Below are positions 1 through 64,000 of a stretch of DNA of 64,000 nt, in pieces. The stretch lies in contig BAOK01000001.1 of NCBI GenBank assembly GCA_000509225.1, positions 1,302,001 through 1,366,000 on the forward strand, in the 5' to 3' direction. A program made the translations under genes and the position numbers. Each line of letters begins with the position of its first letter. Within the stretch, counting starts at the first letter, position 1. Under the pieces are notes generated by a model. It was not told the DNA's origin, searched no databases, and saw only the letters and a program-made list of their open reading frames with translations. The stretch is from Parvibaculaceae bacterium Mf 1.05b.01 (GTDB taxonomy: Bacteria > Pseudomonadota > Alphaproteobacteria > Parvibaculales > Parvibaculaceae).

Positions 1-162
1 TCAACCCCAAATAAAATGGCCCGAAACCTCACTTTTTTGGGACATCATGATGATCGTGGTCTGCGACGCTCTGTCCCTCGACCGTTTTCTTGGAATGGCC
101 TATCTTCAGGAGAACCATACGGGTGCGTATGTTCTGTGGTCACACTGTAAAGGCGAACAAAG

Positions 163-717
163 ATGTCCCGTTCCGATGCCCTGCCCGCAGAGAGCAAACT
201 GCACACTTATGCTCGCTCCCAAGATTTCATGGACTGCTTCAGTGTCGCCTTCAGCAATGAATGGGCAAGGACCGGAGCAACCATGACAGAGATCGCTGCT
301 TTGGCCACGACGGTGGATGTCCCCGGCGCTCAGCCGCTCATGCAGCTGCGCGACCTCATCGTCAAACCAATGGGCCTCAAGACCGCGGACGACTTCCACG
401 ACGGAGATGGCACCAGCGAAAAGCCAGAGCCGCAGGTCGGGGAGAGGATTGGCTTTTTCAAAATCTACAGCATTGGCGAAAACGAGATCATTCTGGGTGA
501 GGACGACACGCATCAGGATTTTCGGGTCTCGGTCTTTCGCACTCAGGAAGCACCGTCCAGACTCTATCTCGCCACCTGCTGCCAGCGCCACAACGCATTC
601 GGATATCTCTATCTCGCCACCATTCTGCCGTTCCACAAATTGATCGTGAAAGGCATGCTGGATGGGGTCGCCAAAAAGCTCGCCGCCGCCGGAGACGGTC
701 CGGTTGCAGCTGCCTGA
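163..717 (+). CDS. DUF2867 domain protein
   Basis: The 184-residue product matches my memory of the stand-alone DUF2867 family, also found as the C-terminal part of some NAD-binding proteins. Signs of this are a central LRDLIVKPMGLKT-type segment, a GERIGFFKIYS strand, and ILGEDDTHQDFRVSVF near residues 110-125. The family function is unknown; I see no catalytic motif, signal peptide or membrane segment. A possible internal start is the Met at about residue 23, and no strong ribosome site decides between them. The gene faces lolD tail to tail, 23 bases apart, so it is not part of the lol operon. Confidence 0.75.
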   Translation: MSRSDALPAESKLHTYARSQDFMDCFSVAFSNEWARTGATMTEIAALATTVDVPGAQPLMQLRDLIVKPMGLKTADDFHDGDGTSEKPEPQVGERIGFFKIYSIGENEIILGEDDTHQDFRVSVFRTQEAPSRLYLATCCQRHNAFGYLYLATILPFHKLIVKGMLDGVAKKLAAAGDGPVAAA

Positions 718-740
718 GCTATCTCCTGACAGAGAACCCG

Positions 741-1454
741 TTAGAGGGAGGCGTATTGTTCTGCCAGCGCGGCGCCCTCAAGCAGCTTTCCGTCATGCAG
801 GAGGACAATCCGGTCCATCTTTCCGGCAAGATCGAGATTGTGGGTCGCGATCAACGCTGCAGCGCCCTCGCCTCTGGTGACATCTACCAGTTCACTGAAA
901 ACGGCTTTAGACGTCTTAGGGTCCAGATTTCCCGTGGGTTCGTCAGCAAGAAGAAGCTTTGGCTCATTCGCCAAAGATCGTGCAATGGCCACCCGCTGTT
1001 GTTCGCCGCCTGAGAGTTCTGATGGACGGTGGTTCAGACGCCCCCCCAGACCAAAGCTTGAAAGCAACCTGGCTGCTTCTTCTTCAGCGATTTTCTTAGC
1101 TGTGCCCGCAATCATCTGCGGCAGCACTACATTTTCAAGGGCGGTAAATTCGGCGAGCAGATTATGGGCCTGATAGACAAAGCCAATGTCCTCCCGGCGG
1201 ATTGCTGTGCGGTCCGCATCGTCCAAGGCGCTGCCATCCACGCCATTGATAACCACGCGTCCGCTATTGGGTTCTTCCAGAAATCCCGCAATATGGAGCA
1301 GTGAGGATTTCCCTGCGCCAGATGGCCCAACAAGCGCCACGATTTCACCGGGCATCAGGGTCAGCGAGAGCTCATCGAAAATATGAAGCTCGGTCTCACC
1401 TTGAACATAGGTTCGCGTAACCCCATCCAGGATGAGGGCTGGTTCACTACTCAT
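741..1454 (-). CDS. lolD: Lipoprotein-releasing ABC transporter ATP-binding protein LolD
   Basis: A 237-residue ABC ATPase of the MacB/LolD group. It has Walker A GPSGAGKSS near residue 40, signature LSGGEQQRVAIARSL, Walker B LLLADEPTGNLD and an H-loop ATHN. In this family the ATPase powers extraction of mature lipoproteins from the inner membrane and hand-over to LolA. I set the start at 1454 (MSSEPALIL), not an upstream in-frame Met, because this gives the usual length and an 8-base overlap with the end of the permease gene, typical of translational coupling. It is the last gene of proS-lolC-lolD. Confidence 0.95.
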   Translation of the reverse strand: MSSEPALILDGVTRTYVQGETELHIFDELSLTLMPGEIVALVGPSGAGKSSLLHIAGFLEEPNSGRVVINGVDGSALDDADRTAIRREDIGFVYQAHNLLAEFTALENVVLPQMIAGTAKKIAEEEAARLLSSFGLGGRLNHRPSELSGGEQQRVAIARSLANEPKLLLADEPTGNLDPKTSKAVFSELVDVTRGEGAAALIATHNLDLAGKMDRIVLLHDGKLLEGAALAEQYASL

Positions 1455-2763
1455 AGCGAAGTGCCTCCACAGGATCGAGCGACGCAGCCCGCCAGGCGGG
1501 ATAAAGCGTGGCCCCGAATGACAAGACCAGCGCCATAATGACAACAGAGGCGACCTCAGATGGATCCATTTCAGCCGGCATGCGCGAGAGGAAATAGACC
1601 TCAGGCGAGAAGAGCTCTGTGCCTACCAGAGCAGACAGTCCCTGGCGCAGGGTTTCAATATTGGCGCAGAAGGCTGTGCCAAGAGCAAAGCCCGCCAGAG
1701 TTCCCAACACGCCAATGCTTGCTCCGGCAATAAAGAAGATCCGCATCACAGCCCCGCGAGATGCCCCCATGGTTCGAAGCACAGCAATGTCGCGTCCCTT
1801 GTCCTTCACCAGCATGATGAGGCCTGAAATAATATTGAGGGCAGCCACAAGCAATATCAGTGTCAGGATGAGGAACATGACATTCCGCTCGACCTGCAGT
1901 GCACTGAAAAAACTCTGGTTGGTTTGCTGCCAGGTCCAGATACGCAGCAAAGGTCCGGCAGCTTGCGCCACAGGCACGATATAGTCGTTCACCTGGTCCG
2001 GCTCCTCCACCATGACTTCAAGCGCCGTGACACCATTGCCTGTGCGGAAGTATTTCTGGGCTTCTTCAAGGCCCATAAACATGACCGAGCTGTCATATTC
2101 CGACATGCCGATTTCGAAGACCGCCTGAACCGTATACGCCCGCACGCGAGGGGCAGTCCCAAAAGGCGTGACGGCGCCTCTTGGGGACAACAATGTCACC
2201 TGGTCACCAATATTCACTCTGAGGGCAGCAGCCAATCGACTACCAAGCGCCACGCCACCGCTCGTATCGAAGTCAGCCAAGGTGCCAGCGATCAGGTTCT
2301 GAGAGACCGACCCAAGCCCCGCAATGTCTGAGGCACGCATGCCACGCACAAAAGCCCCGGCGGCATTGCTGCTGCTCGATGCCATCACCTGGCCTTCGAC
2401 CAGGGGGGCGACCCGAACAACACCGTCGACTTGTCGCATGGCGTCGGCAACCGCATCAAAATCGCTGACGTTTGTGCCAAGTGCGCGGACCATCATGTGG
2501 CCATTGAGACCTAGGATTTTGTCGAGCAATTCAGTCCGGAACCCGTTCATAACCGCCATGACGATGATCAGCGTTGCCACGCCGAGCATGATCCCGGCGA
2601 AGGAGAAGCCGGCGATGACGGAGATAAAACCTTCTCGGCGTCGCGCGCGCAGATATCGCAGCGAGACCATCCATTCGAACCGCGAGAACGGACCTGTTGC
2701 AGATCTTGGTGTAGCCTCACTATCGGATGAACCGATCGCCGTATCTGTCATACGTCCTGTCAC
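1447..2763 (-). CDS. lolC: Lipoprotein-releasing ABC transporter permease (LolC/LolE family)
   Basis: A 438-residue inner-membrane permease. The N-terminal segment around SVIAGFSFAGIMLGVATLIIV is the first transmembrane helix. A large periplasmic MacB-like domain (about residues 75-280) follows, then three C-terminal helices (about 290-430) with KDKGRDIAVLRTMGA, a strong LolC/E marker. Alphaproteobacteria usually have one such permease that pairs with itself, so the choice between lolC and lolE is a naming matter. It lies 33 bases after proS and overlaps lolD, so the three are probably co-transcribed. The start may be four codons later, at a second Met. Confidence 0.95.
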   Translation of the reverse strand: MTGRMTDTAIGSSDSEATPRSATGPFSRFEWMVSLRYLRARRREGFISVIAGFSFAGIMLGVATLIIVMAVMNGFRTELLDKILGLNGHMMVRALGTNVSDFDAVADAMRQVDGVVRVAPLVEGQVMASSSSNAAGAFVRGMRASDIAGLGSVSQNLIAGTLADFDTSGGVALGSRLAAALRVNIGDQVTLLSPRGAVTPFGTAPRVRAYTVQAVFEIGMSEYDSSVMFMGLEEAQKYFRTGNGVTALEVMVEEPDQVNDYIVPVAQAAGPLLRIWTWQQTNQSFFSALQVERNVMFLILTLILLVAALNIISGLIMLVKDKGRDIAVLRTMGASRGAVMRIFFIAGASIGVLGTLAGFALGTAFCANIETLRQGLSALVGTELFSPEVYFLSRMPAEMDPSEVASVVIMALVLSFGATLYPAWRAASLDPVEALRYE

Positions 2764-2796
2764 TCCAAGGCCTTCACGGCCAAATCCAGTTCGGTT

Positions 2797-4119
2797 TTAC
2801 GAACTGGTCAATGCCTTCAGCGCAGCGTCCGGTGTCATTTCCTCACGATCACCGGTTGCCCTATTTTTCAGTTCAACCACACCAGATTTCAGCCCACGAG
2901 GGCCAACAACAATCTGCCAAGGCAGACCGATCAAATCCATGTTCGAGAACTTTGTCCCGCCGCGAGCATCAGTATCGTCATACAGGACGTCTACACCCTC
3001 AGCGGTCAATTTCGCATAAAGCTCTTCGCACACCCGGTCGGTCTCAGCATCCCCGGATTTGAGGTTGATAATACCAGCCTTATAAGGAGCTACAGATTCT
3101 GGCCAAATTATGCCGTTCTCATCATGGCTTGCCTCAATAATGCCGCCCATAAGACGAGAGACACCAATTCCGTAGGATCCCATCTGGACCGGCACGTCTT
3201 TGCCATCTGGTCCTGTCACGACTGCGTTCAGGGGTTCAGAATATTTGGTCCCAAAGAAGAAGATATGCCCTACTTCAATGCCGCGGGCTGACAGCCGGTC
3301 GGCTTCGGGCACCTCTGCTTCAAATTTTGCCTGATCGTGGATTTCGTCCGTCGCAGCGTAGAGCGCGCGACGTTCGTCAACGATGGAGGAAAGATCGGCG
3401 GTGTAGTCGACATCCTCACCAGGGATTTCCATCTCGATCAGATCTTTGTGACAGAACACTTCGGACTCGCCGGTCTCGGCTAGAATGATGAACTCATGGC
3501 TGAGGTCACCGCCAATAGGACCTGTGTCGGCAGCCATGGGTACCGCCTTCAATCCCATTCGGCCGAAGGTGCGCAGATAGGCCACGAACATGCGGTAATA
3601 AGCTTCGCGTCCCTTCTCCTCATCCAGGTCGAAGGAGTAGGCATCTTTCATCAAGAATTCGCGTCCCCGCATCACACCAAATCGCGGCCGGATCTCGTCG
3701 CGGAATTTCCACTGAATGTGATAGAGGTTCATGGGGAGGTCTTTGTAACTCCGCACCCCATTTGCAAAGAGCTCCGTTACCATTTCTTCGTTCGTGGGGC
3801 CGTAGAGCATCTCCCGATCATGCCGGTCGGTAATCCGCAGCATTTCTTTGCCGTAGCCGTCATACCTGCCCGATCGCTGCCAGAGTTCTGCTGATTGCAG
3901 CGTTGGCATCAGAAGTTCGACAGCACCCGCCCGGTCCATTTCTTCGCGCACAATTTTTTCGATGTTTTTCAGTACCCGAATGCCCAAGGGCAACCAGGCG
4001 TATATCCCCGCAGCAGTCTGACGGATCAGGCCCGCACGCAGCATAAGCCGATGAGACACGATCTGGGCTTCGGCAGGATCTTCTTTCAACGTAGGGAGCA
4101 AGAACTGGGATAGGCGCAT
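2797..4119 (-). CDS. proS: Prolyl-tRNA synthetase, short alphaproteobacterial form
   Basis: A 440-residue class II aminoacyl-tRNA synthetase charging tRNA-Pro. Motif 2-like [21 protein letters not shown], motif 3-like [13 protein letters not shown] and a C-terminal anticodon-binding domain are present. The roughly 180-residue editing insertion of the E. coli-type enzyme is missing, as is normal in alphaproteobacteria. The start at 4119 ([14 protein letters not shown]) matches the family N-terminus; the 14 codons upstream in frame look non-coding. The order proS-lolC-lolD downstream of the nuo cluster is one I recall from Hyphomicrobiales, although here four extra genes separate it from DUF1467. 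Confidence 0.97.
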
Positions 4120-4247
4120 GGGAAATGACGTCTCTGGTAACAGCGGGAACACGAGCACCACCGCTCTTTCCAGAACGCCGCCGCTTCGAAATTATGCGTC
4201 AGTATTAGGGGCTTAGCCGCCTGTTGGCAACGTCCATCACCAGATGA

Positions 4248-5978
4248 TTAGCGGACCGCCGGATCCCCAATTGATGCCTGACGGCGGTCCTTTAGAGAAG
4301 TGAGAAAGCCACGCACATCAACATCGGGGCCTTCTGCAACACCACGCCCTGAAAACAGATCATGAGGCCCCGCTTCCAGCTGGGCTGGGGTGTAGCCCAT
4401 ATCAACGTCATAGGTCCGGTCGATCTGGTTTCGCAAGAAACGCTGTGCCCGGTACCAACGATCTTTTGCCGGACCATCCGCACAAGAGGCCAGTTCCGTG
4501 GGATCTTTTGCACCCCACCGCCGCTCGATGCACTGGTAGGGGTCAAAGGAGAGGTCGTAAACCCGTCCGATAACGTCATCGAGCGTCATCCGGACAGGAG
4601 CGCCGTTGGATCGCGCGTAAGTTGTGACACAATTAGCGCTTTCTTCATCGTAGGCATTGATCAGGTCACCGATGAGATCGTTCCCCTCATAACTTACCGT
4701 CGAGGCTCCCTGACGGTTCATCTCGATCAATGCTTCTATATGATCTCGTTGTTCCTTCAGTGCCGTTTTTAGCCGAGCATCGCGAGACGGTGTTGAGTAG
4801 AACTCCCAATAGCCGAATGTGCCGTAGATGTTCTGTGGCAATTTTCCGGGAGCATTCACCTTGTCAATGCCATTCAGGATGGCCGCGTCAACCGCCTGTT
4901 TTCTTGCCCGAACATCATTGCAAAGAGAGCGCATGGACGAACGGATTTCACGAACGGGTTCCATCACCAGGTTGCCGCGCGCCATCACAGCCCGAACATA
5001 GTGGTAGTAGTCAAGCGTCTCACCATTTCTGGCAAACGATGCCTGCCGCCACTGATCCAACGCCCGTTTTGACGTTTCTGTTGTGTCAGTGCCAACATAT
5101 TGCATCAGAGAATAATTCTGAATGGCCTGGTTTGGTGTGGCTTCAATATGTCCGCCAACGAGTGTGCCATCGGCAAGCCGCGTTGCACCGACCAAGCGAA
5201 TGGGGCGCCACTCCTTAAACCCGGTTCCCTGCCGAGGGTGGGTTCGGAGAAAGTTCCGCCCGTAAAATGAGCGGGACACTGAATTGTCCGGGTGCGCTGA
5301 CAATGTCAGTACGCGTCCATCATCCTCGACGCGCCAAACCAGGACAACATGGCCATTCACATCATAGACAATGGTGCCCGGGCGGATTGAGTCTCGGTCA
5401 ATGACCGGTGAATACATGTCCGTGAAATAGGTCTGATCATTTGCTGCCGCATGGTGACGGTAACTGCCGGTTGAGATGGCACTTCTCAGGTCCACGAAAA
5501 TTGAGTTGGCGTTTATCCCGTTTTGGGTGGCAGGCACAGACTTGCGAGACACCACCCGGTTGCCACTGCGGGTATAGCGAATGTCGCGGGTCCATCCTGA
5601 CTGGGGAAGGACGCCGTTCTGATAGGCGAACGGCAGGCCATTCATCCAGGCGTAATAGGCCCGAAACAGATAAGGGAAGTCGGCGCAGTCAGCCCGAAAG
5701 CGCATGTACCCATGGCGATGCCGGTAGGGGTTTGCAGGGCTCTCCAGACAATCATCCACATTCGAGCAATCAGCCGCCCCAATAGCGGCGACAAATTCCG
5801 AATACCCACGCTCGTCTGTTTCGGTCCAGGTTTCCTGGGTGATCCGCCAAGGCTGTGCTGGAGCCGCTGCGGCAGTGCCCAGACTTGCGCCAATCATGCC
5901 CATGGCGACGCCTGCGCCGACGACCATTTTCCATACGGATAGGCCAAAAAACTCAACACCCTTGGAGATCATCCCCAT
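4248..5978 (-). CDS. Secreted protein with NlpC/P60-like cysteine hydrolase signature
   Basis: Not a family I can name. The 576-residue product starts with a basic stretch, a hydrophobic segment and an Ala-rich cleavage region (about residues 13-41), so it is probably exported. Counting from the start at 5978 there is a Cys98 in RADCADF, then PGTIVYDVNGHVVLVW with His210, then HPD with Asp231. This Cys...His...Asp order and the Gly-His-Val strand resemble NlpC/P60-type amidases and peptidases. Residues 240-576 show no domain I recognise. The start is favoured by an AAAAGGGG ribosome site just upstream. It sits alone between proS and another unassigned minus-strand gene. Confidence 0.6.
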   Translation of the reverse strand: MGMISKGVEFFGLSVWKMVVGAGVAMGMIGASLGTAAAAPAQPWRITQETWTETDERGYSEFVAAIGAADCSNVDDCLESPANPYRHRHGYMRFRADCADFPYLFRAYYAWMNGLPFAYQNGVLPQSGWTRDIRYTRSGNRVVSRKSVPATQNGINANSIFVDLRSAISTGSYRHHAAANDQTYFTDMYSPVIDRDSIRPGTIVYDVNGHVVLVWRVEDDGRVLTLSAHPDNSVSRSFYGRNFLRTHPRQGTGFKEWRPIRLVGATRLADGTLVGGHIEATPNQAIQNYSLMQYVGTDTTETSKRALDQWRQASFARNGETLDYYHYVRAVMARGNLVMEPVREIRSSMRSLCNDVRARKQAVDAAILNGIDKVNAPGKLPQNIYGTFGYWEFYSTPSRDARLKTALKEQRDHIEALIEMNRQGASTVSYEGNDLIGDLINAYDEESANCVTTYARSNGAPVRMTLDDVIGRVYDLSFDPYQCIERRWGAKDPTELASCADGPAKDRWYRAQRFLRNQIDRTYDVDMGYTPAQLEAGPHDLFSGRGVAEGPDVDVRGFLTSLKDRRQASIGDPAVR

Positions 5979-6105
5979 TGCCCCTTTTTTCGTACCCCGA
6001 CCGAGACGCGATTGCAGGGGCCAGCCTCCAAAACGGCTGAGCAAGAGTCAAGGAAACTTGGGGAAAAGTGCGGGAAATCGAGGGATTGTGACCGATAGAA
6101 CCCGG

Positions 6106-6567
6106 TTAGGGTGTTACGGTCGTGTGGCTCTCACAGGCTGTACGGAGTGCATTTTCGTGCATCCATACCAGTTCCTGGCCATCCAGCATGATGCGGCCAT
6201 TCTCTGGTTCATAGGTCACTGTTGCGACATCCATGCGAGGTGTCACGGCAATCGAGCTGTTTGGGAGCGGATTGATGCGCACATCAAACTCATAGATCGG
6301 ACGCAATGCATAAACTTCAGTCGGCGTAACATCGGCAGGAACCGTCTTAGCACCGTTGATTGTGACACCAGATTTGTAGGCCACATCACCGCGGGGCTGA
6401 TGCGCCGTCACAATCGCGCAGCTGCCTTCGCTGATCTCAACGATCTCCGGCTTTGCCCGAGATTCCAGAACATCAGCGCCTGCAAGGCCTGCATCTTGTG
6501 GCACAGGGTCACCCGTCGCGAAAAATCCCGCGAGGAGAACTGCTGCCATTTGTGCCTGATCGTTCAT
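6106..6567 (-). CDS. Small protein of unknown function
   Basis: A 153-residue product I do not recognise. The first 17 residues (MNDQAQMAAVLLAGFFA) are mildly hydrophobic and may act as a weak export signal, but there is no clear cleavage site. Two cysteines, in GSCAIVT and RTACESH, could form a disulfide if it is exported. An AGGAT ribosome site lies 8 bases before the ATG. It lies on the same strand as, and upstream of, the cysteine-hydrolase-like gene, about 130 bases away. Coding status rests on an uninterrupted, normal-looking reading frame. Confidence 0.6.
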   Translation of the reverse strand: MNDQAQMAAVLLAGFFATGDPVPQDAGLAGADVLESRAKPEIVEISEGSCAIVTAHQPRGDVAYKSGVTINGAKTVPADVTPTEVYALRPIYEFDVRINPLPNSSIAVTPRMDVATVTYEPENGRIMLDGQELVWMHENALRTACESHTTVTP

Positions 6568-6873
6568 TAAATCATCCTAACGCCCAACCCTTTAAGGAGT
6601 CCTCTTTTCGGGTTAACCGTCTTTCAACAAATTTGGCGGGATATCGCTTCCAATCACAAAAACCTCACGAAAACCGGGCTTTTTCAGTCAAGGCCGCGCC
6701 TATTGGGCTTCTGGAGAATTGTGGATAACACGCTGAAGATCAGTCATAGCACCCCTTCCGTGGACAGAACAACAGGCGGCCCTCCACAATCATCTGCGAC
6801 ATAAAAACATAGTGTACGGACGAGCGGCCATTCCAATCACATCAAGCGCCACCGACCCTGCCTGAGACAAGGG
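6568..6873. other. Intergenic stretch without a recognisable gene
   Basis: About 300 bases between the unassigned 6106-6567 gene and the SDR gene. I see a weak dyad (AACCC...GGGTT near 6583-6614) but no convincing promoter, terminator or RNA gene. Confidence 0.5.
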
Positions 6874-7638
6874 TCAGGTGTTCCACCAGGGTTGATCTGA
6901 GAATGCGCGCAAATCCAGCTCATGGGTCCAGGCACTGCGGTGTTGCTGGGCGAGATGAATATAGGTTTCGGCAATCTTCTCTGGCAGAAGCAAGCCGTCA
7001 TGCTCCAGGCCGCGCTCCTCTCGAAGTTTCTGGAAAGCCTCAGGGCCTAGCAGCTTGCCCAGCGTATCTGGCGCATCAACGGCGCCGTCTACCAGAATGT
7101 GTGCCACATGAATTCCCTGGGGCGCTAATTCAGCATTGAGTGACTGGCACAGCATGCGTCGTCCGCCCACGGCCGCCGCATGGGCGTGTTGGCCTGCATT
7201 TCCGCGCACCGCGGCGGTCGCCGACGTTACAAGAATATTGCCATTGCTTCTTTCCGCCATAATTGGTGCCATTGTGTGGGCCAGGCGAAACAGAGAGAAA
7301 GTCGCGATACGCCAGCATCTTTCAAAGGCCTTATAGCTGGTGTCGGTGACAGATCTGTTGCCGATCTGAGCGCCGAGGTTAAAGACGACGGTATCAATAG
7401 GACCCACATCCTTTTCTGTCTGGACGATCAGGTTCTCAATTACATCAGGCTCGGTTGCGTCCAGGATATGGCCGCGCGCCTTTCCGCCATCCTCAGCAAT
7501 CTGAGCGACCATCCGATCCAGGCCTTCCTTGTCGGTCCGTCGGCAAAGGACTGAATAATAGCCATCTGCAGCGAACCGCCGCCCGACACTCCCGCCAATC
7601 CCAGCACCCGCGCCGAGAACCAAACAGACCTTTTCCAT
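6874..7638 (-). CDS. SDR-family protein with substituted catalytic residues
   Basis: A 254-residue Rossmann-fold protein of the short-chain dehydrogenase superfamily. The cofactor loop is GAGAGIGGSVG at residues 9-19, and the catalytic-loop Ser is kept (VTSAT, Ser139). Where the family has Tyr-x-x-x-Lys the sequence reads HAAAV, that is His153 and Val157, so the general base and its helper lysine are both absent. The C-terminal WTHELDLRAF...WW ending matches a subgroup I recall in which the Tyr is often Phe. The start at 7638 has a GGGAGAAG ribosome site. Substrate unknown; it may be a binding or regulatory protein. Confidence 0.8.
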   Translation of the reverse strand: MEKVCLVLGAGAGIGGSVGRRFAADGYYSVLCRRTDKEGLDRMVAQIAEDGGKARGHILDATEPDVIENLIVQTEKDVGPIDTVVFNLGAQIGNRSVTDTSYKAFERCWRIATFSLFRLAHTMAPIMAERSNGNILVTSATAAVRGNAGQHAHAAAVGGRRMLCQSLNAELAPQGIHVAHILVDGAVDAPDTLGKLLGPEAFQKLREERGLEHDGLLLPEKIAETYIHLAQQHRSAWTHELDLRAFSDQPWWNT

Positions 7639-8046
7639 ACCGCTTCTCCCAATCAGTCTTCGTTTTGAACGACCGTAGCAAACTCAGAAGCCTGCCAATG
7701 CGCCATTTGTGCAGCATGATTGATTACGGATGATCAGTTGGGTCCGTCCAATCTCGCCCAGCTTGGTCACCTCGTTTTGGAGAGAATTAGAATCGTTCCG
7801 AGAACGGCGTGAAAAGGTTCCAAAATTGCGTGACTCATAGGAAATCCGTCGATATATTCCCTCACCATAAAAAGGGGCTGGGCATTAAACCCAAGTCTAG
7901 GGAGGACACATCTGGCCAAGAGCGGACCACATCACGCTCGGCTTCCGGGAAAAACCTGATCGAAGCGCCAGATGGGATGACTGCAGCAAGGCCGTGGAAA
8001 CGCGCCTTGCTTTTTTTTGCCTGCATTTCCGACATAGCCTTCATTT
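7639..8046. other. Intergenic stretch, no gene supported
   Basis: About 400 bases between the divergent SDR gene and the membrane-anchored protein gene. An 80-codon frame at 7809-8051 has no ribosome site and unconvincing composition. An AGGGAGG run near 7899 has no start codon after it. Only the promoter at 8047-8075 is convincing. Confidence 0.5.
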
Positions 8047-8075
8047 ATTGACACCCTTCATGTCAATAGTATGAT
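8047..8075 (+). promoter_or_regulatory. Sigma70-type promoter with overlapping inverted repeat
   Basis: A consensus -35 TTGACA (8048-8053) and -10 TATGAT (8070-8075) are separated by 16 bases. The -35 box forms one arm of a perfect 7-base inverted repeat, ATTGACA...TGTCAAT, with 7 bases between (8047-8067). A protein bound there would block the -35 box, so repression is the simplest reading. The next gene starts 28 bases downstream of the -10. Confidence 0.65.
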
Positions 8076-8103
8076 GACGCCTCACTTGTGAGGGGGAACT
8101 GCA

Positions 8104-8748
8104 GTGAAAAAACTAATCGGATTTATTGCCGTGTTTCTGGTCTTGGTGGTTGGTGGACTGGCCAGCTTCCTGTTCCTGGCTCCCCGACCTGCGGATACGA
8201 CGGATGACAGAATTTTTGAGGGCGATGCCTCTCTTATCGATTATTGCGATCTGCCGGCACTTGATGGCTCCGGTTTAAACGCCACGCAGATCCCCAAGGC
8301 CTATACGCCTGGTTGTGGATGGGAGAGCTTCCCAAAGCCTGTGCTTGCAAACTGCACAGAGCCGCTGGCTGAGGGCGTTGTGGACATGCGCGGCCTGTGG
8401 ATCGCGGAGACAGGCGCTGTGGGCCATGTGGAGCGCATTGAGCAATGTGGCGATCGAACCGTCGTGACAAGGTCTGGCATTATCCATGATTTTCACACCG
8501 ATGGAACGCTCGCCAATGGATCACGCGACATTGAACCCCCCCGCTGCATGAACACACTCGTGTCGATTGAGTTCAATGAAGAGGGCGTGATGGAATTCAG
8601 CCCCTTCGGCCTGCCCTTCACGATCGTCACGCGGCGCATGGACGGAGACACGCTGGTGTGGACCTATCCCGCCATAGATGGCGATACGCGAATGAAGCGG
8701 ATCTGCAAACTTCCAGATCGCTATCTCGGTTACCAGCGACGTGATTAG
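8104..8748 (+). CDS. Membrane-anchored protein of unknown function
   Basis: A 214-residue protein starting with a Lys-Lys followed by a strongly hydrophobic helix (about residues 5-27), so an N-terminal anchor or signal with the rest in the periplasm. The soluble part has several cysteines (YCDLP, GCGWES, ANCTEP, EQCGD, PRCMN, RICKL), suggesting disulfides. No family recognised. Repeated short strands in the second half (GLWIAETGAVGHVE, TLVWTYPAI) hint at a beta-rich, lipocalin-like fold, but that is a guess. It is expressed from the promoter at 8047-8075 and ends sharing 4 bases with the convergent DUF1467 gene. Confidence 0.7.
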   Translation: MKKLIGFIAVFLVLVVGGLASFLFLAPRPADTTDDRIFEGDASLIDYCDLPALDGSGLNATQIPKAYTPGCGWESFPKPVLANCTEPLAEGVVDMRGLWIAETGAVGHVERIEQCGDRTVVTRSGIIHDFHTDGTLANGSRDIEPPRCMNTLVSIEFNEEGVMEFSPFGLPFTIVTRRMDGDTLVWTYPAIDGDTRMKRICKLPDRYLGYQRRD

Positions 8749-9020
8749 TATTTTTCGTCGAAAGTGGGCGCGAACGGCAGGTCATCCAGACCAACACCGC
8801 TATGCTCCAGGAACCAATAGACGGCACCAAAAATCAAGGCGGACACCGCAGTAGTGATGAGGACCTTACGAATAATCTGAGGCTTAACCGGTGCGCTTGG
8901 CGCTGATCCCTCTTCGACGTCCCCCACTTCTTCCTGAGTCACGATGCCAAACGGCAGCACAACAAAGAGCGTCAGCCACCAGACGATGGCATAGGTCGCA
9001 ATGCCGCTTACAAGTGTCAT
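8745..9020 (-). CDS. DUF1467 family membrane protein
   Basis: A 91-residue protein with two transmembrane segments (about residues 5-27 and 54-72). A short acidic and proline-rich linker holding the typical FGIVTQEEVGDVEEGSAP stretch lies between them. This is the DUF1467 family, small inner-membrane proteins of unknown role found in alphaproteobacteria next to mce and rnj. It follows mce by 6 bases and is the last gene of that unit. The 3' end overlaps the convergent gene by 4 bases. Confidence 0.9.
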   Translation of the reverse strand: MTLVSGIATYAIVWWLTLFVVLPFGIVTQEEVGDVEEGSAPSAPVKPQIIRKVLITTAVSALIFGAVYWFLEHSGVGLDDLPFAPTFDEKY

Positions 9021-9026
9021 GGGTGC

Positions 9027-9431
9027 TTATGCCTGTTCCAGTTCAACCAGCGTGCCGAACAGGTCTTTTGGGTGGAGGAAGACAACCGGTTTCCCGTGCG
9101 CGCCAATCCGCGGCTTGCCGGTACCTGTAATCATCACACCATGATCGGTGACCTGTTCGCAGGCTGCATCGATATCGTCAACCTCAACACAGATGTGATG
9201 GATTCCGCCTTTGGGGTTTTTTGCCAAGAAGCCCGCAATCGGTGAATCCTCACCGAGCGGTTCCAGCAATTCGAGCTTAGTATTTCCCAGGTCAACGAAG
9301 ACCGTTGTGACACCGTGGTCTGGCTGCGGCACTTGGCCGGAAACCTTGGCCCCAAATTTGACCTTATACATCTCAGCCGCCTCGGCGATGTTAGGCACGG
9401 CGATGGCAACGTGGTTTAGCTGACCCAGCAT
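9027..9431 (-). CDS. mce: Methylmalonyl-CoA epimerase
   Basis: A 134-residue vicinal-oxygen-chelate (glyoxalase fold) protein with two beta-alpha-beta-beta-beta units. LNHVAIAVPNI near the start carries the first metal-binding His, and HHICVEVDDI near residue 75 carries the second. It interconverts (2R)- and (2S)-methylmalonyl-CoA in propionyl-CoA breakdown, feeding methylmalonyl-CoA mutase and then succinyl-CoA. Length and motifs are as usual. It lies between rnj and DUF1467, the arrangement I know from related genomes. Confidence 0.95.
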   Translation of the reverse strand: MLGQLNHVAIAVPNIAEAAEMYKVKFGAKVSGQVPQPDHGVTTVFVDLGNTKLELLEPLGEDSPIAGFLAKNPKGGIHHICVEVDDIDAACEQVTDHGVMITGTGKPRIGAHGKPVVFLHPKDLFGTLVELEQA

Positions 9432-9491
9432 TTGTAACTCCTCGTAAATTCCAAGCTTCTATTTAGGCCGAAGCGGGTGTTTGGGCAAGCA

Positions 9492-11171
9492 TCAGACCCT
9501 CGTAACGATCACTTCGACAGCGGCCTTTTTACCCCATTCCTTGCGGATGGCACTGCGAACAGCCCGGCGCAGGTACTCGCTCACCTGAGCCTCATCTTTA
9601 CGTTTCCGCTGCGGTAAATGATCCAGGGCGTTGTTCAAAGCGTCATAGGCGTGTTCCTCAAAACGCACACCATCATTGTCTCGCTCTGGCAATCCGATCA
9701 GACGGATTTCAGGATCCCCCTGGACAGCACCTTTTTCATTGAGTGCAACCGATACAAACACAGCACCAGCAAACGCCAAGCGGCGGCGTGCCTGAATACC
9801 GGCATCCCAGGATGGTACCAGAACATCGCCATCCATCACGACCCGGCCTGATGGCACCTCATCGACGACTTCCGCTGCGCCGGGCGCGAGACGGACCATA
9901 TCCCCGTTCTGGATCACCAGCGTCTCCGGAACCTGCAGTTCTTTTGCCAATGCTGCGTGCTCCAGCAAATGCCGGGCTTCGCCGTGAACAGGGATTGCGA
10001 GTTCAGGTTTGATCCATTGATACATCGCCGTCAGTTCATCGCGACAGGGATGTCCTGAAACATGGACAAAATGATCTTTCTCTGTAATCACCCTGACGCC
10101 TGCACGCGCGAGATCATTCTGCATCTCGAAGATGGCGACATCATTCCCGGGAATAATCCGTGAAGAGAAGATGACTGTGTCGCCTTCTTCCAGAACGATG
10201 TCACGATGTGCATCAGCGGCGATCCGAGCAAGTGCTGCACGCGGCTCACCTTGGGAGCCAGTACATAGAAACAACACTTTGTCTTTTGGCAAGTAACCTG
10301 CGTCAGCTGCCTCGACAAAGGGGGGCAGGTTTTTCAGATGACCAGTATCGCGCGCTGCAGCGATCACACGGAACATAGAGCGGCCGGCCAGGACGACATG
10401 CCGACCATTCGCCTCAGCAGCGCGAATGACACTTTCCAGCCGGGCAACATTCGAGGCAAAGGTCGTGACCACCACTCGCCCGTCGAGCCCGCCAATTAGC
10501 TCGGTCAGACTGGTCCCGACATCAGCTTCAGAACCCGCCTCTCCCGGGGTAAAGACATTGGTGCTGTCGCAGACAATTGCGCGCACGCCTTCTTCCCCGA
10601 TTTCGGCCAGACGTTTGCTGTCCAGCGTTTCTCCGACTACCGGGCCCGGGTCGATTTTCCAATCGCCTGTATGCATGACAGTGCCCAGCTGTGTGCGGAT
10701 GGCCAATGCATTGGGTTCGGGTATGGAATGGGTGAGCGTAACGAATTCAATATCAAAGGGCCCAAGGTCAAACCGCGCACCCAGGTCCACAATATTCAGA
10801 GGGACTTCCTGCTCAATCCCCGCTTCAATCAATTTCCCCTTCACGAGCTCCGCGGTAAATGGTGTCGCATAGACCGGACACCTGAGCTTCGGCCAGAGAT
10901 GCGCAACCGCCCCGATGTGATCTTCATGGGCGTGGGTCAGGACGATCGCTATCAGATCTTGCCGATGCTCTTCAATGAAGGTTGGGTCCGGCATGATGAC
11001 GTCAACGCCTGGCGTTCGTCCGTCTGAAAAGGTGACGCCGAGATCCACCATGATCCACTTGCGGTCTTCCTCTGTCCCAAACCCGTAGAGGTTCAGGTTC
11101 ATACCGATTTCGCCCGTGCCGCCTAATGGAACGAAGAGAAGCTCTGAATTGTCAGATGAATTGTGGCTCAT
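9492..11171 (-). CDS. rnj: Ribonuclease J
   Basis: A 559-residue metallo-beta-lactamase/beta-CASP RNase. The zinc motif LTHAHEDHIGA (HxHxDH) is near residue 80, with TGDWKID and the beta-CASP segments VSGHPCRDEL and IPVHGEARHL further on. RNase J enzymes combine endonuclease and 5'-3' exonuclease activity in RNA maturation and decay. Alphaproteobacteria often carry one beside RNase E. The C-terminal region (about 460-559) is the usual extra domain. It follows birA by 8 bases. Confidence 0.96.
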   Translation of the reverse strand: MSHNSSDNSELLFVPLGGTGEIGMNLNLYGFGTEEDRKWIMVDLGVTFSDGRTPGVDVIMPDPTFIEEHRQDLIAIVLTHAHEDHIGAVAHLWPKLRCPVYATPFTAELVKGKLIEAGIEQEVPLNIVDLGARFDLGPFDIEFVTLTHSIPEPNALAIRTQLGTVMHTGDWKIDPGPVVGETLDSKRLAEIGEEGVRAIVCDSTNVFTPGEAGSEADVGTSLTELIGGLDGRVVVTTFASNVARLESVIRAAEANGRHVVLAGRSMFRVIAAARDTGHLKNLPPFVEAADAGYLPKDKVLFLCTGSQGEPRAALARIAADAHRDIVLEEGDTVIFSSRIIPGNDVAIFEMQNDLARAGVRVITEKDHFVHVSGHPCRDELTAMYQWIKPELAIPVHGEARHLLEHAALAKELQVPETLVIQNGDMVRLAPGAAEVVDEVPSGRVVMDGDVLVPSWDAGIQARRRLAFAGAVFVSVALNEKGAVQGDPEIRLIGLPERDNDGVRFEEHAYDALNNALDHLPQRKRKDEAQVSEYLRRAVRSAIRKEWGKKAAVEVIVTRV

Positions 11172-11179
11172 GCCCTACC

Positions 11180-11962
11180 TTACCGGTCGGGGCCGCTGCT
11201 GCCAAAAAAGACATCGCCTGCAGCAATCTGCTGAACGACACCCGATGGCAGGCGCAACTGAAGAGCCCCATCATCTGACAGGTCCTCAAACCAGCCGACA
11301 AGCGTTTCTTCTGAAAGGCGCACGGTGATTTCCTGCCCGACACCCCGGGCGCGTTTGAGCCAAGCTTCCCGGATCGCGGCGAAACCACGCGGCTGTTGCC
11401 AGGTCGCATACCAATTATCAAATGCGGCTGCGAGAGCTGTTAGAGCAGTTTCAACACTACAGGCAATACCACTTTCTGCCTGAAGGCTTGTCGCAGGATA
11501 AGGCGTGTCCTCTGGGAAATGAACCAGGTTCAGGCCGATGCCAATGGCAAGCCAGCTTACGTCCGAGCCGCCTGCACTTTCCGACTCCAGGAGAATGCCA
11601 CTTGCCTTCTTGCCATCTAACAGAAGGTCATTTGGCCATTTGAGGCGTACCTTGGCTGCAAAATCATCTGGCAACAGCAGTGATGCTGCGTCATGGAGAG
11701 CCAAACCCGCCACAAAGGAAAGCTCTCCTGCCTGAGCAGGACCGCATCCTGGCCTGAGCAAGAGCGTGCACATGAGGTTGCCCACTGGTGACGTCCAAGC
11801 ACGGCCTCTGCGGCCGCGACCGGCTGTCTGCGTATCAGCGACGATCCAAACAGGCCCGCTTACACCGCTCGCAGCAACGCGTTTGGCCTCTTCATTGGTG
11901 GAGTCAATTTCGCTGTGTCGATTCAGCCCGTATCCTGCAGGAACAGCGAGAGTGTCTGGCAT
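11180..11962 (-). CDS. birA: Biotin-[acetyl-CoA-carboxylase] ligase, no DNA-binding domain
   Basis: A 260-residue biotin protein ligase with GRGRRGRAWTSP (adenylate-binding loop, about residues 48-60) and the KWPNDLLLDGKKASGIL signature, followed by a small C-terminal SH3-like domain. It attaches biotin to carboxylase carrier domains. The helix-turn-helix seen in E. coli BirA is absent, so it should not act as a repressor. It is 3 bases downstream of nuoN and 8 upstream of rnj, so it is probably read from the nuo transcript. Confidence 0.95.
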   Translation of the reverse strand: MPDTLAVPAGYGLNRHSEIDSTNEEAKRVAASGVSGPVWIVADTQTAGRGRRGRAWTSPVGNLMCTLLLRPGCGPAQAGELSFVAGLALHDAASLLLPDDFAAKVRLKWPNDLLLDGKKASGILLESESAGGSDVSWLAIGIGLNLVHFPEDTPYPATSLQAESGIACSVETALTALAAAFDNWYATWQQPRGFAAIREAWLKRARGVGQEITVRLSEETLVGWFEDLSDDGALQLRLPSGVVQQIAAGDVFFGSSGPDR

Positions 11963-11965
11963 TCC

Positions 11966-13462
11966 CTAGTGCGCTGACTCAGCTGCCGCCGCAGGCGCTT
12001 CAGCTGCTTCCACCGTTGGGACCAGGGAGTTTGCAGCGCCCTCTGCCATCTTCAGCACAGGTGTTGGATAGAGAATGAACAGGAGCGTAAACAAGGCCGA
12101 TACCGCCAGAACAGCTCTGATTTCTGACCCCATTGGACCTGCAAATGCAGGGGCTGGATCATCGAAATAGATGATTTTCACAACGCGGAGATAGTAGAAG
12201 GCCCCGACGACGCTCGCCAGAACGCCGATAATTGCGAGGGCATAGAGCCCTGCATTAATGGCAGCGAGGAACACGTAGAATTTGGCAAAGAAGCCAGCGA
12301 GTGGCGGAATACCTGCAAGCGAGAACATGAGCATGGCAAAGACGGCAGCGAGCATTGGCTGGTTTTGCGACAGACCCGCAAGGTCCGATATCTCTTCAAC
12401 CGGCCCCTCTTTATGCCGCATCGCCAAGATGCAGCAGAAGACACCCGCATTCATGATCAGGTAAATGGTGAGATAGATCACCACGCCCTTGACGCCTTCG
12501 GGTGTGCCTGCGGCAAGACCGACGAGCGCAAAGCCCATATGCCCGATAGACGAATAAGCCATCAGTCGTTTGATATTGGTTTGACCGATGGCCGCGAAGG
12601 CCCCGAGCACCATCGAGGCGATCGAGATGAACACAACCACCTGCTGCCATTGGAAGACGGCATCTGCGAAACCGCCATACATCACACGCAGGAAGAGCGC
12701 CATGGCTGCAATTTTGGGCGCTGCGGCGAAGAATGCGGTGACTGGCGTGGGCGCACCTTCGTACACATCAGGCGTCCACATATGGAACGGGACGGCCGAG
12801 ATTTTGAACGCCAAGCCTGCCATCAGAAAAACCAGCCCGAAAATGAGGCCCGTCGACATGCCGTTCATTGCTATCACGCCTGCGAGCACATCAAAGTTTG
12901 TCGTGCCCGAGAAGCCATAAATCAGCGATGAACCGTACAGCAACATGCCAGAGGCAAGGGCGCCGAGGACGAAATATTTAAGACCTGCTTCGGTCGAGCG
13001 GGTGTTGTCGCGATGGAATGAGGCAACGACATAGAGCGCCAGGCTCTGCAGTTCCAGGCCCATATAGAGCGCGATGAGGCCGTTTGCGGAGACCATCATG
13101 ATCATGCCAAGCGTCGCCAGGAGGATCAGTACGGGGAACTCAAACCGATCAATGTTCTCACGCGCCATGAAGCTCTGGGCCATAACGATGGCAATAGCTG
13201 AGCCTGCCAGCACAAGGCACTTCATGACTATGGCGAAACCATCCATCACGAAGGCGCCACCAAAGGTCAGGACCCGCTCGTCTGGCTGGCTGATGACTGC
13301 GAAGGCAGCCACAATCAGCAGCGCAATGGACCCAATACTCACCGCGCGGCTTGATCCATCACCTCTGAACACACCGAGCATGAGCAGCGCCATGGCACCG
13401 ACAGCAAGGATAATTTCCGCAAGGGCGGGACCTAAGTCCGGCATGGCGAGGGCGGTTTCCAT
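11966..13462 (-). CDS. nuoN: NADH-quinone oxidoreductase subunit N
   Basis: A 498-residue antiporter-like membrane subunit of complex I, about 14 helices. The conserved segment around [18 protein letters not shown] and the [19 protein letters not shown] stretch identify it. With NuoL and NuoM it forms the proton-pumping arm. I chose the Met at 13462 because translation from the upstream in-frame Met would run into nuoM. The C-terminal extension is rich in Ala ([14 protein letters not shown]). It is the last nuo gene; birA follows after 3 bases. Confidence 0.97.
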
Positions 13463-13491
13463 AGTCTCTGTATCTCCAGACGTCTTGCGCG

Positions 13492-15030
13492 TTAGCGGCC
13501 GAAGCCAGCCCAAGCAAAGTCAAATGTGCCACCACCAGCCACTTCATGGGCCTCCACAGCGGCTTGGTAGTTCGCGACCAGATTGTCGACGGATACGGCG
13601 GTCACATCCAAAATTGGCAGCGGGTACACACCAAAGAATATTGTCGCAACAATGAGCGGCGCCAGTGTCGCGAGCTCTCTCGGGCTCACGTCCTTGATGT
13701 TCTTCAACGTGTCTTTTTCCAATTCGCCAAAGACAACTCGGCGATAGAGGTAAAGTGCATAGCAGGCGGACAAGATCACCCCTGTCGCCGCCAAAAGAGC
13801 GACCCAGGAATTCACCTGGAAAACCCCGACAATGGTCAAGAATTCGCCGACGAACCCACTGGTGCCCGGCAGGCCCACATTCGCCATGGTGAAGACCATA
13901 AAGGCAAAGGCATAGATCGGCATCCGGCTGACCAGGCCACCATAGGCTGCAATCTCGCGGGTATGCATGCGGTCATAAACGACACCGACACAAAGGAAGA
14001 GTGCGCCGGAGACCCAGCCGTGTGAGAGCATCTGGAAGATGCCACCCTGCACGCCCTGGGTTGTGGCCGCAAAAATCCCCATGGTTACAAAGCCCATATG
14101 AGCGACGGATGAATAAGCAATCAGCTTTTTCATGTCTTCCTGCACCAGCGCAACCAGCGAGGTGTAGATGATCGCAATGACTGACAGTCCAAACACCATC
14201 GGTGCGAAGAGATCTGAGGCAATGGGGAACATGGGTAGTGAGAAGCGCAGGAAGCCATAACCGCCCATCTTCAACAAGATGCCAGCAAGGATAACTGAGC
14301 CTGCTGTGGGCGCTTCCACGTGAGCGTCCGGCAACCAGGTGTGCACCGGCCACATGGGCATTTTCACCGCGAAGGACGCGAAGAAGGCGAGCCACAGCCA
14401 GGTTTGCATGCCAGCAGGGAAATCGTACGCCAACAGAGTTGGGATATCTGTCGTGCCGACCTGCCAATACATGGCCATGATCGCCAGCAGCATGAGGACA
14501 GAACCTGCCAGCGTGTAGAGGAAGAACTTGAAGCTTGCATAAACGCGCCGCGCGCCACCCCAGACACCGATGATCAGGAACATCGGGATGAGACCTGCTT
14601 CGAAAAAGAGATAGAAGAGCACCAGATCCAGTGAACAGAACACGCCGATCATCAGCGTTTCCAGGATCAGGAACGCGATCATGTATTCCTTTACACGGGT
14701 CTGGATCGCTTCCCAACTTGCCAGGATGCAAAACGGCATCAGGAAGGTTGTCAGGATCACAAACAGCATGGAAATGCCATCAACACCCATATGGTAGTTG
14801 ATCGCGCCGCCGAGCCATTCACCCTGCTCGACAAACTGGAACTCAACTGTTGTCTTATCAAAGCCGAACCAGATCGACAGAGATCCGATGAAGGTTATGG
14901 CGGTGACCCAAAAGGCGGTCCATTTGGCGTTGCGTGCCTCAACCTCTTCATCTGCACGGATCATAAGGATGACCAGCGCACCAACAAGTGGCAGGAAGGT
15001 AATGATGGATAGGACTGGAATTCCAAACAT
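13492..15030 (-). CDS. nuoM: NADH-quinone oxidoreductase subunit M
   Basis: A 512-residue proton-pumping membrane subunit. [19 protein letters not shown] and [15 protein letters not shown] are the antiporter-family signatures, with the pump lysines in the surrounding helices. The start codon overlaps the nuoL stop by one base (TAATG), a coupled junction. nuoN begins 29 bases later. Confidence 0.98.
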
Positions 15031-16961
15031 TAGTGGGAACCCCCGAACATGAAGTAAGTCGTCAGCGCTGCAATGCCCAGAAGCATGGCAAACGCATAGT
15101 GATAAACGTAACCGGTCTGCAGGCGACCGATACCGCGCGTGATATCCAGGACGCGCGCAGCGATCCCGTCCGGCCCCAGCCCGTCAATGGTTCGCCCATC
15201 CCCCTGTTTCCAGAAAAAGCGACCGATCCAGAAGGCCGGCTTCACAAACAGGAAGTCGTAGATCTCGTCCACATACCATTTGTTCAGCAGGAACTTGTAG
15301 AGAAGCTCCTGTTCTCTTGCGAGCGTCTTCGGTGTTTCCGGGCTGCGAATATAGAAGTACCAGGCCGTCACGAACCCAAGCGCCATCATGACCAATGGCG
15401 AGAATTTCACCCAGGCTGGAACATGATGGAGGTCCTCAAGTATCGTATTGCCCTCAAGCGTGAGGATCGCGCCAGCCCAGAAGCCCTCTGCAGAGCTACC
15501 GATAAAGAGGCTGGAGAACATTGCGCCCGCCCCCAACGCACCGCCCGCCAGAAGAAACAGAGGGATCATCATGGATGGTGGGCTCTCATGGGCATGGCTC
15601 AACACTTCGTTGGACGCGCGGCTCTTGCCATGGAACGTCATGAAAATGAGGCGCCAGGAATAGAAACTCGTGAACAGAGCCGCCACAACAGTCGCCCAGA
15701 AGGCATACATGTGAACCGGATTCTGAGCTGCAAAGGCAGCTTCAATGACCGCATCCTTGGAGAAGTAACCAGCTGTCAGCGGGAAGCCCGTGAGCGCCAA
15801 GGTTCCGATCAACATCATGACCCAGGTAACCGGCACGAACTTATAGAGGCCACCCATTTTCCGCATGTCCTGCTCGTCGGACATGGCGTGGATCACAGAG
15901 CCACTGCCAAGGAAAAGAAGGGCTTTAAAGAAGGCGTGGGTAAAGAGGTGGAACATGGCCACTTCATAAGCTCCGACGCCAGCGGCCACGAACATGTAGC
16001 CGAGCTGCGAACAGGTGGAGTACGCGATCACACGCTTAATGTCGTTTTGAACGAGGCCTACGGTCGCCGCGAAGAAGGCGGTTGTCGCGCCCACAAAAAC
16101 CACGACGGTGAGTGCGTCTTGCGAGAATTCAAAGAGCGGCGACATGCGGCAAACGAGGAAAACACCTGCTGTCACCATTGTTGCGGCATGAATCAGGGCC
16201 GACACAGGTGTCGGGCCTTCCATCGCATCGGGCAACCAGGTGTGGAGCAGGAACTGCGCTGATTTCCCCATCGCGCCCATGAAGAGCAGGAGACAGATCG
16301 TGGTGACAATCGGGAATTCGGCGCCGAGGAACATGAAGCTGTCGTCAGCAAGACCCGGGATTGCGGCAAAGATCGTGTCATACTCGACCGAACCAACGGT
16401 CAGATAGATCGCAGAGAGCCCGAGGATCAGACCGAAGTCCCCCACCCGGTTCACCACAAAGGCTTTGATCGCAGCGGCATTGGCCGTCGGTTTTTTGTAC
16501 CAGAAGCCGATGAGAAGATAGGAGGCGAGCCCCACCCCTTCCCAACCGAAGAAGAGCTGTACCAGATTGTCTGCTGTCACCAACATCAGCATGGCGAACG
16601 TGAAGAGTGAGAGGTAGGCAAAGAAGCGCGACTGATGCGGATCGTGGCTCATATAGCCAACGGAGTAGATGTGCACGAGCGCGGACACATTGGTCACAAC
16701 CACCAACATGACAGCGGTCAGCGTATCAATGCGCAGACGCCAGTCAGCTTCAAACGACCCACTGTCGATCCAGGTAAGGACCTGAATGGTTTCAGCCTGT
16801 CCCTGAAGCGCCACATTGTAGAAGGCGACCCAGCTCAAGAGAGCTGAGATGACAAGACCGCCACAGGTGACCCACTGGGACGCGGTAACGCCAATCTGGC
16901 GCCCAAACAATCCAGCGATCAAACATCCGACGAGCGGAAGGAAGACAATTGCTTCGTACAT
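15030..16961 (-). CDS. nuoL: NADH-quinone oxidoreductase subunit L
   Basis: A 643-residue subunit at the far end of the complex I membrane arm. [31 protein letters not shown]-type and [17 protein letters not shown]-type signatures are present. The C-terminal long lateral helix that runs along NuoM and NuoN lies in about the last 90 residues. The opposite strand carries a long open frame (15033-16262), which I treat as a composition artefact. nuoK lies 7 bases upstream. Confidence 0.98.
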
Positions 16962-16968
16962 GTGCCGC

Positions 16969-17277
16969 TCAGCCTTTCATCAGATTGATGTCTTCGACGG
17001 CGATGGAGCCGCGATTACGGAAATAAACAACAAGGATCGCCAGACCAATGGCCGCTTCCGCTGCCGCAACGGTGAGAACCAACATGGCAAAAATCTGCCC
17101 CGTGAGATCGCCCAGATGCGTGGAGAACGCCACAAGATTGATGTTCACGGCGAGGAGCATCAACTCAATCGACATGAGGATAATGATGACGTTCTTCCTG
17201 TTCAGGAAGATGCCGAAAATCCCCAGCGTGAAGAGGATCGCCGCCACCGTCAGATAATGTGCAAGACCGATTTCCAT
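16969..17277 (-). CDS. nuoK: NADH-quinone oxidoreductase subunit K
   Basis: A 102-residue, three-helix membrane subunit. The conserved acidic residues are visible in [14 protein letters not shown] and [12 protein letters not shown] and belong to the central proton path. Size and sequence are standard. It is 24 bases after nuoJ and 7 before nuoL. Confidence 0.98.
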
Positions 17278-17301
17278 GTGCGTTTCTCTCGTGACCAGAC
17301 C

Positions 17302-17916
17302 CTAAAGGCCCTGGCCAGGCTCCACCTTCTTAAGTTCTACTGCGGTTTCGGCCGTGCGAGCGACCTGGTCCGGAATACTCTGTCTTTGTGCGTCTGGCTT
17401 CTTCCGGAGCGTCAGCACGATGGCGCCGATCATTGCCACCAGCAAAACCATGCCGGCCGCCTGGAAGAAATAGACATATTGCGTGTACATCACCTGACCG
17501 ATGGCCTCTGCATTGGTCACATCAGCCATTGGCGGAATGGGGGACGCGGCGAGTGACGCGACTTCCGGTGCGAGCGTCCAGGTGCCCGCGACCAGGAGAA
17601 GTTCGAGCAGAACGATCAGCCCAATCAATGCCCCGATGGGCATGTATTGCAGAAAGCCTTCGCGCAGCTCTGCAAAATCGATGTCCAGCATCATGACCAC
17701 GAAGAGGAACAAGACCGCAACGGCGCCGACATAGACGATGATCAGGATCATCGCCAGGAACTCAGCCCCCATGAGGACGAACAGGCCTGCTGCATTGAAG
17801 AATGCCAGGATCAGAAAGAGCACGGAATGCACGGGATTGCGGGCAGCAATAACCATGAAGCCCGCCGCAATAGCGACGCCTGCAAATATGTAAAAAGCGA
17901 TGGTGGCGACGATCAT
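17302..17916 (-). CDS. nuoJ: NADH-quinone oxidoreductase subunit J
   Basis: A 204-residue membrane subunit with five helices and the typical NPVHSVLFLILAFFNAAGLF and AMILIIVYVGAVAVLFLFVVMM segments, including the helix whose bulge couples quinone reduction to pumping. The C-terminal 40 residues are polar. It lies 43 bases after nuoI and 24 before nuoK. Confidence 0.98.
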   Translation of the reverse strand: MIVATIAFYIFAGVAIAAGFMVIAARNPVHSVLFLILAFFNAAGLFVLMGAEFLAMILIIVYVGAVAVLFLFVVMMLDIDFAELREGFLQYMPIGALIGLIVLLELLLVAGTWTLAPEVASLAASPIPPMADVTNAEAIGQVMYTQYVYFFQAAGMVLLVAMIGAIVLTLRKKPDAQRQSIPDQVARTAETAVELKKVEPGQGL

Positions 17917-17959
17917 TGCCCCTTTGCCCTCTCTCGTGTTGCGTTACCCGCCCCGGTAC

Positions 17960-18451
17960 TTACCGGTATGGCGCGTCGAGTTCGATGTTTTTAGCGATTT
18001 CGCGTTCCCAACGGTCACCGTTATCCAGCAGCTTCTCTTTTGTGTAAAAAAGCTCTTCGCGGGTTTCCGTTGCGAATTCGAAGTTTGGTCCTTCGACGAT
18101 GGCATCTACTGGACATGCTTCCTGACAGAAGCCGCAATAGATGCATTTCGTCATATCAATGTCGTAGCGCACTGTACGGCGGGTCCCGTCATTGCGACGG
18201 GGTCCCGCTTCAATCGTGATGGCTTGCGCCGGGCAAATCGCTTCGCAGAGCTTGCAGGCAATGCAGCGTTCTTCACCATTCGGATAGCGGCGGAGCGCAT
18301 GCTCCCCTCTGAAGCGCGGGCTGAGAAGACCTTTTTCATACGGATAGTTCAAGGTCGCCTTAGGCCCGAAGAAATATTTCAGTGCCAGGACGAAGCTCGA
18401 AACAAACTCCACCAGAAACAGGGAGCGTACAGATTGTGTCAGACCGGACAT
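17960..18451 (-). CDS. nuoI: NADH-quinone oxidoreductase subunit I (8Fe ferredoxin)
   Basis: A 163-residue subunit carrying clusters N6a and N6b. Two CxxCxxCxxxCP motifs are complete, [12 protein letters not shown] and [12 protein letters not shown], about 40 residues apart. The N-terminal amphipathic helix docks on the membrane arm. It lies 19 bases after nuoH. Confidence 0.98.
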
Positions 18452-18470
18452 GGATCAGCTCTCCTTCAGG

Positions 18471-19493
18471 TTATGGCGCAAGATCGAACGCGACCAGGAC
18501 ACCGGCAGTCACCACAACCCAACCAAGCGATAGAGGCAGGAAAACTTTCCAGCCCAAGCGCATCAGTTGGTCATAGCGGTAGCGCGGCACATAGGCGCGA
18601 ACCATCGCAAAGAGGAAAAAGACAAAACAGACTTTGAGCACGAACCAGATAATGCCGGGAACAGCATGCAAGGGTCCCCAGTCAAAAGGTGGCAACCAGC
18701 CGCCGAGGAACAGGATCGTCACCATCGCGGCCATCAGGTTGATTGCAACAAACTCGCCAAGGAAGAAGAGCAGGAACGGCGTCGACGAGTACTCAGTCGC
18801 GTACCCAGCAACGAGCTCGGATTCCGCTTCCGGCAGGTCAAATGGCGGTCTGTTGGTCTCGGCAATCGCTGAGATAAAGAAGATCACAAAGGCGGGGAAA
18901 TGAATGAGCCAGTACCAGCCGAACATGCCGGCACCCGTATCTTGTGCTCGAACAATATCCGACAGATTCATCGAACCTGCAGTCATCAACACACAGACAA
19001 CAATGAAGCCAAGCGAAACCTCATAAGACACCATCTGCGCCGCAGAACGGAGCGCGCCCATGAAGGGATATTTAGAGTTCGACGCCCATCCGCCCATGAT
19101 GATGCCGTACACACCCAGGGATGAAAACGCGAGAACGTAAAGCAGCCCGACATTGATATCGGCAACCACCCAGCCATCGTCAAACGGGATCACCGCCCAG
19201 GCACTCAATGCCAGCGTCGCCGTGATCACAGGCGCCAGGAGATAGATGCCCTTATTGGCGCTTGAAGGAATGATCGCTTCTTTGAAGAGGAACTTTGTCA
19301 GGTCAGCGAAAGACTGCAGAAGCCCCCATGGCCCCACCACGTTTGGTCCACGGCGCATCTGAACGGCAGCAAAGATCTTCCTGTCCGCATAGAGGATGTA
19401 CGCGGTGAAAAGCAGCAGGCCCACCAGCACACCCAGTGATTGGCCGACAATGATAAACAGCGGAAAGCCGTATGTGGTCCAGAGCTCAGCCAT
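18471..19493 (-). CDS. nuoH: NADH-quinone oxidoreductase subunit H
   Basis: A 340-residue membrane subunit forming much of the quinone chamber. [19 protein letters not shown] near the N-terminus and [21 protein letters not shown]-type motif (here [17 protein letters not shown]) are diagnostic. I start it at 19493 (MAELWTTYG), which overlaps the nuoG stop by 8 bases. The 25 upstream codons belong to nuoG's end in another frame. Confidence 0.98.
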
Positions 19494-21549
19494 TGGTGCC
19501 GGTCGCTCCTGCTTCTTTGTTGCCGTAGGTCGCAGCACAATCAGCCATGATCTTGCTTGCTCGGGCAATCGGGTTCGTAAAGTAGAAATCGGTTATGGCG
19601 TTGCTGAATGGCACATCGTCCATTGAACCGCCAGGTCCGCTGGTCACACTAGCAGCGCTCGAAACCGTGTCGAACGCAGCGAAGTGTGGGTGCGCCTCAA
19701 AGAGCGCCGCGCGGAGTTGCTGCAGGCTGTCATAGGGGAGTGTCTGCCCTATCACATCAGACAGGGCACGGAGAATGGCCCAGTCCTCTCTGGCATCTCC
19801 CGGCGGGAAGGCTGCCCGACGGCCCATCTGAACACGACCCTCCGTGTTGACCCAGAGTGCACTTTTTTCGGTATAAGTCGCTGCAGGCAGGATGACATCA
19901 GCGACATGTGCGCCAGCGTCCCCGTGCGTTCCCTGATAGACGACAAATGCTTTTTCGAGCTTGCTCGTGTCGATTTCGTCTGCGCCCAGCAGGAAAACAA
20001 AGTCCACATCGCCAGATGCGGCAGCGTCCAGAATACCCGCAATGTCTTTCCCGCCTTCACCCGGCACAAAACCGAGATCCAGGCCGCCGACGCGGGCAGC
20101 AGCGGTATGCAGAACGTTGAAGCCGTTCCAATTGGCTGAGATAGCGCCTGATTTTTCGGCGATCTGAAGAGCTGTTGCGTGCACAGCTGCCCCATCAGCA
20201 CGGGTCAGCGCGCCCTGGCCCAGAATGATCATTGGACGTTCAGCAACTTCGAGAACACGGGCAAATGAGTGCGACCCATCTGCGATTTCTTTCAGCGTCT
20301 GAGGTCCAGCGCCAAGATGCTCCGTCTCATAAGTTAGATCGACGTCTTCGCCAACGATCCCAACCGGCAATCCGCCCTGGCTCCAGCGTTTGCGGATACG
20401 TGCATTCAGGACCGGCGCTTCTGTGCGTGGGTTGCTGCCAATAATGAGAAGCGCGTCTGCGTCTTCAATTCCCGCTATAGATGAATTGAACAGATAAGAC
20501 GCGCGATCACCGGCATTCAGCTTGGTTCCATCCTGACGGCAGTCCAGGTTGGTTACGCCTAACGACACCATCAAGTCTTTCAGAGCGCTCATGCCTTCGA
20601 CGCACGCAAGATCACCGGCAATAGCCGCCATTTTTTCTGGTGTTGTCGATTTTGCTTTGGCCGCAATCGCTTCGAAAGCTTCGTTCCAGCTGGCGGCACG
20701 AAGCTTGCCATTTTCGCGAACATAAGGGCGATCAAGGCGCTGAGACTTCAGTCCATCCCAGATGAAACGTGTCTTGTCAGAAATCCATTCTTCGTTCACA
20801 TCCTCATTGAGGCGTGGCATGACTCGCATGACTTCTTTACCCCGCGCGTCAACCCTAATGGCCGACCCAACAGCGTCCATCACATCGATGGTCTCTGTTT
20901 TCCGCAATTCCCACGGTCGCGCCGTGAAAGCGTAGGGCTTGGAGGTCAACGCGCCCACTGGGCACAGATCAATCACATTGCCTGACAGTTCAGAGGTCAG
21001 CGACTTTTCAAGATAGGTCGTGATCTCCATATCCTCACCACGACCAATCGCACCAATTTCCGGCACGCCAGCCACCTCCTGCACAAACCGAACGCAGCGG
21101 GTGCAGTGGATGCAGCGGGTCATGATGGTCTTTACAAGCGGGCCCATCTCTTTGTCTTCGACCGCACGCTTGTTCTCATCAAAGCGCGAATTATCGACGC
21201 CAAAGGCCATTGCCTGGTCCTGCAGGTCACACTCACCGCCCTGGTCGCAGATCGGGCAATCAAGTGGGTGGTTGATGAGCAGGAATTCCATGACGCCTTC
21301 GCGGGCGCGCTTTACGGTTTCGGTCTTGGTGTGGACCACCATTCCGTCCGCAGCTGGCATGGCACAACTTGCTACGGGCTTTGGAGATTTCTCAATCTCG
21401 ACAAGGCACATGCGGCAGTTGCCCGCTATCGACAGACGCTCGTGGTAACAGAAGCGCGGCACGTCAGCATTGGCCTCTTCACAAGCCTGCAAAACGGTTA
21501 CACCATTTTCCACTTCGACTTCTACGCCATCCACTGTGAGTTTTGGCAT
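19486..21549 (-). CDS. nuoG: NADH-quinone oxidoreductase subunit G
   Basis: A 687-residue iron-sulfur subunit of the hydrophilic arm. The N-terminal [2Fe-2S] ferredoxin domain ([16 protein letters not shown]...C) is followed by a His/Cys [4Fe-4S] segment ([18 protein letters not shown]), then [10 protein letters not shown] for another cluster. The rest is a molybdopterin-oxidoreductase-like domain without catalytic role in complex I. It lies 4 bases after nuoF and overlaps nuoH. Confidence 0.98.
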
Positions 21550-21553
21550 GGGT

Positions 21554-22849
21554 CTACTCCGCCGCTACCGGCGCTGCACCACCCGCCTTGCGGGTCGCAA
21601 TACGCTCTTCAATCACTGGCCGGAAATGCCGGATCAATCCCTGAACGGGCCATGCGGCCGCATCACCGAGGGCACAAATCGTGTGGCCTTCCACACGTTT
21701 TGTTACGTCCAACAGCATTTCAATTTCTTCGACCTCTGCCTCACCGGTGACAAGGCGTTCCATTACGCGCCACATCCAGCCTGTGCCTTCCCGGCATGGC
21801 GTGCACTGCCCGCAGCTTTCATGCTTGTAAAAAGCGGAGAGACGGGCGATCGCTTTGATCACGTCGGTGGATTTGTCCATGACGATGACGGCTGCCGTTC
21901 CGAGACCGGACTGAACATCTTTGAGCGAGTCAAAGTCCATAAGTACGGTATCGCAGATGCTTTTCGGCAGGAGCGGAACAGAGGATCCACCCGGGATGAC
22001 AGCGAGGAGGTTGTCCCAACCTCCGCGGACGCCACCGCAATGCTTTTCAATAAGTTCCTTCAGCGGAATGCCCATCTCTTCTTCGACGTTACACGGATTG
22101 TTCACGTGGCCGGAGATGGAGAAAACTTTGGTTCCCGTATTGTTTGGACGACCAAGTCCACCGAACCAGGAGGCGCCGCGACGCAGGATGGTTGGTGCCA
22201 CCGCGATGCTTTCCACATTGTTTACTGTGGTCGGCGCGCCATAGAGACCAACATTGGCCGGAAATGGCGGCTTGAGGCGCGGCATGCCCTTCTTGCCTTC
22301 AAGGCTTTCAATCAGCGCTGTCTCTTCACCGCAGATATATGCGCCTGCGCCGTGCACAATGTAGAGCTCGAAGTCCCAACCGCTGTCTGCAGCGTTCTTG
22401 CCCAGAAGACCGGCGTCATACGCCTGATCGACGGCGCGCTGCAATTGCTCGCGCTCGAAGATGAATTCCCCGCGCACATAGATGTATCCGGCGTTTGCGC
22501 CCATTGCGAAACCAGCAACAAGGCACCCCTCGACGAGCTTATGCGGATCGTGCCGCATGATTTCACGGTCTTTACAGGTGCCCGGTTCGGACTCGTCTGC
22601 ATTGACGACGAGATAATGCGGACGACCATCGGACTCTTTCGGCATGAAGGACCATTTGAGGCCAGTCGGGAAGCCAGCACCACCACGACCACGAAGACCT
22701 GATTGCTTCATCTCGTCGATGATCCAGTCGCGGCCTTTGGCAATCAGGTCTTTTGTATTGTCCCAATCTCCGCGACGGCGAGCGCCTTCAAGGCCGTAAT
22801 CGTCCAGCCCGTAGAGATTGGTGAAGATGCGATCTTTATCCTGCAACAT
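21554..22849 (-). CDS. nuoF: NADH-quinone oxidoreductase subunit F
   Basis: A 431-residue subunit that binds NADH, FMN and one [4Fe-4S] cluster. [13 protein letters not shown] near residue 54 is the NADH/FMN loop, [19 protein letters not shown] the FMN-binding segment, and [11 protein letters not shown] with a downstream Cys the cluster site. This is where electrons enter the complex. Its start overlaps the nuoE stop (TAATG). Confidence 0.98.
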
Positions 22850-23457
22850 TAGTCAGCTCCCCCCACTTTAGTGAGGCTTGTAAGCTGCCCTGCTGGCTCA
22901 GACCCCTTACGGTCGCTCTGAGGACCAACCTTTACAGGACGTCCTTCTTTGAGATCCGTCAGGAGCTTTTCAAAATTCTCTGCATCCAGGTCTTCATAGA
23001 AATCATCATTGATCTGGACCATGGGCGCATTGGCACACGCTCCAAGACATTCTACTTCCATCCAGGACAGTTTGCCGTCGCTCGACACCTGCCGCTCATC
23101 GCCGATCATCTTCTTGCAGACAGCTTTCAGATCGTCAGAGCCGCGCAACCAGCAAGGTGTCGTGCCACAGAGCTGGACGAAATGCTCCCCCACAGGCGAC
23201 AGGTTGAACATCGTATAGAAAGTCACGACTTCCATCGCCCGCATGTGCGGCATGTCGAGATAGTCAGCAATGTAGCGAATGGCAGGCTCCGGCAACCAGC
23301 CGCCCGCCTGCTTCTGTGCACGCCATAAAAGCGAGATGATCGCAGAGGCTTGTCGGCCGTCTGGGTATTTTTTGATCTGACCTTCAGCCCAGGCTTTGTT
23401 TTCTGCCGTGAACTCAAAACTGTCAGGCTGGTTCGGGTCCAGTCTGCGCACACTCAT
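22849..23457 (-). CDS. nuoE: NADH-quinone oxidoreductase subunit E
   Basis: A 202-residue thioredoxin-fold [2Fe-2S] subunit (cluster N1a). The four ligands are in CGTTPC and CLGAC. It has a C-terminal tail of about 45 residues beyond the core, which I recall as common in alphaproteobacteria. The start overlaps the nuoD stop by 4 bases. Confidence 0.97.
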
Positions 23458-24632
23458 CGATCAACCTCCCCGAACACAATGTCCAGTGAGCCCAGGATCG
23501 CCGAAACGTCAGCGAGCATGTAGCCCTTGCATAAGAAATCCATTGCCTGCAGATGCGAAAAGCCCGGCGCCCTAATTTTGCAGCGGCTTGGCTTGTTCGA
23601 CCCGTCCGAAACGAGATAGACGCCAAACTCACCTTTCGGCGCTTCAACGGCGGCATACACTTCACCGGCAGGTACGTGATAGCCTTCGGTGTAAAGCTTG
23701 AAGTGATGGATCAGGCTTTCCATCGACTTCTTCATGTCACCGCGTTTGGGCGGTGCGATCTTGCCATCGGTCGTGACCACAGGTCCTTCAGGCATCTGTT
23801 CGATACACTGGCGCATGATGCGAACGGACTGGCGACATTCTTCAATACGAATGAGATAGCGATCGAAATTATCGCCGTTCTTACCAACGGGAATATCGAA
23901 CTCAAGGTCGCTGTAGCACTCATAAGGCTGCGAGCGGCGCAGGTCCCACGCCATGCCGGACCCGCGCACCATCACGCCAGAGAAGCCCCAGGCTTGCGCG
24001 TCTTCAGCTGACACATTGCCGATATCCACGTTGCGCTGTTTGAAAATCCGGTTACCTGTCAGAAGCGCATCTACATCATCAACAATCTTCTCGATGAAGT
24101 CGCAATAGGCGTGAATGTCTTCCAGGAGCTTTGGCGGCAGATCCTGATGAACACCTCCAGGACGGAAATAGGCCGCATGCATGCGGCTGCCGGACGCGCG
24201 CTCATAGAAGGACATCAGTTCTTCGCGAACCTCAAAGCCCCAAAGAGATGGCGTGAAAGCACCAACGTCCAGCGCCTGTGTCGTTACGTTCAACAGGTGA
24301 TTAAGAATGCGGCCGATCTCTGAATAGAGCACACGAATATATTGCGCACGCTTTGGCACTTCGATGCCGAGGAGCTTTTCGACCGCCAGGGCATAGGCAT
24401 GCTCCTGATTCATCGGCGCAACATAGTCGAGGCGATCGAAGTAAGGCAGAGCCTGAAGATAGGTCTTGTTTTCGATCAGCTTTTCGGTGCCGCGGTGCAG
24501 CAGCCCAATATGCGGATCAACCCGCTCAACCACTTCACCTTCCAGCTCAAGCACCAGGCGCAACACACCATGCGCCGCCGGGTGCTGTGGTCCGAAGTTG
24601 ATATTGATATTTTTAATCTGAGACTCGGCCAT
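23454..24632 (-). CDS. nuoD: NADH-quinone oxidoreductase subunit D
   Basis: A 392-residue 49-kDa-type subunit that forms the quinone site with Nuo[16 protein letters not shown] near the N-terminus supplies the quinone-contact His, and [14 protein letters not shown] follows. It is a stand-alone NuoD, not the fused NuoCD of enterobacteria. It lies 3 bases after nuoC. Confidence 0.98.
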
Positions 24633-24635
24633 GGA

Positions 24636-25265
24636 CTATCCTTCACCCTCAGATGCTTTTTCATCACCCGGCAGCAAATATTCAGCTGCTTCCCATGGAC
24701 TTTCGAAATCGAAATTCCGGAATTCCTGAGTGAGTTTCACAGGTTCGTAAGCAACCCGCTTCAGCTCATCGTCATAGCGAACTTCCACAAAACCGGTGAC
24801 CGGGAAGTCTTTACGGAGCGGGTGTCCGGTAAATCCATAGTCGGTCAGGATGCGGCGCAGATCAGGGTGACCGGAAAAGAGAATGCCATAGAGGTCAAAG
24901 GCTTCGCGCTCAAACCAATTGGCTGCGGGATATACGCCAACAACGCTTGGCACCTGAGCCTCTTCATCGGTTTCCAGCTTCACCCGGAGCCGCTGGTTCT
25001 GATGCATAGACAACAAGTGGTACACCACGTCGAAACGCTTAGCGCGCCCGGGATTGTCGGCGCCACAAATGTCGACAAGCACAGAGAAATGGCATGCCGG
25101 ATCATCTCTCAGGAATTTGAGGACCTTGACGATCTTACCTGCAGTGGTGGCAAGCGTCAGTTCACCGCGGTCGACCTCAGATGAGACAATCGCATCACCT
25201 AAACCGGCGGCGATATGATCCCCTAGATCTTGCAGACTTTCGTCCATGTCGTTTTTCTCAGACAA
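24636..25265 (-). CDS. nuoC: NADH-quinone oxidoreductase subunit C
   Basis: A 209-residue 30-kDa-type subunit of the peripheral arm. [23 protein letters not shown] and the following [13 protein letters not shown] are the family signature. The first 6 codons are uncertain because a second Met lies at residue 7. It lies 59 bases after nuoB. Confidence 0.97.
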
Positions 25266-25324
25266 TTTGCATCTCTAACAATGTGGTCGCGGTGGCAAGA
25301 TCAGCTCACCATTGCGGTCTTTTT

Positions 25325-25894
25325 CTAACGTTCGATCGTTCCTGTGCGCCGGATTTTCCGCTGCAATGCAAGAATGCCATAAAGCAGAGCTTCTGCTGAC
25401 GGAGGGCATCCCGGGACATAGATGTCCACCGGAACGATCCGATCGCACCCACGTACGACTGAATAAGAATAGTGATAGTAGCCGCCGCCATTGGCACATG
25501 ACCCCATCGAGATCACGTAGCGGGGATCTGGCATCTGGTCGTAAACCTTGCGGAGTGCAGGTGCCATTTTATTTGTGAGTGTTCCAGCCACGATCATCAC
25601 ATCGGACTGGCGTGGACTGGCGCGCGGTGCTGTGCCAAACCGTTCCAGGTCATAACGCGGCATATTCGTTTGCATCATCTCAACGCCGCAGCAGGCCAGA
25701 CCGAATGTCATCCACATCAATGAGCCCGTGCGGGACCAATTGATCAGATTGTCGAGCGACGTGACGAGAAAATTCTTGTCAGCGAGCTCGTCCGACATCT
25801 GCTTGAAGAACGGGTCATCAGCCCCAACCGGTGCGCCGGTTTTCGGATCAATGACGCCTTTTGGCGCATCTGTAATGATTGGACTAGTGGTCAT
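25325..25894 (-). CDS. nuoB: NADH-quinone oxidoreductase subunit B
   Basis: A 189-residue subunit that holds terminal cluster N2. The tandem cysteines are in CCGVEMMQ, with further ligands in GSCANGGG and [11 protein letters not shown]. The start at 25894 (MTTSPIIT) is preferred over a Met five codons upstream because it matches usual alphaproteobacterial N-termini. It lies 49 bases after nuoA. Confidence 0.98.
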
Positions 25895-25943
25895 ACGCGC
25901 ACTCCACACATCTGACGGAGAAAAAGGCTCAGTCCCATTCCGC

Positions 25944-26309
25944 TCAATCCCATTCCAGGGCGCCTTTCTTCCACTCGTAGATAAAGCCGATTGTCAGCAC
26001 GCCTAGGAACGCCATCATTGACCAAAATCCGAACAAGCCGACATCGCCAAGCGACACTGCCCACGGGAAGAGGAAGGCGACTTCCAGATCAAAAATGATG
26101 AACAAGATCGCGACGAGGTAGAACTTCACGTCAAAACGCATGCGGCTGTCGTCGAAAGCTTCAAACCCACACTCATATGCTGAGAGTTTTTCCGGGTCCG
26201 GGTTCGAAGGCGCGATCACAAATGGGACGATCAACAAAGCAATAGATATGACGGCCGATAGACCGAGAAAAATCACGATCGGCAGATACTCGCTTAAGAG
26301 CTGTTCCAT
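25944..26309 (-). CDS. nuoA: NADH-quinone oxidoreductase subunit A
   Basis: A 121-residue, three-helix membrane subunit with the conserved [32 protein letters not shown]-type region. I start at the ATG at 26309: an AGGTG ribosome site lies 6 bases before it, while the in-frame GTG three codons upstream has none. It is the first gene of the operon; a promoter sits about 120 bases upstream. Confidence 0.97.
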
Positions 26310-26437
26310 TTTCAGCACCTGAATGGTCTGGCCCAGTGTGGTGGTCTGGCCTGACCTGTCGGCGGAAACCAGCCCAGTGTTTTCGCATCTGCGAAGCCTG
26401 AGTGATTCTCGCGTGTTGCCCCTCTAAAATCGCGCGG

Positions 26438-26465
26438 AGTATAGCCCTCGCCTGCCCCAAGTCAA
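26438..26465 (-). promoter_or_regulatory. Sigma70-type promoter of the nuo operon
   Basis: Read on the minus strand, a -35 TTGACT (26460-26465) and a -10 TATACT (26438-26443) are 16 bases apart, each matching consensus at five of six positions. Transcription would begin near 26431, giving a leader of about 120 bases before nuoA. It lies between tRNA-Asp and nuoA, so complex I need not depend on readthrough from the tRNA. The rest of 26310-26644 shows only a short 6-base hairpin (26580-26597). Confidence 0.6.
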
Positions 26466-26644
26466 ACGACAGAGCACGTCAAAAACACGCTAAAATGCAC
26501 AGATTTTTGAGGCTTTTTGCCACGCAGGGGTGAGCGTTTAAGAACCACTCGCAGGACCAGCTTGCGAAGGTTCAAAGTGATCGGCGGTGAAGCCGATTCC
26601 ACCCATAACTTGGGCAGATCATTCCGCACATTTTTGAGAAAAAA

Positions 26645-26721
26645 TGGCGGGAGTGACGGGACTCGAACCCGCGGCCTCTGGCGTGACAGGCCAGCGCTCT
26701 AACCAGCTGAGCTACACCCCC
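26645..26721 (-). tRNA. tRNA-Asp (GTC)
   Basis: A complete cloverleaf on the minus strand. The acceptor stem GGGGGTG pairs with CACTCCC (one G-T pair). The anticodon stem CTGGC/GCCAG encloses loop CTGTCAC with anticodon GTC. A T-loop TTCGAGT and an encoded CCA (26645-26647) are present. It stands upstream of nuoA on the same strand. Confidence 0.95.
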
Positions 26722-26726
26722 TAAAA

Positions 26727-26745
26727 CGAAGGCGAAACGCCTTCG
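26727..26745 (-). other. Perfect hairpin in the tRNA-Asp leader
   Basis: CGAAGGCG and CGCCTTCG form an 8-base stem around three bases. On the minus strand it is followed by TTTTA and then, 5 bases from the stem, the first base of tRNA-Asp. It therefore has the form of an intrinsic terminator placed between promoter and tRNA, or of a structure next to the RNase P cleavage site. Confidence 0.5.
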
Positions 26746-26755
26746 GGGATGCGGT

Positions 26756-26784
26756 GATGTACGGCAGGCCCTAGAAGCTGTCAA
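26756..26784 (-). promoter_or_regulatory. Candidate tRNA-Asp promoter
   Basis: On the minus strand a perfect -35 TTGACA (26779-26784) is followed after 17 bases by a weaker -10 TACATC (26756-26761). The start of transcription would be near 26749, directly before the leader hairpin. Confidence 0.45.
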
Positions 26785-27118
26785 GCAGCGAATGGCTGAT
26801 TTCTGCGTTTATTTGCTTCTCCTTATGAAGCCTGGGGTTGAGGCCGTCCAATTGACGTCTGAGCCTCGTGATTGACCGGACTGACGGGGTCCTTCGCTGC
26901 CTGGTTTGGCGATTCACGTGGTCTGGCGGATCAGCCAGGCTGACAAAGCGATGCCTCTCTGGGCAGGGAGAATAATTTTTCCGCACAACGACGGGAAACA
27001 GTCTCCCTAACGTTGAACTGATGAGGGATGAGGCAGGCGTACCGCTTAGGCGCGCGTGAACCTTACCAATTGGCGCGTTGTTTGCGGCGGCGATTGGGCA
27101 TTCGAGACGACATGACAG
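26785..27118. other. Intergenic stretch without a recognisable gene
   Basis: About 330 bases between the tRNA-Asp promoter and the sulfotransferase-like gene. A minus-strand frame at 26771-27319 crosses into the plus-strand gene and has no family features. No terminator or RNA gene is visible. Confidence 0.45.
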
Positions 27119-28234
27119 ATGACGCTCCCTCTCCCAACCATGCCTGAGGCCATTTTCTGCCACGCGCAGTGGCGCACGGGCAGCACCGCAGTCTTCAACA
27201 CCTTTCGCGCTGATTCCCGCTTCATGTGTTTTTATGAGCCCCTTCATGAAGGCCTGCGCGCGATGACTGTGAGCAAAGCCATGCGGTTCGACGCCGCCGA
27301 TGTGCGGCGCCTGGGGCATGAAGGTCTCTCAAAACCCTATTTTGCGGAGTATTGCGAGCTGCTAGAGGGACGTCGTGGCGTCCCTGCCCTTCCAGCGCGT
27401 TGCTCCTATGAAGCGTTCTTCGATGTCAGCTCATCTGCCTGCCAGGAATTGCAGGCCTATTTCCAGCGGCTCGCTGACTTCGCCAGGTCCAAGGACAAGA
27501 TCCCCGTTTTTTGCCTTAATAGAAGCTGGGGGCGGATTGCCGTTTTCCGAGACTTGCTACCAGAGAGCATCCACATCTTTTCACTGCGCAATCCTGGCGC
27601 GACGTGGGAGTCACAAAAAGCCCGGCGAAGCTACTTCTTCGCGAAGCTCCTCTATATTTATTCAAAGTCTGAGCCCGCACGTACCAAGGAAGAATTCCCC
27701 GAGATCTCCGATCTATCCCTGTTTCAGCGCATCAGGGCCGAGCGAACATTTAAACGCAAAATCGCCAAGATCTCCAATGACCGGATCGAACCTCTGTTTT
27801 GGCAGGCTTACGCGACCGCTCTGGTAAACGGGGTCCTCCATGCAGATTTTGTCATGGATCTGGATCAAACCAATCCGGGCAATGACGACAGACTGGCTCT
27901 TGGACAGTATTTGGCACTGCTTCCCGGTGGTCTGAGTTTTGAGGACCTTCCCAGCCGGCTACAGGCACTCAATCCGATGCTAAATCGAGCTCATCTAGAC
28001 AGAGCACGCTCCTGCCCCAACCATTTTGGGCGGGCACCTTGGCATTCCATCAAGAGGCCGGCGCATAACATAGAGGTGTTTCAGGCGGCTGCTTGCCGGA
28101 CGGCACCAAAACTCTCTGCAGCTAATAGAGACATACTCAGTCGTCTGATTGCTCCCAACAGGACAAACTCAAGCGGTGCCACTGACCTGTTTGACGAACC
28201 ATTCATAGAGGATCGACACGAACGCGGCACATAG
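27119..28234 (+). CDS. Sulfotransferase-like protein
   Basis: A 371-residue protein with QWRTGSTAVFNTF near residue 17, which resembles the 5'-phosphosulfate loop (RTGST) of PAPS-dependent sulfotransferases, then YEPLHEGL. SLRNPGATWESQKARR near residue 155 fits the 3'-phosphate-binding RxPxxxxxS segment. The acceptor is unknown. No signal peptide or membrane helix, so cytosolic. The start could be 27119 or the Met seven codons later; neither has a good ribosome site. It is the first gene of the accessory block between tRNA-Asp and tRNA-Val. Confidence 0.7.
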   Translation: MTLPLPTMPEAIFCHAQWRTGSTAVFNTFRADSRFMCFYEPLHEGLRAMTVSKAMRFDAADVRRLGHEGLSKPYFAEYCELLEGRRGVPALPARCSYEAFFDVSSSACQELQAYFQRLADFARSKDKIPVFCLNRSWGRIAVFRDLLPESIHIFSLRNPGATWESQKARRSYFFAKLLYIYSKSEPARTKEEFPEISDLSLFQRIRAERTFKRKIAKISNDRIEPLFWQAYATALVNGVLHADFVMDLDQTNPGNDDRLALGQYLALLPGGLSFEDLPSRLQALNPMLNRAHLDRARSCPNHFGRAPWHSIKRPAHNIEVFQAAACRTAPKLSAANRDILSRLIAPNRTNSSGATDLFDEPFIEDRHERGT

Positions 28235-28412
28235 GTGGCTTGCTGAAGACCCGGCATTTGCCTAGAGTGGTCAGATGCTAAAATAAGACGCCAGAAAAGA
28301 TCTCACTGACCTTTGCCCTTTCTATCGACGCGAAGGTAAGTCGCCCATTGCCAAACGCAAAGTCGGGCTTCGCACGTGTGCTCACGTCGCGCTCTTTCTG
28401 GTTCTTCACAAT

Positions 28413-29576
28413 ATGTTTCTATTTAATGTACCTCCGCGGCTCACGCCGGCAGTGCGTGTAACCACATACTATTTCGTTCATTCAATGAGCGTCGGCGTCA
28501 TCAATGCCTTTGTCGGCATCTGGTTTGCACACATGGGAATCACACCTGAGCAAATCGGTTTCATCACGTCAGCCCCTCTTATTGTCCTCCTATTTATTGG
28601 CGTTGCTGTTGGGCGCGTCGCGGACCAAGCACCGGACTGGCGGCAAGTCATCGTTGTCGGCGCCGCCATATCTGGTGTCTTACCCCTAGGGCTCTTCTTC
28701 GCGGAGGGGTATGTTGGCATTCTCATCGTCTGGACAGTTAGCGTTGTTTCCCAAATGGCCATTCTGCCTGTCGTCGATGCTGCCTCCATCAGACTTGGAC
28801 GACGGGTAGGATTTGAATTCAGCCATCTTTATGCCTGGAAAACTACCGGCTACATGCTCACGATTTTTGTCGTGGGTTTCGTCATCGCAGAGATCGGTAT
28901 CACTGCCTTTGTGCCAATCTTTGTTGGCCTTTCTTTGCTGAGGGCTGCCACGGCGTTTGGGTTGCCGCGGTTTCGCGAAACCAGAGAGTCACTCAAAGCA
29001 TCAATACACACAGACTCTTTGCGCACTGTTCTGCGCCCCTGGTTTTTGTTTCCACTGCTTGGATGGGCTCTGGTCCACTCAACGCATTTTGTATTGAACG
29101 GCTTCCTCGGTCTTCTCTGGCACGACCAGGGTATTGCCGAGAGCACAATCGGACTCCTGATCGTCGTTGGCAGCATCGCAGAGCTTGGAATGTTTGTGGG
29201 CTTTAAGCGGTTTGCAGGTCGCATCACACCGCGTGTCCTGATCCTGGCGTCGTGCCTAGTTGCGGTCATTCGCTGGACGGCCTTCGCCTTCTCACCGACC
29301 ACACCCGTTCTATTTGGCCTGCAAATTCTGCAAGCGCTCACTTATGCGCTCGGCTTCCTCGCCTGCACCCACTTCATCGCAGACGTTACCAACGAAAGTA
29401 TCGCAGCTCAGGCCCAAAGCTTCTTTGGGATTTTGCAATCCGGCGTCGCAATCCTGGCATTGGTTTCTTTTGGCTGGCTCGCGGCGATGTTTGGAGCCTA
29501 CGCTTTTCTGGCATCCGCCAGCCTTGCGGCATTGGGCGCCCTACTCGTTGTGATCTCGATGATCCTCAAAAAGTAG
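28413..29576 (+). CDS. MFS transporter, LacY/nucleoside-permease-like group
   Basis: A 387-residue membrane protein with about 12 helices. The pattern YYFVHSMSVGVINAFVGIWFAHMGITPEQIGFITSAPL-like start, VGRVADQAPDWR between helices 2 and 3, and the HLYAWKTTGYM segment fit the MFS_1_like (PF12832-type) family, which includes LacY- and NupG-related carriers. Substrate unknown. The start at 28413 has a weak ribosome site, but later starts would cut the first helix. It faces yghU tail to tail. Confidence 0.85.
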   Translation: MFLFNVPPRLTPAVRVTTYYFVHSMSVGVINAFVGIWFAHMGITPEQIGFITSAPLIVLLFIGVAVGRVADQAPDWRQVIVVGAAISGVLPLGLFFAEGYVGILIVWTVSVVSQMAILPVVDAASIRLGRRVGFEFSHLYAWKTTGYMLTIFVVGFVIAEIGITAFVPIFVGLSLLRAATAFGLPRFRETRESLKASIHTDSLRTVLRPWFLFPLLGWALVHSTHFVLNGFLGLLWHDQGIAESTIGLLIVVGSIAELGMFVGFKRFAGRITPRVLILASCLVAVIRWTAFAFSPTTPVLFGLQILQALTYALGFLACTHFIADVTNESIAAQAQSFFGILQSGVAILALVSFGWLAAMFGAYAFLASASLAALGALLVVISMILKK

Positions 29577-29595
29577 AGCACCCAAGTTTGTTAGG

Positions 29596-30447
29596 TCAGT
29601 CCTTAGCGTCAATGTCGCTCGCGTCGTGACGCTCGGGAACCTGACTGTTTTCTTCGCCCCAGACGCGGTTTACTTTCTGGCCACGTTTCACTGCTGGGCG
29701 GGTGAAAATTTCGTCGGTCCAGCGGTTCACGTTTTTATAGGAGGCAACGTCCAGAAACTCTTTGGACTCGTAAAGCAGTCCTTTGGCCAAGGCGCCGTAC
29801 CAGGGACATGTCGCCATATCGGCGATGGAATATTCATCACCTGCCAGGAACTGATTGTCGGCCAGGTGACGGTCCAACACGTCGAGCTGACGTTTCACTT
29901 CCATCGTGAAGCGGTTGATCGGGTATTCGTATTTCTCTGGCGCGTAGGCGTAGAAGTGCCCAAAGCCACCTCCGAGATAGGGCGCACTGCCCATAAGCCA
30001 CATGAGCCAGGACATGCATTCTGTACGTTTCTTATGGTCTTTGGGTAGGAAGGCATCGAACTTCTCAGCCAGGTACCAGAGGATTGCGCCAGATTCGAAC
30101 ACACGTGTCGGCGTCTCGGTGCTGTGGTCCATCAAAGCGGGAATTTTTGAGTTGGGATTAATGGCCACAAAATCGCTGCCGAATTGGTCACCCTCGCCGA
30201 TATTGATGAGCCAGGCATCATATTCTGCGCCTTTGTGCCCAAGTGCCAAGAGCTCTTCGAGCATCACGGTTACTTTCACACCGTTCGGCGTCGCCAGTGA
30301 ATAAAGCTGCAGGGGGTGTTTTCCCACCGCCAGTTCTTTCTCCTGGGTCGGACCGGCGATCGGGCGGTTGATATTCGCGAACCGGCCCCCGCTCTCGCTG
30401 TCCCACGTCCAGACTTTTGGCGGTACGTAAACGTCTGCGCTGCTCAT
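29596..30447 (-). CDS. yghU: Glutathione transferase YghU
   Basis: A 283-residue Nu-class glutathione transferase. It has the YghU-specific N-terminal extension (YVPPKVWTWD...GGRFANINRPIAGPT) before the thioredoxin-like domain, with SLATPNGVKVTVMLEELLALG, then the ESGAILWYLAEKF GSH-binding turn and an all-helical C-terminal domain. E. coli YghU reduces disulfides and hydroperoxides with two glutathiones bound. The start has an AGGAG site 7 bases before the ATG. A single-gene unit. Confidence 0.95.
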   Translation of the reverse strand: MSSADVYVPPKVWTWDSESGGRFANINRPIAGPTQEKELAVGKHPLQLYSLATPNGVKVTVMLEELLALGHKGAEYDAWLINIGEGDQFGSDFVAINPNSKIPALMDHSTETPTRVFESGAILWYLAEKFDAFLPKDHKKRTECMSWLMWLMGSAPYLGGGFGHFYAYAPEKYEYPINRFTMEVKRQLDVLDRHLADNQFLAGDEYSIADMATCPWYGALAKGLLYESKEFLDVASYKNVNRWTDEIFTRPAVKRGQKVNRVWGEENSQVPERHDASDIDAKD

Positions 30448-30639
30448 GTAAGTGCTCCTGCCCTGTTGATTTCCGATGGGGCACTAAGTGCCTATCCGGA
30501 TAGCCAATTTCAATAGTTGGCAAACCCTACCCAATCTTGAGAGGCAATCACACACCCCACACGTGCATTTGATAACCTGCTGATCTGCAGAAACATCCCG
30601 CATAGCGGGGTGTCTTGAGGATGGAGGTTTATCGTGGGT

Positions 30640-30681
30640 GGGAAAATGGTCGGCGGTGACGGGATCGAACCGCCGACCCTC
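30640..30681. repeat. Left copy of 42-base direct repeat (candidate attachment site)
   Basis: Matches 32200-32241 at 41 of 42 bases; the only difference is C at 30651 against G at 32211. The block covers the T-arm, the 3' acceptor strand, CCA and 7 bases past it. Similarity continues at a lower level to about 30700. Confidence 0.8.
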
Positions 30682-30728
30682 CTGGCGGAAACAAGGTGTT
30701 TTCTCCGCGAATTCAAACAACACCGCCA
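30647..30728 (-). pseudogene. Degenerate tRNA-Val-like sequence
   Basis: On the minus strand this can be folded almost as a tRNA. The acceptor TGGCGGT pairs with ACCGCCG (one T-G pair). The T-arm matches tRNA-Val, and loop TTTCCGC would give anticodon TCC. Several things argue against function: three bases between acceptor and D-stem, a 13-base D-loop, and a C-A mismatch at the top of the anticodon stem. The 3' half matches tRNA-Val almost exactly while the 5' half has drifted and is about 6 bases longer. Confidence 0.6.
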
Positions 30729-30789
30729 AACTTCTGACAAAAAGACGGTTTTACCATGCGGCTCACCAGATCTTAGGAGATAGCCGAGT

Positions 30790-32106
30790 ATGGAATTTGC
30801 CACAAAAGCGGATGCGGAAGCATACAATCCAACCACTGCGCCCGATTTTCTTAGTATTGCCGGTTATACGGCGGCGGGCGACCTTGGAGGGGCGCTGTAC
30901 AAAAAAGTTGCTGCAGCGCCAGCACATGTTGGCAAGTTACAGATCGCCGAAGGATCATGGTATGAAATCGCAGAGGCAGAGTTGGACAGTCGTATGGTTG
31001 GACTCCCTCTCTTCGCCAGCAACGCGGCAAGTGCGTTTGAAGACTTCCTAATCGCCGCAACTACTCTTGATGTACCGGCGATTGTTGGTGACGGACAGAT
31101 TTACGACTTTCCGACAGGAACGGTGTCACTCCCCAGCAACTTGGTCTTGCGCATGATAGGGGCGGTTTTGCGAAGAACGACGGACGTGCTGATTCCACTA
31201 TTTGAAAGCTCTTCGACGAACAACATCGTTCTTATAGGCGGTACTTTTTCCAACACCCGTCCACCCACAGCTCCGTCAATTACGAATAACACGGCGCTTT
31301 TCCTTAATGGTTCAAGTAACGTTCGCGTCACTGACATACGTGTCGAAGGAGCGTTTTATGTTGGGGTCTATTTCAGAGATTGTTTGAACGCGTCCTGCGA
31401 AAACACTCAAGTATTTGGCGTTGTAAACCGGGCGTGCTACGTGGCAGCTGCGACCTACACCGAGAATATTAGCGTCAGCGATTGTCTATTCGACGGCTAC
31501 GAGCTTGGAACAACAAACCGGCTGACGAACCACATCGTCAACACCAATGCTTTTGGTACCGGGAGCGGCAGAAACATTACCTTTACAAACTGTACTTCCC
31601 GACACGGGTCAACCAACCCAACGGGCGAAGGATTCGGCTTTAGTGACCGCATCACAGATCAGAGAGCTGTTAATTGTTTTGCATACGACTGCCCAACCGG
31701 CTTCACGCTTCAGGAGGCGAATGGTAATCCGGTTTTACGGGTTCAACTTGTCAATTGCTCATCTGAGAACTGTTCAAACAACGGCTACTTCGCTACCGGG
31801 GCTAACATTTTCTCGATTGTAGGTTCGAGAGCTACGGGTTGTGGAACCGGTTTCAACATTCTGAATAGCTTTAATTTTACAATAGCGTCTTGCATCGCAG
31901 AGAATTGCACAGCAGGTGGTTTTTCTTACGATGGAAACACTTCTGTTGGCGTTATTTCAGGCAACCTTGCCACTGTGAATGTTGGAACCGGATTTTACTC
32001 CGCTAACACAGCATCCTATCTGAATGCCAAGGGCAACATCGCGGTTAGCAATACCACTAGCTACATATGGAATGCATTCGCGAGCGACACAACCGGCAAC
32101 ATATAG
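30790..32106 (+). CDS. Phage tailspike-like right-handed beta-helix protein
   Basis: A 438-residue protein. The N-terminus (FATKADAEAY...IAGYTAAGDLGGALYKKV...WYEIAE, residues 3-65) resembles a head-binding or linker domain I know from phage tailspikes and other pectate-lyase-like phage proteins. Residues 90-430 are short repeated strands with Asn/Cys turns (NVRVTDIRVEG, NISVSDCLFDG, NITFTNCTS, VQLVNCSSENC, FTIASCIAENC), a parallel beta-helix ladder. No signal peptide is visible, consistent with a virion-type rather than a secreted protein. An AGGAGA ribosome site lies 9 bases before the ATG. No other phage gene is nearby. Enzyme activity, if any, cannot be told. Confidence 0.75.
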   Translation: MEFATKADAEAYNPTTAPDFLSIAGYTAAGDLGGALYKKVAAAPAHVGKLQIAEGSWYEIAEAELDSRMVGLPLFASNAASAFEDFLIAATTLDVPAIVGDGQIYDFPTGTVSLPSNLVLRMIGAVLRRTTDVLIPLFESSSTNNIVLIGGTFSNTRPPTAPSITNNTALFLNGSSNVRVTDIRVEGAFYVGVYFRDCLNASCENTQVFGVVNRACYVAAATYTENISVSDCLFDGYELGTTNRLTNHIVNTNAFGTGSGRNITFTNCTSRHGSTNPTGEGFGFSDRITDQRAVNCFAYDCPTGFTLQEANGNPVLRVQLVNCSSENCSNNGYFATGANIFSIVGSRATGCGTGFNILNSFNFTIASCIAENCTAGGFSYDGNTSVGVISGNLATVNVGTGFYSANTASYLNAKGNIAVSNTTSYIWNAFASDTTGNI

Positions 32107-32199
32107 AACTCTGAACACCGACGCTTCCACACCCTATGGTATGAGGGCATTCGTTCCCGACGCCCGATGTGGAATCGCAACAAATTAGGGGACATTGAA

Positions 32200-32241
32200 G
32201 GGAAAATGGTGGGCGGTGACGGGATCGAACCGCCGACCCTC
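32200..32241. repeat. Right copy of 42-base direct repeat (within tRNA-Val)
   Basis: Partner of 30640-30681. It contains the 3' part of tRNA-Val from the variable loop to CCA and 7 bases of downstream flank, so an insertion here would leave the tRNA whole. Confidence 0.8.
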
Positions 32242-32282
32242 TCGGTGTAAACGAGATGCTCTCCCAGCTGAGCTAACCGCCC
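32207..32282 (-). tRNA. tRNA-Val (TAC)
   Basis: A complete minus-strand cloverleaf. Acceptor GGGCGGT pairs with ACCGCCC, the D-arm is GCTC/GAGC, and the anticodon stem TCTCG/CGAGA holds loop TTTACAC with anticodon TAC. T-loop TTCGATC and an encoded CCA at 32207-32209 complete it. In relatives I recall this tRNA next to tRNA-Asp between hupB and nuoA; here 5.5 kb separates the two. Confidence 0.95.
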
Positions 32283-32283
32283 G

Positions 32284-32299
32284 TTCAGAAGTGTCTGAA
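32284..32299 (-). other. Hairpin abutting the 5' end of tRNA-Val
   Basis: TTCAGA and TCTGAA form a perfect 6-base stem around 4 bases, ending 2 bases before the first base of tRNA-Val. Its placement parallels the hairpin ahead of tRNA-Asp. Confidence 0.4.
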
Positions 32300-32308
32300 G
32301 CGCCGCCG

Positions 32309-32336
32309 ACATTAGTCATGGAACGCCCCACGTCAA
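32309..32336 (-). promoter_or_regulatory. Candidate tRNA-Val promoter
   Basis: On the minus strand a -35 TTGACG (32331-32336) and a -10 TAATGT (32309-32314) are separated by 16 bases; transcription would start about 20 bases before the tRNA. Confidence 0.4.
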
Positions 32337-32419
32337 GCGCCAATTGCACCAATTTTGCCGCAATACATGGCCAAAAGCCTTGATGTATGCTCACGCCAGG
32401 TCACAAACCGGGGATGCCT

Positions 32420-33490
32420 ATGAAAATCATCGTCAGATTGCTCAGCGCGGTCGCTGTCACTCTTGCAGTTTCGCTCACCTGGCTGCTTTGGCCAACCTCC
32501 ACCCCAGCCTTCGTCGACGCAAATGGTGATCCTGTTTCAGGCGGCATTGCAGAGGAAGAGTGGGTCGACGTGAATGGTCTCCCGCAATGGACTCTCACCA
32601 GGGGTCGTGACCAAGACAATCCTGTTCTACTGGTGCTCCATGGCGGTCCTGGTGCCGGTGAGTTTGCCTGGTTCCGCGCGTATAACAGCAATCTTGAGGA
32701 CGAGTTTGTTGTGGTCCACTGGGACCAGCGCGGCGCCGGCAAGAGCTTTGATCCAGACACGCCCGCTGAGACCATGAATCTTCCGCAATTCATTGCCGAC
32801 ATTGATGTCGTCGTTGATCACCTGCGTACAAAGTTCGGACGCGAGCGTATTGCCATTCTCGGCCACTCCTGGGGATCTCTTCTTGGGACAACTTATGTCG
32901 CAGCACACCCCGTTAAGGTGTCGGGATATATCGGGACTGGCCAAATCTCCGATATGGCAGCCAATGAAACCTATTCTTATGCTTTCGCTCTGGCGGAAGC
33001 TCGACGCCTGGGAAATGAGGCCGCGATAGCTCAATTGACGGACACCGGTGCGCCACCCTATGGCGTTGATGAGACATTGATTCAGCGAGAGTGGCTCACC
33101 GAGTTTGGTGGCGGGCTCACCCATGATGGCCGCTCTCAACTCACCCTCGCCTGGACAGCGCTCACCGTCCCGGAATTCAATCTGCTTGATCTCATTAACC
33201 TGGTTCGAAGCGCCCTCTTCTCCATGGGTCACCTGTGGGACCAGATTGGGAATATCAACCTTGATCAGACCTACCTGTCGTTTGAGGTGCCTGTCTTTTT
33301 TGCTCTTGGCCGCTATGACCATCAGACACCTTCTGAGCTAGCCGAAGCCTATTTCAATCGCCTAACCGCTCCCGATAAGGGGCTCTTCTATTTCGAGAAC
33401 TCCGCCCATGCGCCACCGTGGGAAGAACCTGAACGCTTTTTCGTTGTAATGGTGAATGACATCAAACCACGACTACTTCCTGACAGGTAA
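32420..33490 (+). CDS. Alpha/beta hydrolase, proline iminopeptidase-like, membrane-anchored or exported
   Basis: A 356-residue protein. An N-terminal hydrophobic segment (IIVRLLSAVAVTLAVSLTWLLW) suggests an anchor or signal. The hydrolase core has the oxyanion HGGPGAG, WDQRGAGKSF, the nucleophile elbow GHSWGS, an acid in GRYDHQTP and a His in NSAHAP, all in the order of the S33 peptidase/hydrolase family. I prefer the ATG at 32420, with GGGGA about 7 bases before it, over in-frame Mets at 32387 and 32414. The gene meets the MRJP-like gene tail to tail 3 bases apart. Confidence 0.85.
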   Translation: MKIIVRLLSAVAVTLAVSLTWLLWPTSTPAFVDANGDPVSGGIAEEEWVDVNGLPQWTLTRGRDQDNPVLLVLHGGPGAGEFAWFRAYNSNLEDEFVVVHWDQRGAGKSFDPDTPAETMNLPQFIADIDVVVDHLRTKFGRERIAILGHSWGSLLGTTYVAAHPVKVSGYIGTGQISDMAANETYSYAFALAEARRLGNEAAIAQLTDTGAPPYGVDETLIQREWLTEFGGGLTHDGRSQLTLAWTALTVPEFNLLDLINLVRSALFSMGHLWDQIGNINLDQTYLSFEVPVFFALGRYDHQTPSELAEAYFNRLTAPDKGLFYFENSAHAPPWEEPERFFVVMVNDIKPRLLPDR

Positions 33491-33493
33491 GCG

Positions 33494-34633
33494 TTACCGT
33501 CCAGGTATGCCCTCAATGTCGGCTTTGAAACGGTAGAGGTAATAGGGCGCTGCCGCCTTAATATGAGATTTGGACTGCAGCATCTGATCCGGGATCGCAC
33601 TGTCTGTGAAATAGTAGTAGCCGTCGCCGCCATATGAAATGCCGTCCGCCCACCGCACCTGATCGCTGGCGATCAGTGTTTGCAATGACCCATCCGGCGC
33701 CATGCGCGCGACACCACCATGCTCCACATCTGTGATGTAAACGTTGCCCTCAACATCGATACTCAGACCATCGCTCAGAGGTTTTTCCCCCACTCTCTCG
33801 ACTGCTGCCGCTACAGCGTCGTCTGAGGCAGATCGATCATTTAGGACAGATGTCGGGACGCGATAAAGACCATCATGGGTCATCGCGCCGTAGTAGACAT
33901 ACTCTCCCCCGGCGTCGACAACAATGCCATCCACGCCTGGCTTCAGCGCAATCAGACCACCAAAAAAAGTCATCGTCTTTTCGGGGTTTTCGATAATCCA
34001 ATCCTGGGCAATGACAGACGGATGCTCTTCGAGAACTCTCCAGGCCTCACCCGTCTCCATGTCATAGACAACCAGCGCCGGGTTCTTCCCGAAGAAGCTC
34101 ACATCAGCGATGTAGACATAGCGCCCATCTGGGGACACAGACAGATCGTTCAAAAATGATGCCCACTCGCCGATATCACTGCCGAATGTGACCTCGTGCA
34201 CAATTTCACCACTGGCAAGGTCAAACGCAGTGAGGCTTGCGCCCGCGAACCCGTGATTGCCATGATCAATCACCCAGAGACGGTTCTGCTGATCAATGGT
34301 GAGGCCGAGGGCGGTGACGAAGCGGGCCTCTGAGATTTCTCGTGTCGGATATGGAACGGCTGCGCCATCACGCACTTCATAAAGAACCGGTCCGGTAGGC
34401 CCAGATTCCGGGTGGACGGTAAAGAAAACACGACCGTCTGCCGAAGCGGCAACATTTCCAAAAGGCTCTGGGAATGCCAAGACGGTTTCCAATGCCTCCT
34501 CACCAAATAGGGGCGCTGTCGATAGGTCTAAGTAAGGGTCCCCGCCGCCATATCGGCTGTAGAGTGAGAGGGCCACAACCATCGCCAATACTAGAAAAGC
34601 CAGCCCTACGTTTCTTAGCCAAAACATGCCCAT
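33494..34633 (-). CDS. Major royal jelly/Yellow-family beta-propeller protein, membrane-anchored
   Basis: A 379-residue protein with one N-terminal hydrophobic segment (about residues 8-25) and then a propeller-like domain. FGNVAASADGRVFFTVHPE, LWVIDHGN, FLNDLSVSPDGRYVYIADVS and VYYGAMTHDGLYRVPTSVL are typical of the MRJP/Yellow family, bacterial members of which are often labelled L-dopachrome tautomerase-related or SMP-30-like. The enzymatic role of bacterial members is not settled. It is divergent from an HxlR regulator gene, which may control it. Confidence 0.8.
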   Translation of the reverse strand: MGMFWLRNVGLAFLVLAMVVALSLYSRYGGGDPYLDLSTAPLFGEEALETVLAFPEPFGNVAASADGRVFFTVHPESGPTGPVLYEVRDGAAVPYPTREISEARFVTALGLTIDQQNRLWVIDHGNHGFAGASLTAFDLASGEIVHEVTFGSDIGEWASFLNDLSVSPDGRYVYIADVSFFGKNPALVVYDMETGEAWRVLEEHPSVIAQDWIIENPEKTMTFFGGLIALKPGVDGIVVDAGGEYVYYGAMTHDGLYRVPTSVLNDRSASDDAVAAAVERVGEKPLSDGLSIDVEGNVYITDVEHGGVARMAPDGSLQTLIASDQVRWADGISYGGDGYYYFTDSAIPDQMLQSKSHIKAAAPYYLYRFKADIEGIPGR

Positions 34634-34682
34634 CTCCTTGCCCGGTTCCGTTCTGGCGCTTAAGCTGGAGATGATAGTTTCC

Positions 34683-34703
34683 TAAAGCAACTAGGTACCT
34701 TTA
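34683..34703. promoter_or_regulatory. Candidate operator in the MRJP/HxlR divergent region
   Basis: In the 77 bases between the two genes there is a perfect 8-base palindrome AGGTACCT (34693-34700) and a TAAAG...CTTTA dyad (34683-34703). HxlR proteins bind short GTAC-centred palindromes, so this is a plausible autoregulatory site. No good -10/-35 pair was found. Confidence 0.35.
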
Positions 34704-34710
34704 AGTTCCT

Positions 34711-35106
34711 ATGGAAAAAAATGATCTCAGATCTGCACCAAACGCAGGCGCCTGGCAGGACGAAGCTGGTTTTTGGGCCAAGGTTGAAGAAGCCGGTGCA
34801 AATCCAGAGTGTGATATCCGGCGGTTGCTACGGGTTGTTCTCAATCGGTGGGCACCGCTTATCCTTCTCAATCTGGCTCAGGCGCCACGCCGGTTCGGCG
34901 AGCTGCGCCGACGTATCCCAACCCTGTCGCAAAAAGTCATGACGCAGAACCTGCGTGCGCTGGAAGAAGCGGGCCTGGTCTCCCGGTCGGTGGTTGACAG
35001 CTCGCCCCCGCAGGTTACCTATGCTCTGGAACCCGAAGCCGGCCCCTTGATTGAGCACTTGCTGCAGATCGCCGCCTGGGCAAATGACCATACAGCGGAC
35101 GGTTGA
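34711..35106 (+). CDS. HxlR-family winged-helix transcriptional regulator
   Basis: A 131-residue regulator. CDIRRLLRVVLNRWAPLILLNLAQAPRRFGELRRRIPTLSQKVMTQNLRALEEAGLV-like content (about residues 33-90) is the HxlR winged helix, with the conserved Cys34 near the start that in some members senses thiols or aldehydes. It is divergent from the MRJP-like gene and followed, after about 126 bases, by an MFS transporter gene; either could be its target. Confidence 0.9.
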   Translation: MEKNDLRSAPNAGAWQDEAGFWAKVEEAGANPECDIRRLLRVVLNRWAPLILLNLAQAPRRFGELRRRIPTLSQKVMTQNLRALEEAGLVSRSVVDSSPPQVTYALEPEAGPLIEHLLQIAAWANDHTADG

Positions 35107-35232
35107 CCCGAGCGCCACAACCAAACGCAAAATAATGCTTGCCGCGGTGCCTGATTTCAGATCAAAGGCAGGTTGGAAATCCCGACCTCTTTTCGCGTGG
35201 CTGCTCATCCTAGCGTCATGTGGAGATGCCTC

Positions 35233-36486
35233 ATGACGCGCAGTCTCGCTCCCTTCTTTTCCTTGTTTCTCTCCACAGCGATCCTGTTGCTGGGTGACGG
35301 CCTGTTTGGCACCCTTCTGCCTATCAGGGGAAGCCTCAACGGTTTCTCAGCCACCAGCCTCGGGCTCATGGGCTCAGCCTATTTTGCAGGCTATATGCTC
35401 GGTGCCCTGTTCGGCCCCGCTGGCATTATGCGGGTCGGCCATATTCGCTCGTTTGCTGTCTTCGCCTCGATTGCCTCGGCGGCACCGCTCGCACATATGC
35501 TCTTTTCAGACCCTGTTGCCTGGGTGGTGCTTCGGGTTGCCACTGGCTTCTGCATTGCTGGTCTCTACATGATCATTGAAAGCTGGCTCAATGAACAGGC
35601 GACCAACTCCAATCGGGGTACGGTTTTCGCTGTCTATCGTGTGGTGAGTCTCGCGGCGCTTACACTCGGCCAGTTGGCGCTCAATCTGTTTGACCCCGGC
35701 GGCTTTGAACTCTTTGCTGTCGTCGCCATTCTGACTTCTTTTGCCCTTGTCCCTGTATCGCTCACTACCGCAGTGCAGCCTGCCCCGCTTGAGACTGCAC
35801 GTGTGAAGCTCAGCGAACTCTGGTCGATTTCACCTGTCGGCGTGATGGGCTGCTTCATCGTTGGGTTGGTCAACGGCCCTTTCTGGGCGCTGGGACCGGT
35901 CTATGCGAGGGAAGTTGGGCTCGACATTCAGGGCGTCTCATTCTTTATGACGCTGGCCATCCTGGGCGGAGCTCTGCTGCAGGTTCCTGTTGGTCGGCTG
36001 TCCGACCGGATCGACCGCCGGTGGGTTCTGATCTTTGTTCTGGCTGGTGTCACCCTCACAGCGGCTTATCTCAGTCTTGCTCCAGGACAGGTGGGAACCT
36101 CGGGCATTTATCTCGGCGCCTTCGCCTTTGGCGCCTTCGCCCTCTCGCTTTATGGCCTTTGTGTCGCGCAAGCCAATGACCACGCGGCGCCACACCAGTT
36201 TGTGCTTGTGGCAAGCGGCCTCACACTCGTCTTCGCAGTGGGTGCGATGACTGGGCCCCTCGCCATCTCTGGCCTCATCCCGCTCTTTGGTATCGGCTCG
36301 GTCTTCGCATTGTCTGCGGCATCCTCCGGACTATTCATCCTTTTCGTGCTCGCACGCATCCTCGCCCGGGAAGCGGTGCCGGAAGATGAAAAGGAAGACT
36401 TTGTTGCCGTGCCCATCAGCCAAACAACTGCGGCACCGCTGGAGCTGGACCCTCGTGCTGAGGGCGATGAAGCCACACAGAGCTAG
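35233..36486 (+). CDS. MFS transporter, YcaD-like
   Basis: A 417-residue, 12-helix transporter. Residues such as LLGDGLFGTLLPIRG in helix 1, SAYFAGYMLGALFGP in helix 2 and IIESWLNEQATNSNRG after helix 4 fit the YcaD-type MFS family of unknown substrate. The last 40 residues are a charged cytosolic tail. I start at 35233 (MTRSLAPFF) because a GGAG site lies 7 bases upstream; in-frame Mets at 35173 and 35218 have weaker sites. It ends before the hupB terminator. Confidence 0.88.
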   Translation: MTRSLAPFFSLFLSTAILLLGDGLFGTLLPIRGSLNGFSATSLGLMGSAYFAGYMLGALFGPAGIMRVGHIRSFAVFASIASAAPLAHMLFSDPVAWVVLRVATGFCIAGLYMIIESWLNEQATNSNRGTVFAVYRVVSLAALTLGQLALNLFDPGGFELFAVVAILTSFALVPVSLTTAVQPAPLETARVKLSELWSISPVGVMGCFIVGLVNGPFWALGPVYAREVGLDIQGVSFFMTLAILGGALLQVPVGRLSDRIDRRWVLIFVLAGVTLTAAYLSLAPGQVGTSGIYLGAFAFGAFALSLYGLCVAQANDHAAPHQFVLVASGLTLVFAVGAMTGPLAISGLIPLFGIGSVFALSAASSGLFILFVLARILAREAVPEDEKEDFVAVPISQTTAAPLELDPRAEGDEATQS

Positions 36487-36496
36487 CAGCTCCCAA

Positions 36497-36522
36497 CAAA
36501 AAGGCCGGCTTTCGCCGACCTT
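36497..36522 (-). terminator. Intrinsic terminator of hupB
   Basis: AAGGTCGGC and GCCGGCCTT pair with one mismatch around a short loop. On the minus strand a run of five T follows. On the plus strand the tail is TTCTTG, so it may also slow transcription from the MFS gene. Confidence 0.75.
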
Positions 36523-36560
36523 CTTGCGTTCTCTGGCTTGGCTGTCCAAACCGGAAAGCG

Positions 36561-36836
36561 TTAGCTGTTCACAGCGTCCTTAAGGCCCTTACCAGCTTTG
36601 AATTTCGGCTGGTTCGATGCCGGGATCTGGATCTTCTCACCGGTCCGCGGATTGCGGCCTTCAGAAGCGTTCCGTCGCGTAACATTAAAAGTGCCAAACC
36701 CAACCAGGCGGACTTCATCGCCCCCCTTCAGGGTGGAGGTGATTGTATCAAATACGCAGTCGACGGCTTTTGTGGCGTCGCCTTTTGCCAGACCAGTCTG
36801 ATCAGCAATGACGGCAATGAGATCGTTCTTATTCAC
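36561..36836 (-). CDS. hupB: DNA-binding protein HU
   Basis: A 91-residue HU/IHF-family protein. The dimerisation helices, the GFGTFNVTRRNASEGRNPRTGEKI arm region and the C-terminal FKAGKGLKDAV are standard. It bends and compacts DNA. Translation starts at a GTG (36834-36836). It lies after lon, the usual order in this class, but with its own promoter and a terminator between the two genes. Confidence 0.97.
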   Translation of the reverse strand: MNKNDLIAVIADQTGLAKGDATKAVDCVFDTITSTLKGGDEVRLVGFGTFNVTRRNASEGRNPRTGEKIQIPASNQPKFKAGKGLKDAVNS

Positions 36837-36887
36837 GTTCGGCCCCTCTAGGCTGCGGGGAGCGAATCCCCAGGAGATCAGGGAAAA

Positions 36888-36916
36888 GTGTAAACACCCT
36901 GCCTGAGCGGGGTCAA
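36888..36916 (-). promoter_or_regulatory. Promoter of hupB
   Basis: Minus-strand -35 TTGACC (36911-36916) and -10 TTACAC (36888-36893), 17 bases apart, about 50 bases before the GTG start and downstream of the lon terminator. Confidence 0.5.
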
Positions 36917-36996
36917 AGAATTAAGCGCAGAAATGCGCAGATTTCTGCGAGTTTTCAGATAATCATCGCCATGTTGCAGGTGCGAACGATTGGCAC

Positions 36997-37044
36997 AAAA
37001 AAGCGCTGATCTTACTGGGAGTCCCAGATCGAAAAGCGCTTTTT
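36997..37044 (-). terminator. Terminator of lon
   Basis: A long two-part hairpin: outer arms AAAAAGCGCT and AGCGCTTTTT (37044-36997) surround an inner CTGGGA/TCCCAG stem. The T-run lies on both sides, so it can work in either direction. Confidence 0.75.
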
Positions 37045-37052
37045 CTGTTTAT

Positions 37053-39527
37053 TTAGTGGGCAGTAAGCCCTTCAGCTGATGTGTTTTGTACGCCGCGTTC
37101 TGCTTGTTGCGCTGCGTAGGCTTCCTCATCCCACTCAATCGCTTCTGGCATGGAGGTCAGAGCACGCACCAGCACTTCATCGACGGTTTCCACCGGCACA
37201 ATTTCCAGCTGATTCTTCACATTATCTGGAATATCGGCGAGGTCCTTGGCGTTATCCTTCGGAATCAGGACCGTTTTGATGCCGCCACGAAGGGCTGCAA
37301 GCAGCTTCTCCTTAAGGCCGCCGATCGGCAGAACACGTCCGCGAAGGGTGATCTCTCCGGTCATTGCCACATCCTTGCGGATCGGAATGCCGGTCATGAT
37401 CGACACTATTGTGGTCGCCATGGCGACACCTGCACTTGGGCCATCCTTCGGGGTTGCCCCTTCCGGCACGTGGACGTGGATATCTTTCCGGTCAAAGACC
37501 GGCGGTTCCACACCGAACGTTGTTGCGCGCGATTTCACGTAAGAGCTTGCAGCTGAGATCGACTCTTTCATGACGTCTTTAAGATTGCCTGTCACCGTCA
37601 TCCGGCCCTTACCCGGCATTTCAACACCCTCAATCGTCAGAAGCTCTCCGCCGACTTCCGTCCAGGCCAGGCCCGTCACGACGCCAACCTGGTCTTCACC
37701 GTCAATTTCGCCATGGCGGAACTTAGGCACACCTGCATAGTCATGCAGGTTTTCCTTGGTGACATGGATTTCTGTCTTTTCAGATGTGATGAGTTCTTTG
37801 ACGGCTTTCCGACACAGGTTCGAAACCTCGCGCTCCAAGCTCCGGACACCTGCTTCGCGGGTATAGGTCCGGACCAGTTCAAGCAGGCCTTCATCGTCGA
37901 TGGTCCACTCTTCAGCCTTCAGCCCATGGTTTTTCATGACCTTCGGGATGAGATGACGACGGGTAATCTCTACCTTCTCGTCTTCTGTATATCCGGCAAT
38001 ACGGATGATCTCCATCCGGTCCATCAAGGGGCCTGGAATGTTGAGCGTATTCGCTGTTGTTACGAACATCACATTCGAGAGGTCATATTCAACCTCAAGA
38101 TAGTGATCCATGAAGGTATTGTTCTGTTCCGGGTCGAGTACCTCGAGCAAAGCGGATGAGGGATCACCCCGGAAATCTGCGCCCATCTTGTCGATTTCAT
38201 CGAGCAGGAAGAGCGGGTTGGAATTCTTCACCTTCTTCATCGACTGGATGACCTTACCGGGCATGGAGCCGATGTATGTACGACGGTGACCTCTGATTTC
38301 AGCTTCGTCACGCACGCCACCAAGTGACAGCCGGGCGAATTCACGGCCGGTCGCTTTGGCGATCGATTTACCCAACGATGTCTTACCGACACCAGGAGGT
38401 CCGACAAGACAAAGGATCGGACCTTTCAGCTTGTTGGCCCGTTGCTGCACTGCGAGATATTCAACAATACGTTCTTTGACCTTCTCCAGACCGTAGTGAT
38501 CCGCGTCCAAAATCTCTTCGGCTTTGGATAGGTCTTTCTTGACCCGACCTTTCTTGTTCCAAGGAATAGAAAGGATCCAGTCGAGATAGTTCCGCACCAC
38601 GGTCGCTTCCGCAGACATGGGACTCATCTGTTTGAGCTTCCGCATTTCTGCATCGACTTTTTCGCGGGCTTCTTTTGAAAGCTTGGTTTGTTCGATCCGG
38701 CTTTCCAGTTCGTGCAGCTCGTCCCGGCCATCTTCGCCATCGGACCCGCCCAGCTCCTTCTGAATCGCCTTCATCTGTTCGTTGAGATAATACTCGCGCT
38801 GCGTTTTCTCCATCTGGCGCTTCACGCGGCTGCGGATTTTCTTCTCAACATTGAGGACAGAAATCTCGCCTTCCATCATGGAGTAAACGCGCTCCAACCG
38901 TTCAGCGGTGCTGGCGATCTCAAGCAGTTCCTGTTTCTCTTCGAGCTTGATGTTGAGATGGCTCGCGATGGTGTCTGCCAGCTTGGCGTAGTCCTCAATC
39001 TGCGTGACAGATCCCAAAACTTCCGGCGGCACCTTTTTGTTCAGCTTCACATAGTTTTCGAAGTGGCCTGTGACAGTCCGCGCGAGCGCTTCCAGCCGCT
39101 CATCATCAGCATCTGTGTCAGGGATTGGCGTTACTTCTGCTTCAAAGAAATCTTCCCGACCAGTGAAGCGCTCAACCCGCGCACGGGTCGTTCCCTCAAC
39201 CAAAACCTTCACAGTCTGGTCCGGCAATTTCAGGAGCTGCAGCACCTGGCCTACTGTGCCGACATCGTAAATGTCGCCTGGGTTTGGATCGTCATCACCC
39301 GGATCTTTTTGAGCAACCAACAGAATCTGCTTGTCGTCCTGCATCACTTCTTCGAGCGCCCGGACTGACTTCGCCCGACCGACGAAGAGCGGCACGATCA
39401 TATGCGGAAATACGACGATGTCGCGAAGCGGCAGGACAGGCAACACGCCACCAGTAAACTCCGGCGCATCTTCGCTTGGGTCCTGTGCCACTGCTTCGTT
39501 TTGAGGTTCGTCGTGATTGTCACTCAT
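37053..39527 (-). CDS. lon: ATP-dependent protease Lon
   Basis: An 824-residue Lon. The N-terminal substrate-recognition domain ([23 protein letters not shown] near residue 28) is followed by the AAA+ domain with Walker [31 protein letters not shown] and [10 protein letters not shown]. The protease domain carries the catalytic Ser in DGPSAGVAM and a Lys in the [11 protein letters not shown] region. Length is normal. A good RpoH-like promoter lies about 200 bases upstream, as expected for a heat-shock protease. Confidence 0.98.
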
Positions 39528-39708
39528 ATTGGAAACCTTGTTGTTTCTGGAGGCCGCTTTGGTGCATTGCCTGCGCTCACCCAGGTCCTGAATTTCTCAG
39601 AAGTATGCCATAGGATTGCTGAACGAATGCTGACCATAAAACTAGTCGGATTCGCGCAATTCAGGCTGATTATCATCCAAATCAGCGCATTTCATGTCGA
39701 TTAACAGA

Positions 39709-39737
39709 GAAATGGCCCTGAAGGCAAAAGCTTTCAA
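39709..39737 (-). promoter_or_regulatory. RpoH (sigma32)-type promoter of lon
   Basis: On the minus strand CTTGAA (39732-39737) and CCATTT (39709-39714) are separated by 17 bases, close to the CTTGAA...CCATNT heat-shock consensus. It is about 180 bases before the lon start. The clpP candidate has the same spacing and the same -10 box. Confidence 0.6.
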
Positions 39738-39775
39738 GGCCACTTCAATAGATATTATGGAAAATATTTTTCCAA

Positions 39776-41050
39776 TCAGGCGCTTGTCTCTACGTCACCC
39801 GAGCGTTCTGAATAGATATAAAGCGGTTGCGCATCGCCCTCGACGACCTCGGCGGAAATCACAACCTCCTCAACCCCTTCGAGAGCCGGAAGCTCAAACA
39901 TGGTGTCGAGCAGAATGCCTTCCATAATGGAGCGCAAGCCACGAGCGCCAGTTCTGCGCTCAATCGCCTTATTGGCAATCGCAATTTCCGCATCTTCTGA
40001 GAAGGTGAGCTTTACATCTTCCATGTCGAAGAGACGCTCATACTGCTTCACGAGCGCGTTCTTTGGCTGTGTCAGGATTTTGACCAGCGCATCTGTATCC
40101 AGATCGCCAAGAGTCGCGATCACCGGCATACGCCCGACGAATTCCGGGATCAGGCCAAATTTCAAAAGATCTTCAGGCTCAAGTGCCGTCAGCACCTCAC
40201 CGGTCTTACGTTCATCTGGATCTTCGACCTTGGCACCAAAGCCAATACCGGAGCCCTGACCACGGGACGAAATAATCTTTTCAAGGCCCGCAAAAGCTCC
40301 GCCGCAGATGAAGAGGATGTTTGTCGTATCGACCTGCAGGAACTCCTGCTGCGGATGCTTGCGCCCACCCTGCGGTGGAACTGACGCAACAGTGCCTTCC
40401 ATAATTTTCAGCAATGCCTGCTGCACGCCCTCACCTGACACATCACGGGTGATGGAGGGGTTATCGGACTTGCGGCTGATTTTATCGACCTCATCAATAT
40501 AAACGATGCCACGCTGGGCCCGTTCCACATTGTAGTCAGCCGACTGCAGCAGCTTGAGAATGATGTTCTCCACATCCTCGCCCACATAGCCAGCCTCGGT
40601 AAGTGTTGTTGCATCAGCCATCGTGAACGGCACATCAATGATGCGCGCCAACGTCTGGGCAAGCAGCGTCTTACCGCACCCTGTAGGGCCGATCAGCATG
40701 ATGTTGGACTTCGCCAGTTCAACATCATTGTTCTTGGCAGCGTGGCTGAGACGTTTGTAGTGGTTGTGAACGGCAACGGACAGAACCCGTTTGGCAGCAG
40801 CCTGACCGATTACGTAGTCATCAAGCACTTCCATAATTTCTTGGGGTGTAGGAACACCGTCGCGAGATTTCACGAGTGAGGTTTTGTTCTCCTCACGGAT
40901 AATGTCCATGCACAGTTCAACGCATTCATCACAAATGAACACTGTCGGTCCGGCAATCAACTTGCGGACTTCATGCTGACTCTTACCGCAGAAGGAACAG
41001 TAAAGCGTATTCTTGGAGTCACCGCTTCCGCCGCCGCTTACCTTGCTCAT
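39776..41050 (-). CDS. clpX: ATP-dependent Clp protease ATP-binding subunit ClpX
   Basis: A 424-residue unfoldase. The C4 zinc-binding domain (CSFC...CDEC) occupies residues 14-48, followed by Walker A GPTGCGKT, the GYVGEDVE pore-1 segment and the IDEVDKI Walker B. It unfolds ssrA-tagged and adaptor-delivered proteins into ClpP. The start at 41050 has an AGGAG site 5-6 bases upstream; the 8 codons before it in frame have none. It follows clpP after about 290 bases. Confidence 0.98.
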
Positions 41051-41344
41051 ATACTCTCCTTGTGGCCCAACCATGCGGACCGTCTTTCAGTTGGCAAACG
41101 TCACGACACGATTACCCAGTTTTCGTTCCTAGAGCCTACACGCTCAAAATGGACATATTGTGGCTCGGTTTAATCTCAGACCGACGTCCAGATGTTCCGC
41201 GATTCACGCCCGTAGAAACTGTCTTATCATACGAGCATGTTAGCGGCGGAGGCATCAAGAATTCATTAATACGTTCATTTTCAATAGGTTAGGCCCTAGA
41301 TAACTTTATTTTGACCAGCTGAGACCCGATCAGAATCGACCAAA
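41051..41344. other. clpP-clpX intergenic stretch
   Basis: Nearly 300 bases between clpP and clpX. I looked for a heat-shock or sigma70 promoter and for a hairpin terminator and found no convincing one; clpX may be read through from clpP or from an atypical promoter here. Confidence 0.4.
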
Positions 41345-41974
41345 TCAGTCCTCAGCCTTGCCGAAATCCTCGCGCGTGGCGCCAACTTTGTCGATAAGGC
41401 CGAAATCCATTGCCTGTTCCGGGGACATGAAATTGTCCCGTTCCAGCGCGTCACGGACGGTTTCGATGTCCTGCCCTGTATGTTCCACGTAGATCTGGTT
41501 TAAGCGCTCTCGGAGCGCCAGCGTTTCGCGGGCGTGGATTTCAATATCTGTTGCCTGTCCCTGGAACCCACCTGAAGGTTGGTGAACCATAATCCTGGCG
41601 TTCGGCAGCGCAAAACGTTGCCCTTTCTCGCCTGCTGCAAGAAGCAATGACCCCATTGATGCCGCCTGCCCCACGCAAACTGTCGTGATGGCTGGCTGGA
41701 TGTATTTCATGGTGTCGTAAATCGCGAGACCAGATGTCACCACACCGCCTGGGGAGTTGATGTACATCGAGATTTCTTTGCTCGGATTGTCAGCCTCAAG
41801 AAACAGCAGCTGCGCTGTAATCAGCGTCGCCATGCCATCTTCGACCGGTCCGGTCACGAAAATGATCCGCTCCTTCAATAGGCGGGAGAAAATGTCGTAG
41901 GCGCGCTCCCCACGGTTGGTCTGTTCGACCACCATTGGCACCAGGTTCATCGTGAGCTCAAGAGGATCTTTCAT
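41345..41974 (-). CDS. clpP: ATP-dependent Clp protease proteolytic subunit
   Basis: A 209-residue serine protease subunit that forms the 14-mer chamber. The nucleophile is in [11 protein letters not shown], the His in MVHQPSGG and the Asp in the RDNFM region. The start at 41974 ([11 protein letters not shown]) is preferred to a Met 8 codons upstream; a GGAAAG site precedes it. Some N-terminal residues are cut off in related enzymes. It is divergent from the EF-hand lipoprotein gene. Confidence 0.98.
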
Positions 41975-42080
41975 GGTTCGCTTTCCAAGGGTTTGCACGC
42001 ATCACTTCACTGGCACACTGTTTTGGAACAGCGTCACTGCCAGCCGGGTCGTCCCACAACTAGGCATAGGATGATTCGGT

Positions 42081-42109
42081 AAATGGACCGTGGAGAACTA
42101 TAGCGCAAG
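42081..42109 (-). promoter_or_regulatory. Candidate RpoH-type promoter of clpP
   Basis: On the minus strand CTTGCG (42104-42109) and CCATTT (42081-42086) with 17 bases between, about 105 bases before clpP. The -35 differs from CTTGAA at two positions. Its identical spacing to the lon promoter supports the call. Confidence 0.4.
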
Positions 42110-42236
42110 CGTAAGATTCTTCACTGCCTTGCCCATAATATGGGGATGAAATGCAAAAAAGCCATTCGAACACCCGAAATCTCAAAAAGCCGCGTATAAT
42201 CCCCGAAATGGTTCAAATTTGCGGTCGGGAGGCCCT

Positions 42237-42761
42237 ATGCGTTTCGTGTCATCTGTTTTTGCTCAGTCTGGTGTTTTTGCCCAATCTGGCCGGATTATTG
42301 GGTTCGCCCTGCTCCTGCCGGTCCTCGCAGCCTGTAGCTCTGAAAGAGCCGGGGACGTCACCATCATTAAGCACCCCGCCTACGATTGGGACCTCAATGA
42401 CAATGGCGCGGTGACGAAGGAAGAATACAAAGCCTATCGGGAGGGCATTTTCACCAGTGCCGACGCGGACCGTAACGGGGTCGTTGACGAAGATGAGTGG
42501 GACGATATCCGCGACGACAATGAAACCGGCATCAGACGTGCCGCCTTCATCGCTCTTGATTTTGACGGGAATGGCGTTTTGACCTTTGGCGAGATTATGG
42601 CGCTCCCCGAGTCCGACTTTTTCGCGCTCGATACAAATGGTGACACTGTCATCAGCTCAGCTGAATTGAATGATGCCTCCAAGCGGCGGACGCGCGGTGG
42701 TTTGAGGCGCCGGGAGGCAGATGACGGCTTTAGGCGCGATCCGGATGCGGGGACGTACTAG
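42237..42761 (+). CDS. EF-hand lipoprotein
   Basis: A 174-residue lipoprotein. The signal peptide ends in a lipobox (VLAAC), so Cys33 or so should be lipidated and the protein anchored to a membrane facing the periplasm. Four EF-hand loops follow, with D-x-D/N-x-N/D-G patterns: DLNDNGAVTKEE, DADRNGVVDEDE, DFDGNGVLTFGE and DTNGDTVISSAE. Ca2+ binding is likely. The tail is Arg-rich. The signal region has a near-exact tandem repeat of VFAQSG. The start at 42237 has a GGGAGG site 4 bases upstream. Confidence 0.85.
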   Translation: MRFVSSVFAQSGVFAQSGRIIGFALLLPVLAACSSERAGDVTIIKHPAYDWDLNDNGAVTKEEYKAYREGIFTSADADRNGVVDEDEWDDIRDDNETGIRRAAFIALDFDGNGVLTFGEIMALPESDFFALDTNGDTVISSAELNDASKRRTRGGLRRREADDGFRRDPDAGTY

Positions 42762-42790
42762 CGGGCTTATACTCGCAGCATAAGACACAA

Positions 42791-42820
42791 AAAAAGCCGG
42801 AGATCACACTCCGGCTTTTT
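42791..42820. terminator. Bidirectional intrinsic terminator
   Basis: A perfect 12-base stem (AAAAAGCCGGAG / CTCCGGCTTTTT) with a 6-base loop. T-runs on both strands terminate the EF-hand gene from the left and trigger factor from the right. Confidence 0.9.
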
Positions 42821-42841
42821 CTTTTGTATTTTCTTGAAAGA

Positions 42842-44347
42842 CTAGTCGTCTTTCTTCGCAGCTTTCTTTGGCGCTGCCTTCTTTTTCGCAGCAGGCTTTT
42901 TCTTCGCCGCCGCCTTCTTTTCAGCAGCTGGCTTCTTGGCCGCTGCTTTCTTTTTGGCAGCTGGCTTTTTCTTAGCCGCAGCTTTTTTCTTCGCGGCAGG
43001 CTTTTCGTCAGCTTCCTCAGCGTCCGGGTCTGCTGTCAGCTCTTCCTTCGTCACAATCTTGTCTGTGACTTTGGCGAGCTCCGCAATGAAGGCAACAACC
43101 TTGTCTTCAAATAGTGGGGCGCGGATCTCAGCAATCGCCTGCGGGTTCTTTGAATAGAATTCATAGACCTGCTGCTCCTGACCCGGGAATTGCTGGGCGC
43201 GTTGTGCCACGGCCCGGTTCACTTCAGCATCTTCGACTTTCACGTCGTTCTTGGAACCGATCTCAGCAATAACAAGTCCAAGGCGCACACGACGTTCTGC
43301 AATTGTCTGATACTCAGCGCGAAGCTCTTCTTCAGGCTGGTCGGCGTCTTCGATCTTCTTGCCTTCGTTTTCAAGCTCGTGCTCGAACTGATGCCAGATC
43401 TGATCAAACTCCTGGGTCACCAGCGTTGGCGGAAGTTCGAAATCATGCAGCGCGTCGAGCTTGTCGAGCATGTCGCGTTTCAGCTTGGCCATGGAGACAT
43501 TGTCATAGTCCGCCTTGATCTGGCCCGCCATTGCCTCACGCAGCTTTTCCAGGTTCTCCATGCCGAACTTCTCGGCAAAGGCATCGTCGATCGTGACCTT
43601 TGCAGGACTTTCAACCGCTTTGACGGTGGTCTCAAAGACTGCTTCTTTGCCAGCAAGATCGGCTGAGCCATAATCGTCGGGGAATGAAACTGTTACGTCC
43701 AGCTTTTGTTCGGCCTTCGTGCCAACAAGCTGATCTTCAAAGCCTGGGATAAACTGGCCAGAGCCTATTTCCAATCGGGCGTCGTCTGCTGTGCCGCCAT
43801 CAAAGGCTTCGCCATCGATGCGACCGATAAAGTCGATGACGACCAAGTCACCCTCTTCTGCCTTACCGTCTTTCGGCTCAAAATTCTTTTGTGCTTCTGC
43901 AAGACGCTCGACAGCCTCGTCAATTTCTGCGTCATCAACTTCAGCAACTGGTTTTTCCAGCTCAATCTTGGACAGGTCTGCGATCTCGATGTCAGGGACA
44001 ATTTCGAACGCCACTTTGAAGACGAGATCAGCTTTTCCGTCGATCACTTCTTCAACTTCGCCTTCCAGATTGATTTCTGGCTGCATAGCGGGCTTCATTT
44101 CGCGTTCTTGAAGCACGTCACCGCTCGACTGGCTGACTGTTTCCTGAATCACTTCTGTCATGACCTGGCGCCCAAACGTCCGACGAAGATGGCTCACAGG
44201 CACTTTCCCAGGGCGGAAGCCCTTCAGGCGGACCTGGTTTTTCATTTCGTCGAGCTTGCCGGAGAGTTTTTCTTCAAGTGCGGCTGCTTCAATCGTGATG
44301 GTGAGCTCGCGCTTGAGACCCTCAGAAACCGTCTCGTTGACCTGCAT
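42842..44347 (-). CDS. tig: Trigger factor with Lys/Ala/Pro-rich C-terminal tail
   Basis: A 501-residue ribosome-associated chaperone. The ribosome-binding motif GFRPGKVP is near residue 43, a PPIase domain (DLVVIDFIGRIDGEAFDGG and nearby) spans about 155-245, and the helical arms follow. The usual protein would end near residue 448. Here about 53 further residues are almost only K, A and P (KPAAKKKAAAKKKPAAKKK type), like bacterial histone H1-like tails. The tail DNA at 42845-43003 is repetitive. It lies upstream of a strong terminator. Confidence 0.97.
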   Translation of the reverse strand: MQVNETVSEGLKRELTITIEAAALEEKLSGKLDEMKNQVRLKGFRPGKVPVSHLRRTFGRQVMTEVIQETVSQSSGDVLQEREMKPAMQPEINLEGEVEEVIDGKADLVFKVAFEIVPDIEIADLSKIELEKPVAEVDDAEIDEAVERLAEAQKNFEPKDGKAEEGDLVVIDFIGRIDGEAFDGGTADDARLEIGSGQFIPGFEDQLVGTKAEQKLDVTVSFPDDYGSADLAGKEAVFETTVKAVESPAKVTIDDAFAEKFGMENLEKLREAMAGQIKADYDNVSMAKLKRDMLDKLDALHDFELPPTLVTQEFDQIWHQFEHELENEGKKIEDADQPEEELRAEYQTIAERRVRLGLVIAEIGSKNDVKVEDAEVNRAVAQRAQQFPGQEQQVYEFYSKNPQAIAEIRAPLFEDKVVAFIAELAKVTDKIVTKEELTADPDAEEADEKPAAKKKAAAKKKPAAKKKAAAKKPAAEKKAAAKKKPAAKKKAAPKKAAKKDD

Positions 44348-44436
44348 GACTTTTATCGCTTCCGTTCGCTTTAAGCCGATATCGGCTCGATTATTCTCGC
44401 TTTTCCCTCAAAATCAGATCGTCACGAACCCCGGCG

Positions 44437-44521
44437 TGGTGCGGGCGAAGGGACTTGAACCCCCACGCCTTGCGGCACTAGAACCTAAATCTAGCGTGTC
44501 TACCAATTCCACCACGCCCGC
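44437..44521 (-). tRNA. tRNA-Leu (TAG)
   Basis: A class II tRNA on the minus strand with a long variable arm (TGCCGCAAGGCGT). Acceptor GCGGGCG pairs with CGCCCGC. The anticodon stem CTAGA/TCTAG holds loop TTTAGGT, anticodon TAG. CCA is encoded at 44437-44439. It lies ahead of tig on the same strand. Confidence 0.95.
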
Positions 44522-44543
44522 ACGGATTACCTGCCATAAGGGC

Positions 44544-44590
44544 AAAAGCGAGCCGCTGCGTTCGTGCCATCACAGGCTGAACGCGGCTCG
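44544..44590 (-). terminator. Candidate terminator between the LysR gene and tRNA-Leu
   Basis: CGAGCC...GCGTT pairs with AACGCGGCTCG around a 15-20 base loop with one 3-base bulge. On the minus strand CTTTTG follows. It would stop transcripts from the LysR gene before tRNA-Leu. Confidence 0.5.
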
Positions 44591-44790
44591 TTTGAATTTG
44601 GCGCCCTCTATAGCAAGGGTGTTCGGTGTTGGAAAGCCCAATAAACGCAGGTATTTGCTGGGTTGATGCACTGTTCTGTCGGGTACGCTGGTCTCGATAC
44701 CGCCAGGGCCGCCGCAGCACCCTCTTTTTCACCCTCCAAGATAGGTAGGCAGGCCCTTCCTCCAGGTTCCCTCGCAAGCTCAAATGCCGA

Positions 44791-45705
44791 TCAAGGCGTA
44801 GATTCAAATTTCGGCAGCGCCTCCGCAATGAGGTCATATACGAAGCGTATGCGACGGCTTGTATGCAACTCTCGATGGGCCACAAGCCATATCGGAATTG
44901 GGATTGGATTAAGTTCAAGACAAACTTGCATCAAATCCGGAGTCAGTTTCGCAATTTCTTTGGATAGCAGACCAATCCCCAATCCTGCTTTGATCAGCGC
45001 CAAGTACACCGTGTCACTGTGGGAAGAGAACTTTACGTTGTCCCTTGTGAGCGATATCCCCAGACTTTCCATCATCAGCAGAAGCCGCTCAGGGCGCTCA
45101 AAACCAATGAATTCGGCGTTGGATAATTGATCTACAGTTTGTGGGCTTCCAACCGCCTCTAAGTAAGCTCTGGTGGCATAGAAGTGTCCAGTCGTATTGC
45201 AGACGAGCGAGGCAACCAAGTCTGGCTCTTCAGGCTTGGCATTGCGAATAGCGATATCAGCCTCTCTGCGCATCAGATCGCTCAATTCATTTGTCGCAAT
45301 AATATCGACCTCGATCTCGGGTGCCTGCTTCTTGATCTCCCTCAAAATCGGCGGCAGGTGATAGGTCGCAAGGACATTTGTGGTCGAAATCGTCACCCTC
45401 CCCTTGATCGCCTCAGACTGGCCAGATGCTCTGAGCGATACCTGCTCAGCAGCAGCTCCCATCGATCTAAAATGTTCAAGCAGCTCTAGCCCCGACCTGG
45501 TTAGTACCAGACTTCTACCCACGCGCTCGAACAGAACAACATCCAAGGCTTGTTCCAGACTTGCGACCTGCCGACTGAGCGTGGGCTGCCGCTGCCCAAG
45601 CAATCGCGCAGCCGCAGACAGCGACCCTTCTTCAGCCGTAGCCAGAAAGGCGCGGGCCTGGTTCCAGTCAAATGGGCGGGGCATTTTCTTCATCGTTTTA
45701 TGCAT
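44791..45705 (-). CDS. LysR-family transcriptional regulator
   Basis: A 304-residue regulator. The helix-turn-helix is in residues 12-70 (FLATAEEGSLSAAARLLGQRQPTLSRQVASLE), and the effector domain in 95-300 (GRVTISTTNVLATYHLPPIL). It is divergent from the DUF6326 gene. The intergenic region holds an AT-rich palindrome TGCATATGCA (45743-45752), overlapping ATATGCATAT, a possible binding site. Target and effector unknown. The start may be four codons later. Confidence 0.92.
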   Translation of the reverse strand: MHKTMKKMPRPFDWNQARAFLATAEEGSLSAAARLLGQRQPTLSRQVASLEQALDVVLFERVGRSLVLTRSGLELLEHFRSMGAAAEQVSLRASGQSEAIKGRVTISTTNVLATYHLPPILREIKKQAPEIEVDIIATNELSDLMRREADIAIRNAKPEEPDLVASLVCNTTGHFYATRAYLEAVGSPQTVDQLSNAEFIGFERPERLLLMMESLGISLTRDNVKFSSHSDTVYLALIKAGLGIGLLSKEIAKLTPDLMQVCLELNPIPIPIWLVAHRELHTSRRIRFVYDLIAEALPKFESTP

Positions 45706-45742
45706 AAGCGAGATGCCAATTTGGGCAATTTATTTCTCTTTT

Positions 45743-45755
45743 TGCATATGCATAT
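45743..45755. promoter_or_regulatory. Palindrome in the LysR/DUF6326 divergent region
   Basis: Two overlapping perfect palindromes, TGCATATGCA (45743-45752) and ATATGCATAT (45746-45755), lie 38 bases before the LysR start and about 100 before the divergent gene. The position suits a LysR-type operator; the T-N11-A rule was not checked in detail. Confidence 0.35.
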
Positions 45756-45854
45756 TGAGCCGCGCCGGTCGAAAAACTGCCTGTCACGTCCCTCGTTCGT
45801 CGGAACCTCGAAACAGAACCCTCACTCGAACCTTGTCGACGGAGACCTCACCCA

Positions 45855-46256
45855 ATGCCCGCAGATAGTCGCAGTACCGCGCTAAAACTCTCAATGCTCT
45901 GGATTTTTGTCATGCTGAATTTTTTTGCGCGCGACCTTCACGAACTGGCGCGTCCAGGCGTCCTTGAGCAAATGATGTCAGGTACTTTCGACGGCGTGAA
46001 AATCACAGAGGAGCTCATGTTATTGGGCGGCATCATGTTCGAAGTGCCGATGCTTATGGTCATCCTGTCCCTGCTGCTCGACAGGCCCCTCAATCGGTGG
46101 GTGCATGCCTTCGCAGTGCTGTTCACAGCAGGCACAATACTGATGAACAATACCAACCCCGATCTGGACAATCTGTTTTTCATGGTGGTTCAACTTGCCG
46201 CCCTCTCAAGCATCTCTTACCTCGCTTGGAATTGGAGAGCCAAACTTGAAACCTGA
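45855..46256 (+). CDS. DUF6326 family membrane protein
   Basis: A 133-residue protein with four hydrophobic segments. KLSMLWIFVMLNFFARDLHEL and ITEELMLLGGIMFEVPMLMVILSLLLDR fit the small DUF6326 membrane family as I remember it. Role unknown. A GGAGA site lies 9 bases before the ATG. It is divergent from the LysR gene and may be its regulatory target. Confidence 0.75.
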   Translation: MPADSRSTALKLSMLWIFVMLNFFARDLHELARPGVLEQMMSGTFDGVKITEELMLLGGIMFEVPMLMVILSLLLDRPLNRWVHAFAVLFTAGTILMNNTNPDLDNLFFMVVQLAALSSISYLAWNWRAKLET

Positions 46257-46458
46257 AAATAACAGGCACCCGTGATGGCTGATCGGGACAGATTTCCAGA
46301 CGGTCCGGCTCAAATCATTCGGCTCTCAAAGCAACCAGCCACCCGACAACATGGCTCGAATTTGCACCGCGCCGTTACGGTTCGGCGCCCTTCCCTGCCA
46401 GCAAACCTCTCCACATAATCTCACTTAAGACGTCGCATTGTAGAAAGTCATAACGGAT

Positions 46459-47070
46459 TTGGCCTCGACACTTCTGAATAGCCCTCCAACGGGATTCATT
46501 TCATTGCCATTGCTTGGCAATCGCTTGAACGCCGTGATGACCGTGGGCGCGGCGCACATTACCTACGGCTGGATCGAGTGTGATCAGACATCCTTTGCTG
46601 CGGTTGGATTGGTCTGCACAAGCCTTCTTATTCTTTGTCAATGGTACTTTGGCGAGACCAAACCATGGTTGTCACTCTGGCTCGCCATCTGGTTCACCAC
46701 TCATCTGGTTGGCATGCGATATGGGCTTTATGCGCATTCATCGCTTTTTGACAAAGCGATGCACGGCATCATCACCGCAGGCTTTGTTGTGATGTGGATC
46801 ACATGGATGCGGCCGGCCCTGGCCGGCTCCCGACTTGATCCTGAGCGCGCTGCCTGGGGCCTGCTTTCTCTGACACTTCTCTTCACACTCGCCACCGCTG
46901 CGCTGTGGGAAATATTTGAGTTTGGCATCGACCAAACCGGTCTGTTCCGCGCCCAAAGAGGCCTGGAGGACACCATGTACGATATGATTGCGGCTTTGAT
47001 GGGCGGTTGCCTCGCCTGGTTTTGGGAAGGGCTCGGCGAACGCCGCCGCAGTCAGATCAGAATAATTTGA
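46459..47070 (+). CDS. DUF2238/YjdF-like membrane protein
   Basis: A 203-residue protein with about five hydrophobic segments. The ALWEIFEFGIDQTGLFRAQRGLEDTMYDMIAAL-like region near the end matches the DUF2238 (YjdF) family of inner-membrane proteins of unknown role. The reading frame opens with a TTG at 46459 right after an in-frame stop; the first ATG is at 46537 and would still keep the main helices, so the start is uncertain. It ends one base from the convergent ceramidase gene. Confidence 0.75.
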   Translation: MASTLLNSPPTGFISLPLLGNRLNAVMTVGAAHITYGWIECDQTSFAAVGLVCTSLLILCQWYFGETKPWLSLWLAIWFTTHLVGMRYGLYAHSSLFDKAMHGIITAGFVVMWITWMRPALAGSRLDPERAAWGLLSLTLLFTLATAALWEIFEFGIDQTGLFRAQRGLEDTMYDMIAALMGGCLAWFWEGLGERRRSQIRII

Positions 47071-47071
47071 C

Positions 47072-49087
47072 CTAATTATCCACCTGAAATGACGCAGACG
47101 TGCCTTCAAAGCGTTTGTGATCACCTGATTGCACTGTCGCCAGCCCGAAATGTCTGATCCGATAGACGCCGGGCAGCAGATCCTTAGGTGTCTCCCAAGT
47201 CACTTGGGCGATAAGCTCGCTGTCTTCCTCACCTTTCCGCCACCGTATTTTCGTTTCCCAATCCCCGTCTGTCGCCACTTTCTCCCATCCGTCCTCTGTC
47301 TGTCGTTCGATTTCGGCAAAGGCAGAAAGAGCGTCATGATCTGCGGTGGGATTGCCAGACCGAAACTGCGCCAGCGCCACATCGCCCGGCGCAAAGGTCG
47401 TTCGGCCCAGGGGAAGAGCTTCACCAAAGGCACCGCCTTCTGCTAATCCGTCAACGCCGCCATCATGAAGAGCTGTCTCAGGCGCTTTGCCCCGCCAATC
47501 GTCATAGATGACGGTATTTTCGATTGGCTCGCCAATTTCCATTGCCCGCGCGAGCGTCGCCGCTGTCTGGCGGTAGGCCGCAAGCGTCCATTGTCCATGA
47601 AGGGTGTGTCCGCCTTCATATTGCTGAACCAGATATTCCTCCGGTGTCGTCACATAACCCGCGTAGCCGTTCACATAACCAGCGATCACAATATGGGAGG
47701 CCCACTCTCTCACCTCAGCGCGAACGGTCTCCTTCAGGCGGCGTGCCGCCATGGTGGTGACTTCAGCTGGCACTGTTAGAATAACCAACTGCCCGATCCG
47801 GGCCAGGCCAATTGAGCGTATCTGGGACTGGAGAGGTGGTGTTCCGGTCCCGGTTTCAAAAAGGATCGGTTTGGGAGTATGACACTCAATGACGTCATCT
47901 GTCGGCGCCGGCGCGCCGGTCAGAAACCCGATCAGGAAATCGAGATAGAAGCGCGACTCGGTCATGCCTTCTCGAAACAGGAAATGGCCGCCGCCATCCT
48001 CCGTCGACCCACCAGCAAATGAATAGCCATAGGCAGAGGGACAGGTAGTCTTTGCACCTGCTCCCGTAAACTCATCGGTCACGTCGAGATCAGAAAGATC
48101 CACATAGAGTTGCCGATAGTCTATCGGTCCGGACAAGGGTTCTTCAGCGGTCTCAAAAAGATCACGAGCCACAGCTAGCTGCCGCGAGCCGATGATGGCA
48201 GTGCTTTCAAAATCGTCCCTACCGGGCCCTGTATTGTTCAGGTTGAGATTAGGTGTGATGTCTCCAGGTGTTGACTGCGCAAACGCAGCAACGAAATCGT
48301 CTGCAGAGGCATATTGCACGCCCATCGCTTTTTCGAACGCCAGGGACGCGTATCCTTTGTGGTCGCCTGAAATGAGTTTGTTGTCATATGTCATCGACGT
48401 TGGGTGCACAGCGAACCAATTCACCATGCCGACGGGCCCATCAGCTCCAACGAAGCTTAGGAGCGTCATCTCTTTGTCCATAGGCCCAGCGTATCTTGCA
48501 CGTTCTTCAGCCGGGTTTTGCTCGTAGGCTGCCATAGAACGATTGGCACCCGCGCCCTCAACGTCTCCCTTATTGATGAGTATGTCGCCTGGCTGCAGAT
48601 CATCGTGAGCCGCCGCAATTGCATCGACGATGCCCTCAACGATCCGTTCAAAACGCTCTGGATAAAACGCCCCGGCGAGACCAAGCTCAACTCGTGTGTG
48701 CCAATGTCCGCCGACACCCGCATGGGTGTGGGTGGCACTCAAGATCACGTTGTCGAGGGTGTAGAGGCCCTGATAGCGCGCCTTAAGGCGATCGAGCACT
48801 TCAAGTGAAATGTTGTGCTCAATGCTGCCGATGTCGGCGCTCACAAAGACAAGGCGTTTGCCGTCGTCAGGTTCTGCGATGATGAATGCCCGAGCGCGCT
48901 GACGAATATGAAGCCCTTCGGTCAGTTGATCCTCGCGGCCAAAGCCCCACATCTGAATGCCAAAGGCCGGACCGGTAATGTCGGTCATTCCCCGGCCGAT
49001 GAGATATTCAGCTGCCTCTGCCCGGCCACCCGACGTTCCAACGACCACCACCAGCGTCAATAGACATTTGATTATCAGATGGTTCAT
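47072..49087 (-). CDS. Neutral/alkaline ceramidase
   Basis: A 671-residue exported protein with a cleavable signal peptide (cut near residue 26, AEA-A). GRGMTDITGPA, SATHTHAGVGGHWHTR (zinc His residues) and GANRSMAAYEQNP (nucleophile Ser in NRS) are neutral ceramidase landmarks. SGDHKGYASLAFEKAM-like and QSTPGDITPNLN segments follow. The family splits ceramide to sphingosine and fatty acid. It stands alone, with no lipase or sphingolipid gene adjacent in the window. It could act on host or self lipids. Confidence 0.92.
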   Translation of the reverse strand: MNHLIIKCLLTLVVVVGTSGGRAEAAEYLIGRGMTDITGPAFGIQMWGFGREDQLTEGLHIRQRARAFIIAEPDDGKRLVFVSADIGSIEHNISLEVLDRLKARYQGLYTLDNVILSATHTHAGVGGHWHTRVELGLAGAFYPERFERIVEGIVDAIAAAHDDLQPGDILINKGDVEGAGANRSMAAYEQNPAEERARYAGPMDKEMTLLSFVGADGPVGMVNWFAVHPTSMTYDNKLISGDHKGYASLAFEKAMGVQYASADDFVAAFAQSTPGDITPNLNLNNTGPGRDDFESTAIIGSRQLAVARDLFETAEEPLSGPIDYRQLYVDLSDLDVTDEFTGAGAKTTCPSAYGYSFAGGSTEDGGGHFLFREGMTESRFYLDFLIGFLTGAPAPTDDVIECHTPKPILFETGTGTPPLQSQIRSIGLARIGQLVILTVPAEVTTMAARRLKETVRAEVREWASHIVIAGYVNGYAGYVTTPEEYLVQQYEGGHTLHGQWTLAAYRQTAATLARAMEIGEPIENTVIYDDWRGKAPETALHDGGVDGLAEGGAFGEALPLGRTTFAPGDVALAQFRSGNPTADHDALSAFAEIERQTEDGWEKVATDGDWETKIRWRKGEEDSELIAQVTWETPKDLLPGVYRIRHFGLATVQSGDHKRFEGTSASFQVDN

Positions 49088-49161
49088 CTTGCAGCGTGCC
49101 CCTTAGATGCTAATCACAATTGGCAGCATCTTTAAACATGGGCACATAAAAAGCTAGTTTT

Positions 49162-49182
49162 GACTATCTATCCTTGATAGTC
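49162..49182. other. Inverted repeat after the GNAT gene
   Basis: GACTATC and GATAGTC form a perfect 7-base stem around 7 bases, 1 base past the stop of the acetyltransferase gene. It lacks a proper T-run on the minus strand, so it is a weak terminator or a transcript-stabilising hairpin. Confidence 0.4.
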
Positions 49183-49183
49183 G

Positions 49184-49684
49184 TCACAACAGCTTCTCAA
49201 GCCACATGACATCCCAATATGTGTCGAACTTTCGGCCGACTTCAGAATAGGTTCCCACCTTGCTAAAGCCGAAACGCTTATGCAGCGCAAGCGATGCATC
49301 GTTTGGCAGAGTGACGCCTGCCAGCACCCTGTGAACGTCCTCACCTTTGAGGGCGTCGAAGAGTCGGGCATAGAGCGCAGACCCAAGCCCCTGACCACCT
49401 GCTTGTGGGTCAAGGTAGACACTCACCTCAACCGAGGTTCCATACGCCGCTTTTGGGCGATAGGCGCCGGAGCAGGCCCATCCCAAAACAGCTTCGTCCC
49501 TCGCGGCAACAAAGCACTGATGACGACCGCTGGTGCCTAACTTCTGGAGCCAATAGGCGCTGTCGTCATCCGTCTTTTCTTCGACGTCGAAAGTGATGGG
49601 GGTCTCACGGATGTAGTGATTGTAGATATTGTTAATCTGGGGAATGTCGGTTTCCACTGCCCAGCGGATAATGACGTCGCTCAT
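49184..49684 (-). CDS. GNAT N-acetyltransferase, phosphinothricin acetyltransferase-like
   Basis: A 166-residue acetyltransferase. IRWAVETDIPQINNIYNHYIRETPITFD at the start and SVEVSVYLDPQAGGQGLGSALYARLFDAL with the acetyl-CoA loop (about residues 85-110) fit the Pat/YwnH subgroup, which acetylates amino groups of amino-acid analogues. NDASLALHKRFGFSKVG is the usual third motif. The start codon overlaps the stop of the NAD(P)HX-repair gene by 4 bases, so the two form an operon. Confidence 0.92.
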   Translation of the reverse strand: MSDVIIRWAVETDIPQINNIYNHYIRETPITFDVEEKTDDDSAYWLQKLGTSGRHQCFVAARDEAVLGWACSGAYRPKAAYGTSVEVSVYLDPQAGGQGLGSALYARLFDALKGEDVHRVLAGVTLPNDASLALHKRFGFSKVGTYSEVGRKFDTYWDVMWLEKLL

Positions 49685-51150
49685 GCAGATAACTCCTGCA
49701 ACAAGGTCGGCAATTGTTCCGGCAAGTCTTCCGCGATCAAGCCGCGTCCCACTCTACGGCCTGCTTCTCCGTGCAGCCAAACGGCTGCTGCCGCAGCTGA
49801 GAATGCAGGCATGCCCTGAGCGAGCAGGCCAGTGATCATGCCCGCCAACACATCCCCTGAACCTGCAGTACCGAGCTCCGGTCCCGCATTCGAATTGATT
49901 ACAGCGCTCCCGTCGGGCGATGCGATAACGGTATCAGGCCCCTTTAGTACGATTACCGCGTGGGCGATCTTTGCCGCGGCGGAAGCCCTTTCAAGCTTCG
50001 AGCCGTCCAGATCAGGAAAAAGCCGTTTGAACTCGCCTTCATGGGGTGTGAGCACAACCGGTCCGGCAAAATAGTTCTCTATCGCGACAAGGAGATCGCG
50101 AGGGATTGCTTCAAACGATGTCAATGCATCTGCATCAAGAACCGTCGCCGCGCCTGACGTCAGTGCTGCCTGAACATTTTCGCGTGTCTCCGCACCGACA
50201 CCATTTCCAGGACCAATCAGGATGGCGTTTTTACGCTTGTCATCCAGTAAGGCGGTGAGACCCTCTGCGCCCTCGAACCTCTGCAGCATGATTGCGGTCA
50301 GATGCATCGCATTTACCTGCAGTGCACTTGGCGGCGAGGCAACAGTGACCAGCCCCGCCCCTATGCGCAGAGCGGCCCGTGCACCAAGACGCGCTGCGCC
50401 TGTTGCAGTCGCACCGCCAGAGACGGAGACAGCGTGGCCTCTTGAGTATTTGTGGCCACCTTCATGTAAATCAGGAAATTCCGCCTGCCAAACAGAGGGA
50501 TCGTTTTCCATCAACGTGATGTCGAGTTCGCCGAGAGAGCCCTCGTCAATGCCAATATCGGCGACAATGATCTCACCACAATGGCTGCGGCCGGGCAGCA
50601 GAAGATGCGCTGGCTTTTTTCTGAAGAACGTCACGGTCAAAGCCGCACGAAAGGCAGCGCCTCGCACGCACCCGGTATCACCATCGATTCCGCTCGGAAC
50701 ATCGACCGCCATGACCGGCGTGCCTCGCGCCGTCGCAGCGTCTGCGAGTGCTTTTGGTGTTCCGTCCAAGTCCTTTGAAAGACCGGCGCCAAACAAGGCG
50801 TCGACGATCAGTTCGGCATTGTCGATCGCATCGGGTGTGAGGGTATAAACGGGTCCGTTCCACCTATGCGCAACATGTCCTGCGTCCCCCTGGAGCGCCT
50901 CTCGATCTCCCATTAGAAAAATAGACACGCCCCACCCGGCCTGCCGCAGCAGCCGTGCGATAACAAACCCGTCTCCTCCATTGTTGCCTGGGCCACAAAG
51001 AACCGCGACCTGGCATCGCTCAAACCGTTCCTCAATGGCGTCCGCGCAGGCCTTGCCTGCCGCTTCCATCAGCGTCACACCGCTCGTGCCGCGTGCAATG
51101 GCCCATCTGTCGGCGGCGTACATTTGATCAACTGTCAATATCTCACTCAT
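49681..51150 (-). CDS. nnr: Bifunctional NAD(P)HX epimerase/dehydratase
   Basis: A 489-residue fusion. The N-terminal YjeF_N epimerase domain (about 1-210; GPGNNGGDGFVIARLL) is joined to a ribokinase-fold NAD(P)HX dehydratase (about 220-489; LTPHEGEFKRLFPD, GTAGSGDVLAGMITGLL). Together they repair hydrated NADH and NADPH. The start at 51150 (MSEILTVDQ) matches the family; upstream in-frame codons overlap the GlxA-like gene. It is followed by the GNAT gene with an ATGA overlap. Confidence 0.95.
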   Translation of the reverse strand: MSEILTVDQMYAADRWAIARGTSGVTLMEAAGKACADAIEERFERCQVAVLCGPGNNGGDGFVIARLLRQAGWGVSIFLMGDREALQGDAGHVAHRWNGPVYTLTPDAIDNAELIVDALFGAGLSKDLDGTPKALADAATARGTPVMAVDVPSGIDGDTGCVRGAAFRAALTVTFFRKKPAHLLLPGRSHCGEIIVADIGIDEGSLGELDITLMENDPSVWQAEFPDLHEGGHKYSRGHAVSVSGGATATGAARLGARAALRIGAGLVTVASPPSALQVNAMHLTAIMLQRFEGAEGLTALLDDKRKNAILIGPGNGVGAETRENVQAALTSGAATVLDADALTSFEAIPRDLLVAIENYFAGPVVLTPHEGEFKRLFPDLDGSKLERASAAAKIAHAVIVLKGPDTVIASPDGSAVINSNAGPELGTAGSGDVLAGMITGLLAQGMPAFSAAAAAVWLHGEAGRRVGRGLIAEDLPEQLPTLLQELSA

Positions 51151-51199
51151 GGCGTGAGTATAGGCGGGTTGCGATGGCGGAAAAAAGGCATCGTTGACC

Positions 51200-52237
51200 C
51201 TAACGGGTCGGCCCGTACCTCTCTGCATATTGCTTAGGTGTCATGCCGCTGCCTTTTGTGAATTGCTTTCTGAATGCGCTTTCGTCAGCAAAGCCAGTAG
51301 CCAGCATCAGTTCCGGCACCGGCGCTGCTGTTGTTTCGATCAGCCGTTTGGCGACCCCCATTCTGATCTGATTGATGAGTGCCTTGGGAGTCATGCGCGC
51401 AGTATCTGCGAGACGTCGTTGTAACGTTCGGGACGTTAGACCCAGCTCTGAGGCTACGTCGCCAACAGTAGGCAAGTCCGGTAACCACTGCAGGACAATC
51501 CGCTCGATGCGCTTTTCAAGGGGTGGCTTTGCTTTCATCAACTCCATCGTCCGAAATGCGGACTGGGAAGGTGGCGACCTCTCGATCATGGCGAATTTGG
51601 CAACCAGTGAGGCCAAGGAACGAGACTTCAACTTCTCGATCAGGTGAAGACCTAGATCGAGGTGGGAATAAGGCCCTGCCGCACAAATGATGTCATTGTC
51701 GTCGGTAAGAGTTTCCTCTTCACTCAGGTGAATATCCGAGTAGCTTTTTTTCAGTTGGCTCTGCGCCCACCATGTCGCCGTTGCCTTACGTCCGTTCAGG
51801 AGACCAGCTTCTGCGAGCAGAAAAACAGCGCTACATTGTGCGGCGATCACCCCGCCAGCCGACGCCCAATGCCGCAACACATCTGTTTCTGCGACTCTCA
51901 TTTTTGCGGACGTACTGAGATCAAGGCCATTGGTCATACAGCCGGGCACGATGAGCACATCGCCTTTTTTTGCCGCGGGGAGCTTTCGCGCCGTTGGTAG
52001 CGCTATTCCCTCTTCGGTTAGGACAGGTTCTGCGGAAAGGCCGACAATTATGGGATTAAGTTGCGGCCCCTTTCTTCCCAATTCCAGCGATATGCGGTTT
52101 GCAAGATGGAATATTTCGGACAGGCCCAAAACGACTGACCCAACGCAACCGGGCAAAGCCAAAATGTAAAGCTGTTGCACGAAATTGGCCCTCCCCTGAT
52201 TTGTCGGATTTACCCATATATTTGTCTTTTTCGCCAA
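51200..52237 (-). CDS. GlxA-type regulator (DJ-1/PfpI domain plus AraC helix-turn-helix)
   Basis: A 345-residue regulator. Residues 20-205 are DJ-1/PfpI-like with AAQCSAVFLLAEAGLLNGRKATATWW around the nucleophile-elbow Cys; residues 235-345 are an AraC-family DNA-binding pair (VASELGLTSRTLQRRL, MLATGFADESAFRKQFTK). The group senses small molecules by an unknown route. It is divergent from a four-helix membrane protein gene 60 bases away, a likely target. The first 20 codons are weakly conserved and the start may be later. Confidence 0.9.
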   Translation of the reverse strand: MAKKTNIWVNPTNQGRANFVQQLYILALPGCVGSVVLGLSEIFHLANRISLELGRKGPQLNPIIVGLSAEPVLTEEGIALPTARKLPAAKKGDVLIVPGCMTNGLDLSTSAKMRVAETDVLRHWASAGGVIAAQCSAVFLLAEAGLLNGRKATATWWAQSQLKKSYSDIHLSEEETLTDDNDIICAAGPYSHLDLGLHLIEKLKSRSLASLVAKFAMIERSPPSQSAFRTMELMKAKPPLEKRIERIVLQWLPDLPTVGDVASELGLTSRTLQRRLADTARMTPKALINQIRMGVAKRLIETTAAPVPELMLATGFADESAFRKQFTKGSGMTPKQYAERYGPTR

Positions 52238-52297
52238 TGGTCAACCAGGAATATCTGCGCAAAGTTCGGGACCAGTTCACAATCCAAAGGTTCAGAT

Positions 52298-52738
52298 ATG
52301 CAAAATGCTTCCCTTACCCCGACACTCAAACTGCTGCGCGGCGTCCTGGTCTTCAAAATTGGTGTGACTGTTCTTCTTTGGGCCGGCCCACTTCTTTTGT
52401 TCCCGATATCTCTGTTTGAAACGCTTATGGGCGAAGCACCCTCTCCCATAAGTTACGCCCGCCTGCTGGGCATCGCGTATCTGGCCCTTATCGTGAATTA
52501 TGCAGGCGGTTTCATCCAGGCGAGACGGGGGTTGATCCCTTGGGTCACGATCTGGACGGGGCTCGTCAGCAATGGTGGTGGACTGCTGATGCTGACATAC
52601 CTGAGCCTGGCAGATGCACAGCAGACATCGCCGCTCTCGCTTGTTTCTATGACAGCTCTCGCAATGATCGTGGCTGGCCTGACTGTTTGCACCATCAGGC
52701 TTAGTGTTGCAGCCACCGCTGTCCCAGTCTCGGCCTAA
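52298..52738 (+). CDS. Four-helix membrane protein of unknown function
   Basis: A 146-residue protein with four hydrophobic segments (about residues 13-33, 45-62, 71-91, 112-135). No family recognised. I chose the ATG at 52298 because AAAGG lies about 7 bases before it; an in-frame Met at 52175 would add a Cys-rich stretch overlapping the GlxA-like gene. It ends sharing 4 bases with the convergent histidine phosphatase gene. Confidence 0.7.
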   Translation: MQNASLTPTLKLLRGVLVFKIGVTVLLWAGPLLLFPISLFETLMGEAPSPISYARLLGIAYLALIVNYAGGFIQARRGLIPWVTIWTGLVSNGGGLLMLTYLSLADAQQTSPLSLVSMTALAMIVAGLTVCTIRLSVAATAVPVSA

Positions 52739-53307
52739 TTGACCTTGGTCTCAGCTTCATTGCCCTGTTCGAGAACAGACAGCTTGTCGCCCTGCGTTTC
52801 AAAAACAGTGACAGAGCAATTGTCGGGCCGGAAGCAAATGACCCGTGGGTCGTCCAGTGCGTGACCGACCGCTGCATTGATGGCAATGAAGTGAGAGAAA
52901 ATCACTGTGTCGGATTTCAATTCGAGCAGCGCATCGACCACGGACTGCCTCCAGCCGATCAGGTCTAAGTCATGGCCGATGGGCGCTTCTGTTTCCGCCC
53001 AGGTGCCGGTCATGATTTGCCTCAGCCAGACGCCGCGTTCTTCGAGACTGAGATCTGGCGACGGGATTTCGGCAACCCTGGGTTCAATGACCGCTGTCTG
53101 ACTCCAGGCCGCTACAAGCGGCAGGCTCGTTTCCTGACAGCGCTTCAGGGGACTGGATAGTACCGGCAGAGCAGATGCTTCGCGGGACATAATCGTTTTC
53201 GCCGCAGCCTCTGACTGCGCGCGCCCAAGGTCAGAAAGGCCGGGATCTTTGTCTTCGCTCCAGCCTGCTGCAGCTTCGCCATGTCGGATCATATAAATTC
53301 GTGCCAT
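52735..53307 (-). CDS. Histidine phosphatase family protein
   Basis: A 190-residue phosphoglycerate-mutase-like protein. RHGEA at residues 8-12 carries the phospho-accepting His, with a second Arg in SSPLKRCQET and the late His in IFSHFIAINAAVGH. It is SixA/CobC-like in size; the substrate cannot be told. Intracellular. Single gene with the membrane protein gene convergent. Confidence 0.9.
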   Translation of the reverse strand: MARIYMIRHGEAAAGWSEDKDPGLSDLGRAQSEAAAKTIMSREASALPVLSSPLKRCQETSLPLVAAWSQTAVIEPRVAEIPSPDLSLEERGVWLRQIMTGTWAETEAPIGHDLDLIGWRQSVVDALLELKSDTVIFSHFIAINAAVGHALDDPRVICFRPDNCSVTVFETQGDKLSVLEQGNEAETKVN

Positions 53308-53404
53308 TCCAAACTCCCGAGCCGCGGCGGGAAATCTGTCGATCCTATCGACAGACCTCTCAGCGGCGAATATCGTTCCAATGTGTCAATGCGGAGGGAA
53401 TAGC

Positions 53405-53764
53405 ATGTCCGAGCAAAGCGGTCCAAATAACGGCTCCAATAATTCAGATATCGTCAAGCTTATCTATCTTCTGAATTTTGGTGGATTTGTTACTGGAGGC
53501 CTTACAACGATTATCGGTTTGGTCATGGCCTATCTCCGGCGCTCTGACGCTGATGATCTAATGGAGACGCATTTCACCTACCAGATCCGCACCTTTTGGA
53601 TCGGCTTGCTCTATTTCACCATCAGCGCAATTTTGTTTGTGTTTGTCATTGGCATGCTCACCATGGTTGCCACCGCCATCTGGGTTATCATACGAAACGT
53701 CAAAGGTTTTTTCTGGATGAACGACAACGAGCCAGTGCCTGACCCTGAAACCTGGCTCTGGTGA
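53405..53764 (+). CDS. DUF4870-like membrane protein
   Basis: A 119-residue protein with three hydrophobic stretches (about residues 19-42, 60-85, 88-100). METHFTYQIRTFWIGLLYF followed by a second helix is the DUF4870 pattern. The ATG at 53405 has GGAGG 7 bases upstream; a Met 8 codons earlier has none. It ends in a strong hairpin terminator. Confidence 0.75.
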   Translation: MSEQSGPNNGSNNSDIVKLIYLLNFGGFVTGGLTTIIGLVMAYLRRSDADDLMETHFTYQIRTFWIGLLYFTISAILFVFVIGMLTMVATAIWVIIRNVKGFFWMNDNEPVPDPETWLW

Positions 53765-53767
53765 CAA

Positions 53768-53794
53768 AAAAGGCGGCCCCGAGAGCCGCCTTTT
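53768..53794. terminator. Intrinsic terminator between DUF4870-like gene and thiolase gene
   Basis: AAAAGGCGGC and GCCGCCTTTT form a perfect 10-base stem around 7 bases. T-runs on both strands let it serve the two convergent genes. Confidence 0.88.
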
Positions 53795-53818
53795 GACGTT
53801 GAGTTTTCACTCTGGAGC

Positions 53819-55354
53819 TTATGTGAGCGTGAAAATGTTGAGCCCGGTATCTGTGTTTTCAACAGTCCCAGGACGGCCAAGGCTTTCCTGATTGAGCAAG
53901 CTTTGAATGTCGGCCTCAGCGGTCACGTGTGACACGAAACGCGCACCGTCTGCGTCCAACCGTCCCATCACAATGCCAAATTCTGGGCCATTACGACCGT
54001 GCATGACAGTGAAGGTTTCGATCTTCGCCGCACCGTTTGGCTTCTCCTCAACCCGTGGGTGTTCCATCGCGTCAAGTTCAGCCTGATAGTTTGCGGGGTT
54101 CTCCCGTTTCCAGGGCCCCTCGGTCGGTGTCGTGGAATAGAGGCCGATACCGTGCTTGGTCACGTAATAACCGTTCGACGTGCACATGCCCTTCTTGCCG
54201 GGGTTGGCGCGGAGTTTCTCGACCATCGTGGCAATTGAATGCATGACGTAATTGTTCCCGGCACCACCGAAATAGGGCAGGCCGCCGGTAACCGTCAGGG
54301 AACGCGGGTCCCCAACTTTGATACCGAGCTCCTTCATGCCGATTTGCACCGCACTCGGGAAGCAGGAATAGAGGTCCATGATATCGATTTCATCAATTGA
54401 CCACCCGGCCTGCGCAAAAGCCTTCTGTCCCATCGTCCGGATAGCCGGGCTTGAGTGGAAGTTCTGGCGCTCAGTCAAAAACCAGAGATCGTTCGCATCT
54501 CCAGAGCCGTGGAGATAGACCCACTTGTCTTCTGGCACACCGAGTTCACGGGCTTTCTCAACAGACATCATGACGACGGCTGCCGCCTGATCGACCGCCA
54601 TAATCGCGTTCATATATTTGGTGTAGGGATAGCCAACATAACGATTTGCATCGCTTGGCGTTGCTATCTCTTCCGGCGACCGCTCAATGGGGAACCAGGC
54701 TTGCGGATGCGCAGCTGCCACTTTGGTGAAGGGAGACATCAGTTCACCAATGAACATCTGGTGGTCTTTGACAGATCGTCCTGCTTCACCTCGGAGTGCA
54801 TTCTCAAAGAGCGGGTAGCAATTTACCGGGTGCTGAAGCTTGTGAAGGTTTTCAACCTTTGTCGCCCCCTCTTTTTCGTATCCGATGTCGATCCGATTTC
54901 CGCCGGGATCATCGTTCCAGCTCTCAGGCGTCTTACCTGCCATCAGGAGCTTTTGCATGGAGCCGAAGCATTCCACACCGGCGAGGAGAACGATGTCTTG
55001 GTCGCCTTCTGCAATTTTTTCCGCGGTGTAGTTCACCAGCAATTGGGGTGTGTTGCCGCCAGTAGGGCCATAACAGGTATTTGCCGGTATTGCGCCAAGC
55101 TTATTGGCAAGCGTCTGGGGCAAATTGGCATATTGGCTGATCGGCAGTTCACGACTTCCTGGGCTGTCAATTACGAAGCGGGTGCATGTGATGGTATCGA
55201 GCTTGCTGGTCAACTCGGCAATCGTCGTGTCTGCTAGCGCGAGCTTTGCGGCATCCGCCATTAGTGATGCAGGGTCTTTGACTTTATCCAGGTCTTTTTC
55301 TTTTTGAACTACCTGCCCACATCCAACCAGGATAGGCGTGCGCGGATCTACCAT
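53819..55354 (-). CDS. Thiolase-superfamily acetyl-CoA acetyltransferase-like protein
   Basis: A 511-residue thiolase-fold protein. MVDPRTPILVGCGQVVQ at the N-terminus, TCYGPTGGNTPQLLVN near residue 95, NGYYVTKHGIGLYS near residue 390 and a C-terminal beta-rich domain (about 415-511) fit the group annotated as acetyl-CoA acetyltransferases with an OB-like extension. The classical nucleophile motif (CxSG) is not seen; the only nearby Cys is in TCYGPTGG, so thiolytic activity is uncertain. The start at 55354 has GGGAG 7 bases upstream. A dyad at 55399-55412 lies ahead of it. Confidence 0.85.
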   Translation of the reverse strand: MVDPRTPILVGCGQVVQKEKDLDKVKDPASLMADAAKLALADTTIAELTSKLDTITCTRFVIDSPGSRELPISQYANLPQTLANKLGAIPANTCYGPTGGNTPQLLVNYTAEKIAEGDQDIVLLAGVECFGSMQKLLMAGKTPESWNDDPGGNRIDIGYEKEGATKVENLHKLQHPVNCYPLFENALRGEAGRSVKDHQMFIGELMSPFTKVAAAHPQAWFPIERSPEEIATPSDANRYVGYPYTKYMNAIMAVDQAAAVVMMSVEKARELGVPEDKWVYLHGSGDANDLWFLTERQNFHSSPAIRTMGQKAFAQAGWSIDEIDIMDLYSCFPSAVQIGMKELGIKVGDPRSLTVTGGLPYFGGAGNNYVMHSIATMVEKLRANPGKKGMCTSNGYYVTKHGIGLYSTTPTEGPWKRENPANYQAELDAMEHPRVEEKPNGAAKIETFTVMHGRNGPEFGIVMGRLDADGARFVSHVTAEADIQSLLNQESLGRPGTVENTDTGLNIFTLT

Positions 55355-55660
55355 CAGATAACTCCCGTTTGTTTCGCTCTTATGACCAGAATGGATCTGT
55401 TCCAAATGGAACTGTGACGAACCGTTCGATCATTCTAATTCTACGCATTTCCGGACGGTGAACCGCCAAATCGTCTCTGGCACCTCACCTGGAAATGCGC
55501 AATTGGCCGTGAAGATAACGATAGGCCTTGCGCTGTCCAGTGCGCCGATATGACGTCGCGTTATGCGCCAATCACGCGCAGTCACAGAAATGTCAGGCGG
55601 GTTCAATTGGATTTTCAACGAACGCACGTATCTACTGGATAATCTCAAAAAGGCTGCGCC
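55355..55660. other. Divergent intergenic region of thiolase and tandem thioredoxin-fold genes
   Basis: About 300 bases. It holds the dyad described separately. A minus-strand frame at 55430-55723 crosses into the neighbouring gene and looks non-coding. No clear -35/-10 pair was identified. Confidence 0.45.
55399..55412. promoter_or_regulatory. Perfect inverted repeat upstream of the thiolase gene
   Basis: GTTCCA and TGGAAC, 6-base arms with 2 bases between, 45 bases before the thiolase start. The size and symmetry suit a TetR- or MarR-type operator, as often found before fatty-acyl genes. Confidence 0.45.
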
Positions 55661-56323
55661 ATGACCGACCAAGAAACTTCCCCAACACCCATTAAAGTCA
55701 CCCTCTATCGATGGGCCGGACAATGGGGACCGTTCAAAATCAAAATCCCTTGCGGCGAGTGCGCCCTCACAGTCGATATCATCGAAGATACGATGGCCAA
55801 TGAACTAAACGGTGTTCCCATTGAACTGGATGTGCGCGAGTGGCTTTCCGAATGGTGGAAGCCGCTGCGCAAAGGAGCGTGGCATGCTCCGATCGTTCTG
55901 GTTGAGGGAGATGTTGTTTCAGAGGGCGAAGCGCTCAACCGCGGTGTGTTGGCTGAGAAAGTCATGAACATCGCCACCGAGCGTTTCGAGATAGAAGGCA
56001 ATCAGGTTTTCGGAAAAGAGAATTGCCCGCACTGCATACGCGCAAAAAAATATCTGGACGACGCAGGGATCGAGTACACCTACCATGATGTGGTGAAGAA
56101 CCCAGGCCGGATGTATGAAATGTTCCCGCGCGTGAAAGCTCACATCGGCGAGAAGACGCCTGTCACCGTTCCGCAAATCTGGTTGGACGGAGACTATATT
56201 GGCGGGGCGGATCAGCTCTCGAAAATACTTGGTGTGAAAATTCCACCACAGAAGGACCGAGCGCGCTCGTCGCTCTCCCCTTCACGCTGGTTTGGGCGAC
56301 GTCCAAAAGCCACGGCGGCTTAA
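55661..56323 (+). CDS. Tandem thioredoxin-fold protein with C-terminal glutaredoxin domain
   Basis: A 220-residue protein. Residues 10-100 have a thioredoxin-like pattern with a CGEC at about 31-34 (KIPCGECALTVDIIED). Residues 115-195 are a glutaredoxin domain with CPHC (GKENCPHCIRAKKYL), a TVPQIWLDG cis-Pro loop and GGADQL, the glutathione-binding turn. The last 25 residues are Arg/Ser-rich. Cytosolic; likely a disulfide reductase. It shares its last 4 bases with the convergent DUF4345 gene. Confidence 0.85.
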   Translation: MTDQETSPTPIKVTLYRWAGQWGPFKIKIPCGECALTVDIIEDTMANELNGVPIELDVREWLSEWWKPLRKGAWHAPIVLVEGDVVSEGEALNRGVLAEKVMNIATERFEIEGNQVFGKENCPHCIRAKKYLDDAGIEYTYHDVVKNPGRMYEMFPRVKAHIGEKTPVTVPQIWLDGDYIGGADQLSKILGVKIPPQKDRARSSLSPSRWFGRRPKATAA

Positions 56324-56751
56324 CGCTGACGATTGACCCCTGCCCACAGAACGATCAGCAATAACGGTAACACCAATTCGATAACCATAAGTACGATGAA
56401 GAGCAGATGCGGATGTCCCACCGTCACAAGGGACAGAAGTCGACCGGCACCCCCTGCGAAAAACAACCCTGCCAGAATGGGAACAAGTTTTAGGTTCCCC
56501 TCAAGGCTGTTTGCGGCTCGAAGCACAATAGCTCCATAGGCCAGCCAAAAAACAGAATAGAACCGAAGCTCGGAATCGACATTGGACGATGACAGGCCAC
56601 CTAGTTCTTGTGGATCAGACAAAAAGAAATTGATGAACGCCGCAAAAAACTGCCCTGTTGCATCAGACCCCAGAAGCAACATTGACAGCCCGATGCCAAT
56701 TGTTGCGGCCCCCAGCACAAACAGGTTCGCACGCAAGATCAGTTTCATCAT
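56320..56751 (-). CDS. DUF4345 family membrane protein
   Basis: A 143-residue protein with four hydrophobic segments. ELRFYSVFWLAYGAIVLRAANSLEG and the FFAGGAGRLLSLVTVGHPHLLFIVLMVIELVLP region are the DUF4345 signature. Function unknown. It stands alone on the minus strand. Confidence 0.85.
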   Translation of the reverse strand: MMKLILRANLFVLGAATIGIGLSMLLLGSDATGQFFAAFINFFLSDPQELGGLSSSNVDSELRFYSVFWLAYGAIVLRAANSLEGNLKLVPILAGLFFAGGAGRLLSLVTVGHPHLLFIVLMVIELVLPLLLIVLWAGVNRQR

Positions 56752-56905
56752 GTTGGCTCCAACTCAGCTTGGTCCGACGGTGGTCCAAACAGTTGCACAC
56801 AGAATAAGTGCTCTGCATAAGACAGATTGTCACGTAGAGAGCGCAACAACCCAACATGACTCGCCAACTGCTAAGCTGCTGCCGCCGGGGCGAAGGCGAG
56901 ACGGC

Positions 56906-57568
56906 CTAAACCGGGTTCTTCTCCCGGTAATCGAAAGCACTCAGAAGAAAGCGTGCGCCCAGGATCAATGCATCCGCATTCACGCTGTGATCAAGACCCG
57001 GCATGATTTTTCCTGCCGCAACAATGCCTGCCGCTTGCAACGCCTCCAATGCGGGCGCTTGCGCTGATGCGGGGACAATGGAGTCTGCATCCCCATTGAT
57101 GAGCATCACTGGCGGCTTACAGGTTATTTCTTCTGCCAGCCGATCCCGCCCAACCAGCGCACCTGCATATCCCAGCAATGCTGCTGGCGGGACGGTTTGC
57201 CGAAGGCCTGCATGCAGCGTCATCAGGGTGCCTTGAGAGAACCCCACCAGCGCGAGCCTGTCTGGCGTTAGGCCTGCGGCCGCAAGCTCCTGATCAAGGA
57301 TCGGCTGAAGTTCATCGGCGGCATTCTCCACTTCAGGAAAAAGCAGCGGATGACCTGGCGGCAGTCTGGGTATCCATTGAAAACCGCCGGGAGCGTCGGG
57401 ACAGGGTGTTGGCGCGGAGGGTGCTGAGAAGGCAACCTCCGGCATGGACTTCGCCCAATAGTCTGCGAAGGACATGAGGTCAGCACCGTTGGATCCAAGG
57501 CCATGCAAGAAGACGACGAGCCACTTCGGATCGCCGCTCAACGCATCTCGTCGAAGGGGCTCACTCAT
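56906..57568 (-). CDS. Phospholipase/carboxylesterase-family alpha/beta hydrolase
   Basis: A 220-residue hydrolase. FLHGLGSNGADL (oxyanion), LVGFSQGTLMTLHAGL (Ser nucleophile), the INGDADSIVPA Asp and the GLDHSVN His form the triad of the YpfH/carboxylesterase group. No signal peptide. The start overlaps the aminotransferase stop by 4 bases, so the pair is an operon. Confidence 0.93.
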   Translation of the reverse strand: MSEPLRRDALSGDPKWLVVFLHGLGSNGADLMSFADYWAKSMPEVAFSAPSAPTPCPDAPGGFQWIPRLPPGHPLLFPEVENAADELQPILDQELAAAGLTPDRLALVGFSQGTLMTLHAGLRQTVPPAALLGYAGALVGRDRLAEEITCKPPVMLINGDADSIVPASAQAPALEALQAAGIVAAGKIMPGLDHSVNADALILGARFLLSAFDYREKNPV

Positions 57569-58737
57569 CCGAAGAACCGCTTCAGGCGGAAGACACTCTC
57601 TTCAAGCACTTCAGGTTGTTTTGAGAAACAAAAGCGAACCATGTTTCTGGGGATGCCAATCCCTCCCTCTCGCGGTTTGTAGAACGGGCTGACCGGGATT
57701 GCGCTTACGCCGGCGTTCGCCGTGATCTCTTTACAAAAATCCAGGTCGGTCCTGCTATAGCCGAGGCCGGATATATCGGTTGTCACGAAATAGGTGCCAT
57801 CGGAACGCACCACATCGAACCCGACAGCCGCCAAGCCCTTGGACAGAAGATCACGCTTCTGCTCCAGATCAGTTGCCAGATTTTGGAAGTAGGCATCGCC
57901 CTGCCCCAGCCCCCAGGCCACCGCGATTTGGAATGCCGGCGGTGTGGTGAAGGTGACAAACTGGTGTGCCTTGTTGACGAGCGCCAGCAGGTCTGGCGCA
58001 GCAGTCACATAGCCAATCTTCCAGCCTGTCAGAGAGAAAGTCTTTCCGGCTGAGGCTATTCGCACGCACCGGTCTCGCATGCCAGGCAAGGCCATCATCG
58101 TCTCGTGCGCTGCGCCGGCATAGACCAGGTGCTCGTAGACTTCATCGAGGATCACATAGGCATCATGCTTTCGCGCAAGATCTGCGATGCCCTGGAGTTC
58201 CGCCTTTGTGAAGACCTTGCCCGTCGGGTTCATGGGCGTGTTCACGACAATGAGCTTGGTCTTGTCTGAGAACGCACCCGCCAGCATTTCCAGGTCAAGA
58301 TTCCAATTGGGCGCCTCGAGCCCAACGGTCACGGCGTGCGCGCCTGTTGCCTCCACCATAGGCAGATAGGAGTCATAGAAGGGTTCAATGAGGATAGCTT
58401 CGTCGCCCGCGTTCAAGAGCGCCAGGAAACAGTCGGCCAGAGCCTCCGTCGCGCCAGACGTCACAAGGGTCTCCGTCTGCCAGTCGACATCAAGCCCATA
58501 GAAACGCGTGTCATGGTTCGCGACAGCTTTACGAAGCTCAGGGAGCCCCATGGAGGGCGGATATTGGTTTGGTCCCGCCATGATGGCCTGGGCTGCTCGT
58601 TCACGCAGCTCCACCGGGCCCTCGTCATCCGGGAACCCTTGGCCCAGATTAATGGCCCCATGTTCCATGGCCATGGCGGACATGGTACTGAAGATCGTCG
58701 TCCCGAGCCCAGAGAAGACCGCGTTTCCTGGCTGCAT
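57565..58737 (-). CDS. Pyridoxal-phosphate aminotransferase, class I/II
   Basis: A 390-residue fold-type I aminotransferase. INLGQGFPDDEGP near residue 27, QYPPSMGLPELRKAV, VNTPMNPTGKVF, ILDEVYEHLVY and the PLP Lys in SAGKTFSLTGWKIGY (near residue 230) are clear. It resembles kynurenine/methionine aminotransferases (YbdL-like); the amino donor cannot be fixed. The start at 58737 (MQPGNAVFSG) is preferred with GGGGGA upstream; 26 in-frame codons before it look non-coding. Confidence 0.93.
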   Translation of the reverse strand: MQPGNAVFSGLGTTIFSTMSAMAMEHGAINLGQGFPDDEGPVELRERAAQAIMAGPNQYPPSMGLPELRKAVANHDTRFYGLDVDWQTETLVTSGATEALADCFLALLNAGDEAILIEPFYDSYLPMVEATGAHAVTVGLEAPNWNLDLEMLAGAFSDKTKLIVVNTPMNPTGKVFTKAELQGIADLARKHDAYVILDEVYEHLVYAGAAHETMMALPGMRDRCVRIASAGKTFSLTGWKIGYVTAAPDLLALVNKAHQFVTFTTPPAFQIAVAWGLGQGDAYFQNLATDLEQKRDLLSKGLAAVGFDVVRSDGTYFVTTDISGLGYSRTDLDFCKEITANAGVSAIPVSPFYKPREGGIGIPRNMVRFCFSKQPEVLEESVFRLKRFFG

Positions 58738-58944
58738 TGTTCCCCCGAAAGAGCTGATTTCACATGCCGCGGAGCATTTCAGAGGTTCGGCGATCGGGCA
58801 ATGACCACGCGCCAAAAGTGCAAAAGATCATATTTTGTGCATTTGCCTATTTTTTATGCTCAATATCTGCCCAGGAAATGAGCGACACATACTAGATACC
58901 CATACAAACCATTGATTTTAATGCGCTTTTTGCAGCCCAATGCA

Positions 58945-58961
58945 TTGGCATAGCTTGTGCT
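58945..58961 (+). promoter_or_regulatory. Sigma54-type promoter upstream of glnB
   Basis: TTGGCA then, 10 bases after the GG, TGTGCT, which keeps the invariant GG and GC of -24/-12 promoters with correct spacing. It lies about 125 bases before glnB. Nitrogen-regulated sigma54 control of glnBA is well known in alphaproteobacteria. No clean NtrC site was identified; the rest of 58738-59086 shows nothing else convincing. Confidence 0.6.
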
Positions 58962-58963
58962 AA

Positions 58964-59425
<462 letters not shown>

Positions 59426-59518
59426 TACCACACGCCCCTTATCGGGGGTTTGTGCAATTCCAACCGGTAGGCAGAAGCCTGCCATTACTTACGAGACACA
59501 GCAGGGAAAGAGAACACC

Positions 59519-60931
59519 ATGGCCGATGCCGCCGCTGTCCTAAAGACAATCAAAGACAAAGACGTGAAATATGTGGACCTTCGGTTCACTGACCCACGCG
59601 GAAAAATGCAGCACGTGACCTTCGACATCGCGATGATCGAAGACGAAGACTTCTTCAATGATGGACAGATGTTCGACGGCTCTTCGATCGCTGGCTGGAA
59701 AGCGATCAATGAGTCCGACATGGTGCTGATGCCAGATTGCGCCACCGCAACCATCGACCCATTCTACGCTCAGACAACACTCGCCATCTTCTGTGACATC
59801 GTCGAGCCGAACACAGGCGAGCTTTATGACCGCGACCCTCGTGGCACAGCTAAGCGCGCTGAAGCGTATCTGAAGAGCACCGGCATCGGTGACACAGTTT
59901 ATTTCGGCCCTGAAGCAGAATTCTTCGTCTTTGATGACGTGCGCTTCTCGTCCACGCCATACAACACAGGCTTCGTGCTCGACAGTGTCGAACTGCCGGA
60001 CAATATGGGCACCGAGTATGAAATGGGCAATATGGGTCACCGTCCCCGCACAAAGGGTGGTTACTTCCCAGTAAACCCAATCGACAGCGCACAGGACCTG
60101 CGGTCTGAAATGCTCTCTACGATGGCTGAAATGGGCGTCGAAGTCGAAAAGCATCACCACGAAGTGGCGGCCGCTCAGCACGAGCTGGGCATGAAGTTCC
60201 AGACACTCACAACGGTTGCTGATCACCTTCAGATCTACAAATATGCGATCCACAATGTGGCGCACGCTTTTGGCAAATCTGCCACGTTCATGCCGAAGCC
60301 TGTTTTTGGCGACAATGGCACGGGCATGCACTGTCACCAGTCTATCTGGAAAGACGGCAAACCAACTTTCGCTGGTAACGGTTATGCGGACCTTTCGGAA
60401 AACTGCCTCCACTATATTGGCGGTATTCTGAAGCACGCGAAATCGCTTAATGCTTTCACCAATGCCTCAACCAACTCCTACAAGCGTTTGGTTCCTGGCT
60501 ACGAAGCACCGGTTCTCCTCGCCTATTCAGCGCGCAACCGTTCTGCTTCCTGTCGTATTCCATACGGCACGTCGCCTGCATCCAAGCGGATCGAAATCCG
60601 CTTCCCGGATCCAACCGCCAACCCATACCTCGCCTTCTCTGCGATGATGATGGCCGGCCTTGATGGCATCCAGAACAAGATCCACCCTGGCGATCCAATG
60701 GACAAGGACCTCTACGCGCTTCCGCCGGAAGAGCTAGCGGACATTCCTACAGTTGCAGGGTCTCTTCGTGAAGCGATCGAAAGCCTGGACGCTGACCGCG
60801 ACTATCTGACCAAGGGCGACGTGTTCACCAACGAGCAGATCGATGGCTATATCGAGCTGAAGATGGAAGAAGTTGAGCGTTACGACATGACGCCTCACCC
60901 TGTTGAGTTCGACATGTACTACTCCGTCTAA
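59519..60931 (+). CDS. glnA: Glutamine synthetase, type I
   Basis: A 470-residue glutamine synthetase making glutamine from glutamate, ammonia and [40 protein letters not shown] and [18 protein letters not shown] are standard catalytic segments. The [11 protein letters not shown] stretch holds the Tyr adenylylated by GlnE. It is the second gene after glnB and ends in a strong terminator. Confidence 0.98.
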
Positions 60932-60951
60932 ACACGGATCTGCATTTACGG

Positions 60952-60979
60952 AAAAGGCCGGTGTTTTCACCGGCCTTTT
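60952..60979 (+). terminator. Intrinsic terminator of glnA
   Basis: AAAAGGCCGGTG and CACCGGCCTTTT form a perfect 12-base stem with a TTTT loop, and a T-run follows, 20 bases after the glnA stop. Confidence 0.92.
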
Positions 60980-61056
60980 TCTTTGACCAAAGCACTTTAT
61001 TTAATTATTTTGTTAAATAAGGTGCTGATGCGCCGCAAGAACCGAGAGGCGCTGAC

Positions 61057-61662
61057 ATGAAGCTCTACAATGCCAATGCGGGTAACCCGAAACGGGTCCG
61101 GATATTCATCGCTGAAAAAGGCGTCGATATCCCGCGAGTCGATCTTGAAGCCGGATCAGACACCCGCACAGAAGAATTCCGCAAAATAAATTCGCTCCAG
61201 GAGCTCCCGGTTTTGGAACTTGACGATGGGTCCATCATTACCGAAAGCGTCGCCATTTGCAGATATCTCGAAGCGCGGTTTCCAGAACCTCCGCTCATGG
61301 GACGCGACGCGTTCGAACAAGGTCGCATTGAGATGTGGAGCCAACGGATTTTCCATCAATTGTTTCTGCCGCACGGTCACTATGTGCGCCACACCATCCC
61401 TCTCTTCAAAAATGTGGTCCGGCAGATCCAAGAATTCGCCGCCGCAGAACGCGCGGTCATTCCGCAAAGATGGGAGTGGCTGAATGAAGAGATGTCCGAT
61501 GGACGCCCCTTCATCATCGGTGATGATTTCACCATGGCGGACATTCACGGCATGGTGGTTCTGATGCTCGGAGGTTTCTTTGACCTTCCTATTCCGCCGG
61601 AGTGCACCTTTGCAACTCAATGGTCAGAGAGAATGCGCAGCCGTCCGAGCTGGAATGCATAA
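61057..61662 (+). CDS. Glutathione S-transferase family protein
   Basis: A 201-residue GST. The N-terminal thioredoxin-like domain has the NSLQELPVLELDDGSIITESVAICRYLE cis-Pro and GSH-binding segment, followed by an all-helical C-terminal domain. A GAGAGG site lies 7 bases before the ATG. It is a single-gene unit after the glnA terminator. Substrate unknown. Confidence 0.88.
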   Translation: MKLYNANAGNPKRVRIFIAEKGVDIPRVDLEAGSDTRTEEFRKINSLQELPVLELDDGSIITESVAICRYLEARFPEPPLMGRDAFEQGRIEMWSQRIFHQLFLPHGHYVRHTIPLFKNVVRQIQEFAAAERAVIPQRWEWLNEEMSDGRPFIIGDDFTMADIHGMVVLMLGGFFDLPIPPECTFATQWSERMRSRPSWNA

Positions 61663-61767
61663 TTTCATCTGTCTACAGATTTTTATCACTAAACTTTGTC
61701 CGACTTTTTATTCAGTTTACTGACCTATTGTGATCAGAAAAAGTAGGTCAGCACTACAGACTCATAG

Positions 61768-61784
61768 TGTGACGCGACGTCACA
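61768..61784. promoter_or_regulatory. Perfect inverted repeat, CRP/FNR-like
   Basis: TGTGACG-CGA-CGTCACA, centred about 22 bases before the -35 box and about 57 before the expected transcription start, an activator position. CRP sites have TGTGA-N6-TCACA; here the spacing is 7. Confidence 0.5.
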
Positions 61785-61797
61785 TCGCACGATTCCC

Positions 61798-61826
61798 TTG
61801 ACACGAAGCCGATTCCTTGCTACAAA
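61798..61826 (+). promoter_or_regulatory. Sigma70-type promoter ahead of a 10-codon frame
   Basis: Perfect -35 TTGACA (61798-61803), 17 bases, then -10 TACAAA (61821-61826). The expected start is near 61833, only about 25 bases before the ATG at 61858. Confidence 0.6.
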
Positions 61827-61857
61827 GTTAATGCACATTCAGAAGGAGGTTTCGAAG

Positions 61858-61890
61858 ATGACCCCACCTGCGAAGCGTAGCGTAGCTTGA
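61858..61890 (+). CDS. 10-codon reading frame with a perfect ribosome site
   Basis: ATG at 61858 opens a frame of 10 codons (MTPPAKRSVA) ending in TGA. AGAAGGAGGT at 61841-61850 is complementary to the 16S anti-Shine-Dalgarno and lies 7 bases before it. There is no downstream gene in this direction within reach, so a leader for a known operon is not apparent. It could be a small peptide, a leader, or a translated region of a small RNA. No relative is known to me. Confidence 0.4.
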   Translation: MTPPAKRSVA

Positions 61891-62113
61891 AAACACTGGC
61901 GTATATGTCACTTTCAAGCGGAGAGAAATTCCAAGATAGATTGAAGCGTAGAGTCCGATTGACGTGTGCAGACGCGCAGCTCAAACGCAAAGGATTTTAG
62001 GCCAGATAGCGCAACACATACCTTTAGCCACAGCTGCATCAAGCAGCGTCGGTCTCTAGACATACGATGAAAAGCCCGGCTCTTTAGCATGGGCACGTGC
62101 GAGAAGCACAAAA

Positions 62114-62156
62114 GCAACCCCGTCCCAGGTCGCCGACCTGAGGAGATCGGGGTTGC
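62114..62156 (-). terminator. Nested hairpin, candidate terminator
   Basis: Outer arms GCAACCCCG (62114-62122) and CGGGGTTGC (62148-62156) are perfectly complementary and enclose an inner CAGGTC/GACCTG stem with a 3-base loop (62126-62140). On the minus strand TTTTG follows, which suits termination of the gene at 62301. On the plus strand it would lie about 225 bases after the 10-codon frame. Confidence 0.5.
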
Positions 62157-62300
62157 GTTGTTTGGATCACCCCAAACATTTCCCCAATTTCCAGTCACCC
62201 AGAACACTGACCAATATCGCCTTTATGTTCGAGGAACTCAGCGTCGCGCGCCCTCATGCCAAAGATCACCTTGGTTTACGTAATCTATGTGAGGCAGTGG

Positions 62301-63311
62301 CTAGCGTGTCAGGTGGCGCCGCAGTTCCTCAACCACCGTTTCTAGTGGAATTGAACTTGGCGGATCTTTCTGGAGAGCAGGATCGGCGCTACTGGCCTGC
62401 AAGGAATCGGTCGTTGGCGTTCCGAACCCAAGCTCGGGCACGACCCAGTCAATAGCCGTCGACCACCATTTGTGCTGCTTGTTCTTCTCTAACTTATTCA
62501 ACCGTGCTGCAAGCCCATCCAGCTGTTTGCGCGGCTGAGGCGCAATTGAGACGACGTCGAACCAGGACTCCGCCCGGTAACAGAACCTGTAGCGCGTGCC
62601 GTCGTCATCGGAATAAGCCAGCAACATCCGGTACAGATCGTCTACGGCGTGACGAAGCCCGATCACAGTCACCTCCCTGTCAGTTTCAACGATGGCGAGA
62701 TCCTCTTCCGGAAAACGGGTGACATTGATCCCTTCACCTGCGTCAATCTTTTGAATGTCAGCAACGACCTGGCGATGTCTGTCCGCCCATTCACCTTGGA
62801 TAGCAAACGGGTCGTCCAGCAGCGTTTCTTCCAACAGACTGAAGCAGTGCTGATAAGCATCCGCCATATTGGCCAGGTGCATGTCGGTCATTGGCGCCCC
62901 GTAGAATGGTTCGAACTTCTCTGCCTCGGACATGAGAGTCAGTTCCAACGCCAATGCATCCGGCCCTGTCCACTTCGTCAGGTCACCGGTCGCCGCTGTG
63001 CGCAGGATGAGGTCGCGATACTTCAGCGCCAAATCTGGGTTCAGCACACAGAAGGCAGAGAGCACACCGTCTGCATCAATATGATTGTTGGTGACAATCG
63101 AGAACTCCCCCAACACCTCTCGCCGCTGAGTTGGCGTCATGCCCGCAAGTATCAGCGCCGATCCGGTCGTCAGGTCATGGCGGAGCGGCTCAGGTGTTGA
63201 ATGACCTGGCCAATGGCTGATCGTTCGATAGCCTTCTGCATAGCCATCAGTCATGAGCGTCTGCGCAGGATCCAGCCCAGGGTGAAACGGTTGAAAATTT
63301 AGGTTGGACAT
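62301..63311 (-). CDS. Unassigned protein with HxDxDG motif
   Basis: A 336-residue soluble protein with NNHIDADGVLSAFCVLNP near residue 75. The HxDxDG pattern and its position after a short strand recall the metal-binding start of DHH-type phosphoesterases, but I cannot show the other family motifs. Highly acidic in the middle (EEDLAIVETDREV). No signal peptide. It follows the 63382-63981 gene by about 70 bases on the same strand, so they may be co-transcribed. Confidence 0.65.
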   Translation of the reverse strand: MSNLNFQPFHPGLDPAQTLMTDGYAEGYRTISHWPGHSTPEPLRHDLTTGSALILAGMTPTQRREVLGEFSIVTNNHIDADGVLSAFCVLNPDLALKYRDLILRTAATGDLTKWTGPDALALELTLMSEAEKFEPFYGAPMTDMHLANMADAYQHCFSLLEETLLDDPFAIQGEWADRHRQVVADIQKIDAGEGINVTRFPEEDLAIVETDREVTVIGLRHAVDDLYRMLLAYSDDDGTRYRFCYRAESWFDVVSIAPQPRKQLDGLAARLNKLEKNKQHKWWSTAIDWVVPELGFGTPTTDSLQASSADPALQKDPPSSIPLETVVEELRRHLTR

Positions 63312-63381
63312 GAGGGTGTCTCCATCTGTTTCCGATAAGAGATACCCTCACGCCCAATAAGTAAAGTTTTTTCTTTTCTTA

Positions 63382-63981
63382 TTAAACGAGGAGCCGTTCT
63401 GCAAAAAGCCGCGCGTAGAGACGTGCCCGTGCATTCAGGTCGCCCGGCTCAACCCAGTTTCGGTCCATGCGGTCCCACTCATTCCGCTCTGGGTCCAGCC
63501 CCAGGTCCTGAAGATAGTCACCGTCAGCAATGAAGAATTGTCGACGGTATCCGAGCAGATAACCGCCATGCTCCCTCTTAATGTCGACAGCTTCTTTGTA
63601 ATCCGCCAACCAGATGTTCTGGTGCACCATCATGCGTTTGGGACAAAGGATGGTGCCGAAATCTATCCCGCCTTCATCACCTTCCATCGCATGAGCCAAT
63701 GCCGCCCAGGTTCGAAAACCAAGCTCCATAGCAATGACGTTGAGGCATAGACGGCGTTTAACCTGCCCGATCAGTTCCTGATCCGTTGACGATGCCATTC
63801 CAGGCAGGGCGCGCATACGCCCAACATGAACAGACGAGCCTTTCTCAACTTGTTTGTGTAGTCGACGGGCTTTGGACTTTAAAAATGCCAGGACATCTGT
63901 GACCGTTTCACCCAAAGGATGCTCCTTTGACGGATTGGCCTGCGGTATTTCTGATTCCATCGACCCCAATATTTTGGACAT
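63382..63981 (-). CDS. Unassigned protein with glyoxalase-related N-terminal helix motif
   Basis: A 199-residue protein not confidently assigned. CLNVIAMELGFRTWAALAHAME (about 77-98) recalls a helical motif in a group of small proteins tied to the glyoxalase superfamily (GF/W-W-x-x-L). The C-terminal half (GYRRQFFIADGDYLQDLGLDP and onwards) has a conserved look but no known motif. I prefer the ATG at 63981 with AAGGAGA 9-10 bases upstream; a GTG at 63990 overlaps that site. The gene stops well before the window edge. Confidence 0.55.
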   Translation of the reverse strand: MSKILGSMESEIPQANPSKEHPLGETVTDVLAFLKSKARRLHKQVEKGSSVHVGRMRALPGMASSTDQELIGQVKRRLCLNVIAMELGFRTWAALAHAMEGDEGGIDFGTILCPKRMMVHQNIWLADYKEAVDIKREHGGYLLGYRRQFFIADGDYLQDLGLDPERNEWDRMDRNWVEPGDLNARARLYARLFAERLLV

Positions 63982-64000
63982 GGGCGTCACTCTCCTTATC

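Follow-up and report, generated by a model that had tools for sequence, protein, structure and literature searches.

The window, a stretch of 64,000 nucleotides from the genome of Parvibaculaceae bacterium Mf 1.05b.01, contains a single tailspike-like gene held between two near-identical copies of the 3' end of tRNA-Val. Very probably, a temperate phage inserted at tRNA-Val(TAC), after which almost all that lay between its attachment (att) copies was deleted. As phage scars go, the unit is of an ordinary kind, but it is unusually small and cleanly bracketed. It provides a clean and roughly dated example of near-complete prophage decay, in which the att copies have outlasted all but a fragment of a tail gene. 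Such minimal "tRNA cassettes" may mimic cargo-only mobile units while being scars. Moreover, the locus marks tRNA-Val as a recurrent site of phage integration in this alphaproteobacterial family.

Structure of the insertion

A direct repeat of 42 bases was found by repeat search and direct count at 30640-30681 and 32200-32241, with 41 of 42 positions the same and 1560 bases from start to start. An intact tRNA-Val gene (anticodon TAC) occupies 32207-32282 on the reverse strand; it is the one tRNA-Val(TAC) that ARAGORN calls, with no tRNA called at the left copy. The right, tRNA-side copy is composed of the 3' part of this tRNA plus 7 bases of flank, and the 3' end of the tRNA is oriented into the insert. 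Among the open reading frames between the two copies there is one gene only, at 30790-32106 on the forward strand and encoding 438 aa, and no integrase lies inside. ARAGORN and the reading frames thus agree with the initial annotation, which had described an inward-pointing tRNA 3' end with one gene and no integrase inside; its repeat geometry (42 bases, 41 identical, 1,560 apart) was likewise recovered. A possible ribosome-binding site, AGGAG, can be read at 30775-30779 before the ATG at 30790. Promoter and terminator consensus scans gave scores within about one standard deviation of chance. The G+C content of the insert is 49.5%, compared with 54-55% in the 10 kb on each side.

The repeat copies are not a product of chance, because a 39-base repeat pattern allowing up to 3 mismatches matched only these two places in the whole genome, with no third copy, and the reversed pattern used as a control gave zero matches. 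The intact tRNA-Val, all 76 nt of which are shared by five congeners (100% identity), is the attachment target whose 3' end was regenerated by the incoming element. The left copy is the displaced 3' end of the host tRNA-Val, in which the one substitution falls in the acceptor stem. Inward of the repeat, similarity fades to 84% over 69 nt when 30640-30708 is aligned to 32200-32268; the inner continuation of the distal copy (30682-30708) is partly tRNA-like and may represent an attP arm derived from the element.

Empty sites in related genomes

Two congeners, G003 and G001, have the same gene order as the window: hupB, a transporter, a regulator, a hydrolase, tRNA-Val, a glutathione-transferase-like gene, and nuoA. 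In both, about 200 bp separate tRNA-Val from the next gene, there is one tRNA-Val, and no insert is present. The right flank of the window aligns to G003 at 98% identity through the tRNA. The host left flank (30501-30639) aligns at 79% through the left copy and onto the same tRNA, and at 77% in G001. The inner 1.49 kb of the insert has no match in G003. The unit is therefore an insertion relative to these congeners, whose flanks are joined across one tRNA-Val in two empty sites, as the proposal of a site-specific insertion at the tRNA-Val 3' end in the initial annotation had anticipated.

Integration into the 3' end of a tRNA leaves a regenerated target at one end of the element and a displaced fragment at the other (PMC4383910). 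The displaced copy here differs at 1 of 42 positions (95% interval 0.06-12.6%), whereas fourfold-degenerate sites in two flanking genes are 46-50% different between this genome and G003. Because of this disparity, the insertion is younger than the split from G003, unless gene conversion kept the repeat copies alike.

Comparison of the hupB-nuoA interval, which the initial annotation had recommended, also revealed a different insert at tRNA-Val in a third congener, G002. This insert, about 2.6 kb long (L022:7964-10663), lies between tRNA-Val and the same left neighbor, and no distal att copy is left. It encodes a 151-aa endolysin-like protein (phrog_894, 7.8e-07), a small ORF of 59 aa, and a membrane-like protein of 318 aa. 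The same interval in G004 (L024:1355-3887) holds genes for an acyl-CoA dehydrogenase and an APH-type phosphotransferase; these genes are not phage-like, and the insert was set aside.

The enclosed beta-helix gene

The 438-aa protein matches the right-handed beta-helix family of Pfam (PF13229, 4.9e-10) and has the body of a parallel beta-helix. The third-position G+C of its gene is 0.50, against 0.57-0.66 in six neighboring genes. Residues 3-71 match tail proteins of the Rhizobium phages RHph_TM3_3_14B and RHph_N28_2 at 50-52% identity, and over residues 25-74 there is about 50% identity with the tail spike of Caulobacter phage Sansa. A tailspike-like beta-helix gene, as the initial annotation had named it, is thus supported both by Pfam and by the phage proteins against which it had suggested searching. 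The matched segment forms a linker, which in the phage relatives reads GDxGGALYxKV; the remainder of the protein is beta-helix.

A four-row profile of the segment at aa 3-71 was used to search for this linker more widely. The profile matched 70 viral contigs but, among the 385 genomes of the class, the window's own alone. In genome contigs the linker occurred at at least 6 loci, all alphaproteobacterial among the matches listed. The neighbors of three of these loci were scanned: tape-measure, tail-fibre or lysis genes stand beside the gene in L129 and L133, and the third locus, L132, gave weak virion-protein matches only. The gene is of phage origin, because the linker is present in 70 viral contigs and is otherwise absent among the 385 class genomes.

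The window protein differs from these relatives at its start. Among the 59 viral relatives whose 5' end is complete, the linker has a median of 174 residues ahead of it, and only 1 of the 59 has 20 or fewer. Residues 1-170 of the RHph_TM3_3_14B protein, which lie before the linker, match tail-fibre N-terminal families. The ORF in the window begins at the linker, with no N-terminal virion-anchoring region of the tailspike kind, and an in-frame TAG at 30781-30783 stands only 6 bases ahead of the ATG. The protein is also short: its 438 aa compare with a median of 785 aa for the viral proteins. The gene is thus the body of a tailspike that lacks what its phage relatives carry upstream, and the missing region was probably the virion anchor. 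No obvious signal peptide is seen when the 438-aa sequence is read directly. A cell-surface role for the gene as it stands is unlikely, because it has neither an obvious signal peptide nor an N-terminal region like that of the phage relatives. What remains is probably without function, or yields at most a chance intracellular product.

Other searches added little to this picture. Close full-length relatives of the gene were absent from viral contigs, genome contigs, plasmids, and the 385 class genomes, and no parent prophage with the same full-length gene and att site was found in viral or genome contigs. The protein had no meaningful match in a PDB sequence search and nothing in NCBIfam. A single-sequence AlphaFold model was uninformative as to fold (mean pLDDT 34.6) and was not used. 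A DNA-level search with the cassette in phages returned only tRNA-Val genes or unannotated short matches.

tRNA-Val as a phage integration site

When viral contigs were scanned for the tRNA-Val 3' sequence, one contig was returned, IMGVR_UViG_2791355011 (L040, L041), with a length of 46 kb. At one of its ends a tyrosine integrase comes after an intact tRNA-Val(TAC); the other end carries a tail protein, an endolysin, and a second copy of the tRNA-Val 3' end, about 42 kb from the first. This distal copy is degenerate at its 5' side, yet ARAGORN calls it as a tRNA-Val. The late genes of the contig read toward the distal copy, whereas the gene in the window reads away from its own.

Four genomes of the family, G019, G016, G036, and G029 (L047-L050), have relatives of the integrase of this tRNA-Val(TAC) prophage next to their tRNA-Val(GAC), which implies that one integrase family uses different tRNA-Val isoacceptors. 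The IMG/VR prophage, the integrases at tRNA-Val(GAC), and the endolysin-like insert of G002 together establish tRNA-Val as a used phage site, at which phage-like remnants have been left more than once in the genus.

Origin of the insertion

The absence of the phage N-terminal region from the gene, the endolysin-like gene in G002, and the occurrence of prophages at tRNA-Val(TAC) all favor a prophage remnant. The original element was presumably a complete prophage, and its present small size would be the result of deletion, not of delivery in trans. Recently, and in this lineage, site-specific recombination would have brought a temperate phage into the 3' end of tRNA-Val(TAC); the tRNA would have been regenerated and the original 3' end pushed out to its present place at 30640-30681. 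Deletion would later have removed nearly all of the prophage, the integrase and the 5' part of the tailspike gene among it, while sparing both att copies and the linker and beta-helix body of the tailspike. Any excision would now need an integrase from a later phage at the same site. Some observations stand against this reading: the ORF is unbroken, with a plausible ribosome-binding site ahead of it, the viral and genome contigs yielded no parent prophage with the full-length gene, and the one viral relative in 59 mentioned above also begins close to the linker. The orientation of the gene, unlike that of the IMG/VR late genes, implies either that the genes of the parent stood in a different order or that deletion happened more than once.

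The initial annotation had offered two alternatives, the last remnant of a deleted prophage and a cargo-only unit moved in trans. The former has been strengthened by the truncated N-terminus, the endolysin-like gene of G002, and the tRNA-Val(TAC) prophages, and the latter has been weakened, since neither a matching integrase nor a second copy was found. As a cargo-only unit, the insert would be a small circle of attP and one gene, for which a helper phage or island would provide, in trans, the integrase for both integration and excision. The good preservation of both att copies (41/42), the presence of exactly one intact ORF, and the recency of the insertion relative to the congeners would suit such a unit; the genome also encodes other tyrosine integrases and carries three phage-terminase-like genes, and a helper could have existed in the past. 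However, the cassette turned up nowhere else among plasmids, viral contigs, genome contigs, or the 385 genomes of the class. Of the four tyrosine recombinases in this genome, two are Xer-like as judged by sequence and neighbors; of the two non-Xer integrases, one is beside tRNA-Phe and one is without a nearby tRNA. The search for an integrase at tRNA-Val(TAC), which the initial annotation had proposed, found none in this genome, nor was any of its recombinases related to the integrase of the tRNA-Val(TAC) prophage at E 1e-10; a serine recombinase of the PF07508 type was also absent from it. A gene without the phage N-terminal region or an obvious signal peptide would, in addition, make poor cargo. 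Delivery of a cargo-only unit is therefore quite unlikely. Its more specific form is very unlikely, namely a single-gene tRNA-Val cassette that a phage integrase moves in trans and whose beta-helix protein, free and unanchored, would serve after release by lysis as a soluble competitor or as a surface-polysaccharide enzyme.

Origins outside phages fit the data less readily. CIMEs are decayed ICEs or IMEs that keep attL and attR and have lost the genes for integration and transfer (PMC5704250), and the layout of the insert, with both att sites kept and such genes gone, fits a satellite or a decayed non-phage integrative element of this sort that acquired a tailspike gene. Nothing conjugative is present, however, and in the searches made, genes like the sole remaining one came up in phages and prophages only, so that this origin has a very low probability. 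An old tandem duplication of tRNA-Val with a host gene between the copies is hardly credible: the left copy is indeed weakly tRNA-like beyond the 42 bases, but near-identity of the copies is confined to the tRNA 3' end, relatives lack the gene, which is phage-like, and the single tRNA-Val without insert in the congeners rules this origin out.

Relation to known elements

The prophage remnant proposed here resembles the cryptic, or defective, prophage remnants found at tRNAs in its att direct repeats at the tRNA 3' end, its phage-derived gene, the absence of an integrase, and the empty site in relatives. It differs from them in its reduction to about 1.5 kb and one truncated structural gene despite the survival of both att copies. 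With CIMEs (PMC5704250) it shares the two retained att copies, the loss of recombination and transfer genes, and the possibility of re-mobilization by an element at the same site. It is not to be filed among them, because it appears to derive from a phage and not from an ICE or IME. The genomic islands collected in Islander (PMC4383910) likewise have a regenerated tRNA and a displaced fragment as their two ends; the window unit, with no integrase gene between tRNA and fragment, would fail the Islander filter. In the tailspikes of RHph_TM3_3_14B, RHph_N28_2, and Sansa, the GDxGGALYxKV linker is followed by beta-helix-like sequence as in the window protein, which is distinguished from them by its shorter length and missing N-terminal region.

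The same genome has another candidate phage-like region. A large-terminase gene and the tyrosine integrase beside tRNA-Phe lie about 31 kb apart at G000:C2:2252144-2284033 (L126, L044), which suggests a prophage or phage-like island.
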